The position numbers and the translations under genes are program-made. DNA of 64,000 bases from Bacillota bacterium (GTDB lineage Bacteria > Bacillota > Sulfobacillia > DUMF01): assembly GCA_012840015.1 (NCBI GenBank), contig DUMF01000025.1, forward strand, positions 62,001-126,000, written 5' to 3'. This document shows positions 1-64,000 of this stretch, piece after piece; positions within the stretch are counted from its first letter, which is position 1, and each line of letters begins with the position of its first letter. The notes under the pieces are model-generated. The model ran no database searches. It was given only the letters and a program-made list of their open reading frames with translations, and was not told the origin of the DNA.

Positions 1-743
1 ATCTTTTCGATGTTTTCTTCAGTCAAAAGGGCTCCGTGTTCGATCGAATCGACACCTTCTTCTACGCACAGAGTGACTCCTTCGCCTCCGTGAGCGTGAG
101 AAGCTACGGGTTTGCCCGCACGGTGTGCCTCCTCTACTACAGCGCGGATTTCTTCACGCGAATAGCTGGATGCAGTTATCGGCATGCCGAAAGTGCTGGA
201 GACGCCACCTGTGCAGAATATCTTGATGAGATCGGCGCCAGCACGAAGATTTCGTCTTACTGCCTTGCGAAGGTCGTCAGGGCCGTCCACACTTGGGAGG
301 GACGGAGCATGTCCGTTGGTGGCAGTAAGCCCTACAGTGGAAACCCGCATCCTCGGCCCAACCATCTCTCGTCGCTCTATTGCATCCTTAAACTCTACGT
401 CTATGCGGTGTTTTTCGGTCATCACCCTGATTGTAGTAACGCCCGATTGCAACATCTGCCGGATGTTCTTAACTGCCCTGATTGCTTGCCAAACTGGCGG
501 TGCGGCGAGTTGGCCATGCTGATTTCCTTCTCCAGGCCTGATCGTGATGTGCGTGTGAGCGTCTACGAAACCGGGGACCAACGTGCAATTCGAGAAATCG
601 AGTTCCCGTTGAGCTTCTACGCGTAATTCGGAAGCTAAGCCCAAGCGCACAATTCTCTCTTCGTCGATGAGCAGACTCAGTCCCTCGCGCCAGCCGGTGC
701 CCGTGCCGTCGACGATACCGCGCGCACGTATGAGAGTCCTCAT
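1..743 (-). CDS. Metal-dependent amidohydrolase (3' end outside window)
   Basis: N-terminal 247 residues of an amidohydrolase-superfamily enzyme; the C-terminus lies beyond base 1. It begins MRTLIRARGIVDG, the usual small beta-sandwich strand of these hydrolases, and carries the metal-binding HTH pair in DAHTH (His63, His65). Further on are KIFCTGG, with the lysine that is carboxylated or metal-bridging in many relatives, then SHAHG and a SIEHG motif. These fit the imidazolonepropionase/Xaa-Pro dipeptidase-like cyclic amidohydrolases that cut C-N bonds in dipeptides or ring amides; the substrate cannot be told. The ATG overlaps the stop of the upstream CapA-like gene by four bases (ATGA), so the two are translationally coupled in a three-gene minus-strand operon with the M19 dipeptidase. 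Confidence 0.85.
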   Translation of the reverse strand, partial: MRTLIRARGIVDGTGTGWREGLSLLIDEERIVRLGLASELRVEAQRELDFSNCTLVPGFVDAHTHITIRPGEGNQHGQLAAPPVWQAIRAVKNIRQMLQSGVTTIRVMTEKHRIDVEFKDAIERREMVGPRMRVSTVGLTATNGHAPSLPSVDGPDDLRKAVRRNLRAGADLIKIFCTGGVSSTFGMPITASSYSREEIRAVVEEAHRAGKPVASHAHGGEGVTLCVEEGVDSIEHGALLTEENIEK

Positions 744-1864
744 AAGATCACCTCTCCTACGATGGTGTTCAGCTCCGCATCGCTAAGCCGCGCAATCTGA
801 TATTGATCGGGCTCGTTTCCCTCCAGCCGATCGATGATGCGGTTCGCCGTAACGGGGTCTGCCACGATTGGGTTACCATCGGACGACATGAGGGTGGGCA
901 CGAAGCGATAGCTCACACGCTCCCCACGTTGGGCCAGCAGCAGGACGGACTCCAGAGTAGCAGGGTCGTTAAACGGGTTTCGGTAGGGGGCCATAGGGAG
1001 ACTCGATGAGTAGCGTCCTTTGTCAGAAGCCTGTCTGAGTTCGGGCCATGCTTGAAAGACGAAATTCCCCAGAGAGTATGCTATCAAGCGCTGCTGGTAG
1101 ACCTCCACGGGGTGTACGGCGTGGGGGTGGTTACCTACCACGATGTCGGCGCCTGCGTCGATCAAGGCATGGGCGAGAGGTCTTTGGTACTCTGCTAGCA
1201 CTCCCTGCGAAAGAGGAACCCAGCCGTGGGGCACTCCCCAGTGGATCATCACGGCTACGAAATCCGCCTTCGACTTGGCGTCCGAGACGAATTCGCAGAA
1301 AGAATCCACGTCCGCCTGGTGGGCCTGGGTATGGACGAAGGGCGCTATACCAGGCTGCTCGGATACTACCGCCGGGTCAACGGCAAATTGCGAGAGCACG
1401 CGAATCGGCGCAATGCCCGGCCTGAAGGCCCCCGCAGCAAACCCTGGCGGCAGAGTACTCGCCACACCAAAGATCGCCACCTTACCGCCGCTCGTTTCAC
1501 GGAACACGGGTTCATACGAAGCTCGCTGATTTGCCCCAGTTCCCACGTGTTGCACTCCCACTGTCTCCAGAGCAGCGATAGTATCCCTAAGCCCCTGCAG
1601 CCCGCAATCCAGCGCGTGGTTATTCGCCAGAGTGACAACATCGAATCCCATTTCTGCGACGTCCTGAGCTCGTTCAGGGTCGGCTCTTAAGGTGGAGGCT
1701 TTTTCTGCTTCAGGTGCAGCCGTGGTTAACGGGACTTCCAGGTTACCCACGCTGCATTCAGCCGCCCGGAGGAGCGCGAAAAGGGGTGACCGTCTCTCTG
1801 GTTCAGACAGGGGTCGGAGGATCATCATGTCTCCGCTGAATGCCAGCCACGCAGTCTTCCACAC
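740..1864 (-). CDS. CapA/PgsA-like metallophosphatase-fold protein
   Basis: Member of the PGA_cap (CapA) family, a calcineurin-like metallophosphatase fold named after the poly-gamma-glutamate capsule protein. Visible signatures in order are FSGDMM near the N-terminus, GNLEVPLT, TLANNHALDCG, MIHWG, VGNHPHAVHPVEVY and YSLGNFVF. I chose the GTG at 1864 because GGAGG lies nine bases upstream and it removes the overlap with the M19 gene; an ATG at 1894 would add ten residues with a poor ribosome site. No signal peptide or anchor is visible, unlike the second CapA-like protein at 59859, so this copy looks cytoplasmic. It sits between a dipeptidase and an amidohydrolase, which suggests peptide or amide catabolism rather than capsule export. 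The biochemical function is unknown. Confidence 0.85.
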   Translation of the reverse strand: MWKTAWLAFSGDMMILRPLSEPERRSPLFALLRAAECSVGNLEVPLTTAAPEAEKASTLRADPERAQDVAEMGFDVVTLANNHALDCGLQGLRDTIAALETVGVQHVGTGANQRASYEPVFRETSGGKVAIFGVASTLPPGFAAGAFRPGIAPIRVLSQFAVDPAVVSEQPGIAPFVHTQAHQADVDSFCEFVSDAKSKADFVAVMIHWGVPHGWVPLSQGVLAEYQRPLAHALIDAGADIVVGNHPHAVHPVEVYQQRLIAYSLGNFVFQAWPELRQASDKGRYSSSLPMAPYRNPFNDPATLESVLLLAQRGERVSYRFVPTLMSSDGNPIVADPVTANRIIDRLEGNEPDQYQIARLSDAELNTIVGEVIL

Positions 1865-1881
1865 ACTTCTCACCCTCCGGT

Positions 1882-3084
1882 TCAACGTGCCCATGCCTCT
1901 TTCAGAACGCGCAACACATTGAGTCCGAGTACTTTGGCGATGTCTTCCCGGCTATATCCATGCTTCACGAGCCACCTGGTGATATTCGGGAAGCACTCGG
2001 AGGGGTTTTCCAGTCCTTTCACGTATTCCACTTCTTCAAAGCTTTCGCCCGAGTGCGTAGAGGCGATGGATAGTTGACTCGCAAACGCATGGTGAAGCCC
2101 AACGTGATCCCCGAACAGAGTATCGGGCCCGAAAGCCACGTGGTCGATTCCTACGAGGTTCGCGATGTACTCGAAATGTTCCATGTAAGATTCGATGGAA
2201 TGCTGAGGGTGCTTGTGCGTCAAAGTGGTGTGAGGAGCTGCCTCGATTCCCACCACTCCGCCTTTCTCTGCACACGCCTTCAACACGTAGTCCGGCTTCA
2301 AACGGTTTGTATTCCACAAGGCCCTGGCGCCTACGTGACTTATGAAAACCGGCTTTTCGCTATACTCGATCACGTCCAGAGCGGTCTTGTCTCCACAGTG
2401 CGCAGTGTCAATTGCCATGCCGAGCTTGTTCATCCGGCGTACGACCTGTTTGCCAAACTGTGTGAGCCCACCATCGTTGGCTTCCCTCAAGCCTGAGCCA
2501 AGAGCGTTTGATTCAGAGTAAGTGATGCCCATGCACCGAATCCCGAGGCCATACAAAACGTCCACCCGATCCACTTCGTTCTCTATAGCGGTTGCAGCTT
2601 CCAGGGTGGCTACCACCGCGATTTTGCCTTCGGCTTTGGCCCGCAGCAGATCGTCATATACTTCCGCGCGGAAGAGCATGTCCTGATGGGCGAAATCAGA
2701 AAAGCGCATGCCGATATCGTGGATGATGTCGGTCCATTTCCACCCCGCGTTTGAGGTGATCATCGCTGTGCCATCCATGAAGTTCTCGAAGAGCACATCG
2801 ATGCCTGAAACGCTAAGCCCCTCGTATCCAGTCCACTGCCGGCCACGGCGGGTGTAATCGAAGATCTCATATACGTTTTCAGGTGTGACGAACGAATGGT
2901 CATGCAAGGAGACTACTATGTTCTCCTCAAGTAGTTCCTGAGCCAGGCGCTCCTGCTCGGGCGTGACCGGTACCACGTAAGGCTCCACCCGCCCAATCTC
3001 TTTGGCCAGTTTGAATGGCTTGTAATCTACTCCCGGCTCGAGATACTGGAACGACTTGTACCCCTTATACGCTTTTGTCTTCAT
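1882..3084 (-). CDS. Membrane dipeptidase-type peptidase, family M19
   Basis: Zinc dipeptidase of family M19 (renal dipeptidase-like). Family members hydrolyse dipeptides, often with a D-residue or beta-lactam-like bond at the C-terminal side. Seen here are LHDHSF near residue 60 (metal-binding HxH/D), TLEAA with the bridging glutamate, GITYSESNALGSG matching the LTYNxxNxxGxG block, GLTQFG, MAIDTAHCG with a metal histidine, ISHVGARAL with the second, and the C-terminal DIAKVLGLNVLRV helix. The ATG at 3084 has GGGAGG seven bases upstream; a GTG at 3099 lies within that ribosome site and is unlikely. No signal peptide is seen, so it is probably cytosolic. It is the first gene of the minus-strand operon and is divergent from the Lrp-type regulator, its likely controller. 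Confidence 0.9.
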   Translation of the reverse strand: MKTKAYKGYKSFQYLEPGVDYKPFKLAKEIGRVEPYVVPVTPEQERLAQELLEENIVVSLHDHSFVTPENVYEIFDYTRRGRQWTGYEGLSVSGIDVLFENFMDGTAMITSNAGWKWTDIIHDIGMRFSDFAHQDMLFRAEVYDDLLRAKAEGKIAVVATLEAATAIENEVDRVDVLYGLGIRCMGITYSESNALGSGLREANDGGLTQFGKQVVRRMNKLGMAIDTAHCGDKTALDVIEYSEKPVFISHVGARALWNTNRLKPDYVLKACAEKGGVVGIEAAPHTTLTHKHPQHSIESYMEHFEYIANLVGIDHVAFGPDTLFGDHVGLHHAFASQLSIASTHSGESFEEVEYVKGLENPSECFPNITRWLVKHGYSREDIAKVLGLNVLRVLKEAWAR

Positions 3085-3125
3085 AATCTTGCCTCCCACA
3101 AGTTCCTACGCCTGCGTTTGAAATT

Positions 3126-3142
3126 ACAGCTCTTAGAGCTGT
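3126..3142. promoter_or_regulatory. 17-bp palindrome between M19 operon and Lrp gene
   Basis: ACAGCTCTTAGAGCTGT is a perfect inverted repeat around a single central base. It lies in the 212-bp divergent intergenic region, about 45 bases upstream of the dipeptidase start. Lrp/AsnC regulators bind imperfect palindromes of roughly this size in their own divergent promoters, so this is a plausible operator. The assignment is inference. Confidence 0.5.
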
Positions 3143-3224
3143 TTAGCGTATATAAACGTGTACTTTCGACGTTTGTGCCGAAATCCCTTCTTTCGTAAAA
3201 AAAATTTCTCGTGTTCGATTAATT

Positions 3225-3254
3225 GAAAGGAGGAAAACAACGATTTCCGACGAA
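3225..3254 (+). promoter_or_regulatory. Strong Shine-Dalgarno lacking a canonical start codon
   Basis: GAAAGGAGG at 3225-3233 is one of the best ribosome-binding sequences in the window, yet no ATG, GTG or TTG lies 5-12 bases downstream. In frame with the Lrp gene, an ACG falls at 3240 (6-base spacing) and an ATT at 3243 (9-base spacing). The nearest TTG (3255) and ATG (3264) are 21 and 30 bases away. Either a rare start codon is used or this is a leader element. Confidence 0.5.
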
Positions 3255-3296
3255 TTGCTAGGCATGCGGATAGGAAAATCGACAGGGGGATGCGAA

Positions 3297-3785
3297 ATGG
3301 CTGCGACCCTGGACAAGTACGAAAAACAAATCGTGTTGTTACTGCAGAAAGATGGACGCATGTCTAACGTTGAAATAGCCAAGGCGATCGGAGCAAACGA
3401 AGGTACGGTAAGACGTAAGCTACGCAGGCTAATATCGGAGGGTATCGTCAAGGTAGCTGGAGTGGCTAACCCGCATGCGTTAGGTTTCAAGGCGCCCGCC
3501 ATAATATGCCTGAAGATTGAACTAGACAGACTGGAGGAGGCCGTCAAGAGACTGGCTGAGCTCCCGAGTGTTCGTTACGTAGCTCTCACCACTGGCAATT
3601 GTGACGTAATTATCGAGGGGCTCTGGGCAGACAACGAGCAGCTCTCCGATTTTCTGCTCAACCAACTGTGCAAAGTACCCGGGGTTAAGGACATTCAGAC
3701 CTCCCTGTTGCTTCGCATCGTCAAGCAAAGTTACGATTGGGGGCTCCCCGAGAAGGCTGATGAAGCTAAAAACCCAGCTAGCTGA
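3297..3785 (+). CDS. Lrp/AsnC family transcriptional regulator
   Basis: About 162 residues with the standard Lrp/AsnC layout. An N-terminal winged helix-turn-helix starts at LDKYEKQIVLLLQKDGR and continues through SNVEIAKAIGANEGTVRRKL. A C-terminal RAM (ligand-binding and oligomerisation) domain follows, ending with the VPGVKDIQTSLLL strand. The ATG at 3297 has GGGGG eight bases upstream and gives the family's usual N-terminus (a few residues before LD). The frame is open upstream to a very strong Shine-Dalgarno at 3225, so an 18-19-residue extension is possible. It is divergent from the dipeptidase operon and precedes a convergent permease. Such regulators usually sense an amino acid and control the neighbouring catabolic genes; the ligand here is unknown. 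Confidence 0.9.
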   Translation: MAATLDKYEKQIVLLLQKDGRMSNVEIAKAIGANEGTVRRKLRRLISEGIVKVAGVANPHALGFKAPAIICLKIELDRLEEAVKRLAELPSVRYVALTTGNCDVIIEGLWADNEQLSDFLLNQLCKVPGVKDIQTSLLLRIVKQSYDWGLPEKADEAKNPAS

Positions 3786-3818
3786 TTGGTGTTACGATGG
3801 ACGCTAACGTGGAGTACC

Positions 3819-5087
3819 TCAATCGCACCTGAGCAGGTTTTCGAGTAAGATGCAAATGACGGAGCCAGCTAGTAGAGCCATCTGTCCGAACCCTATGCCG
3901 GCCACTACGCTGCAGCCGATCACTATTGCCCGGCGTGGGGTGATGTCCACTTTTGCCAGGCCCTTGATAGCTACTACGAACATGTTGCATACTGCAGCGA
4001 AAGTGGCAGCGCTGGCGACGCTCGCTGGCATGGTCGCTACGAGGGCTATGACGGGACGGGCAAAACCCAAGGCGACTAAGATTATGGAGAAAAGCACGAA
4101 CGGCGCTCTCGCAGCTACCCCTGTCATATCGATGATGGCTGCCGATGCCGGATAGCTGACCGTGCCTGCTCCTGCCATCAGTCCGGAGAGAGATTGTACC
4201 AGCCCATTTACGAGTATGCCTCGGGACCAGGTGCGTTCGCTCCCACTTGGGAGCTTGACGGCTGCCTCCACTGCCTTCATAGAGGCGATGGTATTGGCTA
4301 TAAACATCACGTAGCCGGCGGTCAAAGTGATTACCGCCACCGTATCAAAAGTGGGCGGCCCCCAGCTGAAGAACATGCTTGCGGGTGGAAAAGCCGGAAT
4401 GTCGGTCCTGGTAAGCCCAAGGGGCATAGAGAGTAGCCATCCTACTGCTAAACCACTCACTACAGACACACTTCGCAAAGCCCGCCTTTTAGAAAGGGAG
4501 AGGCCGTACACGATCCCCAAGACGATGACTGAAACTGCCATGTACATTGGATCAAATATACCGTCGGATCTCCTAATCATGCTCGTCACCAGTGGTTGGG
4601 CAACTTGAATGACAGCCATAATTATGACCACGCTCGTGACGATGGGGGTAAACAATCGCACCAGCGCTGGTGCGAGGCCCAACACTACTATAGCTGCCAC
4701 AACGATGCCCGCCACCACGAGCCCTCCTTCTACATCTGTCCGGAGTTTGCTTATGGGCAGTCCAAGGGCGCTGGCCCGCTGAACGAGGAAAAGTATGTAT
4801 CCCCACGAGAAGGCTGCGGCGGCCTCCAAAATGGGTAGTCTGTGTCCCAGGGTCACCTGAGCGAGGCAACCCACCCCGGATATGATTAGCAGCCTCTGGA
4901 GGAAGGATGCCACTTCGCCCGGACCTAAGCCAAGAGCTTGTCCAATAACTATAGCAGTGGAGATGACCGGCCCAATCGTAAACAGGAGCCATTGCATCGC
5001 ATAAGCGAGCATCTCCTGGAATGGTGGCCTGTCATTGAGATGGTAGATAAGCGGTCGTTCATCGTTCTTCAACTGGGTTTTGGACAT
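3819..5087 (-). CDS. NCS2-family nucleobase permease
   Basis: Polytopic membrane protein of 422 residues in the nucleobase:cation symporter-2 family (uracil/xanthine/urate permeases). It has about 12-14 hydrophobic segments, with internal stretches such as MQWLLFTIGPVISTAIVIGQ, VVIIMAVIQVAQP and the C-terminal half around NGLVQSLSGLMAGAGTVSYP. The last matches the conserved region before TM9-10, where NCS2 proteins carry their transport motif. Substrate is not predictable; with the M19 and amidohydrolase genes nearby it could import a cyclic amide or nucleobase. The ATG has GGGGGTGG upstream, and an extended -10 promoter is seen at 5118-5126. Confidence 0.8.
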   Translation of the reverse strand: MSKTQLKNDERPLIYHLNDRPPFQEMLAYAMQWLLFTIGPVISTAIVIGQALGLGPGEVASFLQRLLIISGVGCLAQVTLGHRLPILEAAAAFSWGYILFLVQRASALGLPISKLRTDVEGGLVVAGIVVAAIVVLGLAPALVRLFTPIVTSVVIIMAVIQVAQPLVTSMIRRSDGIFDPMYMAVSVIVLGIVYGLSLSKRRALRSVSVVSGLAVGWLLSMPLGLTRTDIPAFPPASMFFSWGPPTFDTVAVITLTAGYVMFIANTIASMKAVEAAVKLPSGSERTWSRGILVNGLVQSLSGLMAGAGTVSYPASAAIIDMTGVAARAPFVLFSIILVALGFARPVIALVATMPASVASAATFAAVCNMFVVAIKGLAKVDITPRRAIVIGCSVVAGIGFGQMALLAGSVICILLENLLRCD

Positions 5088-5117
5088 GGTTCTCTCGCCA
5101 CCCCCACAACACTTCCG

Positions 5118-5126
5118 ATTATACCA
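5118..5126 (-). promoter_or_regulatory. Extended -10 promoter of NCS2 permease
   Basis: On the minus strand the sequence reads TGGTATAAT, a TGn-extended consensus -10 box, 31 bases upstream of the permease ATG. No good -35 is present at 17 bases, which is normal for extended -10 promoters. Confidence 0.55.
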
Positions 5127-5237
5127 GCTTTAGCGCCAGGCTCTTTCTTTAAGGCTCAAAAGGAAAAAACAGGGAAATGGAAGAAAATGTCTAAAATATA
5201 GCGCAAATGGTGATGCTTCGTAACGGGGGGATCTGCA

Positions 5238-5921
5238 ATGCCACGAAAGGTGAGGAGGAGTTGCTGCCTGACAATAGTTTGTATTGCCCTCTGTCTTGTG
5301 ATATCGGCAGGAGAGGCCGCGAAGGCTGCACACTTCGGATACAGGAACCTTCATGTGGGCGACTCGGGAGAAGACGTAGATAATCTTCAAAGGCTGTTGG
5401 GGGAGTTCGGCTATTACGAAGGTATGTACAGTGGCAAGCTCGATCAAAGCACTGCGGAGGCCGTGAAACGCTTTCAAGAAGACAACGGTCTAAAGCCTGA
5501 CGGCATCGTACGCGGTGAGACTATGCGCCTCCTCGAAAAGCTATGGGAAGGCTATTCTTTGGTGGTAGATGGGTACGAGCTCAAGGCGGGAGAAACGGTA
5601 GAGGCCGTGGCGCAAAATTGGCGTGTGCCGGCTGCGCTCCTCAGAAAGCTTAACGGTCTCGAGCCTGGGGCCAGCGTTAATGCCGGGGAGAAACTAAAGA
5701 TTCCGGTGCCGGGCTTCGTTCTATATAGAGTCAAGAAGGGCGATACCCTGAGCGGAATCGCAAGGAAATACGGGGTTACTGTTGAAGAACTAATCAGATG
5801 GAACCAGATCGCCGATAGTAATATGATTCTTGCAGGAGAACCGTTATTGATCTTCTCGGAGGACTACGGGGAAGGGAGCTTCGAGGGTGCTCAGACTTGT
5901 TCCGACAAGAACGGCGATTGA
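5238..5921 (+). CDS. Secreted peptidoglycan-binding LysM protein
   Basis: A 227-residue exported wall-binding protein. Residues 1-30 form a signal peptide: a basic start, a hydrophobic core LTIVCIALCLVISAG and a likely cleavage near AKA-AH. Residues about 38-100 are a PG_binding_1 domain (GDSGEDVDNLQRLL, GKLDQSTAEAVKRFQ). Residues about 107-156 are a diverged LysM-like repeat. Residues about 162-206 are a clear LysM (YRVKKGDTLSGIARKYGV). There is no catalytic domain, so it binds rather than cuts peptidoglycan; SafA/YkuD-type spore or wall proteins are similar. The start has GGGGGATCTGCA before ATG. Its end overlaps the start of moeA by 35 bases, so it may be co-transcribed with cofactor genes, an odd pairing. 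Confidence 0.85.
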   Translation: MPRKVRRSCCLTIVCIALCLVISAGEAAKAAHFGYRNLHVGDSGEDVDNLQRLLGEFGYYEGMYSGKLDQSTAEAVKRFQEDNGLKPDGIVRGETMRLLEKLWEGYSLVVDGYELKAGETVEAVAQNWRVPAALLRKLNGLEPGASVNAGEKLKIPVPGFVLYRVKKGDTLSGIARKYGVTVEELIRWNQIADSNMILAGEPLLIFSEDYGEGSFEGAQTCSDKNGD

Positions 5922-7134
5922 AAAGGTGTTGCCATTTATCCGGCGGCTGCAGATACCCCAAGATACGGAGCGCCTATGGCCGGGGGACGCTGTGGGGAGG
6001 GTGCTGGCTGAGGATGTAGTGGCCAGCATAGAGGTGCCGTCATTCACCAGGTCCACTGTGGATGGGTACGCGGTCAGGGCTTCGGACACCTTCGGTGCAA
6101 GCGAAGGGTTGCCCGCCATACTCCCGATAGCAGGTGAGGTGAAGATGGGTAAGCCTGCTGGCAGTTTACCTGCCGGGTCCGCCGTGGAAATCCCTACCGG
6201 CGGTATGCTGCCCGAGGGAGCGGACGCGGTGGTGATGGTGGAGTACACGGAAGCCCTGGGCGACGGGAGCGTGGCAGTTTATTCCCCCGTTGCGCCTGGA
6301 GACAACGTGATCGTGAGGGGAGAAGATTTTCAGCCAGGGGGAGTAATCGTTCCGGCAGGGCGCAAGTTGAGGCCGATGGACGTGGCGGCCATTGCGGCAG
6401 TGGGGGTTGCACGTGTTACCGTGTTCAGGAAGCTTTCGGTGTTTGTGCTATCGACGGGGGACGAGCTACGACCGCCAGGGGAGGTGCCCGGCGATGGAGA
6501 AATATTCGATATTAATGGGCTAGCGTTATGTGGGATGATACATAACGAAATGATGAAGCCCGTGTTCGGCGGGATTGTGAGGGACGACCCTCAGCGGATT
6601 CGCGAAACCCTCAAGAAAGGGCTGGAAAGCTGCGACGCGGCCGTGGTTTCCGGTGGCACGTCGGCAGGGCCGGCCGATGTGATCGCGTCTGTGATAGACG
6701 AGCTCGGGGAGCCAGGAGTCTTGGTGCATGGCCTAGCAATGAGGCCGGGTAAGCCGACGGTGATTGGCGTGGTTTCCGGAAAGCCGGTTCTGGGGCTTGC
6801 GGGGCACCCTGCGTCTGCCATGATGGTTTTCGAAGTAGTCGCCCGGCCGATCCTGAATGCTCTGGCGGGAAGGACGCTGACAGCGGACATACAGGTAGGA
6901 CGAGTCCTCGCAACTCTCACCAGGGCTGTATCTTCGCGAGCGGGGAGGGAGGACTTTATCCGTTGCACGTTGAGGTATGACGGGGGAAAGGTGTTTGCCG
7001 AGCCGGTCATGGGGAAGTCAGGCCTGGTAACCACCATGCTCAAGGCTTCAGGGTATTTCAAGGTGCCTTTGGAAAAAGAAGGTTTCGCGGCGGGGGACAC
7101 TGTGGAAGTGACATTTTTCGGAGGTAGCCTATGA
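5887..7134 (+). CDS. moeA: Molybdopterin molybdenumtransferase MoeA
   Basis: MoeA (415 residues) inserts molybdate, or tungstate in tungsten users, into adenylated molybdopterin in the last cytoplasmic step of cofactor synthesis. Recognisable blocks are the N-terminal VEVPSFTRSTVDGYAVRA-like segment, PTGGMLPEGADAVVMVE, the central MPT-binding domain with LSTGDEL, VVSGGTSAGPADV and PGKPTVIG, then LAGHPASAMMVFE, and a C-terminal beta-barrel domain. It starts at a GTG inside the 3' end of the LysM gene and ends four bases into the next moeA paralogue (ATGA overlap). Two MoeA paralogues side by side are common in organisms with tungsten enzymes and may differ in metal preference. No metal-specific residue can be read from the sequence. 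Confidence 0.93.
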   Translation: MLRLVPTRTAIEKVLPFIRRLQIPQDTERLWPGDAVGRVLAEDVVASIEVPSFTRSTVDGYAVRASDTFGASEGLPAILPIAGEVKMGKPAGSLPAGSAVEIPTGGMLPEGADAVVMVEYTEALGDGSVAVYSPVAPGDNVIVRGEDFQPGGVIVPAGRKLRPMDVAAIAAVGVARVTVFRKLSVFVLSTGDELRPPGEVPGDGEIFDINGLALCGMIHNEMMKPVFGGIVRDDPQRIRETLKKGLESCDAAVVSGGTSAGPADVIASVIDELGEPGVLVHGLAMRPGKPTVIGVVSGKPVLGLAGHPASAMMVFEVVARPILNALAGRTLTADIQVGRVLATLTRAVSSRAGREDFIRCTLRYDGGKVFAEPVMGKSGLVTTMLKASGYFKVPLEKEGFAAGDTVEVTFFGGSL

Positions 7135-9059
7135 GGAAAGATTCGGTCTATCTGGAGACAGTGAGCAGGGAAGAAGCATTGCTCAAACTTCTGGAGGCCG
7201 TCAAGAAGGCGGGTATCGAGCCCGTGGAAGAAGAAGTCAGGGCAGAGGATGCCCTGGGACGAATAACTTCGCGGCCCGTTTTCGCTGCAGCATCGTGCCC
7301 GCACTATGCGGCGGCGGCCATGGATGGTTATGCAGTGCGGGCGGCCGATACCTTTGGGGCGCGCGAGAGTGCGCCCATCTGGCTGAAAGTGGGCGAGAAG
7401 GCCTTCTACGTCGATACGGGTGACGCCATGCCAGAGGGGACCGATGCGGTGATAATGGTGGAAGAAGTAAACCGCGAGGCGGGCGCAAGTGGAGAGGGGA
7501 TCGAGATCATATCCCCGGTGTATCCAGGGCAGAACGTCCGGCAGGTTGGGGAAGATATCGTCGCCACAGAAATGCTTCTCCCGGGCCGCCAGGTGCTGGG
7601 ACCGGCTGACATCGGAGGGCTACTGGCTGCAGGCGTTACGCGGGTTAAAGTGGTTCGGCGGCCAAGGGTGGCGGTGATACCTACGGGCGACGAACTCCGC
7701 CCTGCAGGTCTCGGGCTTAAGGCGGGGGAAATCCCGGAGTTCAACTCAGCCATGATCAGCGGTTTGGTACGCGAATGGGGTGGTGTACCCGTAGTAGAGA
7801 AAGTTGTCCCGGACGAGTTTGACGCGCTGGTCGAAGCAGTTCGATCTGCTGCCGGTCATGCCGACGTAGTGGTGATGAACGCCGGTTCCTCGGCTGGTTC
7901 AGAAGATTATACCGCGCAAACCGTTAGGCAGTTGGGGACCCTCCTCGTGCACGGTGTGGCCATACGACCTGGTAAGCCTACCGTTTTGGGGATGGTGGGC
8001 CGAGTGCCGCTCGTGGGCCTGCCAGGATATCCTGTGTCCTGCTGGCTTTCAGCTCGGCTGTTCCTGAAACCTTTATTGTGCTATATGTCGGGCCTCCCAG
8101 AGGCTCCAGCCCAAACGGTCTCTGCTCGGCTCTCAAGGAGGCTGGTGAGCTCTGGCGGCGTTGAAGAGTTCGTGCGTGTGAAGATGGGGCGCGTTTCCGG
8201 AAAGCTGATCGCAACGCCCCTCGGGCGCGGGGCAGGTTTGATCAGTTCCGTAATGAGGGCGGATGGACTGGTACGGATACCCAGACTGAGTGAAGGTTAC
8301 AGGGAGGGCGAAACAGTTGAGGTTGAGCTGCTCAGACCCCTGGCTGAGATCGAATCAACGATACTGATGATAGGCAGCCACGATGTGGCGCTCGATCTGT
8401 TGGGCGCCATGATCGGCGGGTACAAAAAGGGGATAAGGATATCGTCCGCTCACGTAGGTAGCCTAGGCGGGCTCATGTCGCTGAAGCGCGGCGAAGCTCA
8501 TGCTGCTCCCACTCATCTCTTAGACGAAGCCACAGGCGAATATAACGTTTCATACGTAAAGAAGTATCTGCCCGGCCTAAAGTGCAGCCTTGTTACCGTT
8601 GCCCGCCGGGCGCAGGGGTTCATCGTAAAAAAGGGTAACCCCCTCGGGATCAGAGGCATAAGTGACCTGCTTCGGCCGGGTGTCAGGTTCGTGAACAGGC
8701 AGAAAGGTGCAGGCACCAGAGTGCTGCTCGATTACTTACTGAAGAAAGAGAATCTGTCCCCTTCGGAAATCCAAGGCTATCAGAACGAACAGTATACCCA
8801 CATGGCAGTAGCAGCGACGGTGGCCTCTGGAGCGGCGGACGTAGGGTTGGGTATTCTGGCTGCAGCCAGGGCGTTGGGCCTGGATTTCGTGCCTGTGGAT
8901 TGGGAGCTTTATCAGCTGTGCATACCGGAGCAACACAGACACAATCCCTTGGTAGAGTGTATGCTAGAACTGTTGAGGTCTGACGAGTTCAAGAAGCAGA
9001 TGGCAGGGCTGGGCGGCTACGATGTAAACGAGACCGGGGAGGAGATCGTGATAACGTGA
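7131..9059 (+). CDS. MoeA fused to a periplasmic-binding-protein-like domain
   Basis: A 642-residue fusion. Residues 1 to about 405 are a second MoeA (AAAAMDGYAVRAADTFGA, DTGDAMPEGTDAVIMVEE, IPTGDELRPAG, NAGSSAGSEDY, VGLPGYPVSCW). Residues about 408-642 form a PBP-like domain beginning STILMIGSHDVALDLLGA, with GAGTRVLLDYLL and GAADVGLGILAAA, resembling the molybdate/tungstate-sensing PBP_like domains and ModE/LysR-type effector folds. This fusion family is known in clostridia and archaea. The PBP-like part has no signal peptide, so it works inside the cell, perhaps delivering or sensing oxyanion for the insertase. It overlaps both moeA (upstream) and moaA (downstream) by four bases, showing tight coupling. 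Confidence 0.92.
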   Translation: MRKDSVYLETVSREEALLKLLEAVKKAGIEPVEEEVRAEDALGRITSRPVFAAASCPHYAAAAMDGYAVRAADTFGARESAPIWLKVGEKAFYVDTGDAMPEGTDAVIMVEEVNREAGASGEGIEIISPVYPGQNVRQVGEDIVATEMLLPGRQVLGPADIGGLLAAGVTRVKVVRRPRVAVIPTGDELRPAGLGLKAGEIPEFNSAMISGLVREWGGVPVVEKVVPDEFDALVEAVRSAAGHADVVVMNAGSSAGSEDYTAQTVRQLGTLLVHGVAIRPGKPTVLGMVGRVPLVGLPGYPVSCWLSARLFLKPLLCYMSGLPEAPAQTVSARLSRRLVSSGGVEEFVRVKMGRVSGKLIATPLGRGAGLISSVMRADGLVRIPRLSEGYREGETVEVELLRPLAEIESTILMIGSHDVALDLLGAMIGGYKKGIRISSAHVGSLGGLMSLKRGEAHAAPTHLLDEATGEYNVSYVKKYLPGLKCSLVTVARRAQGFIVKKGNPLGIRGISDLLRPGVRFVNRQKGAGTRVLLDYLLKKENLSPSEIQGYQNEQYTHMAVAATVASGAADVGLGILAAARALGLDFVPVDWELYQLCIPEQHRHNPLVECMLELLRSDEFKKQMAGLGGYDVNETGEEIVIT

Positions 9060-10063
9060 ACTCAGCTGTGTTAGTGGACAGCCTTGGCCGCCGGATCGAC
9101 TATTTGCGCATATCCGTTACAGACAGATGCAACCTGCGGTGCATCTACTGTATGCCTGAGAACGGAATCCAAAGGCTCGGCCACGACGAGATGCTCCGCT
9201 ACGAGGAGATCCTAAGGCTTGCCCGGATTTTCGCGAGCCTCGGCTTCAACCGGTTCAGGATCACAGGGGGAGAACCTTTGGTGCGAAAGGGCATCGTGGA
9301 TTTCGTGAGGGAACTGAGCGCCGCGCTGCCCGGCTGCGACATAAGCATGAGCACAAACGGCATTTTGCTTGCCGAAGTGGCGGCTGAGCTCAAAAGGAAC
9401 GGCTTGCACCGGGTGAACATCAGCCTGGACTCCGTGGACCCACATGCCTTCGCGGAGGTCACGAGGGGTGGCGATTTGAACCGTGTGCTCCAGGGCATCG
9501 ACGAAGCATTGAAAGCTGGCCTTGTACCCGTTAAGACAAATACGGTGCTGATGAGGAACGTTAACTACGGCGAATTGCCCGATATAGCTGCGCTCACGCT
9601 ATCGAGACCAATCCACGTACGATTCATAGAGCTGATGCCTTTGGGAGAGGCATGCAGTCGGTGGCAAGCCGGTGCGTTCGTGCCTGCTTCCGAGGCCCTG
9701 GCTATGCTGAGGAGCAGGTTTCAACTGAGGCAGGCTGTTTTAGACGGTGGAGGGCCTGCCCGGTACTGGAGGATTCCAGGTGCTGCGGGGACAGTGGGGT
9801 TTATCACGGCGGTATCGAGCCATTTCTGTTCCAGCTGCAACAGGGTCAGACTCACTGCCAAGGGGGGATTGGCACTTTGCCTTGGCTCAAACCTGGAGGT
9901 GGATCTGAGGACGCCGATGCGCTCGGGCTCGAGCGACGAAGAGCTGCGGCGGATAATAGTGGAGGCAATCCGGCGGAAGCCAGCGCGGCATCATATGGGT
10001 GAGCCGGGTAACGGAGGTGGCGGCGAATATGGATGGAGAGAGATGTTCAGCATCGGAGGATAG
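9056..10063 (+). CDS. moaA: GTP 3',8-cyclase MoaA
   Basis: Radical SAM enzyme starting molybdopterin synthesis: with MoaC it converts GTP to cyclic pyranopterin monophosphate. The N-terminal cluster motif C-x3-C-x2-C is at Cys25, Cys29 and Cys32 (DRCNLRCIYCMPENG), followed by RITGGEPLVRKG. The C-terminal cluster, typical of MoaA, is C-x2-C-x13-C in CSSCNRVRLTAKGGLALC. Length (335) is normal. The GTG start overlaps the previous stop (GTGA). The C-terminus reads GEYGWREMFSIGG, close to the double-glycine tail found in MoaA. The end overlaps moaC by about 35 bases. Confidence 0.96.
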   Translation: MNSAVLVDSLGRRIDYLRISVTDRCNLRCIYCMPENGIQRLGHDEMLRYEEILRLARIFASLGFNRFRITGGEPLVRKGIVDFVRELSAALPGCDISMSTNGILLAEVAAELKRNGLHRVNISLDSVDPHAFAEVTRGGDLNRVLQGIDEALKAGLVPVKTNTVLMRNVNYGELPDIAALTLSRPIHVRFIELMPLGEACSRWQAGAFVPASEALAMLRSRFQLRQAVLDGGGPARYWRIPGAAGTVGFITAVSSHFCSSCNRVRLTAKGGLALCLGSNLEVDLRTPMRSGSSDEELRRIIVEAIRRKPARHHMGEPGNGGGGEYGWREMFSIGG

Positions 10064-10547
10064 GGTTACCGGGATTGCGCTTACTCACGTGGATCGGAGC
10101 GGTGCCGTCAGGATGGTGGACGTCGGTGAAAAGCCCGTAACTGAGCGAAAAGCCATCGCCAGGGGAGAAGTGCAGATGTCAGCCAACACGCTGGCATTAG
10201 TGAAAGCAAATGCCGTCGCCAAGGGTGATGTTCTCACCGTGGCCAAAATCGCCGGGATAATGGCGGCCAAGAAGAGTGCCGAACTGATACCCCTCTGTCA
10301 TCCGATCTCCATCACTCACTGCGATGTGAAGGTCTCTTTGAACGAAGAGAGGAACGTGGTGGAAGTAGAGGCCAGCGTAAGCTGTACTGCACAAACGGGG
10401 GTCGAAATGGAGGCATTGACCGCTGTTGCGGTGGCTTGTTTGACCGTATACGATATGTGCAAAGCAGTCGAACGCGGCATGACCATAAGCAACATACGGT
10501 TGGAGTACAAGGCCGGGGGCAGGAGCGGTGTGTATGAAAGGGCTTAG
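10029..10547 (+). CDS. moaC: Cyclic pyranopterin monophosphate synthase MoaC
   Basis: MoaC completes conversion of the MoaA product to cyclic pyranopterin monophosphate. Conserved features are LTHVDRSGAVRMVDVGEKPVT-like start, AKIAGIMAAKKSAELIPLCHP with the active-site histidine block, and ASVSCTAQTGVEMEALTAV. The ATG at 10029 gives a normal length (172). GGAGG lies 11 bases upstream, a somewhat long spacing; a GTG at 9999 would extend it by ten residues without a better site. It overlaps moaA at the start and mogA at the end, within the cofactor operon. Confidence 0.95.
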   Translation: MDGERCSASEDRVTGIALTHVDRSGAVRMVDVGEKPVTERKAIARGEVQMSANTLALVKANAVAKGDVLTVAKIAGIMAAKKSAELIPLCHPISITHCDVKVSLNEERNVVEVEASVSCTAQTGVEMEALTAVAVACLTVYDMCKAVERGMTISNIRLEYKAGGRSGVYERA

Positions 10548-11049
10548 GGTGTGTATTCTGACTGCCAGTGATTCGGGAGCCCGTGGGGAACGAGAGGACC
10601 TGAGTGGATCCAAGATCCGCGAGATAGTGGAAGCTGCCGGAGCGACGGTAATACATCACGTGATAGTATGTGATGATACAGAGCTCATCGCTCGCGAATT
10701 GAGGGACATGGCCGACAACAGAGGCGCTGATCTGATTTTCACCACTGGCGGCACCGGCTTGGGCCCCCGTGACAACACTCCCGAAGCCACTTACCAAGTG
10801 ATCGAAAAGGAAGTGCCAGGCATAGCTGAAGCCATGAGGTGGCACAGTCTCCGGTATACCCCCAGGGCCATGCTCTCCAGGGCAACAGCTGGTGTTCGTG
10901 GAAAGAGCCTTATCGTTAACATGCCGGGAAGCCCGAAGGCAGTGGAGGAATGCCTTCAGCTGATTATGCCTGCGTTACCACACGCTGTGGCAGTGCTACG
11001 GGGCGAGGTACAGAATTGTGCTGCCGACAGGGAAACACCCGGAACATAA
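10534..11049 (+). CDS. mogA: MogA/MoaB molybdopterin adenylyltransferase
   Basis: About 171 residues of the MoCF-biosynthesis fold that adenylylates molybdopterin before metal insertion by MoeA. Diagnostic segments are ILTASDSGARGEREDLSG, FTTGGTGLGPRDNTPEAT with the GTG pterin-binding loop, and NMPGSPKAVEECL near the C-terminus. MogA and MoaB cannot be separated safely on these motifs; in tungsten-using organisms MoaB-type proteins do the job. The ATG at 10534 has GGAGCGG upstream and overlaps moaC by 14 bases. No moaD or moaE (molybdopterin synthase) lies here, so that step must be encoded elsewhere. Confidence 0.9.
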   Translation: MKGLRVCILTASDSGARGEREDLSGSKIREIVEAAGATVIHHVIVCDDTELIARELRDMADNRGADLIFTTGGTGLGPRDNTPEATYQVIEKEVPGIAEAMRWHSLRYTPRAMLSRATAGVRGKSLIVNMPGSPKAVEECLQLIMPALPHAVAVLRGEVQNCAADRETPGT

Positions 11050-11063
11050 GGGAGGGAAAACTC

Positions 11064-11585
11064 TTGCGGACGCTAATAGAGGAAGGACGCATCAAAGAAA
11101 GGATCAAGCAACTGGCTGCTCAGATTTCTTCCGATTTCGACGGGCACGAAGTGTTGCTGGTAGGCGTTTTAAAGGGCGCGGTGGTTTTCATGGCCGATCT
11201 CGTGAGGGAGCTCAAATGCCCCTGCACGATAGATTTCATGGCGGTATCCAGCTATGGGATGTCCACGCACTCTTCAGGGGTTGTGAGGATAATAAAGGAC
11301 CTAGACCACAGCATCGAAGGTAAACACGTGATACTGGTTGAAGACATAGTAGATACAGGGCTCACGCTGGATTACCTTTGCGGCGTGTTGCGATCTAGGA
11401 AACCTGCAACCCTGAAGGTGTGTGTTCTTCTGGACAAGCCTTCACGACGGAAAATACCCGTTAAGGTTGACTATACCGGATTTCAAATACCGGACGAGTT
11501 CGTGATCGGTTACGGGCTTGATTATCAGGAATTATACAGGCAGCTTCCATACGTGGCCGTCTTAGAAAACGGAGGTTCGCACTGA
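11064..11585 (+). CDS. hpt: Hypoxanthine phosphoribosyltransferase
   Basis: Purine salvage enzyme that transfers phosphoribose from PRPP to hypoxanthine or guanine. The PRPP-binding loop [14 protein letters not shown] is at residues 89-102. [16 protein letters not shown] and the lysine/aspartate purine site region [20 protein letters not shown] follow the family pattern. Length (173) is typical. The start is a TTG at 11064 with GGGAGGG seven bases upstream; the longer frame to 10950 overlaps mogA and lacks a ribosome site. It is the first of a purine block: guaA follows within three bases, and a guanine/hypoxanthine-type permease follows that. Confidence 0.94.
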
Positions 11586-11587
11586 AA

Positions 11588-13144
11588 TTGAAGGAGTCAT
11601 CCACTGATCTGGTCCTGGTGTTAGATTTTGGCGCCCAGTATGCACAGCTGATCGCGCGCAGGGTGAGGGAAGCTCGGGTTTATTGCGAGATAGCAGCTTA
11701 CAGCGTGAGTGCGGAAGCTGTGGCAAGCAGAAAGCCCCGTGCCCTAATACTGAGCGGGGGCCCGGCCAGCGTGTATGAAGAGAGGGCACCCGGGGTAGAT
11801 CCGAAGATCTACGAGCTCGGGATTCCCATATTGGGTATTTGTTATGGTATGCAACTCATGGCCAGAGACCTCGGAGGAGCTGTTTCGCCGCACGTGAGCC
11901 GCGAGTTTGGGAAATGCTCTCTTGCCATTGGGGAAAGTGCCAGCCCGCTGTTCGAAGGTGTGAGCCCCGCCACCCAATGCTGGATGAGCCATGGCGATAC
12001 CGTACTCCAACCGCCCCCGGGCTTCAAAGTACTGGCTTCCTCGGCAAATACTCCCGTAGCGGCCATGGGCGATGAAGAAAGGAATCTCTACGGCGTGCAA
12101 TTCCACCCAGAAGTGGTTCACACGCCGGAAGGGTCGCGCATCATAAGTAATTTCCTCTATAAAATCGCGGGCTGTCGGGGAGACTGGACTGCCGAATCAT
12201 TCGTGGATCAGGCAGTAAGGTCTATCAGGCAGCAAATCGGAGAAGGTAAGGCAGTCTGCGCTTTGAGCGGAGGCGTCGATTCAACCGTGGCAGCGGTGCT
12301 GGTGCATCGTGCCATCGGGGATGCTTTGACCTGCGTATTCGTAGACCATGGCCTCCTGAGGAAAGGCGAAGCTGAGGAGGTAGTAGGGGTTCTTTCGAAT
12401 AAACTGGGCATGAAGCTCGTGACCGTAGACGCGTCCGAGAGGTTCTTGGCAAAACTGAAAGGCGTTGAGGACCCGGAACAGAAACGCAAGATAATAGGCA
12501 CGGAGTTCATTCGCATTTTCGAGGACGAAGCCGCGAGAATACAAGACGTGAAGTACCTCGTACAAGGCACCTTGTACCCGGACGTTATAGAAAGCGGCAC
12601 AGGCAGCAAGGCTGGAGCTGCTGCTGTGATCAAGAGCCATCACAATGTAGGAGGCTTGCCCTCTGATATGCGCCTCGAACTCGTGGAGCCGTTGCGCCAA
12701 CTCTTCAAAGATGAGGTCAGACGGGTTGGCCTGGTGCTCGGTCTTCCGGAGGAGGTAGTTTACAGGCAGCCGTTCCCCGGGCCAGGCCTCGCGGTGCGTA
12801 TAATCGGCGAGGTCGACCGCGAGAAGTTGAAGACCTTGAGAGAGGCTGATGCCATCGTCCGCGAAGAAATAGGGAAGGCCGGACTTTCACGGAGCATATG
12901 GCAGTACTTCGCTGTGCTGACAGATTTGAGGAGCGTCGGAGTGATGGGAGATAAGCGCACCTATGGCCGCATGGTGGCCGTCCGCGCGATTACGAGTGAG
13001 GACGGCATGACGGCCGATTGGGCCCGTTTACCCGATGCGGTGCTGGAACGCATAGCGAGCAGGATCGTAAATGAGGTGCACGGCGTCAACAGGGTAGTGT
13101 ACGACATCACGTCAAAACCACCAGCCACTATCGAATGGGAATAG
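11588..13144 (+). CDS. guaA: GMP synthase (glutamine-hydrolysing)
   Basis: Converts XMP to GMP using glutamine and ATP. Residues 1 to about 195 are the class I glutamine amidotransferase domain with the nucleophile in GICYGMQ (Cys84) and QFHPEV (His173, Glu175). From about 220 comes the ATP pyrophosphatase domain with the P-loop LSGGVDST (227-233), then the C-terminal dimerisation domain ending [13 protein letters not shown], the universal GuaA terminus. A TTG at 11588 is taken as start, but GGAGG at 11571-11575 is 12 bases away. An in-frame CTG at 11582 would have ideal 6-base spacing and overlap the hpt stop, so a CTG start is possible. Confidence 0.95.
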
Positions 13145-13229
13145 CCCCGGGTTAAAATATTCGGATATTCTTGCTTGCAGCAACTCTTTTCGCCCCCAAG
13201 CGAAGCCTCAAAAAGGCCCAAATAGGGGG

Positions 13230-13258
13230 TTCGCACACTGGCTTGCGAATATTATAAT
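13230..13258 (+). promoter_or_regulatory. Promoter of the permease-purine operon
   Basis: TTCGCA (-35, 13230-13235), a 17-base spacer and TATAAT (-10, 13253-13258). An inverted repeat TTCGCA/TGCGAA with an eight-base loop covers the -35 and spacer (13230-13249) and could be an operator. No purine riboswitch core is seen in the 152-bp gap after guaA. Confidence 0.65.
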
Positions 13259-13296
13259 AGATTTGTCTAAAATTGTTCGGATCGGGGGAATGAGAG

Positions 13297-14601
13297 TTGT
13301 TGGAAAAGCTGTTCAAACTAAAAGAAAACGGCACCGACGTAAGGACTGAAGTCATTGCCGGAATAACCACCTTCATGACCATGGCTTACATCATCTTCGT
13401 GAACCCCGCAATTCTGAGCAAGGCTGGCATGGATTTCGGAGCAGTGATGACCGCAACGGTCCTGTCAGCTGGGTTCACCACCTTGCTGAACGCACTATAT
13501 CCCAACATACCTTTCGCGTTAGCCAGCGGAATGGGTCTCAACGCTTTCTTCGCCTTTACAGTGGCAAAACAAATAGGCTGGCAGGCGGCCCTTGGCGTAG
13601 TATTTATCGAAGGGATAGCTTTTTTGGTGCTAGCCATTACAGGTGCGCTCAGTGCTGCGGATGCCGCTGTACCCGCCAGTTTGAAGAGAGCGGTTTCCGT
13701 AGGAATTGGGTTGTTCATCGCATTGATCGGTATGAGGAGTGCAGGGATAGTGGTCGGTAACCCTGACACGCTGATTTCAATGGGCGACCTAACCCAGCCC
13801 GGGCCAGGACTGGCGCTTATTGGCTTGATCCTCACCGCCGTGTTGATGGCCCTGCGCGTGAGAGGCGCGATACTACTGGGAATACTAATCACCACAGCCA
13901 TCGGTATTCCAATGGGAATAACCAAAGTCACAGGTTCGATAATCGGCAAACCCGCGTCGCTTGCCCCCGTCTTCATGAAGATGGACATCGCCGGAGCTTT
14001 CTCCGCGGGAATAATGACCATTTTCGCTTTCGCTTTCGTGGACATTTTCGATACGATGGGCACCCTTGTGGGCACTGCCGCTCGCTCGGGGCTTTTGGAC
14101 GAAAAGGGGCGGTATCCAAAGACTAAACCTGCAATGATAGTGGATGCGATCGGTACTGTGCTCGGAGCCGTGTTGGGCACTAGCACTGTAACCACATATG
14201 TGGAAAGCTCGGCTGGTATTGCAGAAGGTGGGCGTACAGGGCTCACCTCGTTGGTAGTCGCGCTCCTATTCTTTCTATCGCTCATTTTCAGCCCGTTAGC
14301 TGGGATGGTGCCGGCACAGGCAACGGCGCCCGCCTTGATAATAGTGGGCGTGCTCATGATGGCGGCGGTTACTCGCATCAACTTCGAAGACTTTACCGAA
14401 GCCTTCCCCGCGTTCATAACCATATCCGTCATGCCGTTCACCGGTAGTATTGCATCAGGTATAGCGGCCGGCTTCGTGACATACCCGATAGTCAAGCTCG
14501 TTGCTGGGAGAGCGCGCGAGGTGCACTGGATAGTATATGTGTTAGGATTGGTTTCCTTGCTGCACTTCATACCGAGTTTGACCAAGGCCTTAGGGCTCTG
14601 A
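13297..14601 (+). CDS. AzgA/PbuG-type guanine-hypoxanthine permease
   Basis: A 434-residue NCS2-superfamily permease of the AzgA/PbuG branch. The N-terminus LEKLFKLKENGTDVRTEVIAG is the family signature, followed by TTFMTMAYIIFVNP, SGMGLNAFFAF with the conserved NAFFAF block, FAFVDIFDTMGTLVG, and the transport motif region TSTVTTYVESSAGIAEGGRTG. These identify purine importers (guanine, hypoxanthine, possibly adenine). Start is TTG 13297 or 13300, with GGGGG upstream. It has its own promoter and is followed after 16 bases by purE, so uptake and de novo synthesis appear to be under one promoter, together with hpt just upstream. Confidence 0.92.
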   Translation: MLEKLFKLKENGTDVRTEVIAGITTFMTMAYIIFVNPAILSKAGMDFGAVMTATVLSAGFTTLLNALYPNIPFALASGMGLNAFFAFTVAKQIGWQAALGVVFIEGIAFLVLAITGALSAADAAVPASLKRAVSVGIGLFIALIGMRSAGIVVGNPDTLISMGDLTQPGPGLALIGLILTAVLMALRVRGAILLGILITTAIGIPMGITKVTGSIIGKPASLAPVFMKMDIAGAFSAGIMTIFAFAFVDIFDTMGTLVGTAARSGLLDEKGRYPKTKPAMIVDAIGTVLGAVLGTSTVTTYVESSAGIAEGGRTGLTSLVVALLFFLSLIFSPLAGMVPAQATAPALIIVGVLMMAAVTRINFEDFTEAFPAFITISVMPFTGSIASGIAAGFVTYPIVKLVAGRAREVHWIVYVLGLVSLLHFIPSLTKALGL

Positions 14602-14617
14602 GAATCGAGGGAACGAC

Positions 14618-15124
14618 ATGGACAGAGCTTTGGTCGGGATAGTGGTGGGGAGTGACTCTGACCTCCCCGCCATCGCTGAGAGTGTTCGGACGCTAGAAAT
14701 GCTGGGCATAAGGTACGAGCTGACTATAGCGTCTGCTCATCGTTCGCCGGATAGGGTACTGGAGTACGCTCGAACCGCACGAACCCGTGGCCTAAAGGTC
14801 ATCATTGCTGCGGCCGGGCTTGCTGCGCACCTGCCCGGATTCATTGCTGCCAACACCGTGCTGCCGGTCATTGGCGTGCCGATGGGTGTGGGCGCCCTCA
14901 ACGGGGTAGATGCCCTACTTTCCATAGTTCAGATGCCCCCTGGGATCCCTGTAGCGTGTGTGGGCATTTCTGCCGCACGTAACGCCGCCATGCTGGCTGC
15001 CGCGATCCTGGCTACAGGGGATGAGGTCCTGGCTGCTAAACTGGAGACCGTGAGGCGTGCCATGGCAGAAGAGGTAGCGGCAAAGGCGAAACGCTTGGGG
15101 AAGGTGGAAGAGCGTGATCAGTAG
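14618..15124 (+). CDS. purE: N5-carboxyaminoimidazole ribonucleotide mutase PurE
   Basis: Catalyses the carboxylation or mutase step to CAIR. GSDSDLPAI, ASAHRSPDR, AAAGLAAHLPGFIAA and PVIGVPMGVGALNGVDALLSIVQMPPGIPVACV are the full family blocks; length 168 is that of the bacterial single-domain protein. Class I PurE normally works with PurK, which is absent here and in the whole block. Either purK is unlinked or this PurE uses CO2 directly, as class II enzymes do. The presence of AHRSP and PGF resembles class I. It starts the 11-gene run of inosinate synthesis genes and overlaps purB by 11 bases. Confidence 0.94.
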   Translation: MDRALVGIVVGSDSDLPAIAESVRTLEMLGIRYELTIASAHRSPDRVLEYARTARTRGLKVIIAAAGLAAHLPGFIAANTVLPVIGVPMGVGALNGVDALLSIVQMPPGIPVACVGISAARNAAMLAAAILATGDEVLAAKLETVRRAMAEEVAAKAKRLGKVEERDQ

Positions 15125-16427
15125 ATACGCAAGGCCCGTGATGAGAAGGCTTTGGAGCGACGAGAATAAGTACCAAACATGGCTACAGGTAGAGATTCTA
15201 GCAGCGGAGGCTTGGGCGCAACTCGGCGAGATACCAGCGGAAGCGCCCAGGGCGATCCGCGAAATGGCGAAGATAGATCCGGCTCGGGTGGCGGAGATAG
15301 AGGCGGTGGTTAAACACGACGTGATCGCCTTCGTGACGGCAGTGGCGGAGACCGTTGGAGAATGGGGAAAATACGTGCATTATGGGCTGACATCCTACGA
15401 CGTAGTGGACACTGCCCTCGGCGTGCTTATGGTAAAGGCTGCGGACGTGATCCTGGAGGGCCTGAAAGAGCTTGCGGAGACCATCCGCGGACGCGCTGCT
15501 GAAGAAGAATTCACTGTGATGATCGGACGTACTCACGGCGTGCACGCTGAACCTATTACCCTTGGTCTGAAGCTCGCCGTTTGGTATCAGGAAACACTGA
15601 GGAATATAGACAGGCTCTGGCATGCAAGGGAAAGAGTGAGGGTAGGGAAGCTGTCGGGCGCTGTGGGTACTTTCGCTCACGTACCTCCGTTCGTGGAAGA
15701 GTATGTCTGCCGGAAACTTGGGCTAGAGCCTGCTCCAGTATCCACCCAAATAGTGCAAAGGGATCGCCATGCCGAGTTTATTTTTTGCCTCGCGCAGATC
15801 GCCACCTCGATCGACAAGTTCGCCACGGAGATCCGCTCCCTCCAGCGTACCGAGATTAGAGAGCTAGAAGAGCCGTTCGCCAAGGGACAGAAGGGCAGTT
15901 CGGCCATGCCACATAAGAGAAATCCCGTCGCTTGTGAGCAAATGTCTGGCCTGGCGAGGGTGATGCGGGGTTACGTGACAGCGGCGCTTGAGAACGAAGT
16001 GCTTTGGGGTGAAAGGGACATATCGAATTCCTCGGTGGAACGGATCGTATTGGCCGATGCTACTACACTGGCCGATTACATGATATCTCGCTTCAAGTGG
16101 ATAGTAGAGAATATGCGGGTATACAGAGACAGAATGACCCAAAACCTGGAGCTCACTCACGGTTTGGTGTTTTCAGAGGATTTACTCCTTGCTCTGGTGA
16201 AAAAGGGAATGCGGCGTGAAGATGCCTATGTGCTGGTGCAGTCGCGGGCCATGGAAGCGTGGGAGAGGGGCGGGGATTTCAGGCGGATGATGCTGGCGGA
16301 TGCCAAGGTGCGCGAATATCTGAGTGAAGAAGAGATTGAAGCTTGCTTTAGACCACAAAATCATTTCAGGCATGTAGATACAGTTATGAGGCGAGCGGGT
16401 ATTACACAGGAAGCTGGTAACGTTTGA
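15114..16427 (+). CDS. purB: Adenylosuccinate lyase
   Basis: Cleaves SAICAR to AICAR plus fumarate and adenylosuccinate to AMP plus fumarate. Contains the fumarase/aspartase signature SSAMPHKRNPVACEQ (catalytic serine on the flexible loop), IGRTHGVHAEPITLG with the acid/base histidine, and HYGLTSYDVVDTA. Length 437 fits the clostridial/bacillar type. Start is a GTG overlapping the end of purE. It is the only purB in the window and would serve both steps. Confidence 0.96.
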   Translation: MISRYARPVMRRLWSDENKYQTWLQVEILAAEAWAQLGEIPAEAPRAIREMAKIDPARVAEIEAVVKHDVIAFVTAVAETVGEWGKYVHYGLTSYDVVDTALGVLMVKAADVILEGLKELAETIRGRAAEEEFTVMIGRTHGVHAEPITLGLKLAVWYQETLRNIDRLWHARERVRVGKLSGAVGTFAHVPPFVEEYVCRKLGLEPAPVSTQIVQRDRHAEFIFCLAQIATSIDKFATEIRSLQRTEIRELEEPFAKGQKGSSAMPHKRNPVACEQMSGLARVMRGYVTAALENEVLWGERDISNSSVERIVLADATTLADYMISRFKWIVENMRVYRDRMTQNLELTHGLVFSEDLLLALVKKGMRREDAYVLVQSRAMEAWERGGDFRRMMLADAKVREYLSEEEIEACFRPQNHFRHVDTVMRRAGITQEAGNV

Positions 16428-16457
16428 CCAGGCGAGGCTTACTGGGAGGTGGGCGAG

Positions 16458-17162
16458 ATGATTCGAGGGGAGAAGCTTTACGAGGGGAAGGCGAAAATCG
16501 TCTACACGACGGATGATCCAGATAAGCTGTGGGTACATTTCAAGGACGAGGCTACCGCTTTTGACGGGAAGAAGAAGGGAGTCATCGAGAACAAGGGCTA
16601 CTTAAACGCTCAGGTTTCCTCGAAACTCTTCGGCGTATTGTCCCGGAACGGTGTACCCACGCATTTCGTAAGGCTCGAGACGCCGAGGGACATGATCGTG
16701 AGAAAGTTGGAGATCATCCCGGTTGAAGTGGTTGTAAGGAACGTGGTGGCGGGCAGCATGTCCAAGCGTTTGGGGATTGAAGAGGGACGGAAGCTCACCC
16801 AGCCCGTTTTAGAGTTTTATTACAAGAGTGATGCCCTTGGCGACCCGTGGGTAAACGAGTCTCACGTCCTGGCTTTGGGGTGGGCTCAGGCGGCTGAAGT
16901 GGAAGCAATCAGGAGTATGGCACTCACAGTGAACCGCGTATTGAGCAAGCACCTGGGGAACGTGGGGATATTGCTCGTAGATTTCAAGTTGGAGTTCGGG
17001 AGGACCTCCGATGGGACCATTCTCTTGGGCGACGAGATATCGCCTGATACCTGCAGGTTGTGGGACGTACGGTCTGGAGAGAAGCTCGACAAAGACCGCT
17101 TCCGCAGGGACATGGGGGGAGTGGAAGACGCTTACGAAGAAGTGCTACGCCGGTTGAGCTGA
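16458..17162 (+). CDS. purC: SAICAR synthetase PurC
   Basis: Ligates aspartate to CAIR using ATP. KLYEGKAKIVY at the N-terminus, VEVVVRNVVAGSMSKRLG, VDFKLEFGR and DEISPDTCRLWD are the conserved PurC signatures. ATG 16458 has GGGAGG with an eight-base gap; a GTG at 16449 lies inside that site. Length 234 is typical. It is followed by purS after about 42 bases. Confidence 0.96.
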   Translation: MIRGEKLYEGKAKIVYTTDDPDKLWVHFKDEATAFDGKKKGVIENKGYLNAQVSSKLFGVLSRNGVPTHFVRLETPRDMIVRKLEIIPVEVVVRNVVAGSMSKRLGIEEGRKLTQPVLEFYYKSDALGDPWVNESHVLALGWAQAAEVEAIRSMALTVNRVLSKHLGNVGILLVDFKLEFGRTSDGTILLGDEISPDTCRLWDVRSGEKLDKDRFRRDMGGVEDAYEEVLRRLS

Positions 17163-17204
17163 GCCCAGCGAGAGGCAGGGCAGGCGTGGCCAGGGGGTGC
17201 GATT

Positions 17205-17459
17205 GTGGAATTCCTCGTGAAGGTGGAAGTGACCCTAAAGAAAACGGTGGCGGATCCGCAGGGACAAGCAGTATATTCCGCGCTTCGGGATATGGGTTTT
17301 GAAGGTACGCGCGAAGTGCGCGTGGGAAAGCTCATCGAGGTTAGGGTGGAGGGGGAAGATCGCGAGCATGCCCGTTCTCTGGTGGACGAGATGTGCCGCA
17401 GACTGTTAGCTAACCCCGTGATAGAGGATTACCGGCTCGAAGTGGGGGTGGACGGGTGA
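17205..17459 (+). CDS. purS: FGAM synthase subunit PurS
   Basis: Small (84-residue) structural subunit that couples PurQ and PurL in Gram-positive-type formylglycinamidine ribonucleotide synthase, channelling ammonia. [38 protein letters not shown] and [10 protein letters not shown] match the family over its full length. GTG start with AGGGGG upstream. The stop overlaps the purQ start (GTGA). Confidence 0.94.
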
Positions 17460-18175
17460 GATTCGGTGTAGTGATTTTCCCCGGTTCCAATTGCGATTCT
17501 GACTGCTACCACGCTCTGAAAGACGTGATGGGTCTGGAAGCAGAATACATATGGCACAAATCCACGGATATTCGAGGTTTTGATGCGATAATCTTGCCGG
17601 GCGGCTTTTCCTACGGAGACTACCTAAGAGCGGGGGCGATTGCCAGGTTTTCGCCTGTGATGAAGGCGGTGGAGAAATTCGCGAGGGGTGGTGGACTCGT
17701 TCTAGGTATATGCAACGGTTTCCAGATTCTTCTCGAAGCGGGTTTGTTGCCAGGCGCCATGATGCGCAATGACTGCCTTCAGTTCCGCTGCCACTACGTA
17801 GAGGTCAAGGTGGAAAACGCGGAGACCCCGTTTACGGGAGAGTGCAGCCCGGGCCAGATTCTACGAATACCGATCGCACACGGCGAGGGGAATTACTTCG
17901 CCGAACCGCGAGTACTCGAGGAGCTCAAGCGTAACCAGCAGATCGTGCTCAGGTACCACGGGAGCAACCCGAACGGCTCCGTGGATAACATAGCTGCGGT
18001 AATCAACCGGGAAGGGAACGTAATGGGTATGATGCCTCACCCCGAGAGATGCTGTGAGGGCGTGTTGGGGGGCACCGACGGTAAGTTCATTTTCCAATCG
18101 ATGATGAAGTACATTGGCTGGAGCTTACCGCTCAACCCGGCGACCCAGGGGAGGTGTGGTTCCCGTGAAAGCTGA
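17456..18175 (+). CDS. purQ: FGAM synthase glutaminase subunit PurQ
   Basis: Glutamine amidotransferase providing ammonia to Pur[19 protein letters not shown] at the start, [36 protein letters not shown] with the nucleophilic cysteine, and [11 protein letters not shown] with the catalytic His/Glu pair. At 239 residues it carries a short C-terminal tail beyond the usual end, overlapping the start of purL by 11 bases. Works with PurS and PurL. Confidence 0.95.
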
Positions 18176-20405
18176 GAACTGGCAACAGCTTGGACTGAAA
18201 CCCTTCGAATACGAAAAGATAGTGAAGTCTCTCGGCAGGGAGCCTACCTGGACGGAACTGGGCATGTTTTCCGTACTGTGGTCAGAGCATTGCGCTTACA
18301 AACACTCGCGAAAGCTCCTCAAAACGCTACCCACACAAGGAGAGCGCGTATTGATCGGTCCCGGCGAGAACGCCGGGGTCGTCGACCTGGGTGACGGATT
18401 GGCCGTAGTGATGAAGATCGAAAGCCATAACCATCCAATCGCCGTGGAGCCGTATCAGGGAGCGGCCACAGGCGTAGGCGGCATAGTACGGGACATCATG
18501 GCCATGGGGGCCCGGCCTGTGGCGCTGTTGGACTCACTGAGGTTCGGCCCGCTCGAGGAGGCGCGCAACCGGTTTATTTTCGGCGGGACCGTAGGTGGAA
18601 TCGCTGGGTACGGGAACTGCCTAGGTATACCCACTGTTGGGGGCGAAGTGTATTTTGAAGAAGCCTACTCGTTAAACCCGCTTTGTAACGTGCTGTGCGT
18701 AGGCGTGATAGAGAAGGACAAGGTGAAGAGAGGGCGTGCCGCTGGCGAAGGCAATGCTGTGATACTAATAGGGAATACCACCGGGCGAGACGGTATCCAT
18801 GGCTGCACGTTTGCCTCTGAAGAGTTGGGTGAAGACACTGAGGAAAAGCGACCAAATATACAAGTTGGCGATCCTTTTACGGAGAAGCTCCTGATAGAGG
18901 CCTGCCTGGAGCTCGTGGATTCGGGTGCAGTGGTTGGCATGACGGATATGGGCGCGGCGGGTATCACTTCTTCCTGCGCTGAGGCTGCCGCTCGCGCGGG
19001 GATGGGCATCGAAATAGACGTGGCCAAGGTGCCACTCCGGGAAGAAGGGATGACTCCCTATGAAATCATGCTTTCTGAGTCGCAGGAGAGGATGTTGATA
19101 ATCGCCGAGAAGGGTAAGGAGGATCAGGTGAAGGCCATCTGCGACAAATGGGGCCTGCGTTCAGCACAAATCGGGGTCGTAACGGCGGATGGGATGTTCC
19201 GGGTCCGGGAGCGTGGCACGATCGTGGCAGAGGTGCCGGCGAAGCTTTTGGCCGAGGAAGCACCCATTTATACCCCCGAGGCGCGCAAGCCAGCGTATCT
19301 GGACGAAGTCGGCCATTTGGATCCAGGCGAAGTTTCTCCCATCGGCGATGCTGCCGAATGCCTGCGGATCTTACTCAGAACCCCTGACCTCGCCTCGAAG
19401 GAGTACGTCTACCGCCAGTACGATCACATGGTCAGAACGGACACGATAGTGCTTCCAGGTGCGGACGCTGCGGTGCTCCGGGTTAAGGGTAGCAGAAAGG
19501 GATTTGCCGTGTGTACAGACGGAAACGGGAGGCATTGCTACCTGGATCCTCGCTCGGGAGCAATTTCCGCTGTAGCAGAAGCGGCACGTAACGTGTGTTG
19601 CGTGGGGGCGAAACCTGTAGCCGTCACAAACTGCCTGAACTTCGGCAATCCGGAGAAGCCCGAGGTCTTCTGGCAGTTCAGCCAGGTCATCGAGGGGATG
19701 GCCGAAGCCTGCTTGAAACTGGGTACGCCAGTGATCGGGGGTAACGTGAGCTTCTATAACGAGACGAGCGGACATGCTGTCTACCCCACGCCCGTCATCG
19801 GAATGCTCGGGATCATCCAGGACACTTCGGCAGTGTGCACTCCCGAATTCAAACTCGAAGGGGATATCATATTGCTCCTGGGACCCATCGCTCCTCCTCA
19901 AGAGGGGGCATGGCTGGGAGGAAGTGAGTATCTGCGAGCGGTACATAGGATGGTCAAAGGGAAGCCTGCGCGTGTGGATCTGGAACTCGAGAAGAGACTG
20001 CAGGCCATGCTGCTCGAGGCAATCGGAAAGGGCTTGCTCAAATCAGCGCACGATATCTCCGACGGCGGGCTTGCCGTGGCTTTGGCGGAGTGTTGTTTCG
20101 GCAGTCCTGCCCACGAAATGATCGGTGCTAGTGTGGTGCTGGCGACGCCGGGAGTGAGGAGACGGGACGAGCTTCTCTTCGGGGAAGCACCGGCGAGGGT
20201 GATAGTCTCAGCGGATCCCAGTGACTTCGGACGACTAAAGGCTCTGGCCGAGAAGCACGACGTGCCTCTGACGTTGCTCGGAAAGGTAGGGGGAGACCAC
20301 CTGGATATCGCCATAGCCGAGGGGGAGACGAAGACGTTGATCCACGAGAGGGTGGAGGAACTCAGGTCTCTCTGGCAGGGGGCGATCGAATGCCTGCTGA
20401 AGTAA
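18165..20405 (+). CDS. purL: FGAM synthase subunit PurL (small type)
   Basis: Catalytic ATP-dependent subunit of formylglycinamidine ribonucleotide synthase. [19 protein letters not shown] is the hallmark N-terminal block, then [70 protein letters not shown] and [16 protein letters not shown]. About 746 residues fits the small PurL that needs PurS and PurQ. GTG 18165 has GGGGAGG about ten bases upstream and is preferred; a frame from 18114 would lie deep inside purQ. Its end overlaps purF by 16 bases. Confidence 0.95.
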
Positions 20406-21778
20406 GGGAGATGTGCGGCGTTTTTGGGATATTCGGGCACGATAAAGCCGCGATGCTGACCAAGCTCGGCCTTTTTGCCCTCCAACATCGCGGTCAGGAG
20501 AGTGCAGGCATTACATCTTCTGACGGCACCAGGCTTTACACTCACAAGGGCATGGGGCTTGTCTCAGAGGTGTTTGATGGTTCTACAGAAGCGACACTGA
20601 TTGGCGAAAGCGCGATCGGACATGTTAGGTATTCAACCACAGGTTCCAGCAACATCACTAACGCCCAACCGCTGGTAGTGCGATATGCGCGAGGCGAACT
20701 CGCCATCGCTCATAACGGCAACCTCGTGAATGCGCCCACGCTGAGACGGAGCCTCGAGGCTGATGGCTCGATATTCCAGACTACGATGGATACTGAAGTG
20801 GTAGCGCACTTAATAGCCAAGGAGGGCAAGCTCGATTTCGTAAGTGCACTGCAGGCAAGTCTTCAAAGAGTGAGAGGCGCCTATGCCTTGTTATTTTTGA
20901 GTCTTCGCTGCCTGGTCGCAGTGCGCGATCCCTTCGGTATACGCCCTTTGTCTCTCGGAAAACTGGGTGAAGCTTGGGTGGTGGCGTCCGAAACGTGTGC
21001 CTTCGATGCAGTAGGTGCCGAATTCGTCAGAGATGTTCTCCCGGGAGAGGCGATCGTTTTCGGACCAACGGGGATGTCCGCCATTCAACTTCTGCCCCGC
21101 AATCCAGCGAGGCTTTGTTCGTTTGAGTACATCTATTTCGCGAGACCCGATTCAGACCTGGACGGCATAAACGTACATTCTGCCCGAAAGCGGATGGGGC
21201 GGGCGCTAGCTCGAGACTATCCTGTGGACGCAGATCTGGTGGTTGGCGTACCAGATTCCAGCATATCCGCTGCTTCCGGTTTCGCGGAGGAAGCGGGTAT
21301 CCCGTACGAGATGGGCCTCGTCAAGAATAAGTATGTGGGCCGCACTTTCATTCAACCGGAACAGCGGTTGAGAGATGCCAGCGTTAGGCTCAAGCTTAAC
21401 CCTTTGAGAAGGGTGGTTGACGGCAAAAGGGTTGTTCTGGTGGACGACTCGATAGTGAGAGGCACTACGATGAAAAGGATCGTGTGCTTATTACGCGAAG
21501 CGGGTGCGCGGGAGGTGCACGTAAGGGTGAGCTCGCCCCCGTATAAGTATTCGTGCTACTATGGCATAGACACATCTTCACAATCAGAGCTAGTCGCCGC
21601 TTTGATGAGCGTAGAAGATATCAGACGAGCCGTAAATGCGGATTCTTTGTGTTATCTATCGGAAAGTGCACTTGCTTCCTCTATCGGCAGGGAACCGGGG
21701 CAGCTGTGTACTGCGTGTTTCAGCGGCGGATATCCGGTACCCGTCGCAGATGGGGAAGGTAAGTACGCACTGGAATGA
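20390..21778 (+). CDS. purF: Amidophosphoribosyltransferase, Fe-S type
   Basis: Commits PRPP to purine synthesis. Starting at ATG 20390 (GGGGG with a seven-base gap) the protein reads [13 protein letters not shown], so the N-terminal nucleophile would be Cys9 after an eight-residue propeptide, as in B. subtilis PurF (MLAEIKG...ECGVFG). An ATG at 20411 would place the cysteine at position 2 but has its ribosome site directly abutting. The Ntn glutaminase domain is followed by a PRTase domain with VVLVDDSIVRGTT (348-360). Cys243 (CSFEYIYF), Cys389, Cys440 and Cys443 (CTAC) match the four ligands of the B. subtilis-type 4Fe-4S cluster, which makes the enzyme oxygen sensitive. Confidence 0.95.
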   Translation: MPAEVREMCGVFGIFGHDKAAMLTKLGLFALQHRGQESAGITSSDGTRLYTHKGMGLVSEVFDGSTEATLIGESAIGHVRYSTTGSSNITNAQPLVVRYARGELAIAHNGNLVNAPTLRRSLEADGSIFQTTMDTEVVAHLIAKEGKLDFVSALQASLQRVRGAYALLFLSLRCLVAVRDPFGIRPLSLGKLGEAWVVASETCAFDAVGAEFVRDVLPGEAIVFGPTGMSAIQLLPRNPARLCSFEYIYFARPDSDLDGINVHSARKRMGRALARDYPVDADLVVGVPDSSISAASGFAEEAGIPYEMGLVKNKYVGRTFIQPEQRLRDASVRLKLNPLRRVVDGKRVVLVDDSIVRGTTMKRIVCLLREAGAREVHVRVSSPPYKYSCYYGIDTSSQSELVAALMSVEDIRRAVNADSLCYLSESALASSIGREPGQLCTACFSGGYPVPVADGEGKYALE

Positions 21779-21810
21779 GACGTAGAACCAGGCGCGGGTG
21801 GTGAGGTTGA

Positions 21811-22890
21811 ATGGGCGATAAGGGTTCTCACAGGCAAGGTGCATCTCCTGTTTACGCAGAAGCGGGCGTTGATATAGATGCAGCGGGGAAGACAGTCCCG
21901 TTGCTGGCAAGGCTGGCCAAGACGACTTATGGGCGAGAGGTTCTTTCGGGCGTAGGAGGGTTTGCCGGGCTGTTCGATTTAGGGAGTCTCGGCCTACGCC
22001 AGCCCGTGCTGGTGTCGGGGGCCGACGGAGTCGGCACTAAGCTCAAAGTGGCCCAGCAGATGGGCGTTTTAGATACTGTAGGCATCGACTGTGTGGCCAT
22101 GAATGTGGACGATGTTGTCTGTGTGGGTGCGAAGCCACTTTTCTTTTTGGACTACATCGCCTTAGGAAAGCATGACCGAGGCCTGATCGAACAGTTGGTG
22201 CGTGGTTTGGCCGAGGGGTGTTCCCGAGCAGGATGCGCTTTGTTGGGCGGGGAGACCGCGCAAATGCCGGGTTTCTACGATGAAGGGGAGTTTGAGCTGG
22301 CAGGGTTCGCGGTAGGTGTGGTTGAAAGAGACCGCATCGTGGACGGAAGTGAGGTGAGGCCTGGAGATGCCATCGTGGGATTGGCATCATCAGGGCTCCA
22401 TTCCAATGGTTACAGCCTGGTGCGTAGAGTGTTGCTGGAGCAGGGGAAACTTGAGCTCGGGCAGTACGTTCCTGACTTCGGTCGTACTCTCGGCGAAGAG
22501 CTCCTTGAACCCACCAGGATATATGCGCCACTAGTGACCGAATATCTCAGTCGGTACGAAGTACACGGTATAGCTCATATCACCGGGGGTGGTATTTTCG
22601 AAAATATCCCGAGAATCCTCCCGGAGAGCTGCCAGGCGCTGCTGCGCCGCGGAACGTGGGAGGAGCATTCTGTCTTCGGTTTCATCCAACACCACGGTAG
22701 GTTATCTGACGAAGAGATGTTCCGCACCTTCAATATGGGCATAGGTATGACATTGATCGTTCCGCCGGATTCTGCAGAGGCGTGTGCCGGTTGGTTCGAG
22801 CAGCAGGGGATCCGGGCTTGCGTTATCGGGGAAATAAGGGTCTCGCGAGACGCAGGCAGGAAGAGCGTTGAAGTGGAGGGCTTGAGGTGA
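21811..22890 (+). CDS. purM: AIR synthetase PurM
   Basis: Phosphoribosylformylglycinamidine cyclo-ligase. Conserved blocks: YAEAGVDIDAAGKTV, GGFAGLFDLG, VSGADGVGTKLKVAQ, CVGAKPLFFLDYIALG, GCALLGGETAQMPGFY, GLASSGLHSNGYSLVR and HITGGGIFENIPRILP. Length 359 is slightly longer than E. coli (345). ATG with GGTGAGG upstream; ends in a four-base overlap with purN. Confidence 0.96.
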   Translation: MGDKGSHRQGASPVYAEAGVDIDAAGKTVPLLARLAKTTYGREVLSGVGGFAGLFDLGSLGLRQPVLVSGADGVGTKLKVAQQMGVLDTVGIDCVAMNVDDVVCVGAKPLFFLDYIALGKHDRGLIEQLVRGLAEGCSRAGCALLGGETAQMPGFYDEGEFELAGFAVGVVERDRIVDGSEVRPGDAIVGLASSGLHSNGYSLVRRVLLEQGKLELGQYVPDFGRTLGEELLEPTRIYAPLVTEYLSRYEVHGIAHITGGGIFENIPRILPESCQALLRRGTWEEHSVFGFIQHHGRLSDEEMFRTFNMGIGMTLIVPPDSAEACAGWFEQQGIRACVIGEIRVSRDAGRKSVEVEGLR

Positions 22891-23522
22891 AAAGACAGCT
22901 GACACGGGTTGGAGTGCTGGTTTCCGGGAGGGGAAGCAACCTGCAAGCACTGCTCGACGCGTGTGCTTCCGGCTCTGTGCCTGCCAAAGTGGTGCTGGTA
23001 ATCAGCGACAAACCGAATGCTGCAGCTTTGGAAAAAGCTCGAGCAGCGGGAGTGGAGGCTCTGGCCATTGAACCTGCCCGAGTAGGTGGCATGCGGCAGT
23101 TCGAGGTACAGGCAGTAACAGCGCTCAAGAGCAAGGGTGTAGAATTAGTGTGCTTGGCGGGATTCATGCGCGTGGTCAGCCCAGCCTTCTTGAAGGAGTT
23201 TCCAGGGCGCGTATTGAATATACATCCTTCGCTACTGCCTTCCTTTCCGGGACTGGATGCTCAGAAACAGGCTTTGGAGTATGGAGTCAAGGTAACCGGC
23301 TGTACGGTGCATTTTGTGGACGAGCAGGTAGACCATGGCCCCATCGTGATCCAGGCGGCTGTGCCCGTTTTGGAGGGGGATACAGTGGAGTCGCTCTCTG
23401 AGCGCATACTTGAGCAGGAGCACAAAATTTACCCGGAAGCCGTGCGCCTTTTTGCCACGGGGCGGTTAAAACTGGAAGGCAGACGCGTGAGGATTCTACC
23501 GCCGAGTGAGTGGGGGGAATGA
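22887..23522 (+). CDS. purN: GAR transformylase PurN
   Basis: Folate-dependent phosphoribosylglycinamide formyltransferase. GVLVSGRGSNLQALLDA is the phosphate-binding loop, VCLAGFMRVVSPAFL follows, and the catalytic Asn-His-Asp set is seen in LNIHPSLLPSFPGLDAQ and HFVDEQVDHGPI. Length 211. GTG start overlaps purM. No formate-dependent PurT is present in the block. Confidence 0.95.
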   Translation: MKRQLTRVGVLVSGRGSNLQALLDACASGSVPAKVVLVISDKPNAAALEKARAAGVEALAIEPARVGGMRQFEVQAVTALKSKGVELVCLAGFMRVVSPAFLKEFPGRVLNIHPSLLPSFPGLDAQKQALEYGVKVTGCTVHFVDEQVDHGPIVIQAAVPVLEGDTVESLSERILEQEHKIYPEAVRLFATGRLKLEGRRVRILPPSEWGE

Positions 23523-23526
23523 GCTG

Positions 23527-25065
23527 TTGGGGAACCTTGCAGTGATCAGCGTTTACGATAAGCAGGGTGTAATTGAGTTTGCCCGTGGCCTTCGCGATCT
23601 GGGCTATCAGATCGTATCAACCGGAGGCACGGCCAAAGTGATTAGGGATGCAGGCGTGGAAGTGAAAGAAATCTCGGATCTGACTGGCTTCCCTGAAATC
23701 CTTGACGGGAGGGTGAAGACTCTCAATCCGGTAGTGTTTGCGGGCATACTGGCCAGGCGTAGCAAGCCGGAGCACGTCGCTCAGCTGGAGGAGAAGGGGA
23801 TTCCGTTGGTAGATGTAGTGGCGGTAAACCTTTATCCCTTCGAACAGACTGTGAAAAGGCCAGGGGCCACCATCGAGGAGGCTATTGAAAACATCGATAT
23901 CGGTGGGCCTTCTCTAATCAGGGCTGCAGCCAAGAATCACGAGGATGTCATTGTGATCTGCGATCCATCTGACTACGAGCCGGTGTTGGACGGCCTGAGG
24001 TCAGGAACCCTTGGAGCGCAAGCGAGGCGTAAGCTTGCGGCAAAGGCGTTCTATCACACCGCTTGTTACGATTCGCTCATCGCCAGTTACTTTGCACGTA
24101 AGTCCGGAGTACCGCAAGACGATTTTCCCGAAAGGTTTGCGGTATACTTCGAAAAGAAATACGACCTGCGCTACGGCGAGAACCCGCACCAGAAGGCGGC
24201 GTTCTATGTAGAACCTTTCTCCACTGAAGTTACGATCGCGGGCGCGAGGCAACTCCAAGGTAAGGAACTCTCTTTCAACAACATCCTCGATGCAGATGCT
24301 GCTTTGAACGTGGTTAGGGAGTTCGATCAGCCTGCCGCAGTGGCGGTGAAACATACTAACCCGTGCGGCTGTGCTATAGGAGAAACCATTGCCGAAGCGT
24401 TTCGTAAAACCTACGAGGGAGATCCAGTATCCATATTCGGTGGCATCGTGGCTTTCAATCGTAAGCTCGATGCGGAAACAGCTAGGCGGCTTGTGGAACT
24501 GTTTCTCGAAATAGTAATAGCGCCCGAGTACGACGACGAGGCTTTGGAAATACTCAAGCGCAAGCCAAACCTGAGAGTGCTGGTTACCGGTCACTGGATG
24601 GGTCACTCTGGTCAGGGAAGAGATTTCCGCAGAGTGCGAGGCGGGTTGCTGGTGCAGGAAGCGGATATCACGGATGCCGCTCATTGGAAAGTGGTGACCG
24701 AGAAAGAACCTACCCCGGAGCAATTGGCGGACTTGCACTTTGCCTGGAAGGTGGTCAAGCACGTCAAGTCAAATGCGATCGTGCTGGCTAAGGGCAGACA
24801 AACGATAGGTGTGGGCGCAGGCCAAATGAATCGGATCGACGCGGCCCGCATTGCCATATCCCACGCAGGGGAAGCAGCTAAGGGGTGCGTACTTGCGTCC
24901 GACGGGTTCTTTCCTTTCGCTGACGTCGTAGAGGCTGCGGCAGACGCAGGGGTGGTTGCCATAGTGCAGCCGGGCGGTTCCATAAGGGACGAAGAGTCGA
25001 TCGCGAAAGCCAACGAAAGAGGAGTGCCGATGCTCTTAACGGGTGTAAGGCATTTCCGCCACTGA
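23527..25065 (+). CDS. purH: Bifunctional AICAR transformylase/IMP cyclohydrolase
   Basis: Last two steps to IMP. N-terminal IMP cyclohydrolase (MGS-like fold: AVISVYDKQGVIEFA, STGGTAKVIRDAGV, DLTGFPEILDGRVKTLNP). C-terminal AICAR transformylase (RYGENPHQKAAFYV, LQGKELSFNNILDADAA, VKHTNPCGCAIG, GVGAGQMNRIDA, SDGFFPFADVVE, IVQPGGSIRDEESI). The TTG at 23527 has GGGGGG upstream at nine bases; a GTG at 23506 inside purN would add seven residues. The end is followed 31 bases later by purD. Confidence 0.95.
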   Translation: MGNLAVISVYDKQGVIEFARGLRDLGYQIVSTGGTAKVIRDAGVEVKEISDLTGFPEILDGRVKTLNPVVFAGILARRSKPEHVAQLEEKGIPLVDVVAVNLYPFEQTVKRPGATIEEAIENIDIGGPSLIRAAAKNHEDVIVICDPSDYEPVLDGLRSGTLGAQARRKLAAKAFYHTACYDSLIASYFARKSGVPQDDFPERFAVYFEKKYDLRYGENPHQKAAFYVEPFSTEVTIAGARQLQGKELSFNNILDADAALNVVREFDQPAAVAVKHTNPCGCAIGETIAEAFRKTYEGDPVSIFGGIVAFNRKLDAETARRLVELFLEIVIAPEYDDEALEILKRKPNLRVLVTGHWMGHSGQGRDFRRVRGGLLVQEADITDAAHWKVVTEKEPTPEQLADLHFAWKVVKHVKSNAIVLAKGRQTIGVGAGQMNRIDAARIAISHAGEAAKGCVLASDGFFPFADVVEAAADAGVVAIVQPGGSIRDEESIAKANERGVPMLLTGVRHFRH

Positions 25066-25096
25066 TGGAGCTCGGTGTCTTTGCGGGGGTTGGAGT

Positions 25097-26374
25097 ATGA
25101 GGGTACTTGTTGTAGGTTCGGGCGGAAGAGAGCACGCGATCGTGTGGGCCGTAAGCCGCAACCGGGACGTAGATAAGATCTATGCGGCACCTGGCAACGC
25201 GGGCATGTCGGGGCTTGCTGAGTGTATCCCTATTGAGGCAACCGACCTGGAGACCCTGGCGGATTTCGCAAGGGCTAATCGTGTGGATCTCACGATAGTC
25301 GGGCCCGAGGCGCCTCTAGCGCTCGGTATTACGGATGTATTTGCAGCCCGCGGCCTGAAGATCTTCGGGCCGGGCCGCGCCAGCGCACAGATCGAAAGCA
25401 GCAAGGTTTTCGCCAAGGAGTTTATGAAAAGGCATTCCATTCCTACTGCGCAGTTTTCCGCTTTCGATTCCCTGGAGGAGAGCCTCGCCTTTGTGCGCAA
25501 GCGAGATGGTGCCCTCGTCATCAAAGCAGATGGGCTGGCAGCTGGTAAAGGCGTGGTGATAGCTCAGAACAGTAGGGAGGCGGAGAAGGCCTTGCGCTCG
25601 ATGATGGAGGACCGCAGCTTGGGCGATGCTGGGGCGAAAGTGGTTATCGAGGAGCTGCTGGAGGGGCCTGAGGTATCGGTAATGGCATTGTGCGACGGGG
25701 AAACCATCTTGCCACTGGCGCCTGCTCAGGATCATAAGCGTGCCTTTGACGGCGACCGTGGCCCTAATACGGGTGGTATGGGGGCCTATTCTCCGGTACC
25801 GGTCCTGGATCCTCCTATGATGGAGAGGGTGTACTCTGAAATACTCGTGCCCACACTGGAAGGCCTTCGAGAAGAAGGGATTCCGTACAAAGGAGTGCTT
25901 TACGCTGGCCTGATCTTGACTGGGGACGGGCCTATGGTGTTGGAATTCAACTGCCGTTTGGGGGACCCGGAGACGCAGGCCGTCCTGCCGAGGCTTGACG
26001 GCGACCTGGTTTCGTTGGCACAGGCGTGCGTGGAGGGCAGGCTTAGCGAGGTGGCCCTCCACTGGAAGAATGAAGCGTGCGTGTGCGTGGTCGCAGCCTC
26101 AGCCGGTTACCCGGGACGATACGAGAAAGGTAAGAGCATATCCGGTTTGGATAGGATAAAAGAGCACGAAGACGTGCTGGTGTTCCATGCGGGTACCGCT
26201 TTTAGGGATGCAGGTAGCGGCCGGAAGGAAATAGTGACGTCGGGCGGAAGGGTCCTGGGGGTCGCAGCGCTGGGGAAAGATATAGAGACAGCGAGATGCA
26301 GAGCATACCAGGCCATCAAGGAAATCAGTTTCGAAGGGATATTCTGGAGAAGTGACATTGCTTCGAAAAGATAG
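25097..26374 (+). CDS. purD: GAR synthetase PurD
   Basis: Phosphoribosylamine-glycine ligase of the ATP-grasp superfamily. Starts MRVLVVGSGGREHAIVWAV, the usual first motif, then PGNAGM, VGPEAPLALGITDVFAARGLKIFGP, KADGLAAGKGVVIA, DGDRGPNTGGMGAYSPVP and EFNCRLGDPETQAVLPRL. Length 425. It is the last purine gene in the run; its 3' end overlaps the QueT-like gene by 23 bases. Confidence 0.95.
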   Translation: MRVLVVGSGGREHAIVWAVSRNRDVDKIYAAPGNAGMSGLAECIPIEATDLETLADFARANRVDLTIVGPEAPLALGITDVFAARGLKIFGPGRASAQIESSKVFAKEFMKRHSIPTAQFSAFDSLEESLAFVRKRDGALVIKADGLAAGKGVVIAQNSREAEKALRSMMEDRSLGDAGAKVVIEELLEGPEVSVMALCDGETILPLAPAQDHKRAFDGDRGPNTGGMGAYSPVPVLDPPMMERVYSEILVPTLEGLREEGIPYKGVLYAGLILTGDGPMVLEFNCRLGDPETQAVLPRLDGDLVSLAQACVEGRLSEVALHWKNEACVCVVAASAGYPGRYEKGKSISGLDRIKEHEDVLVFHAGTAFRDAGSGRKEIVTSGGRVLGVAALGKDIETARCRAYQAIKEISFEGIFWRSDIASKR

Positions 26375-26852
26375 GTTTAGCGTTGCCTACTTAGCTAGAG
26401 TGTCAGTCATCGCAGCGGTTTACGCTGCCGCGACTGTCACGCCGCCACTCAACAGTATCAGCTATGGCCCGGTGCAGTTCCGATTGTCCGAAGCGCTCAC
26501 AGTGTTAGCTTATGTGAGCGATGCAGCCATACCCGGTCTCGCGGTGGGGTGCTTTTTGGCTAACCTCGCGAGTCCTTTCCTGGCGTGGGATCTTACCTTC
26601 GGGGTTGCAGCCACATTTGTGGCCGCATGCTTGACCCGTGTAATGCCACACCCGTGCTTGGCGCCGCTACCTCCCGTGATCATAAACGCCGTTGTAGTCG
26701 CGTGGTACGTCAGCGTTCTTTGTGAGAGCCCATACCTGGTTACTGCGGGTTATATCGCCATCGGAGAAGCCACGGTTTGCTACCTTCTGGGTTATCCGTT
26801 GTTGATCTTGCTGCTAAAGAATCCCTCGCTCCTGCGCCTGGTAAAAGGATAA
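26352..26852 (+). CDS. queT: QueT-family (queuosine precursor) transporter
   Basis: A 166-residue membrane protein with about five hydrophobic segments. ARVSVIAAVYAAATV, GPVQFRLSEALTVLAY, and GLAVGCFLANLASPF match the QueT family, S-components of ECF-type transporters often linked to queuosine genes or preQ1 riboswitches. No riboswitch or que gene is seen here; it simply overlaps the purD 3' end. GTG start with GGAG four bases upstream. Substrate is inferred from family only; a purine-like precursor fits its place after the purine genes. Confidence 0.75.
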   Translation: MTLLRKDRFSVAYLARVSVIAAVYAAATVTPPLNSISYGPVQFRLSEALTVLAYVSDAAIPGLAVGCFLANLASPFLAWDLTFGVAATFVAACLTRVMPHPCLAPLPPVIINAVVVAWYVSVLCESPYLVTAGYIAIGEATVCYLLGYPLLILLLKNPSLLRLVKG

Positions 26853-26854
26853 TC

Positions 26855-26905
26855 GCTACTAGCCTCCAGTAATGCCCTGTGGGTTCTATAGCTACTAGGC
26901 TCCAG
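26855..26905. repeat. Short direct repeat at edge of decayed region
   Basis: GCTACTAGCCTCCAG at 26855-26869 recurs at 26891-26905 with one mismatch (GCTACTAGGCTCCAG), 36 bases apart. It lies between the last functional gene and the insertion-sequence fossils and might be the scar of an insertion or deletion. The rest of 26906-27025 shows no recognisable content. Confidence 0.35.
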
Positions 26906-27026
26906 CTGTTCCCATCTTCTTCCGAGGCCTGCTATGCCTCCCGGCAGACGCTCAACCCATTTCCTCTTATTGGGAGAAGCCTGTGTGGATAAAGTCTTGG
27001 ACTTCGCATGATTTTGCCGGTTGTGG

Positions 27027-27735
27027 GGTCGACTTGTTACTGCCGCCGTGGCGACCACCCTGTCTACTACATCAGCGAAATCGTGGACCAGCTGGACCTG
27101 AGAGAAATCTCCCCCGTATGATCCCAGGATGATGGTGAAAGCCCGATAGCGGCTTTCAGGCAGAGGCATCACGAGGCTCTGGGCGGGCTGTTCGTTCAGA
27201 CGTTACAGATGGCGAAACGGAACGGGTTAGTGAAGTTAGATCGTATAGCGTTGGATGGAACGGACGTTAAGTTCGAATGCCTCCAAGCACGCGGCGATGA
27301 GTATAAAGCTCAGGCGGCAGTAGACGCGGATACGAAGATGATAGTCGCTACCGATGTGACCAACAAGGCTGTGGATTAGATAGAACTAAAGGATGTGGTG
27401 AGCCAGAACGAGGAGAACACTGGAGAGAAAACGAGAAAAGTATCTGCTGACGCGGGCTAGTACAGCGAACTTAACGTTAAGTTTCTCGAGGGAAAAGGCA
27501 TAGAGGCATTCATTCTGCCAAACAAGGTGAGCCAGAGGGAGTGGCAGCAACGGAAGGAGATATAAACGAGGCCGGGCGAGGTGTTCGGCTACATCAAGGA
27601 AGGGTTGGGTTTCTGTCAAGTCATGCTTCGAGGTTTGAGGAAGGCAGGGTCGAGGTGGCTCCTGATATGCACAGTATGCTACCTGATGAAGATTTTCAGA
27701 GCAGGTGTAAGCGCAAGGACGGCGTTGAGCAGCAT
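27027..27735 (+). pseudogene. Decayed IS1182-family-like transposase
   Basis: Fossil transposase. Reading the frame through 27050-27735 gives HPVYYISEIVDQLDL, FRQRHHEALGGLF, LVKLDRIALDGTDVK, YKAQAAVDADTKMIVATDV, KVSADAG, GIEAFILPNK and FGYIKEGLGFCQVM, the ordered landmarks of an IS1182/IS5-superfamily DDE transposase. The frame holds four stops (TGA 27119, TAG 27377, TAG 27458, TAA 27563), using all three stop codons, and several conserved stretches are missing: the region between the PRMM block and FRQRH, and the charged coiled linker before YKAQ. A frameshift near 27040 separates an upstream VDLLLPPW. Clearly inactive. No terminal inverted repeats were found by eye. Confidence 0.75.
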
Positions 27736-27929
27736 CTGAGAAGGGGAAGCCAACCTACCAGCCAGGAATGGGGTCAGCGACAGAGATTCAAGAGAAAACG
27801 CCGGAGGTTACCTGACCATTACCAACGCAGACTGCTAGCCCGACTTTCGCAACGTCGTCACTGTTTTTGCGGGTTTTAGTCATGTTTGGAACGCGGAAGC
27901 TTGAGAGTTCTAGTGGTCTCCTCAAGAAA

Positions 27930-28560
27930 GGCGGATTTACATCCGCAAGTCCGTCCACAAGACAAAAGACGGCAAAGAATATGTGAACTAATTGTTGGTG
28001 AAATGCGTATCCACCCCAAAGGGACCCAGGCAGCGCACGATGTGCTCCATTGTTGGGGAAAATGATCCCCGGGTCGGCGGGATAGCTGCACGTGCAAGGG
28101 CACCCAAGCGCAAGTCCGCACAGCAACCTGCAGAAGGCGAGGGTAGAAGCTGGAGGCAAAGGCTGATGCTGTTTCGGTAGAAGAAGCCAGAAAAGCGGGG
28201 CCAATGCACGTTGCAAACCAGTTCTGGCACAGGCTGGGGATGGGTTAAGTGCTGAGATTTTTAGCCCTTTGATCCATTGCTTTTCGACTTCCTGATATCC
28301 ACCTTGGGACTTGGTGGTGTTGCTTCCCAAGTTATATCAAGAGGCCTTATAATGCAGCAACCACGCCTACAAATCATCACAGCCTGCTCATTGGAGAGTG
28401 TGCGCGAAACGCTGCGTACTCACCAGGTGGTTACGGTCTTAATCCCGCTAACAGATGGCCAAGTACTGAAGATACGGCGGGTGAGAACTCCTGAGCCGCC
28501 GCATGTTCAACGGAGCCCATTAAACCGAAGAAGACGTGGGTCAAACCGGGATAGTGACTA
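27930..28560 (+). pseudogene. Decayed IS1634-like transposase with internal deletion
   Basis: A second fossil directly after the first. Its N-terminal part reads RIYIRKSVHKTKDGKEYVN, a TAA stop, then LLVKCVSTPKGPRQR, typical of the start of IS1634/IS4-type transposases. Around 28150-28235 it gives EEARKAGPMHVANQFWHRLG. The piece from about 28340 to 28510 (SLESVRETLRTHQVVTVLI, GQVLKIRRVRTPEPP) resembles the C-terminal end of the same type of protein. The catalytic middle is absent, so one element has lost its core, or two have fused. Frames shift between the pieces. Family assignment is by recalled motifs only. Confidence 0.55.
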
Positions 28561-28666
28561 ACGGCGAGGACAAAGTGCGCCCAGCTGTGGTTTTGAGTCA
28601 ATAGTGCGGAAGTGGGGCTATAGCCGGTTTGATTTTCGACGCGCGGTGGGAGTTTTGGCCTGGAAG

Positions 28667-28695
28667 TTGGCAGAACCGGCAGTTACTTGTATATA
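28667..28695 (+). promoter_or_regulatory. Promoter of ferredoxin-AOR operon
   Basis: TTGGCA (-35, 28667-28672), 17-base spacer, TATATA (-10, 28690-28695), about 65 bases upstream of the ferredoxin start. It lies just past the insertion-sequence debris, so the debris may have contributed it. Confidence 0.5.
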
Positions 28696-28760
28696 TAAAC
28701 GAAGCATATGAGTCTGTTGTATGATGTTCCTAGGACAGGTATCGGGGGGGTGTCTTAAGC

Positions 28761-29171
28761 TTGGAGTTGCAGGTGAGAGCAGAACTATGTTCAGGATGTA
28801 GGGTATGTCAACTGGTTTGCGCTTTAAGGAACATGAACGAATGCAACCCAAAAAAGTCCACACTCAAACCAATCGGTCACTTTCCGGAGCCTGGCAGGTA
28901 TGAAGTGAAGGTGTGCAACCAGTGTGGGGCGTGCGCCGAAGTGTGCCCTGTCGGTGCAATCCACAACGAGGACGGGGTGTATATAATTCACGAAGATGAA
29001 TGCATCGGCTGTATGCAATGCGTGGATGCTTGTCCGTACGGAGTTATGTTCACCCATCCGGACCGGCAGGCACCATTCAAGTGCGTGGCGTGTGGAGAGT
29101 GCGTTCGGTACTGTCCCACCGGAGCGCTCGTGGACGCAACAGGCCAGGTTAAAGGGGGGAGTGCCCGATGA
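28761..29171 (+). CDS. Polyferredoxin subunit of aldehyde oxidoreductase
   Basis: A 136-residue iron-sulfur protein with four cysteine groups: CSGCRVCQLVC near residue 10, CNQCGACAEVCPVGA near 52, CIGCMQCVDACPYG near 76 and CVACGECVRYCPTGA near 103. They predict up to four 4Fe-4S clusters. It is the electron-transfer partner commonly encoded with tungsten aldehyde:ferredoxin oxidoreductase, with which it overlaps by four bases (ATGA). TTG start with GGGGGGG about 11 bases upstream. No export signal, so cytoplasmic. Confidence 0.9.
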   Translation: MELQVRAELCSGCRVCQLVCALRNMNECNPKKSTLKPIGHFPEPGRYEVKVCNQCGACAEVCPVGAIHNEDGVYIIHEDECIGCMQCVDACPYGVMFTHPDRQAPFKCVACGECVRYCPTGALVDATGQVKGGSAR

Positions 29172-30994
29172 TCTATGGTTACGCCGGGAAAGTGCTTCGT
29201 GTGGACCTCACCTCTGGTAGAGTTTCCACAGAACCCCTGGACGAGTCGATGGCTCGAGAATGGCTAGGCGGCAGGGGGTTTGTAGCAAAGAAGCTGTGGG
29301 ACGAAGTGACGGCAGGGACGGAACCATTTTCGCCGGAAAATAAGCTGATAATGGCCGCAGGGCCCCTCACTGGGACTTTGTTGCCTTCAAGTGGGAAACT
29401 GCATTCTGGTTGTCTTTCCCCTGCTAGCGGTGGCTACGGCGACAGCAACATGGGCGGCCACTTCGCTGCAGAACTGAAATATGCTGGCTACGACATGATC
29501 ATCATAGAGGGGCGTGCGGGACTTCCCTCCATCCTGGTTATTGACGATGATAAGGTAGAAATAAGAGGGGCAGGAGACATTTGGGGGAAAGGATGCATCG
29601 CTTCAGAAGTAGAACTCAAGAGGAAGCTCGGAGACGATTTTCAGATTGCCGTAGTGGGTCCTGCTGCGGAACGGCTAGTCAGGTTTGCATGTATTTCCCA
29701 TGACTTCGGCAGGCAGTCGGGCCGGGCAGGCGTAGGTGCCGTCATGGGTTACAAGAACCTTAAAGCGATAGCGGTCCGAGGCTCCAAAGCCATACCGTTG
29801 AAAGACCCGGCACTCGCGCTAAAAAAGGGCGAGGAACTGTTTGAGGCGGTGTTTGCAAAACCGGGCTACAAGGAATGGACCCCTTACGGAACTGCAGGTG
29901 TAACCGATTGGGTCAACGAAGTGGGAGCCTTCCCGACCAGGAACTTCAAGAGTGGTTACTTCAACGGGTACAAAGGGATTGACGGTCAAGCTTTACGCGA
30001 TAGGATCCGAATTACCGACAAGGGTTGCTTCTGTTGCCCGATACCCTGCGGCAAGTATTCCACCGGCGTGGTGGGTGGGAAACGCTTCTTTGTGGAAGGG
30101 CCCGAGTACGAGACTATTGCCATGATCGGCGGAGATCTCATGCTTCCCACTATCGAAGAGGTAGCCTACGCCAATTCTGTGTGCGATGACCTCGGACTTG
30201 ACTCGATTTCTGCAGGAAGTGTCGCTGCCTTTGCCATCGAGTGCTACGAGAATGGCATCATTTCGAAGGAAGATATCGGCCGTCACGTTCAATTCGGTGA
30301 CGTGGACAGCGCCGTGTACCTTTTCGAACAGATGGCCTACAGAAGAGGGATCGGCGACCTACTGGCCGAGGGCGTGAAGAGAGCCGCCGATAGGCTGGGT
30401 CGCGGAGCTGAACGTTTTGCCATACATGTTAAAGGGCTTGAGGTCACAGGATACGAGCCAAGGAACGCGGCCGCGATGCTCCTATCTTATATGACCGCAG
30501 ATATCGGGGCGCATCACAATAGGTCCTGGGCCATCACCTACGATATCGCCAAGGGCCGCCTGAGCACGGAGGGCAAAGCGGAGTGGGTGATTCAGCTACA
30601 GCACACCAGGCCGCTGTTCGATACCCTCGGCATTTGCCGCCTGCCATGGGTTGAGATCGGGTTTGAGACAAAATGGTACGAAGAGATATTCCCTGTGATC
30701 ACCGGTCTCGATTACAGCTGGGAGCAGCTGCTAAACATATCTGAAAGAATATGGAACCTCACAAGGTGTATCAGCATCAGGCATATCCCAGGTTTTGGCC
30801 GCAAGGATGATATGCCTCCCGTGAGATTCGTAGAGGAGCCGATCCCGGATGGCCCCACGGCGGGGGGGCATCTGACTATGGAAGACGCCCAGAAGCTACT
30901 GGACGACTATTATAGGCTGCGAGGCTGGGACTCCAACGGGCATCCCACTAGGGAAAAACTGCAGCAACTCGGTCTAGATTTCGTAAAAATCTAA
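29168..30994 (+). CDS. aor: Tungsten-containing aldehyde:ferredoxin oxidoreductase
   Basis: A 608-residue AOR-family enzyme that interconverts aldehydes and carboxylic acids with ferredoxin, using a bis-pterin tungsten (rarely molybdenum) centre. The N-terminal domain starts YGYAGKVLRVDLTSG and contains SGCLSPASGGYGDSNMGGHF. The 4Fe-4S ligands are C-x2-C-x3-C in CFCCPIPC, and the fourth cysteine is in DTLGIC, matching the DxxGxC cofactor motif. KGLEVTGYEPRNAAAMLLSY and ADIGAHHNRSW are the other cofactor-contacting blocks. Length equals that of the Pyrococcus enzyme. The moe/moa genes at 5887-11049 would supply its cofactor. Natural substrate unknown; acetaldehyde or amino-acid-derived aldehydes are usual. 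Confidence 0.93.
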   Translation: MIYGYAGKVLRVDLTSGRVSTEPLDESMAREWLGGRGFVAKKLWDEVTAGTEPFSPENKLIMAAGPLTGTLLPSSGKLHSGCLSPASGGYGDSNMGGHFAAELKYAGYDMIIIEGRAGLPSILVIDDDKVEIRGAGDIWGKGCIASEVELKRKLGDDFQIAVVGPAAERLVRFACISHDFGRQSGRAGVGAVMGYKNLKAIAVRGSKAIPLKDPALALKKGEELFEAVFAKPGYKEWTPYGTAGVTDWVNEVGAFPTRNFKSGYFNGYKGIDGQALRDRIRITDKGCFCCPIPCGKYSTGVVGGKRFFVEGPEYETIAMIGGDLMLPTIEEVAYANSVCDDLGLDSISAGSVAAFAIECYENGIISKEDIGRHVQFGDVDSAVYLFEQMAYRRGIGDLLAEGVKRAADRLGRGAERFAIHVKGLEVTGYEPRNAAAMLLSYMTADIGAHHNRSWAITYDIAKGRLSTEGKAEWVIQLQHTRPLFDTLGICRLPWVEIGFETKWYEEIFPVITGLDYSWEQLLNISERIWNLTRCISIRHIPGFGRKDDMPPVRFVEEPIPDGPTAGGHLTMEDAQKLLDDYYRLRGWDSNGHPTREKLQQLGLDFVKI

Positions 30995-31001
30995 AGCCTA
31001 G

Positions 31002-31036
31002 GGGCGAGGCTGAGCTTGCTCTAATCAGCCTCGCCC
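31002..31036. other. Strong hairpin between convergent aor and MFS genes
   Basis: GGGCGAGGCTGA (31002-31013) pairs perfectly with TCAGCCTCGCCC (31025-31036) over a loop of 11 bases. It covers the last codons of the minus-strand MFS gene. There is no T-run on either side, so it is not a classical intrinsic terminator but may still halt or protect both transcripts. Confidence 0.6.
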
Positions 31037-32187
31037 GTCCTTGACGGTAGTGGCTCGCCTTTGAGTACCCAGAATAGTGCGATTGAAGCAGTCAGCCCGG
31101 TAACGCCTCCGAACAAGAATGGAGCTTTGGGGCCAAATGTGTTCCAGAGCAAGCCGGCCAGCGCGGAGGCTGGTAGCAATCCGATACCGACTAGCGTGGC
31201 ATGAAGCCCAATCAGTGTGGCTTTCTGGTTGGCAGGAGCGATATCAGCTACCAGCGCTTTCTCGACGCCTTCGGTGAAGGCAATATAAAGCCCATAAAGG
31301 GCAAAGAGGGGTAGCATCCATCGGGCACTCGCGAAAGCGAACCCGAGGTAGACGATGCCGTAGAACATGTAGCCGAGGACTAGTAAAAGGCGCCTGCCCA
31401 CTTTATCGGATATCTTCCCAGCGGGATATGCGAAAGCGGTGTATACCAGATTGTACGCTAGGTAGAGCAGGATCACTTGTTCCGCACTATACCCCAGATT
31501 CTGTGCCCTCAAAAGAAGGAACTGGTTGGACGAGTTCCCCAGGGTGAAGAGGAATGCCACCAACAGGAACAGGCGCAACTTCGGATCGAGTGAAGCCCAG
31601 TTGAGTTTGAGACTGCGAGACTGACGTTCTGCGTTGCCCTTTTCTTTGACAAAAGTAAGGCATGCCACACCAAGGGCGGCGGGGACAATAGAAATAGCGA
31701 AGACGGCACGATAATCTCCACGGAATCTCGTCAGCAAGAGGTAACCCAGGGCGATGCCTATGCTTGCACCCATCGTGTCCATGAACCGGTGGAGGCCAAA
31801 AGCTGCGCCCATCTTGTGCTTCTCGGATGATTCAGCGATGAGTGCATCCCGTGGAGCGGTACGTACCCCTTTCCCGAACCGGTCCATCACCCTGCCAGCA
31901 AGGATGGCATGCCAGCTACCCGCCGTTATCAGAAACAGCTTGCCCAAAGTTGAAAGGCTGTACCCAGCCACAGTTAGAGGCTTGCGCCGGCCCACTTTAT
32001 CGGAAATAGCACCGGAAAAAACCTTGAGGAGGCTGGCCACGCTTTCCGCTATTCCTTCGATGAGCCCCACTATAGCGGGAGTTGCCCCAAGTTTTGTGGT
32101 GAGGAACAGCGGCAACAGCGGATAAACCATTTCTGTTGAGACGTCAGTCAGTAAGCTCGTCAAACCCATTACTATGATGTTCAACAA
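31021..32187 (-). CDS. MFS transporter
   Basis: A 388-residue major facilitator protein with about 12 membrane segments. It carries the MFS loop motif in two places (GAISDKVGRRKPL and GKISDKVGRRLLL) and the block GRVMDRFGKGVRTAPRDALI that marks a subfamily often found near metal and chromate-resistance genes. TTG 32187 follows GGAGG at about eight bases and directly abuts the stop of the ChrB-like gene, so both form one minus-strand operon. By context it could export an oxyanion or handle general stress; this is inference, as the usual chromate exporter is the unrelated ChrA. Confidence 0.85.
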   Translation of the reverse strand: MLNIIVMGLTSLLTDVSTEMVYPLLPLFLTTKLGATPAIVGLIEGIAESVASLLKVFSGAISDKVGRRKPLTVAGYSLSTLGKLFLITAGSWHAILAGRVMDRFGKGVRTAPRDALIAESSEKHKMGAAFGLHRFMDTMGASIGIALGYLLLTRFRGDYRAVFAISIVPAALGVACLTFVKEKGNAERQSRSLKLNWASLDPKLRLFLLVAFLFTLGNSSNQFLLLRAQNLGYSAEQVILLYLAYNLVYTAFAYPAGKISDKVGRRLLLVLGYMFYGIVYLGFAFASARWMLPLFALYGLYIAFTEGVEKALVADIAPANQKATLIGLHATLVGIGLLPASALAGLLWNTFGPKAPFLFGGVTGLTASIALFWVLKGEPLPSRTGEAD

Positions 32188-32721
32188 CTAGTTCCCCTCC
32201 CTTTCGTATACGGTGGAGGCGAATCGCTCCAGAGCGGACCTGCAGCGTTCCAGCCAACTGGCAGCTACATCTTTTTGCTTCGATCCGAAGAAATCCCGAC
32301 CGGAGATCCTTTCGAACCATGTTTCCAATCGCTCCAGATTACTCTGATTTTCTTCTAACTCGGCGAAACTGAAATTTTGTCTGTCTGTCTCACGGCAAAT
32401 TTCCTCGAGAAAAGCCTGGCATTGTTCTATCACTTCTCCGTATTCCTGATCCCGTTGAAAGTTGAACTTTTGGATTATCTTCTCATTCTCGCTTTCGTCT
32501 AGACCCGTTGCCAGAAGGCAGATACTTTCCCCCCCTGCCTCCCTTATTTGAGCAGCTAACACTTGGAACAGTGCACGACTCTTCTCTGAGTCGGGCATGA
32601 TACAAACGGAGTTCTGAAGATAGATCGCTCCTGAGAGTTTCACTGCCCTCCAGAGGGCAACCCGGTGCCTCGAAGGCACAGCCGGAACCTTATAGATGAA
32701 CAGCAGCCAAGGTATTTCCAT
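32188..32721 (-). CDS. ChrB N-terminal-domain protein
   Basis: A 177-residue protein whose start, WLLFIYKVPAVPSRHRVALWRAVKLSGAIYLQ (positions 5-36), is the signature of the ChrB N-terminal domain of chromate-resistance proteins. VCIMPDSEKSRALFQVLAAQIREAGGE continues the fold. The C-terminal half is charged and helical (FLEEICRETDRQNFSFAELEE). The longer ChrB proteins have an extra rhodanese-like or regulatory part, absent here. ChrB is reported as a chromate-sensing regulator in Proteobacteria; whether this short form binds DNA is unknown. It is paired with an MFS transporter. Confidence 0.75.
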   Translation of the reverse strand: MEIPWLLFIYKVPAVPSRHRVALWRAVKLSGAIYLQNSVCIMPDSEKSRALFQVLAAQIREAGGESICLLATGLDESENEKIIQKFNFQRDQEYGEVIEQCQAFLEEICRETDRQNFSFAELEENQSNLERLETWFERISGRDFFGSKQKDVAASWLERCRSALERFASTVYEREGN

Positions 32722-32855
32722 AAGACTCTCGTCCCTACAAAGTCGGGCGAGCTCAATCTATCATGTAACGGTTGTTACGTCAAGGCGGCATGATATCATC
32801 GGAAAGAAGTTTTAATGTTAAAGTAAAGACGAATATTAGGTGTGAGGTGAACTTC

Positions 32856-33296
32856 GTGCGCGAAGGAGGTATTGTAAAAGAGGTAAAAGGGGATACGGCT
32901 GTGGTAGCGCTCAGGCGCACTCAGGCTTGTGCTCATTGTGGACGGTGCGGCGCTTTTACGGCCACGACGCCCGATTTCATTCTCGTGGAAGCGAAGAACC
33001 TGGCCGGGGCGAAGGAAGGAGATGACGTGGACCTGGAGATGGAGCCAGGCACCGTCTATAAGGCCGCACTGTTGCTGTATGGTATCCCGCTAATATTGGG
33101 AGGCTGCGGCTACCTCTTGGGGCGTGCAGTCATCGGCGGGGACGCCGGCGGTCTCCTGCTGGCAGTAATCTTTGTGGGGCTGGGGTACTTAATCGTGAGG
33201 GCTTACGATAGAACGGCAGCCCGATCCGAGAGCTTTAAACCTACCATAGTGGCGATCATTGGGAGAGGAGAGTCTAGAGAAGATGAAAAAAGCTAA
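32856..33296 (+). CDS. RseC/MucC-family membrane protein
   Basis: About 146 residues. N-terminal GGIVKEVKGDTAVVALRRTQACAHCGRCGAF contains a C-x2-C-x2-C cysteine cluster typical of the RseC/MucC (SoxR-reducing) family. Two hydrophobic helices follow (AALLLYGIPLILGGCGYLLGR and a second at LLLAVIFVGLGYLIV), then a short cytoplasmic tail. In Gram-negative bacteria RseC helps an Rnf-type complex re-reduce SoxR; in clostridia the role is unclear. GTG 32856 with GAGGTGA upstream was preferred over the frame's earlier start, which lacks a site. It overlaps the next gene by 14 bases. Confidence 0.75.
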   Translation: MREGGIVKEVKGDTAVVALRRTQACAHCGRCGAFTATTPDFILVEAKNLAGAKEGDDVDLEMEPGTVYKAALLLYGIPLILGGCGYLLGRAVIGGDAGGLLLAVIFVGLGYLIVRAYDRTAARSESFKPTIVAIIGRGESREDEKS

Positions 33297-33498
33297 GTTC
33301 AGCGTTCCCGACATGAGTTGCCAGCATTGCAAGATGGCCATCACCAAAAGCGTCAACGGCTTGAAAGGCGTGCGGAGCTGTGAAGTTGATCTGGGATCTA
33401 AAGTGGTCGTGGTAGAGTATGATGAGACGGCAACTTCGGCCGCGACGATTCGTTCCGCGATTGCAGACGCGGGCTACACGCCTTCTGAGTTGACGTGA
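33283..33498 (+). CDS. CopZ-like heavy-metal-binding protein
   Basis: A 71-residue single HMA domain: KAKFSVPDMSCQHCKMAITKSVNGLKGV with the metal-binding M-x-C-x2-C motif, then the betaalphabeta tail ending SAIADAGYTPSEL. Such proteins are copper (or other soft metal) chaperones that deliver to P-type ATPases. No copA or csoR is nearby; the partner is instead the RseC-like gene, with which it overlaps. Its 3' end overlaps, tail to tail by 25 bases, the convergent gene at 33474. Confidence 0.85.
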   Translation: MKKAKFSVPDMSCQHCKMAITKSVNGLKGVRSCEVDLGSKVVVVEYDETATSAATIRSAIADAGYTPSELT

Positions 33499-34925
33499 AT
33501 CGGACCCTCGAATATGCCGGGGGTTGGCATGTAGCCATCAGCCCTGAGGGCGTCCTGAAGCTCGCTCAGTTTGGCGGGGGAAACGAGCAGGTCCGACGGG
33601 GATAGTTTTCCCAGGAAATACGGCTGGAGCTTGGGCGAGCGGGTGAGCTGGTTGGCCAACTCGGGATTATTACAATGCAGCAGCAGCGGTTTCATGAAGT
33701 AGAGCGCGCCGTAGTCTATACCCCATTGACGGACCGTGATTTCGACGTTTTGCGGTAGGGAACCGCCGGCGTGTTGATGTAGGAAACTGAGTATCCAATC
33801 GATACTGTGGCCTTTAGACAGCGCCAGATATACCGAGTCGCGCGTAATGACGAAAGTGAGCCACCTGTCGTATTGCTTGAGTCGGGCGAAAGAGGCAATT
33901 TGCCAGATTAGCGTTGGCTCTGCGTCAAAAGGCACAAGTATCTGGAAATTGGGCTGAATATAAAAGCCGTTCTGGAATTCGAGGGATACAGTGCCGCTTG
34001 GCTGGGCGGAAAGAGAGTCCATCCCGAATTGAGTAATCCGGTAACACGGCACGTCTTTATATACTACCCTTTCAAGAATGCCCAGGTACAAGAGGATCTC
34101 GAGGTTCGTCTCCAGCCTCGTTTTCAGCGCTTGCCATGAAGCTCCTGGCCCCAGGAGGGCTACCTCATCCACCAGCCTATCCAGCCTCACGAGCCTGCCT
34201 CCCGCAAAAAAAAGCAGCCCAAGCGCTGTTTCTGCGTCTGGGTCTTTATCTATGACATTCTTGAAGCAGTAGTCCACGCTACGACGGAGTCTATCCGCTG
34301 CAGGCATCTTTAGATATTCCGTCCATCTTGAAGACACGCCGATTTGGTGGGTGGAAGGGTCCTCTCTTACCAGGCCTTCGTCTCTGATGAAGTGCTGGAG
34401 AAAACCAAACCGCACATTGCTGAGTGCCCCTTCAGAAAGGCCTAGCTGCTGTAAGATTTCCTTGAGCATCCGCTTGTATATGGCACCGACGCTGGTGATC
34501 CTCAGCCCGTGCTGCTCCAAGAGGGCCATGATGATGTGCAGCTGGGCGAGGAAATCGTAGGCATCGGGCGAAATAACGGTAGGAGGAGTGCCCTCGAACT
34601 CGGGGATAGTTGCCCTCATGCGAGCAAGCATTTCTGGAAACAACACGTGGATTACAGAGGGTAGCAACTCGGGGCGGACTTTATACACGTGCCTGTAATT
34701 TGCACGGGTTATGGTAACTAGCCCTCCGTTGACCAATCTTTCCGTAATCTTAGCCGCGTTGCGGCGCCACTTGCCGGAAATCTCGTTTAGCTTTTGGTGG
34801 CACCGTTCTACTACGACTCCCCGGCCACGGCACGCGAAAGCGATCATCCGGAGTGCTAACAGCTCATCGGGTGAGAGGTCGGCAAGCTGAGAAGCTATGC
34901 TCGTATTAGGTGGAGCCCCGTCCAT
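33474..34925 (-). CDS. Protein with XPB/Ssl2-like helicase-associated domain, no helicase
   Basis: A 483-residue protein of unknown function. The segment from about residue 318 (FYIQPNFQILVPFDAEPTL, FARLKQYDRWLTFVITRDSV, SLPQNVEITVRQW) matches the helicase_C_3 / XPB-Ssl2-N domain that accompanies superfamily-2 helicases. No Walker A or DExD/H motif is present anywhere in the protein, so it is not itself a helicase. The N-terminal 300 residues are helical with possible winged-helix stretches (RRNAAKITERLVNGGLVTI). A nucleic-acid-binding or adaptor role is a guess. It is a lone gene divergent from the histidine kinase. Confidence 0.6.
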   Translation of the reverse strand: MDGAPPNTSIASQLADLSPDELLALRMIAFACRGRGVVVERCHQKLNEISGKWRRNAAKITERLVNGGLVTITRANYRHVYKVRPELLPSVIHVLFPEMLARMRATIPEFEGTPPTVISPDAYDFLAQLHIIMALLEQHGLRITSVGAIYKRMLKEILQQLGLSEGALSNVRFGFLQHFIRDEGLVREDPSTHQIGVSSRWTEYLKMPAADRLRRSVDYCFKNVIDKDPDAETALGLLFFAGGRLVRLDRLVDEVALLGPGASWQALKTRLETNLEILLYLGILERVVYKDVPCYRITQFGMDSLSAQPSGTVSLEFQNGFYIQPNFQILVPFDAEPTLIWQIASFARLKQYDRWLTFVITRDSVYLALSKGHSIDWILSFLHQHAGGSLPQNVEITVRQWGIDYGALYFMKPLLLHCNNPELANQLTRSPKLQPYFLGKLSPSDLLVSPAKLSELQDALRADGYMPTPGIFEGPIHVNSEGV

Positions 34926-35032
34926 GGCGATACCCGCCCCGAAGATTAAATATTCTCCAAAAATTTTTATACTCCTGCAGTAAAGAGGATTCCGGGCTAA
35001 ATAGTCTAATTTCTGCTTTCGAGGTGTTATGA

Positions 35033-36062
35033 ATGGAACTTAACGCACGTGGCCCTCGAAAAGGGGTGATGATCGTAACCCGCACTGGGGGGCGCTACCA
35101 GGTAAAATTGGCTAGCCGTGGAATTAAACTCATGTTCCACAAGCTCGGGATGACACCCGAGGCGGCGCTCAATAGAAGTACGGTATTCAACAACGAAGGG
35201 ATCTGGCCGGTGGTGCTCAGCCTGGTCACAGGTGAAGAACAGATGGCGAAAGGCGTTGAGCTGAAGGGGCAGTGTAGTATTAAGTTTAACGTTTGGTGTG
35301 TCCCCTTCAAGTACAAGACTAACCGTTTCGCTATCGTCGTGCTCGAGGAAAGCTTCAGTGATGCTTCGAAGATGCATACTACTCACACTCGCGATATGGC
35401 CGTGGAAATAGCGGCTTCCGCAGTCCATGAAATCCGTAACCCCATCACTGCGATAAGGGGATTCTTACAGCTCCTCAAAGAGGACAAGGAGTCAGTGTCT
35501 AGAGAGGATGTAGATAATGTCTTGAGCGAGCTAGACCGGATGGAGGCCATCATGACCGACGTTCTGATTCTGAGCACTCCAAGTCGCTGCCGTGAAGAGC
35601 CGCTGGACTTAAACCAGCTCCTGGAATCGTACTGTTCCAACCCACGGTTCACGAATCTCAGCAAAACGATAAGACTAATACGCTGTTACCAGAACGATTT
35701 ACCTCCGGTATATGCCGACCCACGGCAGATGAGGCAGGTTTTTGACAACCTCATCAAAAACGCCTTCGAAGCCATCGGCGACGGTCCGGGCTGTGTTACA
35801 GTGGAGACCGCCAGCCTTGACAACGATGGGCTGGTCAGCATTACGATTAAAGACACGGGCTGCGGGATTAGCCAGGATTCAATGATGTACATATTTCGGC
35901 CCTTCAACAGTACGAAGCTAAACGGGACGGGCCTAGGCTTATCAGTGGTGCTGAAGATAATCGACGACCACGAAGGCTTTCTTGAGGTGGAGTCCGAACC
36001 CGGCAAGGGCTCTACTTTTACAGTGTACCTGCCGTCGGCCCAATCAACGGGGGGACATAAGA

Positions 36063-36079
<17 letters not shown>
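35033..36079 (+). CDS. Orphan sensor histidine kinase
   Basis: A 348-residue soluble kinase without membrane segments. Residues 1-115 form a PAS-like sensing domain. HisKA follows with the phosphoacceptor His132 in VHEIRNPITAIRGFL. The HATPase_c domain has the N box FDNLIKNAFEAI, G1 in DTGCGIS, F box YIFRPF and G2 in GTGLGLSV. No response regulator lies next to it. HEIRNP H-boxes and the lack of a partner are typical of sporulation phosphorelay kinases acting on Spo0F/Spo0A, which suits a spore former, but that link is inference. ATG 35033 with GAGGTG upstream. The pcrA gene starts within its last bases. Confidence 0.88.
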
Positions 36080-40334
<4,255 letters not shown>

Positions 40335-40346
40335 GGTGAGTTGATC

Positions 40347-41855
40347 TTGGAATTGTGGCAACTGACGGTACACGAGCTGAGCCAGCTACTTCTGCGCAAG
40401 GAGGTAAGTGCTACAGAGCTGTTAGAGTCGGTTTGGGGTCGTATAGAGGAAGTTGAAGATCAAGTGAAGAGCTACATCACTCTCGACCCCGAGGGGGCGA
40501 GAGCTGCGGCGGCTGAGTCTCAAAGGCTGCTTGAATCGGGTAGGCCCAGGTCCGCATTGGAAGGGATACCTTGCGGTTTGAAAGATGTCCTCTCGACTAA
40601 GGGGTTGCGGACTACATGTGGGTCGAAGATTCTGTCGAATTATGTACCACCGTATGACGCCACGGCAGTGCAGGCGTTGAAAGAAGCTGGGACTGTGATC
40701 CTCGGAAAGACCAACATGGACGAATTCGCCATGGGCTCTTCCTGCGAGAACTCAGGGTTCTTTCCCACCCACAACCCCTGGGATTTGACGAGGGTTCCCG
40801 GCGGCTCGAGCGGGGGTTCAGCCTCTGCCGTGGCCGCAGGTGAGGCTATGTTCACGCTTGGTTCAGACACCGGCGGCTCCGTTAGGCAGCCGGCCTCTTT
40901 ATGCGGGGTGGTGGGGATGAAACCCACCTACGGCGCGGTATCCAGATACGGCCTGATTGCCTTCGCATCCTCGCTCGATCAGATCGGTCCGCTGACAAGG
41001 GACGTGACGGATTGCGCTATGGTGCTGGATTTCATCGTGAAGCACGACCCTATGGATTCCACATCGGTAGAGATCAAACGCGGCAGTTATCTAGAAGCCT
41101 TACGGCCGGCTGACGAAGCCGTAAAAGGCCTCAAGATCGGTGTACCCAAAGAGTATATGGGCAAGGGCTTGGAACCCGGTGTAGAGGCTCAGGTGAAAAA
41201 AGCCTTGGAACTGCTACAAGAGCTGGGAGCCGAGGTAGAGGAGTGCTCCCTGCCGCACTCGTCTTATGCGCTGGACGCCTATTACGTAATCGCTCCGGCA
41301 GAGGCTTCGTCGAACCTGGCACGTTATGACGGCGTGAGATACGGTTACCGCTCCAAGCAATACGATGACCTTATCGACATGTACCGGAAGACACGGGCAG
41401 AAGGGTTTGGTCCAGAAGTAAAACGGCGAATAATGCTAGGAACGTACGCTTTGAGTGCCGGCTATTACGATGCATATTATTTGAAAGCGCAAAAGGTACG
41501 CACCCTGATAAGAGAGGACTTCGACAAGGTTTTTGCAAAATTCGATGTGATTGCCGGCCCCACTTCCCCGACGGTAGCGTTCAAACTCGGGGAAAAAGTG
41601 GACGACCCTCTGGCGATGTACCTATCGGACATTTTCACCATACCCGTCAACCTGGCGGGGCTTCCCGGCATCTCTGTCCCCTGCGGTTTCAGTGAAGGGC
41701 TACCGGTTGGGCTACAGTTCATCGGCAAGGCATTCGATGAGTCCACGTTGCTGAGGGTGGCTTACGCCACCGAACAAGCGTGCAGTCTGGGCAACATGGC
41801 TGTTCTCTGCGCCCGTGCGCTAGCGAAAGGAACGAAGGAGGGGGCGAGGGGATGA
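40347..41855 (+). CDS. gatA: Asp/Glu-tRNA amidotransferase subunit GatA
   Basis: Amidase-signature glutaminase subunit. The Ser-cisSer-Lys catalytic set is seen as the lysine in [25 protein letters not shown] and [22 protein letters not shown]-like segment [10 protein letters not shown] and [14 protein letters not shown] complete the family. About 502 residues. TTG 40347 has AGGTGA seven bases upstream; TTG 40341 adds two residues and is too close. Its stop overlaps the gatB start (ATGA). With GatB/C it forms Gln-tRNA(Gln) and/or Asn-tRNA(Asn). Confidence 0.95.
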
Positions 41856-43285
41856 GTGGGAAGTATGAGGCCGTAATCGGGCTAGAGGTGCACGTGGAGC
41901 TGAACACGAAGTCTAAAATCTTTTGCTCGTGCCCGACTGAGTTCGGTAAGGAACCTAACACGCAGGTCTGTCCGGTGTGCCTCGGTTTGCCCGGCGTGCT
42001 TCCGGTTCTAAACGAAGAGGCTGTGCGCAAGGCGGTACAGGCTGCGTTGGCGCTGAACTGCGAAATCACGAGCTATGCCAAGTTTGACCGTAAGAATTAC
42101 TTTTATCCCGACCTACCCAAAGCGTATCAGATTTCGCAGTACGATTTGCCACTGGCGAGAAACGGCTGGATCGAATTGTCGGGGGGCAAACGCATCGGCA
42201 TCCGGAGGGTGCACCTCGAGGAAGACGCTGGGAAGCTCGTGCACCAGGGAGATATAACCTCTGCGGCGTTCTCCTTTGCCGACTATAACAGGTGCGGCGT
42301 GCCGTTGATAGAGATCGTATCGGAACCTGACATCAGGGACCCGGAGGAAGCCAGGGATTATCTTACGAGGTTGAAGGGTATACTGCAACACATTGGGGTA
42401 TCCGATTGCAGGATGGAAGAAGGCTCTCTACGAGTGGACGCCAACGTTTCCGTGCGACCAGTTGGCAGCAGGGAATTCGGTACCCGGACCGAACTCAAGA
42501 ACATTGGCTCGTTCAGGGCGGTATATCGCGGCCTCTCTTACGAAATAGAACGACAGAGTAAGCTCCTTGACAGGGGTGAACCCGTGATACAGGAAACCCG
42601 CCATTGGGACGAGCAGAACGGGGTTACACGTAGCCTGCGGGGTAAAGAAGAGGCTCAGGACTACCGCTATTTCCCCGAACCGGACCTCGTACCGTTGCAG
42701 TTGGACCCAGATTGGGTTGAAGAGATCCGCCGAACTCTACCCGAGTTACCGGAAGCGCGAAAGGCCAGGTTTGTACGGGAGTATGGCCTTCCGGAGTATG
42801 ATGCGGACGTGCTGGTGAGTTCACCTCCTATTGCCAACTTCTACGAGGAATGCGTGCGGCTCTTCGGTGAGCCGAAGACGGTTTCGAACTGGGTGATGGG
42901 CGAGCTCTTCAGATTACTTAACGATAGTGGGATGGAACCAGAAGAGCTCAAGCTCAGACCTAGCGAGCTCGTATCGTTGTTGAAAATGACCAGAGAGGGC
43001 GTAGTGAGCGGCAAAATCGCAAAGGACGTGTTCGAGCAAATGTTCCGCACGGGGGAGGATCCAGAGTCCATCGTCAAGAAACATAACCTCGTACAGATCA
43101 GCGACAAGTCCGCTCTGGAGCCTCTCGTTCTCCAGGTTATTGCCGAAAACCCCAAGGTCGTCGATGATTATAAGTCCGGCAAGAAACAGGCGTTTGCTTT
43201 TCTCGTAGGCCAGGTTATGAAAGCGACCAAAGGCAGGGCAAACCCTGCGGTCGTCAATGAGCTATTACACAAAAGACTGGACTAA
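41852..43285 (+). CDS. gatB: Asp/Glu-tRNA amidotransferase subunit GatB
   Basis: ATP-dependent kinase/tRNA-binding subunit. [55 protein letters not shown], and the C-terminal YqeY-like tail ending [17 protein letters not shown] and CPVC form the zinc site expected for this type. Length 477. ATG 41852 with GAGGGG upstream. Last gene of the pcrA-ligA-gatCAB run, followed by a terminator. Confidence 0.96.
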
Positions 43286-43307
43286 CGTCATTCTGATTCG
43301 GTTTCTG

Positions 43308-43336
43308 TCCCCGGTGAATGAGACCGGGGATTTTTT
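43308..43336 (+). terminator. Intrinsic terminator after gatB
   Basis: TCCCCGGT (43308-43315) pairs with ACCGGGGA (43323-43330), a seven-base loop, followed by TTTTTT. A textbook Rho-independent terminator ending the pcrA-ligA-gatCAB run. Confidence 0.92.
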
Positions 43337-43362
43337 GTTTGTTCGCGAGATCCTGGGGGAAA

Positions 43363-43371
43363 CATATATAG
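43363..43371 (+). promoter_or_regulatory. Possible sporulation-sigma -10 element
   Basis: CATATATAG, 22 bases upstream of the first CotF-like gene, resembles the CATA-type -10 elements read by mother-cell sigma factors (SigE/SigK). No clear -35 was seen. Suggested mainly because the genes downstream look like coat proteins. Confidence 0.3.
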
Positions 43372-43392
43372 TGGCAAAAAGGGGGGTAAGCC

Positions 43393-43602
43393 GTGATAAA
43401 TAGGAACCAGTTGGCAGGTCACGAAATGCACGAACTGCACGAGATCATCCAAGCGTGTGCCAACTCGCTGGAGAAAGCGCAACTGACCGTGAACCAGGTC
43501 ACTGATCCGGATCTACGGAACGTCGTGCAAGAATGCATCAGGACGAAACACAACCAAATCAGAGCAGCTGAAGATTTATTGAAAAACACAGGGATAATGT
43601 GA
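43393..43602 (+). CDS. Small CotF-like spore coat protein
   Basis: A 69-residue helical protein: MHELHEIIQACANSLEKAQLTVNQVTDPDLRNVVQECIRTKHNQIRAAEDLL is two helices of a ferritin-like CotF domain. Such short CotF pairs are widespread in spore-forming Clostridia and encode spore coat or inner-coat components. GTG start with GGGGGG nine bases upstream. It precedes the second CotF-like gene by 12 bases, so they are co-expressed and may form a mixed complex. Confidence 0.7.
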   Translation: MINRNQLAGHEMHELHEIIQACANSLEKAQLTVNQVTDPDLRNVVQECIRTKHNQIRAAEDLLKNTGIM

Positions 43603-43614
43603 AGGAGGGATAAG

Positions 43615-44025
43615 ATGCCAGACCGCACAGTTGGACAGACATCATGGGGTAACGTGCCGGGCAGCCCTGGGGCAACGTGGGCGGGCGGTCGTGGTGCCGG
43701 TCAGACAGGCGTTTGGACCGGAGCAGCCTCCGGAGCTGTTACGCAGCCCGATAAGGTGATCGCCGGCGATCTATTGTCGGATATAAAGAGCTTTAACTCG
43801 GCGTGCGCGCTGGGTATTAATGAGGCGACTAACCCCCAAGTCAGGGATTTCTTCTCCAGGTGTTTGCAGGACGGAATGAGGGAGCACGAGAGGCTCACCC
43901 AGGTCATGATGCAAAAGGGTTGGTATAAACCTTACGAGCAGCCTGAGCAGCAACTCAGAAACGATATGAATGCGGCCAGGCAGGCTCTCAATGCCACGCA
44001 AAACCTGGCCGGAGGTGTGAGCTGA
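43615..44025 (+). CDS. CotF-family spore coat protein
   Basis: A 136-residue protein with a glycine/tryptophan-rich N-terminal tail (residues 1-45, low complexity) and a CotF ferritin-like domain (about 46-115: IAGDLLSDIKSFNSACALGINEATNPQVRDFF, HERLTQVMMQKGWYKPY). The GWY-x-P ending of the second helix pair is typical of coat F proteins. AAGGAGGGATAAG precedes the ATG. Followed by a terminator and a convergent gene. Confidence 0.8.
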   Translation: MPDRTVGQTSWGNVPGSPGATWAGGRGAGQTGVWTGAASGAVTQPDKVIAGDLLSDIKSFNSACALGINEATNPQVRDFFSRCLQDGMREHERLTQVMMQKGWYKPYEQPEQQLRNDMNAARQALNATQNLAGGVS

Positions 44026-44038
44026 GCGGACGAAGAAG

Positions 44039-44061
44039 GGTGGCGCCTGCGTGGCGCCACC
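44039..44061. terminator. Hairpin terminator between convergent genes
   Basis: GGTGGCGCC (44039-44047) and GGCGCCACC (44053-44061) form a nine-pair stem with a five-base loop. A TTTTT run follows seven bases later on the plus strand, inside the 3' end of the minus-strand gene. Likely terminates the CotF transcript and possibly the opposite one. Confidence 0.7.
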
Positions 44062-44064
44062 GAG

Positions 44065-44958
44065 TTACTTTTTCCTCGCTTCGCACCCGGCCAGCTTTTC
44101 AAGCGGCTTTATCAATGCCTGGTTGCCCAGGCTACCGTCTTCCTTTTCAACAAGGTTAAATAGCTGGTTCACGAGAGCAGTCCCGGGCAAAGCCACGCCG
44201 AGCTTTCTCGCCAGGTCCAGCACTAAGCGAATATCCTTCTGGTGAAGTTTGACCATAAAACCGGGAGAAAAGTCCCCCTCGATCACTTTGGGCCCCAAGT
44301 TCGATAACGACCAAGAACCGCCTGCTCCTCCGGATACCGCCTGAAGCAGTTTTTCCAGATCGAGGCCAGCCTTGGCTCCAAGAACCAGACATTCCGCCAT
44401 GGAGAGGATCGTGAGGGAGCATAGTATCTGGTTGCAAAGCTTGGCTGTTTGCCCCGCACCGTGGCCACCCATGTAAACTATATTCTTCCCCATGGCTTGA
44501 AAGATCGGCAGGCACTTATCGAACGCTTCCTTCTTGCCGCCCACCATGATTGACAAAGTGCCTTCGATTGCCCCTTTTTGGCCTCCGGTTACTGGAGCGT
44601 CCAACATCTCGATACCACGCGCTTCGAGACGGGCGGCGATTTCCCGGGTAGCTTCGGGCGAGATCGTGCTCATGTCCACTACGATGCAGCCTCGTCGTGC
44701 TCCTTCCGCCACACCATCTGGCCCTAGTACTACCTGCTGCACGTCCGGCGTATCGCTGACAATGGTTATGACTATATCAGAATCGATCGCTGCTCCTTTG
44801 GGTGTATCCGATACTGTTGCGCCCAGGGCTTTGAAAGGTTCTGCTTTCGACCTCGTCCTGTTGTATACCTTGAGCTGGTAACCAGCCTTTATGAGATTCT
44901 CTGCCATAGGCTTTCCCATAATGCCCAGGCCGACGAACCCGATTCTCGCTTTCTCCAT
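44065..44958 (-). CDS. Beta-hydroxyacid dehydrogenase (tartronate semialdehyde reductase-like)
   Basis: A 297-residue NAD(P)-dependent enzyme of the 3-hydroxyisobutyrate/2-hydroxy-3-oxopropionate reductase family. It has a Rossmann domain with GFVGLGIMGKPMAENL, the substrate loop DAPVTGGQKGAIEGTLSIMVGG, and the catalytic lysine in GAGQTAKLCNQIL. The C-terminal helical domain includes GSWSLSNLGPKVIEGDF and KDIRLVLDLARKLGV. Reads most like GarR/GlxR; the exact substrate (tartronate semialdehyde, 3-hydroxyisobutyrate, succinic semialdehyde) is uncertain. Single gene, divergent from the EamA transporter. Confidence 0.88.
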   Translation of the reverse strand: MEKARIGFVGLGIMGKPMAENLIKAGYQLKVYNRTRSKAEPFKALGATVSDTPKGAAIDSDIVITIVSDTPDVQQVVLGPDGVAEGARRGCIVVDMSTISPEATREIAARLEARGIEMLDAPVTGGQKGAIEGTLSIMVGGKKEAFDKCLPIFQAMGKNIVYMGGHGAGQTAKLCNQILCSLTILSMAECLVLGAKAGLDLEKLLQAVSGGAGGSWSLSNLGPKVIEGDFSPGFMVKLHQKDIRLVLDLARKLGVALPGTALVNQLFNLVEKEDGSLGNQALIKPLEKLAGCEARKK

Positions 44959-45164
44959 CTACCTATCCCCCTATGTCAGATTACCGTATCGGCTGTACGT
45001 ACCGCAAGCCCAAGGGGCACTTCGACGTTGGCGTTGCCCTCTCTGTGGCTGTACAATCATTGGTGTGGGAGCAATGGAGTGGCTCTGGCCTGGGGTGTCG
45101 AGGCTTTGTATGTTTCTCTGGGGAAGATTTCTACTTATCTATTACAGACGGAGCGTTTGATCAA

Positions 45165-46067
45165 ATGGGTGGGTACTCCAAGATTCTTTGTGCGGGGTTG
45201 ATTTGGGGCACCACTGGCTTATTCGTACGTAGCCTCCAGTCGAAAGGAATAGATGCCGTTTCCATAGTAATACTTCGTGCGCTTGTTGCCACCGTTCTCA
45301 TGCTGGTGTGGGCTCTGTCGAAAGACCGTCGCGTATTTGCGATCGATGCTTCCAGCATCGGGCTCATATTGGCCATAGGGGTTTCAAACGTGGTGTTGTC
45401 CCAGCTATCCTTCATATATACGATGACGCACACTCCCGTTGCCGTAGCTGTCATTCTAAACTACACTGCCCCGATCTTTGCGACGTTACTTTCCAGACTC
45501 ATTTACGGTGAGCCAATTACTCCAGCAAAGTTGCTGGCGCTGGCTCTCAGCCTCGGAGGGCTAGTATTCGTTGTAGGCTTACACGAGACATCGGGACGAG
45601 TGGAACTCCTCTACATTCTGACGGGATTGGCTTCGGGTTTTTCTTATGCCCTCCACACTGTGCTGTTCAAGGCGGCGCTAAAGAAAAGATCGCCATTGTA
45701 CATAAACTTATGGGGGACGGCGTTCGGTACGTTATCGGTAGCGTTGTTTGCAAGTTTGGGTCCAACAGGCATATCTTTCCCGCGCAGCGCGAGTAGCTGG
45801 GCGGTGGCAGGCTTGATGGGGTTGGGGCCAGGACTTTTGGCGTTCATGCTTTACTTCAGCGCGCTTGCCAGCACAGAAGTAAGCAGAGCCTCGGTAGTGG
45901 CGATGTCGGAACCAGTTGCTGCGTTCGTTCTGGGAGTGGTGGTGCTGCACGAACGCTTCACGATGCTTCAGGTGGTTGGCATGTTGCTTGTGCTTTTAGG
46001 TATAGCTATCACTACTTCGGACTCATATCGAGGGGTAAGGGGAAGGCCACACGTCCACCAAAGTTGA
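45165..46067 (+). CDS. EamA/DMT-family transporter
   Basis: About 300 residues with ten hydrophobic segments in two EamA repeats. GLIWGTTGLFVRSL starts the first, PVAVAVILNYTAPIFATLLSRLIYGE is its conserved end, and STEVSRASVVAMSEPVAAFVLGVVVLHERFT is that of the second. Exports metabolites, often amino acids, in relatives. ATG 45165 begins the first helix; the upstream frame from 44973 carries no family-like sequence, so the shorter protein is preferred. The region 44959-45164 holds no recognised feature. Confidence 0.85.
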   Translation: MGGYSKILCAGLIWGTTGLFVRSLQSKGIDAVSIVILRALVATVLMLVWALSKDRRVFAIDASSIGLILAIGVSNVVLSQLSFIYTMTHTPVAVAVILNYTAPIFATLLSRLIYGEPITPAKLLALALSLGGLVFVVGLHETSGRVELLYILTGLASGFSYALHTVLFKAALKKRSPLYINLWGTAFGTLSVALFASLGPTGISFPRSASSWAVAGLMGLGPGLLAFMLYFSALASTEVSRASVVAMSEPVAAFVLGVVVLHERFTMLQVVGMLLVLLGIAITTSDSYRGVRGRPHVHQS

Positions 46068-46137
46068 GAGAAATGCCACCTTTTGCTAAACTATGATCAG
46101 GGGATGATTACAGGAGAATTGAAAGGAGTTGAGGAGG

Positions 46138-47535
46138 ATGAAGCTAGCGGCAATACCGGGTAGTGACCAGGTGAAAAAATTCCTGGCCGACACGGCATTG
46201 AATTACGCCATTGACTACCTTGCAAAAGACCCAGACCGTAACCTCCCAAAGCTCCTCAGCCTGATTGAGAAGCTTGCAACGGAACAGGGGCACAAAGATG
46301 CCGTGAACCTATTTAGAAAACGGGTATGCGGCGACCCCAAAGTTATGAGCCAGGTGAGAAGACTGGCTACTAACCCAAAAATGGTGAAGAAATTCATTTC
46401 GAACTGGGTTATAGCTTCTCAAATCATTGGAACACCTCGAAGAAGAGCCCTCGAGAAAGAGACTGGCCTGCATATCCCAAGTCTACTGTTGGTCGACCCC
46501 ACTTCAGCCTGCAACTTAAGATGCACCGGGTGTTGGGCGGGGGAGTACAGGAAGACAGATAGATTGGAGCCTGAGCTTTTCAGTCGCATAATCGACGAAG
46601 CCAAGGACCTGGGCATATACTGGATCGTGCTTTCGGGCGGAGAACCTTTTGCTTACCCGCAGCTATTGGATGTGGTAGCGCAGCATCCGGATATGGGATT
46701 CATGGCCTACACAAACGGTACCCTGATCGATGAAAAGACCGCTGACCGCCTTGCGGAACTCGGCAATTTATCCCCTGCCTTCAGCCTTGAAGGGCCGAGA
46801 GAACTTACAGACAGGCGCCGCGGCCAGGGCGTATTCGATAAAGTGATGAGGGCTATGGCTTTGCTCAGGGAACGCGGAGTTCTGTTTGGTGCCTCTCTAA
46901 CGGTCACCAGGGAGAACGCCGATGTGATATTTAGCGATGAATTTATCGATTTCTTGGTAGAACAGGGAGTAGTTTACTGCTGGAGTTTTCACTATATCCC
47001 GATCGGGCGTGGCCCCGATTTGAACATGATGATAACGCCAGAACAACGCGCCAAACTCGCCGAACGCGTACCATATATACGAGCCACCAAGCCAATCCTT
47101 ATGGCGGACTTCTGGAACGATGGTTATGCCACGGAAGGTTGCATCGCCGGCGGGCGGATGTACTTCCATATAAACGCAGCGGGAGACGTGGAACCGTGTG
47201 CGTTCGTGCACTTCGCGGTGGACAACATCAGAGAAAAGAGCCTCAAGGAAGTGTTAGCATCCCCGCTGTTCAAAGCTTACCAAAGAAGACAGCCCTTCCA
47301 CGAGAATCACTTGGCGCCTTGCCCGATTATAGATGCTCCGGAGGCGCTCCGCGAAATAGTTAAGGAGTCCGGGGCACACCCAACGCACCCTGGAGCAGAA
47401 GATGTGCTCACGGGCGAGACTGCTGCCTATCTCGACGAGTATTCAAAGAAATGGGTCCATTTGGCTGACGAGATAGTGGCTGCGCGGAACGAGGCAGCCA
47501 AGAAACAGATGTCTGTAGCTTCAGGGTCGAGGTGA
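46138..47535 (+). CDS. Radical SAM protein with SPASM-like C-terminus
   Basis: About 465 residues. A helical N-terminal domain of roughly 110 residues (AIDYLAKDPDRNLPKLLSLIEKL) precedes the radical SAM core with C-x3-C-x2-C at Cys125, Cys129 and Cys132 (SACNLRCTGCWAGEY) and LSGGEPFAYPQLL. The C-terminus has a truncated SPASM-like cluster site: GCIAGGRMYFHINAAGDVEPCAFVHFA and LAPCPIIDAPEALRE. Such proteins appear in anaerobes as putative lipid- or peptide-modifying enzymes; no small peptide substrate gene is visible here. ATG 46138 with AAAGGAG upstream. Function unknown. Confidence 0.8.
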   Translation: MKLAAIPGSDQVKKFLADTALNYAIDYLAKDPDRNLPKLLSLIEKLATEQGHKDAVNLFRKRVCGDPKVMSQVRRLATNPKMVKKFISNWVIASQIIGTPRRRALEKETGLHIPSLLLVDPTSACNLRCTGCWAGEYRKTDRLEPELFSRIIDEAKDLGIYWIVLSGGEPFAYPQLLDVVAQHPDMGFMAYTNGTLIDEKTADRLAELGNLSPAFSLEGPRELTDRRRGQGVFDKVMRAMALLRERGVLFGASLTVTRENADVIFSDEFIDFLVEQGVVYCWSFHYIPIGRGPDLNMMITPEQRAKLAERVPYIRATKPILMADFWNDGYATEGCIAGGRMYFHINAAGDVEPCAFVHFAVDNIREKSLKEVLASPLFKAYQRRQPFHENHLAPCPIIDAPEALREIVKESGAHPTHPGAEDVLTGETAAYLDEYSKKWVHLADEIVAARNEAAKKQMSVASGSR

Positions 47536-47551
47536 GGTGTGGAAAAAGGTA

Positions 47552-47580
47552 TTTACAGGTGGGTGGCCGGGTGTTATAAT
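47552..47580 (+). promoter_or_regulatory. Promoter of ilv-leu leader
   Basis: TTTACA (-35, 47552-47557), exactly 17 bases, and TATAAT (-10, 47575-47580). The match to consensus is 5/6 and 6/6. The expected transcript start (about 47587) lies a little before the first riboswitch. Confidence 0.85.
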
Positions 47581-47586
47581 CGGTGG

Positions 47587-47737
47587 CAATATAGCCGAAA
47601 CACCCGGAAGTGTACCTTAGGGTTCCGCCCGCGCGTCAGCGGGGACCGGGCCGAGCGGTACAGCCCCGTAAGTTAACTGGGGACACCGTGGGTATAAAAG
47701 ACCCGAGCGGAAAGTTCTGGGAGATGCCGCTCGGGTC
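47587..47737 (+). ncRNA. ykkC-class riboswitch (probably ppGpp-sensing, subtype 2a)
   Basis: Leader RNA with the ykkC conserved core: TTAGGGTTCCG, GACCGGGCCGAG, ACACCG and GGGTATAAAAGACCCG in order, with TGTACC (47610s) pairing to GGTACA (47657-47662) around the first two. A CCCC/GGGG hairpin follows. The class includes guanidine-I, ppGpp (2a), PRPP (2b) and nucleoside-diphosphate binders. Placement upstream of branched-chain amino acid genes is the known habit of ppGpp riboswitches, so 2a is preferred by context, not by proven ligand residues. The 3' end of the aptamer overlaps the first terminator hairpin, giving an on/off switch. Confidence 0.8.
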
Positions 47738-47742
47738 TTTTT
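47700..47742 (+). terminator. Riboswitch-controlled terminator 1
   Basis: GACCCGAGCGG (47700-47710) pairs with CCGCTCGGGTC (47727-47737), an 11-pair perfect stem, followed by TTTTT. The 5' arm contains the GACCCG that the aptamer uses to pair with GGGTATAAAAGACCC, so ligand binding and termination exclude each other. Confidence 0.88.
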
Positions 47743-47764
47743 ATATAGTTTTTAGGACACCGCG

Positions 47765-48056
47765 GTGGATGACAGCGACATAACGAAAAAGGCGAGGAAG
47801 GGAAAAGTAGCACCAGGCAACGAGGTACAGAGAACCGGCGGGTGGTGCGAGCCGGGCCCGCCCTGGCGGCGAAAGTCAACCCGGAGCCGTGTGTCGAGCG
47901 GAAGAGAAGTTGTTCTTCCAGGTAGGCATCAACCGTCTGGGGGCGTTACCCCTGGGTGCAAAAGCACCCGCTGAGGCACTGTTCCGCGAGGAACGTGCGA
48001 AGTAGGGTGGTACCACGACTTGAGCCCCTCGTCCCTATGGGAGGACGAGGGGCTCA
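47765..48056 (+). ncRNA. T-box leader (candidate valine specifier GUC)
   Basis: Complete T-box: stem I with AGAGAA-type AG bulge and GGTGGTGCGAGCCGG loop near 47831-47859, a specifier loop around 47875-47890 (GAAAGTCAACCCGGAG), and the antiterminator core AGGGTGGTACCACG (48004-48017) that binds uncharged tRNA NCCA. The terminator GAGCCCCTCGTCC / GGACGAGGGGCTC (48022-48034 / 48043-48055) follows. In the specifier loop the codon is normally followed by a purine; GTC then A fits, which would read tRNA-Val, consistent with the ilv genes. TCA (Ser) one register later cannot be excluded by eye. Confidence 0.88.
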
Positions 48057-48063
48057 TTGTATT
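48022..48063 (+). terminator. T-box-controlled terminator 2
   Basis: A 13-pair stem of GAGCCCCTCGTCC (48022-48034) with GGACGAGGGGCTC (48043-48055) and a T-rich tail (ATTGTATTT). Alternative to the antiterminator at 48004. Confidence 0.85.
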
Positions 48064-48083
48064 TGGAAGGGAGGTGAACAAAG

Positions 48084-48704
48084 ATGAAGCACACTCTAGC
48101 CGCTCTAGTGGAGAACACGCCCGGCACTTTGATGCGGATAGCAGGATTGTTTGCACGCAGGGGGTTCAATATCGAAAGCTTGTCGGTGGGAGCCACACAT
48201 GATCCTACCAAGTCCAGGATGACCATAGTGGTCGATGGGGACGAGCGGACGATAGAACAGGTATCGAAACAGCTAAACAAGCTCATCAACGTAATCAAGG
48301 TATCAGATTTGACGATGGACGATCACGTAGCCAGGGAAATCGCTCTGGTCAAGATACACGCTCCCTCTCTTCGACGCTATGCTCTGATGCAAATCGTGGA
48401 GGTGTTTCGCGGGAAGGTAATCGACATTGCGAGGGAAAGCCTCACCGTGGAGATGACAGGCGACGAGGAGAAGGTTCAGGCGTTTCTCGAGCTGGCCAAA
48501 GAGTTTGGGATTAAAGAAGTAGTGCGAACCGGCAAAATCGCTATGGCTCGCGGGTCAAAAAGACTGCATGTGACAGAGGAGGAAGAGACAGATGGCAAAG
48601 ATCTATTACGACGGCGACGCGGATTTGAGGGTACTCGAGGGCAAGCAAGTTGCGGTTCTGGGTTACGGCAGCCAAGGGCATGCGCAAGCGCAGAATCTAA
48701 ATGA
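48084..48704 (+). CDS. ilvN: Acetolactate synthase regulatory subunit IlvN
   Basis: Small subunit of acetohydroxyacid synthase; binds valine for feedback control. ACT domain [32 protein letters not shown], with the second domain ending around [14 protein letters not shown]. Family proteins stop at about 165-170 residues, but this frame continues to 206, running 113 bases into ilvC in another frame; the extra about 35 residues ([14 protein letters not shown]...) show no family likeness. GGGAGGTGAAC precedes the ATG. First gene of the operon; its large subunit IlvB is last, an unusual separation. Confidence 0.92.
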
Positions 48705-49584
48705 CAGCGGGGTCAACGTGGTAGTCGGCCTGAGGAAGGGCAGCCCGAACTGGGAAAGAGCACAGGCGGATGGACTCAGGGTCATGGAGATCGAAGAGGC
48801 TGTGCGTACCTCCGACGTGGTACAGGTACTTATCCCTGACGATAGGCAGCCCGAGCTATTCAAAGAGGTTATTGAGCCAAACATAAAAAAGGGCGCTGCA
48901 CTCGGGTTTTCCCACGGTTTTAATGTCCACTATAACCAGGTGGTGCCACCCGAGCACGCGGACGTATTTATGGTAGCACCCAAGGCCCCAGGCCATCAGT
49001 TCAGATACGAGTTCAAGAACGGAGCCGGGGTACCCGGGCTCGTCGCAATCTACCGTGACGCTTCAGGGGAAGCTCTCAAGATCGCCCTGGCATATGCCAA
49101 AGGAATCGGCTGTACGCGGGCCGGAGTGATCGAGACCACCTTCAAAGAAGAGACCGAAACTGATTTGTTCGGCGAGCAAGCGGTGCTTTGCGGTGGTGTT
49201 TCGGAACTCATCAAGGCGGGATTCGAGACCCTGGTAGAGGCGGGGTACCAGCCGGAGATAGCATACTTTGAGTGTCTAAATGAACTCAAGCTTATCGTGG
49301 ACTTGATTTATAAAGGTGGGCTCACTTACATGCGGTTCTCGGTAAGCGACACGGCCGAGTTCGGGGATTACACCTCCGGCAAGAAAGTGATCGGCCCTGC
49401 CAGCCGCCAGGCGATGAAAGAACTTTTGGAAAGGATTCAGAACGGCGAATGGGCCAAAGAATGGATACTTGAGAATAAGGCCAACAGGCCGGTGTTCAAT
49501 GCCATTAAAAAGAGAGAGGCAGAGCACCAAATCGAACAAGTAGGGAAGAAACTGAGGGCTATGATGCCATGGCTGAACCGATAG
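48592..49584 (+). CDS. ilvC: Ketol-acid reductoisomerase
   Basis: Class I KARI (330 residues), NAD(P)H-dependent, in valine, isoleucine and leucine synthesis. [32 protein letters not shown] is the nucleotide loop. [17 protein letters not shown] and [30 protein letters not shown] form the metal and substrate region. [11 protein letters not shown] follows the catalytic HG(F)NVHY segment. Start ATG with GGAGGAAG upstream inside the ilvN frame. Confidence 0.96.
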
Positions 49585-49597
49585 GGGGGAGAAAGGC

Positions 49598-51133
49598 GTG
49601 GGCATAGTCAAGTTCTTCGATACGACACTGCGAGACGGAGAACAAACGCCGGGGGTCAACCTAAGTGCGAGGGAAAAACTAGAAATCGCCAGACAGTTGG
49701 CAAGGCTCAAGGTAGACGTCATCGAAGCGGGTTTCCCCATTACTTCGGTGGGAGATTTCGAAGCCGTGAAGGCGATTGCAGAAAAAGTAGAAGGTCCGGT
49801 AATTGCGGCGCTTGCCAGAGCCAACAAAGCTGACATCGATCGAGCCTGGGAAGCGGTGAAATACTCCAAAAGGCCGCGGATTCATACTTTCATCGCTACA
49901 TCTCCGATTCACATGCAATGTAAGCTGAAGAAGTCGCCGGAAGAGGTCCTAAAGACGGCACGTGAGGCAGTGGCGTATGCAAAAAGCCTGTGCGATGACG
50001 TGGAATTCTCAGCGGAAGACGCGACTAGAAGCGATCCGGATTTTCTTTGCACGGTGTTCGGTGCAGCAGTGGAAGCCGGCGCAACAGTTATCAACATCCC
50101 GGATACGGTTGGGTATACGACTCCTGAGGAATTCCGCAGGCTGTTGAGATACGTAAAGGAGCACACTCCCGGCATTTGCAGCGTGGAATTGAGCGTGCAC
50201 TGCCATAACGACCTCGGTTTAGCTGTGGCGAATTCCCTGGCTGCCATAGAAGAAGGGGTCACTCAGATTGAGTGTACCGTAAACGGCATTGGGGAGCGCG
50301 CAGGCAACACTTCGCTAGAAGAGGTAGCTATGGCGCTTTACGTCAGGAGAGATCAGTATGCCAAGACGTTCCAGCTCGATACCACACAGATCTATAAATC
50401 GAGCAAGCTAGTTTCCGCGTTGACCGGCATTAGCGTTCAACCTAACAAGGCAGTGGTGGGGATGAATGCTTTCGCACATCAGTCGGGCATTCATCAGGAT
50501 GGGGTATTAAAAGAGCGCACTACTTACGAAATAATGAATCCCCAGGTGGTGGGGGTGCCGTCGAACAGATTGGTACTGGGGAAAGTATCCGGCCGCCATG
50601 CCTTCAGGGAGAAGTTGCGTGAAATGGGCTATGAACCAAGCGAAGCTGAGGTGGAAAAGCTTTTCAGGGAGTTCAAACTGTTGTGCGATAGAAAGAAAGA
50701 AGTGCACGACGAAGATTTGCAGGCTCTTCTCGAGAACGAGCTCAGGAGCGTGCCCGAGGAAATTAAGCTGGAGTACTTCCACGTTACCAGCGGCAACAAT
50801 ACCGTTCCTACAGCTACTATCCGTATAAGCCAGGCCGGGCGGTACTTACAGGAGGCTGCCAGCGGCGATGGCCCGATAGACGCCCTATTCAATGCCATCG
50901 ACCGGGCTACGGGTTTCAACTGCCATCTCATCGAGTATTCCCTAAAAGCTGTGACGAGTGGCAAGGACGCTCTGGGCGAGGTCAGCCTCAAACTGCAATT
51001 CCAGGATAGGTCTTATACAGGCAGGGGTATAAGCACCGACGTAATCGAAGCCAGCGTCAGGGCATACATGAACGCACTGAACAGGCTTTTGATGGACACC
51101 CCTGGACTCGTGATCGGGAGTGAAGCGGTGTGA
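49598..51133 (+). CDS. leuA: 2-isopropylmalate synthase LeuA
   Basis: Condenses acetyl-CoA with 2-oxoisovalerate. FFDTTLRDGEQTPGVNLSAREKL opens the TIM barrel. GIGERAGNTSLEEVAMAL and HQSGIHQDGVLK contain the metal histidines (HCHNDLGLAVANS is also seen). The C-terminal regulatory domain, residues about 390-511, with LQFQDRSYTGRGISTDVIEASVRAY, gives leucine feedback in relatives. Length 511 is normal. GTG start with GGGGGGAG upstream. Overlaps leuB by four bases. Confidence 0.95.
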   Translation: MGIVKFFDTTLRDGEQTPGVNLSAREKLEIARQLARLKVDVIEAGFPITSVGDFEAVKAIAEKVEGPVIAALARANKADIDRAWEAVKYSKRPRIHTFIATSPIHMQCKLKKSPEEVLKTAREAVAYAKSLCDDVEFSAEDATRSDPDFLCTVFGAAVEAGATVINIPDTVGYTTPEEFRRLLRYVKEHTPGICSVELSVHCHNDLGLAVANSLAAIEEGVTQIECTVNGIGERAGNTSLEEVAMALYVRRDQYAKTFQLDTTQIYKSSKLVSALTGISVQPNKAVVGMNAFAHQSGIHQDGVLKERTTYEIMNPQVVGVPSNRLVLGKVSGRHAFREKLREMGYEPSEAEVEKLFREFKLLCDRKKEVHDEDLQALLENELRSVPEEIKLEYFHVTSGNNTVPTATIRISQAGRYLQEAASGDGPIDALFNAIDRATGFNCHLIEYSLKAVTSGKDALGEVSLKLQFQDRSYTGRGISTDVIEASVRAYMNALNRLLMDTPGLVIGSEAV

Positions 51134-52227
51134 AGATAGCCATTCTCCCGGGGGACGGCATAGGGCCTGAGGTAATGGCAGAAGCGGTAAAAGTACTGAG
51201 ACGAGCCGGCGATATCTTCGGCTATACCTTGGAATTCGAGGAGGCAGCCGTTGGCGGTGCAGCGATCGACCTGTATGGGGATCCACTCCCGGAGAGGACT
51301 CTTCAAGTAGCGCTGGAAGCCGACGCTGTATTGTTCGGGGCAGTCGGGGGGCCTAAGTGGGATAATCAGCCCCCCGAACGTCGCCCGGAACAAGGGATCC
51401 TGCGCTTGAGGAAGAGGCTGGGGCTCTATGTCAACATGAGGCCGGCTACGCTTTATCCAGAACTGATAGAATCGAGCCCCTTAAAAAAGGCGGCTGTGGA
51501 CGGCGGTTTCGACATGCTCATCGTGAGGGAACTTTCGTCGGGGCTCTATTACGGTGAGCCCAAAGAAAGGCGAACTATCGGAGGGGTTAGGCAGGCGATA
51601 GATACCCTCTTTTACTCGGAGAAGGAGATAGAAAGGTGCGTCAGGAGTGCCTTCGACGCGGCTATGTCCAGGCGGAGGAAAGTCACGTCTGTGGACAAAG
51701 CCAACGTTCTCATGGCCTCGCGGCTCTGGCGGGAAGTCGTCGAGGAGGTTGCGCGGGACTACCCTGAAGTGCAAGTGGAGCACCAGTATGTGGACGCCTG
51801 CGCGATGTTACTCGTAAGAGAACCAAAGCGATTCGACGTTCTGGTCACGGAGAATACATTCGGGGACATCTTGAGCGACCTAGCGGGTGCTATCACGGGT
51901 TCGTTGGGGATGTTGCCTTCGGCAAGCCTGGGAGCAGGCGGTCGTGGGCTTTACGAACCGATCCATGGCTCGGCACCGGATATTGCGGGGAAGGGGATTG
52001 CCAACCCTGTCGGCGCTATTCTATCGGGGGCCATGATGCTCGAGTATGCGTTCGGATTGAGACATCCCGCTCAGGCGATAAGGAGGGCAGTTCGGCGTGT
52101 GTTGGGCTCTGGTTACGTTACCCCGGACTTGGTTAGGGGACATACGGGGACGCAAACAGTAGTGAATACCAGGCAGATGGGTGATCTCGTAGTGGAACAA
52201 ATATTGAAGGAGGATGAAAGGTTATGA
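51130..52227 (+). CDS. leuB: 3-isopropylmalate dehydrogenase LeuB
   Basis: Oxidative decarboxylase of leucine synthesis. [89 protein letters not shown] and [20 protein letters not shown] are all conserved, with GAVGGPKWD and EQGILRLRK excluding isocitrate dehydrogenase. 365 residues. GTG start. The isomerase subunits leuC and leuD are not in this operon. Confidence 0.96.
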
Positions 52228-53111
52228 ACCCTAATAGGGTTGTTTATGTCGACGGAGAGTTCGTCCCAGCATGTGAGGCGAAAGTTTCAGTCTTCGACCA
52301 CGGTTTCCTATATGGGGATGGAGTGTTCGAAGGGATAAGGGCATACAACGGCAGGGTGTTTCGTCTTACCGAGCATCTCGACAGGCTATACGAGTCGGCG
52401 AGGGCAATCGCCTTGGAGATACCAGTGAGCTGGTCCGAAATGGAACGGATAACCCTAGAGACCGTGCGTCGAAATGGGCTGCGGGACGCCTATATCCGTC
52501 TCGTGGTTTCCCGGGGAGTTGGCGACCTAGGTTTAGATCCTAGAAAGTGTCAGAAGCCAACGATTGTATGTATTGCTGATTCAATCACCCTTTACCCGAA
52601 GGAACTTTACGAAACAGGCCTGAAGGTGATGACTGTACCGACTAGGCGCGTGGCAGTAGATGCGTTGAACCCGAGGGTAAAGTCGCTCAACTACCTTAAC
52701 AACATACTTGCCAAGATCGAAGCCAACCTGGTGGGGATGGCAGAGGTCATAATGTTGAGCCCAGAAGGATACGTCGTAGAGGCCACGGGAGACAACGTGT
52801 TTATTGTCAAGAAATCTAAACTTATCACGCCCCCCTCCTATATGGGTATCCTTGAGGGCATCACGCGGGCGACCATAATGGAGCTTGCTCCTGCGCTCGG
52901 GCTCACTGTGGTTGAACAGCCTCTGACGAGGCACGATCTGTATGTGGCAGATGAGTGTTTCCTCACAGGTACCGCAGCAGAAGCCATACCGGTGGTGGAA
53001 ATCGATGGGCGGAAAATCCGAGACGGGAAGCCCGGAAAGTATACCCTCGAGCTGATTGAGCTTTTCAGGGACTATGCCAATTCACACGGCACCCCCGTCT
53101 ATGAACCATAA
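52224..53111 (+). CDS. ilvE: Branched-chain amino acid aminotransferase
   Basis: PLP class IV aminotransferase. [23 protein letters not shown] is the N-terminal signature, Lys153 in [17 protein letters not shown] the PLP lysine, and [19 protein letters not shown] with the C-terminal [20 protein letters not shown]. 295 residues. ATG overlaps leuB by four bases. Class IV enzymes include D-alanine aminotransferase-like relatives; the operon makes IlvE the natural call. Confidence 0.94.
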
Positions 53112-53133
53112 CATTTGAGGTGGTGGTACCCAT

Positions 53134-54792
53134 ATGAAGGGCGCGCGGATACTGCTGGAGAGTCTAACACGCGAGGGGTGTGACCTCGTGTTTGGCTACC
53201 CGGGCGGGGCCGTGGTGGACCTGTACGACGAACTGCTAAACTATCCCATAAGGCATGTGCTGGTTCGGCACGAGCAGGCGGCTGCACACGCTGCAGACGG
53301 GTACGCCAGAGCCACGGGCAAAGTAGGTGTTTGTTTTACGACGTCCGGACCGGGTGCCACCAACCTGGTTTCCGGCATTGCCTGTGCATACATGGATTCT
53401 GTCCCCATAGTTGCCTTCACCGGCCAGGTGAGCGCGAGGTTGCTCGGTAGAGATGCTTTCCAGGAAGCAGACCTTACAGGGATAACAGTACCCATAACCA
53501 AACATAACTATCTGGTCAAAGATGTAGCTGATCTGGCCCGGGTCGTCAAGGAAGCTTTTCACATCGCCTCCACGGGACGGCCCGGACCCGTGCTTGTGGA
53601 CTTGCCGAAAGACGTGATCATGGGCGAAGCTGAGTTCAGACCCGTCAAGAGGGTGCACTTGCCTGGCTACAAGCCCACCTATAAGGGCAATCTGCCTCAG
53701 ATCGCCAAAGCGGCCAACCTGTTGAACAATTCCCTCCGCCCTGTAGCGCTCATCGGTGGTGGCGTGGTATCTTCGGGGGCCTCCGATGCGGTCACTGCTC
53801 TTTGCGAGAAAGCGGAGATTCCTATCGTATGTACTCTAATGGGTCTGGGAGGAGTACGCTCCGACCACCATTTGAACTTCGGCCTAGTCGGAATGCACGG
53901 CTCGATTGCCGCTAACAACGCAGTTCAACATTGCGATCTTCTGATCGGATTGGGCACTAGGTTCACTGACCGGACCACGGGTCTTGTGGAACAATTCGCT
54001 CCGCGTGCTATGGTAATACACATTGACATCGATCCGGCTGAGATCGGCAAGAACGTGAGAGTGAACGTGCCGGTGGTTGGTCATCTGTCGTACGTCATAC
54101 CGGAGTTACTGAAGCTGGTCAACGAAAACGACCACAGTGAATGGATCAAGCAGATTAAGTCGTGGCAGAAGGAACCGGAGACCCGCTGTGCCGAACCGGG
54201 GGAAATAGAGCCCAGGATCGTTTTAGAGGAACTTATGAAAAGAGTGCCAAAAAACACGATAGTGGCTACCGATGTCGGGCAGCACCAAATGTGGGTGGCT
54301 CAGCACTGGAAATTCACCGCTCCCAGACGATTGCTGTCTTCCGGAGGACTCGGGTGCATGGGTTACGGCTTGCCGGCAGCTGTGGGTGCCCAATTGGGCA
54401 AACCGGACCACACCGTCATTTTGATCACCGGTGACGGTAGCTTCCAGATGAACATGCAAGAATTGGCCACGGTGAAAGCCAACTCGTTGCCTATCAAGAT
54501 ATTCCTGTTCAATAACGGATGCCTTGGCATGGTACGCCAATGGCAGGACCTGCTTTACCACAAACGTTATTCTCAGGTTGAGTTGTTCTGTAACCCCGAC
54601 TTCCCAGCTATCGCGAGGGCATACGGCCTCGAAGGGCGTACCATATCATCTCCGGATGAAGTAGGTCCATCCATCGTGGAGGCCTTGACGCACGATGGCC
54701 CCTTCTTGGTCGATATTCGCATACCTGCCGAGCAGAACGTTTACCCCATGGTGCCAGCCGGGAAGGCGCTTGACGAAGCGATCTTACCTTGA
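53134..54792 (+). CDS. ilvB: Acetolactate synthase catalytic subunit IlvB
   Basis: ThDP-dependent large subunit. ILLESLTREGCDLVFGYPGGAVVDLYDEL, HEQAAAHAADGYARATGKVGVCFTTSGPGATNLVSGIA (the activating Glu in RHEQ), KHNYLVKDV, GDGSFQMNMQELATVK with the ThDP-binding GDG...N signature, and NNGCLGMVRQWQDL. 552 residues. Last in the operon, after ilvE; partner is IlvN at the front. The 3' end overlaps the convergent hisC by nine bases. Confidence 0.95.
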   Translation: MKGARILLESLTREGCDLVFGYPGGAVVDLYDELLNYPIRHVLVRHEQAAAHAADGYARATGKVGVCFTTSGPGATNLVSGIACAYMDSVPIVAFTGQVSARLLGRDAFQEADLTGITVPITKHNYLVKDVADLARVVKEAFHIASTGRPGPVLVDLPKDVIMGEAEFRPVKRVHLPGYKPTYKGNLPQIAKAANLLNNSLRPVALIGGGVVSSGASDAVTALCEKAEIPIVCTLMGLGGVRSDHHLNFGLVGMHGSIAANNAVQHCDLLIGLGTRFTDRTTGLVEQFAPRAMVIHIDIDPAEIGKNVRVNVPVVGHLSYVIPELLKLVNENDHSEWIKQIKSWQKEPETRCAEPGEIEPRIVLEELMKRVPKNTIVATDVGQHQMWVAQHWKFTAPRRLLSSGGLGCMGYGLPAAVGAQLGKPDHTVILITGDGSFQMNMQELATVKANSLPIKIFLFNNGCLGMVRQWQDLLYHKRYSQVELFCNPDFPAIARAYGLEGRTISSPDEVGPSIVEALTHDGPFLVDIRIPAEQNVYPMVPAGKALDEAILP

Positions 54793-55884
54793 AAGTACCT
54801 TCTCAAGGGCCGAGATGAAGTGCTCGTTCTGTGGCTGAGTACCGATAGTGACTCGAATGTATTCCGGGCACCCCCAGAGGTAGCCCGGACGTATTATGAC
54901 CCCCATTCGTAAGAGCTGCTGGAATAGTTCACGAGAATCCACGCCCGTTCTGACCCAGAAGAAGTTAGATTGAGTGGGGAGGTAGTCCAGTTTTAGGCGC
55001 CGGAACTCAGCTTCGAGATATCGCCGCCCTTCTCTGACCAGCCGAAGGGATTGCCTGACGAACTCACCATCCTCGAGGGCTGCTATAGCGGCAGCCTGGG
55101 CTATTCTCGAAGCGCTGAAAGGTTCCCGGACGATTTCCATGACCGATATCAGTTCCTTTGGCGCGATCGCATAGCCGAGCCTGAGCCCGGCTAGACCGTA
55201 GAGCTTGGAAAAAGTCCTCAGCGCGATCACCGGAAGGCCGTTTTTGATGGCGTCTATCGTATCGTAGCGGTCCGGCGCCTCCACAAATTCGTAGTAGGCT
55301 TCGTCTACGAAGAGCACCACCTCTTCAGGCAGACTCTCTCGGAATGCACGCATCTCGTCGGCATCGGTGAGTAACCCCGTAGGATTATTGGGATTGCACA
55401 CCACGACCATCTTGGTATTCTGGTCCACTTCACGCCGCATAGCAGACAGGTCATATCGGAAATTGCGCAGCGGGACTTTCACTACCACGGCCCCGGCTAT
55501 AGCGGCAGCCCTTTCGTAAGTGGGGAAAGAAATGTCTGCCAGAATCACCTTTTCGCCAGGGTTGATCATCGAGTGCATCGCGCAGGATATGACGTTGTCA
55601 CCCCCATTGGAAAGGAATAGCATCTCAGGAGTGATTCCTAGCTTCGAGGCAAGCTTGGCCTTGAGCTCTGGTGCACCTGGCTCGGGGTACTGGTTTTGGT
55701 TTAAAAGCTCTTCTCCCATGGCTTTTACCGCCATGGGAGACGGCCCTAACGGATTTTCGTTAGACGCCAACTTAGTCACGTGCTCGAGCCCCAACTCGCG
55801 TTTAACCTCTTCGATGGGTTTGCCCGGTACGTACGGAGGGAGACCTATAAGCCCCTTCTTGGCAAACTTGAGTGGATCAAGCAC
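54784..55884 (-). CDS. hisC: Histidinol-phosphate aminotransferase
   Basis: PLP class II aminotransferase: KLASNENPLGPSP (residues 38-50), VVCNPNNPTG (161-170), FVDEAYYEF (192-200), the PLP lysine in TFSKLYGLAGLRLGYA (Lys227) and the C-terminal QSNFFWVR region. 366 residues. It could also act on phenylalanine or tyrosine in relatives. It overlaps asd by eight bases in the minus-strand operon buk-asd-hisC and is not near other his genes. Confidence 0.9.
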   Translation of the reverse strand: MLDPLKFAKKGLIGLPPYVPGKPIEEVKRELGLEHVTKLASNENPLGPSPMAVKAMGEELLNQNQYPEPGAPELKAKLASKLGITPEMLFLSNGGDNVISCAMHSMINPGEKVILADISFPTYERAAAIAGAVVVKVPLRNFRYDLSAMRREVDQNTKMVVVCNPNNPTGLLTDADEMRAFRESLPEEVVLFVDEAYYEFVEAPDRYDTIDAIKNGLPVIALRTFSKLYGLAGLRLGYAIAPKELISVMEIVREPFSASRIAQAAAIAALEDGEFVRQSLRLVREGRRYLEAEFRRLKLDYLPTQSNFFWVRTGVDSRELFQQLLRMGVIIRPGYLWGCPEYIRVTIGTQPQNEHFISALEKVLSR

Positions 55885-56908
55885 TAGAATTGCCCTCCTT
55901 TTTTGCCCTCCCTATCAACACCTCTGCGATTTGAACGGCGTTGAGGGCGGCGCCCTTCCGGAGATTGTCTGCAACGATCCACATATTCAAGCCATGCTCC
56001 ACCGAGTTATCCCTTCTAATGCGCCCTACAAAAACATCGTCTTTGCCCGAAGCGAAGATCGCTAAGGGGTACAGGTTCTTGCCCGGGTCGTCCAATACCT
56101 TGACTCCCGGAGCAGTCTCCAGCAACTGCCGCGCACGTTCCGGGCTGATGTCCCTTTCGGTTTCGATGTTGACCGATTCGGAGTGGCAATTCCAGACCGG
56201 CACTCGTACTGTAGTGGCGGACACACGGATTGAGGGATCGTGGAGGATTTTGCGAGTCTCGTTGAGCATCTTGAGCTCTTCCTTTGTGTAGCCGTCCTCT
56301 GTAAAGGAGTCGATATGGGGGAGAACGTTGAACGCGATTTGATACGGATACACTGTACACTTCATGGGCTCGCCAGCTACCCAGCTCCGGATCTGTTCCT
56401 CAAGTTCGAATATCGCTTTGGCCCCCGTGCCCGAGACGGCCTGATACGTAGATACCACGATCCGCTTGATCTTGGCTTCTTTGTGAATGGGATTTAATGC
56501 TACTACCATCTGGATAGTGGAACAGTTTGGGTTAGCTATGATTCCGTTGTGCAGGAAAGCGTCATCCGGGTTGACTTCGGGTACGACCAAGGGGACTTTG
56601 GGGTCCATCCGGAAAGCGCTGGAGTTATCTATTACCACTGCTCCTTCCGACGCAGCCTTCGGTGCAAAGGAAAGGCTGCGGCTGGCGCCCGCAGAGAAAA
56701 GCGCGATTTCTATCCCTCTGAAGGAAGCCTCGTTGAGATCTTCGACGATCAGCTTCTCTCCACAGAATTCAAGAACCTTGCCCTTTGACTTGGGCGACGC
56801 CATCACTCTCAGCTTCGACACTGGAAAGCGCCTTTGTTCCAGTACCTTCAACATCTCTCTGCCTACTGCGCCTGTTGCTCCAACTACTGCCACGTTATAA
56901 GCCTTCAT
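55877..56908 (-). CDS. asd: Aspartate-semialdehyde dehydrogenase
   Basis: Branch point to lysine, threonine and methionine. NVAVVGATGAVGREMLKVLEQR at the N-terminus, IDNSSAFRMDPKVPLVVPEVN, IANPNCSTIQM with the catalytic Cys129, GTGAKAIFELEEQ, and VRVPVWNCHSESVNIETE with the active-site histidine area. 343 residues from ATG 56908, which has AGGAGG nine bases upstream; an ATG at 56938 would sit over the buk stop and lacks a site. Lies between buk and hisC; its pathway partner hom is divergent beyond buk. Confidence 0.94.
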   Translation of the reverse strand: MKAYNVAVVGATGAVGREMLKVLEQRRFPVSKLRVMASPKSKGKVLEFCGEKLIVEDLNEASFRGIEIALFSAGASRSLSFAPKAASEGAVVIDNSSAFRMDPKVPLVVPEVNPDDAFLHNGIIANPNCSTIQMVVALNPIHKEAKIKRIVVSTYQAVSGTGAKAIFELEEQIRSWVAGEPMKCTVYPYQIAFNVLPHIDSFTEDGYTKEELKMLNETRKILHDPSIRVSATTVRVPVWNCHSESVNIETERDISPERARQLLETAPGVKVLDDPGKNLYPLAIFASGKDDVFVGRIRRDNSVEHGLNMWIVADNLRKGAALNAVQIAEVLIGRAKKEGNSSA

Positions 56909-56934
56909 AAACCCCGCCTCCTGATACTTTTGCT

Positions 56935-58062
56935 TCATGATACCACTTTCTCCGTAAATTGAGGCAGGGGCATTCGCCTGGCAATAGAACGATATTCTTT
57001 CACTTTTTCTTCACCGCGCAAAGCCCGAAGCGCTCCCATGGCGAGGGCGCGCATTTCATCGCTGCCTGGATACACTTTGATGGGGGCGATCCAGCTTACC
57101 CTGGGCTTAATCCACCCGATGAACATCCCTGAGTGAGCGATACCGCCGCTCAAACAGATCGCGTCTACCTTACCGTTCAGAGCCACCGCCATCTGTCCTA
57201 TCCACTTTGCTACCTGGTAGGCCATCGCTTGATACACCAGTTCAGCTCGAGTATCGCCTGCCGAGATTCTCTCCTCCACTTCCTTACAGCTATTTGTGCC
57301 CAAGTGCGCCACGAGGCCGCCCTTGCCCATGAGTCGGGCCTTCATTTCCTTTTCTGTGTACTTGCCCGAGTAGCAGAGCTCCGCTAGGGCCATATTGGGC
57401 AGGTCTCCAGCCCGTTCGGGAGAAAAGGGGCCGGAGGAACTCGGGTCATTGCAATCGATCATGCGGCCTTTGCGGTGGGCGCTTACCGTTATGCCCCCTC
57501 CTAGATGGCACACCACCAGGTTGAGTTCCTCGTACTTTTTGCCCATCTCCCTAGCGGCCAGGCGGGCTACGGCTTTTAAATTCAGGGCGTGAGATAAGCT
57601 GTCGCGCTTGATTTCCGGTAGGCCTGTGATCCGCGCTATCTCTTCGAATTCATCCGTGGATACCGGGTCCACGATTACCACCAGCTTAACCCCGGCTTGG
57701 GTGGCAATGTCCCAGGCGATCAGCGCGCCCAGATTGGAAGGATGATGCCTCCGCGGTCTGTGCCGCAGGTCGTCCAGCATGTCGTCGTTTACTGCCCACA
57801 CTCCTCCTTCCATCGGTGGGAGTAGTCCGCCGCGTCCTGCGACCGCGCTGAGCTCTGAGAGTTCTGTCCCATGTGCCTTGAGAGATTCCAGAACCAGAGA
57901 TTCCCTGTACTGGAGCTGATCGTAGATGTTTTCGAAGCGGGAAAGCTCTTCCACTGAGTGGGCGATGTTCTCCTCGTATAAAAGCGTCTCGCCTTCAAAC
58001 AGCGCAATTTTGGTGGACGTAGACCCCGGGTTGATCGCAAGAATCTTTGGGGCGTTCTCCAT
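56935..58062 (-). CDS. buk: Butyrate kinase
   Basis: Acetate/propionate/butyrate kinase-superfamily enzyme of the ASKHA fold: ILAINPGSTSTKIALFEGE, AVAGRGGLLPPMEGGVWAVNDDML, VVCHLGGGITVSAHRKGRMIDCNDPS, GPFSPERAGDLP, and CLSGGIAHSGMFI are the diagnostic Buk blocks. 375 residues from ATG 58062 with GGGGGA upstream. It makes ATP from butyryl-phosphate (or isobutyryl-/isovaleryl-phosphate). No ptb phosphotransbutyrylase is near, and it heads an operon with asd and hisC, which is unusual. Possible use with branched acyl-phosphates from amino acid fermentation is inference. Confidence 0.92.
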   Translation of the reverse strand: MENAPKILAINPGSTSTKIALFEGETLLYEENIAHSVEELSRFENIYDQLQYRESLVLESLKAHGTELSELSAVAGRGGLLPPMEGGVWAVNDDMLDDLRHRPRRHHPSNLGALIAWDIATQAGVKLVVIVDPVSTDEFEEIARITGLPEIKRDSLSHALNLKAVARLAAREMGKKYEELNLVVCHLGGGITVSAHRKGRMIDCNDPSSSGPFSPERAGDLPNMALAELCYSGKYTEKEMKARLMGKGGLVAHLGTNSCKEVEERISAGDTRAELVYQAMAYQVAKWIGQMAVALNGKVDAICLSGGIAHSGMFIGWIKPRVSWIAPIKVYPGSDEMRALAMGALRALRGEEKVKEYRSIARRMPLPQFTEKVVS

Positions 58063-58156
58063 TTGCCATCCCCCTTTTCGAGGCACTTGTGGGAATACAG
58101 AGGCAGTTAAGTATATACGGCATTGGATTACAAGTTCCTTCGATAGGCGAGGATAA

Positions 58157-58192
58157 ACGGGTACCAGCCATAACGAACCCGTGCTTGTTTTT
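58157..58192 (+). terminator. Possible attenuator upstream of hom
   Basis: ACGGGT (58157-58162) and ACCCGT (58177-58182) form a six-pair stem with a 14-base loop, followed by GCTTGTTTTT. It lies about 70 bases before hom and after TATATA-like boxes near 58111, so it could be a leader attenuator. No T-box, lysine or other known riboswitch core is visible in 58087-58259. Confidence 0.4.
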
Positions 58193-58259
58193 CATTGGCA
58201 AGGTCGGCCTTAGGGTGAATCTCTTGACATCATTAGCTACCCCGGGTGAAAATGTTCGC

Positions 58260-59501
58260 ATGATAGAGGTAACGATCGGCATATTGGGTTTGGGTACTGT
58301 GGGCTCAGCCGTTTTTGACGAGCTGCACCGTCACGGGGAGTGGTTGGCCCGCCGGTCAGGTATTCGTTTCAAAGTGAAACGAATTCTGGTGCAGGATATG
58401 GGAAAAAAGAGAGATCCAAGGGCGGAGAGTCTGGTTACCTCTAACCCTGCAGAGGTGCTGGAAGACCCATCGATTCAGGTCGTAGTAGAGTTAATGGGCG
58501 GTTACCAGCCAGCCCTAGATTACGTAAAGCGTGCGTTACATTGTGGCAAGCAAGTGGTCAGCGCGAACAAGCATCTGCTCTCGAATGCCTGGGATATATT
58601 GCGTGAGGCATGTGAATCCGGGAAGGCAGGCATGTTTTTCGAGGCCGCGGTAGCGGGAGCGGTGCCTATCATCCGCCCGTTGAGGCATTCTTTGATCGCC
58701 AACCGCATTGGAGAGTTGGAAGCCATAGTGAACGGTACCACGAACTTCGTACTCACCGAAATGAGGAGTCATGGAGCCAGTTTCGCACAGGCGTTGGCTA
58801 AAGCGCAAAAGCTCGGTTATGCAGAGGCGGATCCATCGGCAGACGTTGACGGTTTGGACGCTGCCAGAAAGATGGCCATATTGAGTACGCTCATTTGCAA
58901 CGGGCCGGTGTATGAGCGATCGGTAAGCCGCCGGGGCATACGCGAGGTCAGCCAGCAGGACGTGGAATTCGCCGAGTCTAACGGTTTCGCGCTGAAGCTT
59001 CTGGGCGGGTTACGGGTTCTATCAGTGGATAGCGAGGGAGGATGTTGCAGTGTGAGTGTCAGCGTGGAGCCGGCCCTTCTTCCTCTGGACCATCCCCTTG
59101 CGGGGGTAAACGATGTGCTAAACGGAATCTGGCTCAAGGCGGAGCCAGCCGGTGAGCTGCTTTTCACCGGCCACGGCGCAGGAGGGCCTGCTACTGCAAG
59201 CTCCGTGCTTGGGGATCTGATCTTTGCTGCCAACGTAGCTATCGGCCGTGCAGCGCCAGCGCCGATTTGCGGGGATTGGCAGGTGTCCGTGGAAAAGGAC
59301 GAACGGCCGCAGAGATGGTACTTACGAGCAGATTCGTTGGGTGTTCGTGAGATGGGAGACGTGGCTGCGACCATGGGCATCAAGTTCCAGCTATTAAGTG
59401 AAGGAACGAGGGGCTCATGCGGAATAACCGCCCCTACCCCGAGGGGCTTGGCGGAAGCGCTAGCTCATCGAACCGGTTCATTCGTGGCCAGGGTGGTTTA
59501 G
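58260..59501 (+). CDS. hom: Homoserine dehydrogenase
   Basis: NAD(P)-dependent reduction of aspartate semialdehyde to homoserine. Rossmann start TIGILGLGTVGSAVFDEL, then VVSANKHLLSNAWDI with the conserved lysine, FFEAAVAGAVPIIRPL, VNGTTNFVLTEM, ADPSADVDGLDAARKMAIL, and the end of the catalytic domain at GAGGPATASSVLGDLI. A short ACT-like C-terminal part (about 70 residues, RWYLRADSLGVREMGDVAATM) follows. 413 residues. The ATG at 58260 gives the family start; its ribosome site is weak. The frame is open to 58047 but the extra residues look non-coding. Confidence 0.93.
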   Translation: MIEVTIGILGLGTVGSAVFDELHRHGEWLARRSGIRFKVKRILVQDMGKKRDPRAESLVTSNPAEVLEDPSIQVVVELMGGYQPALDYVKRALHCGKQVVSANKHLLSNAWDILREACESGKAGMFFEAAVAGAVPIIRPLRHSLIANRIGELEAIVNGTTNFVLTEMRSHGASFAQALAKAQKLGYAEADPSADVDGLDAARKMAILSTLICNGPVYERSVSRRGIREVSQQDVEFAESNGFALKLLGGLRVLSVDSEGGCCSVSVSVEPALLPLDHPLAGVNDVLNGIWLKAEPAGELLFTGHGAGGPATASSVLGDLIFAANVAIGRAAPAPICGDWQVSVEKDERPQRWYLRADSLGVREMGDVAATMGIKFQLLSEGTRGSCGITAPTPRGLAEALAHRTGSFVARVV

Positions 59502-59531
59502 TTGCAACGCCGGCGCACACAATGGTAGAAT
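59502..59531 (+). promoter_or_regulatory. Promoter of rpsT
   Basis: TTGCAA (59502-59507), 18-base spacer, TAGAAT (59526-59531), directly after the hom stop and 25 bases before the S20 start, giving a very short leader. Confidence 0.6.
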
Positions 59532-59556
59532 GAGCAATGTTGGAGGTGAGCCGTAA

Positions 59557-59847
59557 TTGGCCAACATTAAGTCTGCCATAAAGAGAGCCAAACTGGCAGA
59601 GCAACGGAGAGAGCGCAATAAAGCTTGGAAATCGCGTTGCAAGACAGCCATTCGAGCGTTTGTGGCTAGCCTGGATAGCAAAGATCCTGATAAGATAACA
59701 GGGAAATACCGCGAAGCCGTGAGCCTGGTTGATCGGCTTGTGACCAAAGGGGTAATCCATAAGAATGCGGCGGCAAGAAAGAAGTCCAGGTTATCTCGTA
59801 TTCTCGCCAAGGCGCTAGGCGATAAGGCAGAAGCCCAAGGGGCTTAA
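59557..59847 (+). CDS. rpsT: Ribosomal protein S20
   Basis: 30S subunit protein of 96 residues, basic and helical: ANIKSAIKRAKLAEQRRERNKAWKS at the start and VTKGVIHKNAAARKKSRLSR near the end are the S20 signatures. The start is TTG (GGAGGTGA ten bases upstream), an uncommon start for a ribosomal protein and possibly a means of autoregulation, as known for the UUG start of E. coli S20. Confidence 0.97.
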   Translation: MANIKSAIKRAKLAEQRRERNKAWKSRCKTAIRAFVASLDSKDPDKITGKYREAVSLVDRLVTKGVIHKNAAARKKSRLSRILAKALGDKAEAQGA

Positions 59848-59858
59848 AAGTAACCATC

Positions 59859-61262
59859 ATGAAAAGGACAGCTGCCCTCATCCTGATCGGGGTAATCGCG
59901 TTATCAGGTTGGGGGTTATGCTTTTTCAGGGGCGGTTTCGGACGCGGCCACGAAGTGGTGCTCAGCTTCTTGCCAGAAACGACTATACAGGCGGAGCGCG
60001 CCAGAGAATACATATCTACGCATTTACCACGCATTTCGCTTAAGCTCGTAAGCGGTAGCACAGAAGAGGCGGATTTTGCCATTGTTCCGAGTGAAGCGGC
60101 TTCCAAGGAGCCTGAGCTCCCGGGCCTGAAGGTAAAGCTGCGCGAAAAGCCTTCCTCCCCCGTGAAGGTGAGCGTGCTCGATCTCAGCGGGCAGAGGAGA
60201 ATCTTACGCCGCGCCCTAGACATCGTCACCGGACGGCAACGCGCGATTTCCGCAGTAGCCAGGACGCTTGGAGGTGAGCAGTGTGAGGAGGCGATCAACG
60301 AATCAGCCCGAGAAGTGGTCATCCGGGTGGTTGGGGACCTGATGTTTGCCAGGGGCACTGCGAAGGCAATGGCGGAGAAGGGCACGTTATATCCGGTCGA
60401 GAAAGTGGCTCCGGTGTTGGCTTCGGCAGACATAGCAATAGCCAACCTCGAGTCGCCGGTTGGAGTGAGCGGGGAACCCATCCCCGGCAAACTGATCTGG
60501 TTCAGGGCACCACCAGCCTCTATGGAGGCCATCAAATATGCAGGGATAGACGCAGTGACTCTCGCCAACAACCACATTTTGGATTATGACACGCCCTTGC
60601 TGAAGGAGACCATCTCTTTGTTGGATGCTGCCGGGATAGTGCATGCCGGGGCGGGCGCGAACATCTCGGAGGCACGCAGGCCGGCCATTGTAGAACGCAA
60701 GGGCTTAAGGATAGCGCTGCTCGGTTGCAGCGAGTTCGCCAACCCAAACCTTTTCTGGTCACGCTCGTACCCCAGGACTTTCCTAGCCACGGAAGATCAA
60801 GCAGGAACAGCCCCAATTCAGGACCAAATGATCAAAGACGATATTGCTAGAGCGCGCAAGCTGGCTGATATCGTGCTCGTGGCGTTTCATTGGGGGCAGG
60901 AATATGTCAACTACCCGCAGTCATACTTCGGGCGTGATCTCAGGGAGATCGCCAGAGTCGCGATAGACGCTGGTGCAGATGCAGTGCTCGGATTTCACCC
61001 TCACGCCATACAGGGCATCGAGATATACAAAGGGAAGCCAATTGCATACAGCCTCGGGAATTTCGTCATGGACCAGAAAAGGCCGGTAACGAGGGAAAGT
61101 ATGATTCTCGAACTGCACGCTGATAAAAACGGTATTAAGTGGCTGAAAGTCATCCCCGTTATGATAACTGATTGCCAGCCGTGCGTGTTGGATGGGGAAG
61201 AGGGCCAGGCTTTGCTTCAAAAGATCCAGCGTATTTCACCTCAACCGTTGCCGACCGAGTAG
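59859..61262 (+). CDS. Membrane-anchored CapA/PgsA-like protein
   Basis: A 467-residue protein with an N-terminal hydrophobic signal-anchor (TAALILIGVIALSGWGLCFF) followed by a 100-residue extracytoplasmic region with unclear fold and then the CapA-type metallophosphatase domain: RVVGDLMFARGTAKAM (about 150-165), NLESPVGVSGEPIPG, TLANNHILDYDTPL, FHWGQEYVNYPQ, GFHPHAIQGIEIYKGKPIAYSLGNFVMDQ. Compared with the CapA-like protein at 740 this one is exported. Poly-gamma-glutamate synthesis genes (pgsB, pgsC) are absent, so its role is unknown. The 3' end overlaps holA tail to tail by 27 bases. Confidence 0.88.
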   Translation: MKRTAALILIGVIALSGWGLCFFRGGFGRGHEVVLSFLPETTIQAERAREYISTHLPRISLKLVSGSTEEADFAIVPSEAASKEPELPGLKVKLREKPSSPVKVSVLDLSGQRRILRRALDIVTGRQRAISAVARTLGGEQCEEAINESAREVVIRVVGDLMFARGTAKAMAEKGTLYPVEKVAPVLASADIAIANLESPVGVSGEPIPGKLIWFRAPPASMEAIKYAGIDAVTLANNHILDYDTPLLKETISLLDAAGIVHAGAGANISEARRPAIVERKGLRIALLGCSEFANPNLFWSRSYPRTFLATEDQAGTAPIQDQMIKDDIARARKLADIVLVAFHWGQEYVNYPQSYFGRDLREIARVAIDAGADAVLGFHPHAIQGIEIYKGKPIAYSLGNFVMDQKRPVTRESMILELHADKNGIKWLKVIPVMITDCQPCVLDGEEGQALLQKIQRISPQPLPTE

Positions 61263-62210
61263 CATGATAGCACGGCTCAGTGCTTCGCTGGGAGTGATAA
61301 AGCCCCTTTTCTGTTGTGCGTCAAGCTCGTTAAGTTCGTAAAGCTTTTGCTTAAGCTCTAAAGGAGAAAAGCGATTACTTTGCTTTAGGCATCGCGAGTA
61401 ACGGAAAGGTTGCAGCTCAAGCAGTTTGCGGATATCGTCGTCCGACATAGAAGCTTCCTTGCAAACCTTTATTTTATGCATCAAACGCACTTCCGAAGCG
61501 AGTAGGCCGAATAGAGCCTCTTCGCTTTCGCCCTGGATAACGAGTCCGCGGCAAATCCTGAGTGCCTCCGCCAGTCTGCCGTTGAAGACTTCATCCAGAA
61601 TCTGATATAGCTTGTGAGGAGCAGCGTGACAAACCGCTTCATAGTCATCGAGACTGATTTGTTTGCTATTCCCAACATAGGTGATGAGCTTCTCGAGCTC
61701 AGCGCATGCGGCAGTGAGCGAACGCCCCGAGGCTTCCAGTAGCCTCTCTGCTACGAGGGTTGGTAACGATTTACCTGCGTCCCGTGCATATTCGACCAGC
61801 CAGGCCGACGCTTCCCTCGGTTGAAGCCTTGAACAATCGATTACGAGGCAATGCCCGTCGTCGGTTGGGAACTCTCCCGAGGGAGGGTGCTTCGAGACAA
61901 CTACGAGGCAGGCGGTGTGTGATGGATCAGCGATGTAAGCTGCCAGCCTTGGCCAGAGCGAGGTATCTCCTTCCACACTGATACATACTAGTTTGAACGC
62001 GCCGAACAGAGAAGGGGTGTCACACACTTCAAGCGTCTTTTCCAGTGCATCTTCACCAGAAAAGCGATACATTTCTGCGCCCTCAAGCCTTCCGGCGATC
62101 CTGGCAAGCAGCTCATCTTGAAGTGCCCTCTCATCTCCCCAAAGGATGCAAACTGCTGGAACAGAGTCGCTCTGGATGATTTTCACCGCTTCTTGGTAAC
62201 GTGCCTTCAC
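61236..62210 (-). CDS. holA: DNA polymerase III subunit delta HolA
   Basis: Clamp-loader delta subunit. PAVCILWGDERALQDELLARI at the N-terminus, VVVSKHPPSGEFPTDDG in the AAA-like domain, LLEASGRSLTAACAELEKLITY and the C-terminal LMHKIKVCKEASMSDDDIRKLLELQPFRYSRCLKQSNRFS match the bacillar HolA/YqeN. 324 residues. GTG start with GGGAG seven bases upstream, lying 80 bases inside the 3' end of comEC. The order comEC-holA, followed by rpsT on the other strand, is the conserved arrangement of Bacillota. Confidence 0.92.
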   Translation of the reverse strand: MKARYQEAVKIIQSDSVPAVCILWGDERALQDELLARIAGRLEGAEMYRFSGEDALEKTLEVCDTPSLFGAFKLVCISVEGDTSLWPRLAAYIADPSHTACLVVVSKHPPSGEFPTDDGHCLVIDCSRLQPREASAWLVEYARDAGKSLPTLVAERLLEASGRSLTAACAELEKLITYVGNSKQISLDDYEAVCHAAPHKLYQILDEVFNGRLAEALRICRGLVIQGESEEALFGLLASEVRLMHKIKVCKEASMSDDDIRKLLELQPFRYSRCLKQSNRFSPLELKQKLYELNELDAQQKRGFITPSEALSRAIMLLGRQRLR

Positions 62211-64000
62211 TTTGCAACTCCCATTTCTTCGCGCTCTTGAAAGAGCTCAGCTGTACGGAACCATTGCGCCCTATCCGAATCGTAATGGCGCCGTCGAGAT
62301 CAGTCCTTAACACGTAGCGGGTGGTACTCCCCAGCAAGCTCATCACGCTCGGATCCGGGTGCCCGAACGAATTGCGACCCACGCTCACCACGCATACTTG
62401 CGGGCTCATTCTTTTCAATAGGCTACTTAGGCCCGGGTCTTTAGCTCCATGGTGAGACACTTTCAACACCCGCACCGTACGTCCGGGCGAGAAAGAGCGA
62501 ATGAGCGAGCGCTCGAGAGCGGAGGCCGATAGGTCTCCTGCCGACAATAATTCCAGCGGGCCACAGCGGACCCTGAGTACCATCGAGCTTTCATTCGCTT
62601 CGGCACTTGAAGGCCTGCTTGGCCCCGATAGTACTTCTATCGTAGCTTCTCCCAAGTTGAAGAAGTGGCCGCTGCCGTGCAAAGGAGAAATCAGCTTGGC
62701 CACGCGGATCTGCTTTTCAATTTCTCTAAATGCGCCGGAATGGTCGGAATGCCAGTGACTTATGAATACATAATCCAGATTCATTATACCCCTGCGGCGC
62801 AGATAGGAGAGCGCTCTAGAAGAGCCCGAAGGGCTTAAGGCCCCCGTATCGATGAGTGCCCTCGCGCCTCGCGATTCCACCAGGATACAATCGCCCTGAC
62901 CCACGTCGATGAATGTCACCTGACAGAAAGGCTTAAACACAAATGGGGAAAGCAGCGAAGCCGCGAGGCCGATTATCAAAAGCAGGGAGGTGCCTTTGAG
63001 GTATCTTCGAGGCACCGGCACTAACCCCGATACAACTGCCAGTAAGGCGTAGTAGAGAGTGATAGATAAGGGGCTTGGCGATGGAACTGGTACGCTGGAA
63101 AAGGGGAGACGTGCGAGCAGACTGGCGGTAAGTACAAAAAGGTAGCCCACCGCGTTCACCATTGATCCGAGTATCCGTCCTGCCACCGGCAATAGCATAG
63201 CGGGCATGATCAGGGCGAGTAGCCCTACAGCACCAGCACCTATCACCAACGAGCCGGCCATGGGCACAAGGATGCAATTGGCCACAGGAGAGATCAGCGG
63301 GAGACTGTTCCAGGAGGAGAACACCAGAGGTGCCACCGCGGCAGTGGCATAAAGGGTGGTTTTAAATACGGTGGCTTTTGATCTTGAAACCGGAATGAGC
63401 AATATACCTAATGTAGCCAAGTACGATAACTGAAAACCTATGTCCAGAGGTGCCAGGGGTTGAAACACGCAGATGACGAGGCCTGACAAGCCTAGAGAAG
63501 CGAGGCCATCTCGTTTCCTCAGGGCTGGAAGTTGAAGGAAGGTGAGTGAGAACATGATCGTGGCCCTTAGAATTGAAGGGGAAGCTCCTGCCATGAGTGC
63601 ATAAATCCAAAGGCCAATGGTGTTGGCGAAAGCGAACTCCCTAGGCTGCAGCACCCACTTCAACGGCTTCAATGCCCCGCAAATGAATCCTACGTGTAAG
63701 CCGGATACGGCCAGTACGTGGCATACACCATTAGCCCGCATGTCCTCGAGGATTTGTTCATCTAGCCAGGACTTGTTGCCGAAAAGCATGGCGATGGCTA
63801 GATCAGCTGTCTGGCGGGAGAGGTACCGGCTGATCCCGTCCTCCATCCTGTGCTTACATGCAAGTATTGCCCTCATGAGTGTGAAAGGTGGCCTGGGATC
63901 AGTGGCAGGGGAACGACGGTAGCGGAGGCAATAATAGTACGCCCACACGCCTATGCTTGCTGCTCTTACCCGTTGATCCATTTCGCCCGGATTTCCCGGG
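62131..64000 (-). CDS. comEC: ComEC DNA-uptake channel protein (5' end outside window)
   Basis: Channel for single-stranded DNA during transformation, often with a nuclease-like domain. Visible are the competence domain (VLAVSGLHVGF, GASPSILRATIMFSLTFLQLPALRKRDGLASLGLSGL, DIGFQLSYLATLGIL) with many membrane segments, then a metallo-beta-lactamase-type domain from about residue 360: TFIDVGQGDCILVESRGARALIDTG, SHWHSDHSGAF with the metal histidines, LSAGDLS and VLKVSHHGAKDPGLS. The frame stays open to the window edge, so the N-terminal OB-fold part is outside. Its 3' end overlaps holA by 80 bases. Confidence 0.9.
   Translation of the reverse strand, partial: PGNPGEMDQRVRAASIGVWAYYYCLRYRRSPATDPRPPFTLMRAILACKHRMEDGISRYLSRQTADLAIAMLFGNKSWLDEQILEDMRANGVCHVLAVSGLHVGFICGALKPLKWVLQPREFAFANTIGLWIYALMAGASPSILRATIMFSLTFLQLPALRKRDGLASLGLSGLVICVFQPLAPLDIGFQLSYLATLGILLIPVSRSKATVFKTTLYATAAVAPLVFSSWNSLPLISPVANCILVPMAGSLVIGAGAVGLLALIMPAMLLPVAGRILGSMVNAVGYLFVLTASLLARLPFSSVPVPSPSPLSITLYYALLAVVSGLVPVPRRYLKGTSLLLIIGLAASLLSPFVFKPFCQVTFIDVGQGDCILVESRGARALIDTGALSPSGSSRALSYLRRRGIMNLDYVFISHWHSDHSGAFREIEKQIRVAKLISPLHGSGHFFNLGEATIEVLSGPSRPSSAEANESSMVLRVRCGPLELLSAGDLSASALERSLIRSFSPGRTVRVLKVSHHGAKDPGLSSLLKRMSPQVCVVSVGRNSFGHPDPSVMSLLGSTTRYVLRTDLDGAITIRIGRNGSVQLSSFKSAKKWELQSEGTLPRSGENHPERLCSSSLHPLGR

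Follow-up and report, generated by a model that had tools for sequence, protein, structure and literature searches.

The closest described counterparts of the leader treated here are tandems of a ppGpp riboswitch and a T-box specific for tRNA-Leu, in which two modules with separate expression platforms are located upstream of branched-chain amino acid operons and are predicted to act as an AND gate. Thirty-one examples are tabulated in PMC9481103, 15 of the order ppGpp/T box-Leu and 16 of the order T box-Leu/ppGpp, with the 2018 work on the ppGpp riboswitch being cited for the tandem in Table 2 and in the text; the AND logic of the pair is repeated in PMC6031431. A valine T-box is known from another heterologous tandem of the same compilation, AdoCbl/T box-Val, but there the first sensor is a B12-responsive OFF switch and the regulated gene is valS (PMC9481103). 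In a 2025 survey (PMC12452182), tandems of the ppGpp/T-box kind on branched-chain amino acid operons are labelled T-box/Guanidine and interpreted through guanidine. The ligand classes differ at defined aptamer positions: position 49 is a pyrimidine in ppGpp and PRPP aptamers (C49 of the PRPP aptamer) and A in guanidine-I aptamers, position 96 is G in PRPP aptamers and is absent or A, C or U in ppGpp aptamers, and C75-A76-C77 is a ligand-contacting stretch (PMC6031431).

In the window, which is the whole analysed stretch of 64,000 nucleotides, a ppGpp-type aptamer is followed by a T-box within a single leader, and sequence and folds indicate a separate expression platform for each of them. The leader shares with the ppGpp/T box-Leu gate of PMC9481103 the two modules, the ppGpp-first order, the separate platforms, the branched-chain amino acid operon and the predicted AND logic, but its T-box carries GUC (valine) in place of a tRNA-Leu specifier, and valine is unlisted for this pair. 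Judged by its specifier, it would be a sister form of the ppGpp/T box-Leu gate and not a leucine member. The sequence-only reading had stated that such tandems are known in outline; known they are, but the wording understates the literature, since arrangement and AND logic are already on record as a prediction and no difference other than the valine specifier was found. The elements are the following.

47552-47580, plus strand: sigma-70-type promoter, TTTACA-17-TATAAT with extended -10 TG, 11 of 12 matches
47603-47721, plus strand: ykkC subtype 2a (ppGpp) aptamer including the outer helix P1, assigned from the Rfam match, models R1 and R2 and folds
47603-47609 with 47715-47721, plus strand: outer helix P1, 7 pairs, from folds and covariation
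47656, plus strand: C, equivalent of position 49, by alignment to RF00442 and the rule of PMC6031431
47684-47686, plus strand: CAC, equivalent of C75-A76-C77 (PMC6031431), assigned by alignment
47706, plus strand: A, equivalent of position 96, assigned by alignment, within CCCGAGCGG
47700-47742, plus strand: intrinsic terminator 1, from sequence, fold (-23.0 kcal/mol) and growing-transcript folds
47786-48039, plus strand: T-box leader from stem I to the antiterminator, RF00230, 78.5 bits, E 2.4e-17
47875-47877, plus strand: specifier codon GUC (valine), from covariance-model alignments
48004-48036, plus strand: T-box antiterminator AGGGUGGUACCACGA...UCGUCCCU, from sequence
48021-48056, plus strand: intrinsic terminator 2, 14 pairs, -29.9 kcal/mol, predicted fold
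48084-54792, plus strand: regulated operon ilvN-ilvC-leuA-leuB-ilvE-ilvB, each gene matched above cut-off by an NCBIfam equivalog or subfamily model

Within 47450-48150, both strands considered, the promoter is the sole promoter-like site, compared with 0.1 in shuffled sequence; a second promoter between the ykkC-class RNA and the T-box was sought in the same region on both strands and was not found, which bears out the single promoter noted beforehand for both RNAs. Downstream of terminator 2, a ribosome site precedes the ATG at 48084. The names given by NCBIfam to the six genes are identical to those of the sequence-only reading. The ilvN frame (48084-48704) overlaps ilvC (48592-49584) by 113 nt in a different frame; the IlvN family ends at about residue 161, though the frame of the window extends beyond this into ilvC, and an ilvC start 508 nt after the ilvN start is also seen in relatives (e.g., L017, L160 and L222).

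A scan of the whole window with Rfam at curated cut-offs reported neither the ykkC-like RNA nor the T-box, nor any other match. The search with the Rfam ykkC-family and T-box models, which had been proposed as a check, does return both RNAs under permissive settings, but each under its cut-off: the first RNA (47605-47711) matches RF00442 (Guanidine-I) with 47.7 bits and an E-value of 1.9e-7 (cut-off 63), this being its only meaningful Rfam match, and the T-box matches RF00230 with the score listed above (cut-off 93). A scan at curated cut-offs alone would thus mislead, being blank for both RNAs. Matches to RF00442 were gathered from 154 genomes of the class and from named genomes, and two models were trained with the window omitted, R1 on ilv/leu-context leaders of other genomes and R2 on purine-context leaders. 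On the window, where the ykkC core fold and conserved core sequence are recognized, R1 gives 108.7 bits (E about 3e-26 over 173 kb) and R2 gives 49.4 bits; held-out ilv-type leaders are separated by the two models in a similar way. Purine-context leaders reach 64-78 bits with R1 and 88-132 bits with R2, the latter having been trained on these same leaders, and R1 scores for guanidine-I loci of the class are as low as 32-48 bits. Across the phylum, 214 of 398 sampled genomes have R1 matches, some of which will be PRPP members. Elsewhere in the window, 37804-37905 matches n00280 of Rfam below threshold (42.8 bits, E 0.0011); n00280 is an sRNA of Clostridioides difficile for which a location within a helicase gene is described.

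Which ligand the first RNA would bind is indicated by the subtype-defining positions, among other evidence; their comparison had likewise been suggested in advance. With C47656 at position 49, A47706 at position 96, CAC at positions 75-77 and a P1 helix that competes with a terminator, the window RNA shows no essential difference from the ppGpp riboswitch 2a (PMC6031431, PMC10687018), its ligand being predicted. At the position-96 stretch, leaders in ilv/leu context read CCCGAGCGG, as in the window, CCCGGCGG, CCCAAGCGG or similar, and those in purine context (purine permease, purB, purE) read CCCGGGCGGG in most cases and close variants otherwise. A PRPP (ykkC 2b) riboswitch, by which the gate would couple valine to purine precursor supply, is highly improbable: few positions separate 2a from 2b and the RF00442 match cannot tell them apart, but R2 scores far below R1, the gene context is ilv/leu, and the G diagnostic of PRPP aptamers, present at the position-96 equivalent in all 11 purine-context leaders (three of which, L014, L016 and L082, are without a clean downstream reading frame and were assigned by similarity), is replaced by A. 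Even less credence is given to the guanidine-I riboswitch suggested by the Rfam name and by the interpretation in PMC12452182, since position 49 is C and not A, guanidine genes are absent nearby, guanidine-I loci score poorly with R1, and P1 is present and covaries. Over 27 leaders, P1 and the other helices covary with a value of 0.405 against 0.167 after shuffling, and in P1 both sides have changed in four of five pairs. The diagnostic positions and the scores with R1 and R2 therefore reject membership in the guanidine-I and PRPP classes, while the call of subtype 2a (ppGpp) made in the sequence-only reading is supported by those positions, by the model comparison and by the gene context.

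The terminator of the first switch is a perfect 11-pair stem (47700-47710 with 47727-47737) followed by UUUUU at 47738-47742, merged with the ykkC core exactly as first described. The 3' strand of P4 doubles as its 5' arm, and the 3' strand of P1 lies within its loop. In growing-transcript folds, aptamer and terminator are predicted to exclude each other: transcripts reaching as far as 47730 form the four-way-junction aptamer, and those that include 47737 form the terminator; at 47745, the terminator is 11.5 kcal/mol more stable than the fold with P1 forced, folding energies here ignoring pseudoknots, tertiary contacts, ligands and growth temperature. The same antitermination scheme, acting as an ON switch, has been shown experimentally for a ppGpp riboswitch (PMC10687018), so that the order of aptamer and terminator folds points to an ON switch here, with P1 stabilised against a terminator overlapping P4 as in the described 2a riboswitches (PMC6031431, PMC10687018). 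In the absence of ppGpp, the P4 and P1 strands would be drawn into the terminator and transcription would stop; in its presence, P1 and P4 would hold and RNA polymerase would read through. A terminator-like stem overlapping P4 was found in 84 of 114 leaders by a simple hairpin scan, whose loose criteria make it a rough guide only. A RelA/SpoT frame of 730 amino acids is encoded in the genome.

The second switch has the attributes of a T-box riboswitch (RF00230), namely, stem I with AG bulge and specifier loop, the T-box motif AGGGUGGUACCACG at 48004-48017 and a terminator/antiterminator pair, and differs from it in its score under the Rfam cut-off and in an A-A mismatch below the specifier. 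The full T-box with its own terminator, as claimed beforehand, is borne out, but the stem of the latter comprises 14 pairs and not 13. The specifier, the amino acid of which was left unnamed by the sequence-only reading, is read as GUC (valine) from alignment. Its register is supported by the same specifier position in other T-boxes of the genome, where it gives the expected amino acids, Thr for thrB, Met for metG, Ala for alaS and Leu for leuS, the gene identities being read from the protein starts. The UGGU bulge at 48008-48011 pairs with tRNA ACCA (A73), and the tRNA-Val(GAC) of the genome, ending in CC-A-CCA, has the required A73. The one extra base, A47879, between GUC-A and the CCC stem forms an A-A mismatch atop the lower stem, by which the specifier loop appears slightly unusual. 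With GUC being read by stem I, uncharged tRNA-Val(GAC) would bind specifier and UGGU bulge and would stabilise the antiterminator, thereby preventing the terminator at 48021-48056. The genome contains a second valine (GUC) T-box (L006, G000:C4:16435-16730, minus strand) ahead of a lipoprotein-like protein, possibly the substrate-binding protein of an amino acid transporter.

If the T-box read leucine, as in the published tandems, or used another register, the valine assignment would be a misreading. This is very unlikely, even though 26 of the 29 ppGpp-first tandems collected read CUC and an extra base lies below the specifier of the window: the specifier loop is without any CUC, the covariance model and the fixed spacing to GAGC lead to GUC as in L023, L071 and L006, and the nearest alternative register, UCA, would call for tRNA-Ser, the G73 of which conflicts with UGGU. 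The leucine specifier and the serine register are rejected for these reasons. A weightier doubt, though an unlikely one, concerns the logic: with the modules as described, leaky terminators, an unmapped start within the leader or a correlation between the inputs might make one module dominant, so that no strict AND would result. The biological correlation of the inputs and the presence of CodY speak for it; against it stand the predicted strength of both terminators and the finding of only one promoter-like site in 47450-48150.

The account of two independent ON riboswitches, ppGpp followed by T-box-Val, behind one promoter and acting as an AND gate is accordingly considered very probable as a whole. 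As both switches are of the ON type and lie one after the other downstream of a single promoter, we infer that full transcription of ilvNC-leuAB-ilvEB would need ppGpp and uncharged tRNA-Val together, as the sequence-only reading had supposed for two terminators in series, and that the gate would fire when valine shortage is so pronounced that the stringent signal rises. Since ppGpp is itself increased by uncharged tRNA, the two inputs are correlated rather than independent. CodY is also encoded in the genome, and starvation control of the operon may include a protein layer through it. With correlated inputs and CodY, the gate may work as a threshold filter and not as an AND gate of the textbook kind.

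Tandems upstream of ilv/leu genes recur in 40 other leaders. Among the 41 distinct leaders read, the window included, many are related, and the counts are therefore not independent; 29 are ppGpp-first, 26 with CUC (Leu) and three with GUC (Val; the window, L023 and L071), and 12 are T-box-first, ten with AUC (Ile) and two without a confident reading. The ten AUC leaders lie upstream of ilvE (L151, L155, L158, L165, L167, L202, L214, L224, L261 and L267), and their isoleucine codon does not match the "Leu" label given to that order in the table of PMC9481103. In the leader of the window and in related leaders, the subtype evidence favours ppGpp over the guanidine reading of PMC12452182.

A separate observation concerns the leuS T-box leader of the genome (G000:C19:31303-31603, minus strand; L144, L008, L228), which lies outside the window and has the specifier CUC. 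Between stem III and the antiterminator it holds an entire tRNA-Ala(GGC) gene, the CCA of which is encoded. Further loci of this kind are L229-L237 and L270-L273. A pattern search for a tRNA-CCA followed within 5-35 nt by GGGTGGTACC found the arrangement in 18 of 154 genomes of the class and in 76 of 398 genomes of the phylum, the reversed pattern used as a control giving 0; the anticodon is GGC in all 14 loci read, and a readable LeuS frame follows in most. A distance of 5-35 nt separates the CCA end of the tRNA-Ala from the UGGU by which uncharged tRNA is read, and processing of the tRNA-Ala would cut the leuS riboswitch. No published description of a tRNA-Ala within a leuS T-box leader was found in the literature searched, and its occurrence in many Bacillota is perhaps more interesting than the tandem.

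Summarizing, the leader is probably an unreported ppGpp/T box-Val AND gate, by which the leucine and valine pathway genes of one operon would be placed under valine tRNA and alarmone. The same reading makes it one instance of a broader pattern: the ppGpp module would remain unchanged, and the T-box codon would be exchanged between lineages (Leu or Val when the T-box follows, Ile when it precedes). A ppGpp switch can stand behind an Rfam annotation of T-box plus Guanidine-I on a branched-chain amino acid leader, a point of relevance to the guanidine interpretation in PMC12452182. To the small set of natural RNA-only two-input gates a valine-reading case would be added, suggesting that the amino acid input of the ppGpp/T-box gate is exchangeable.
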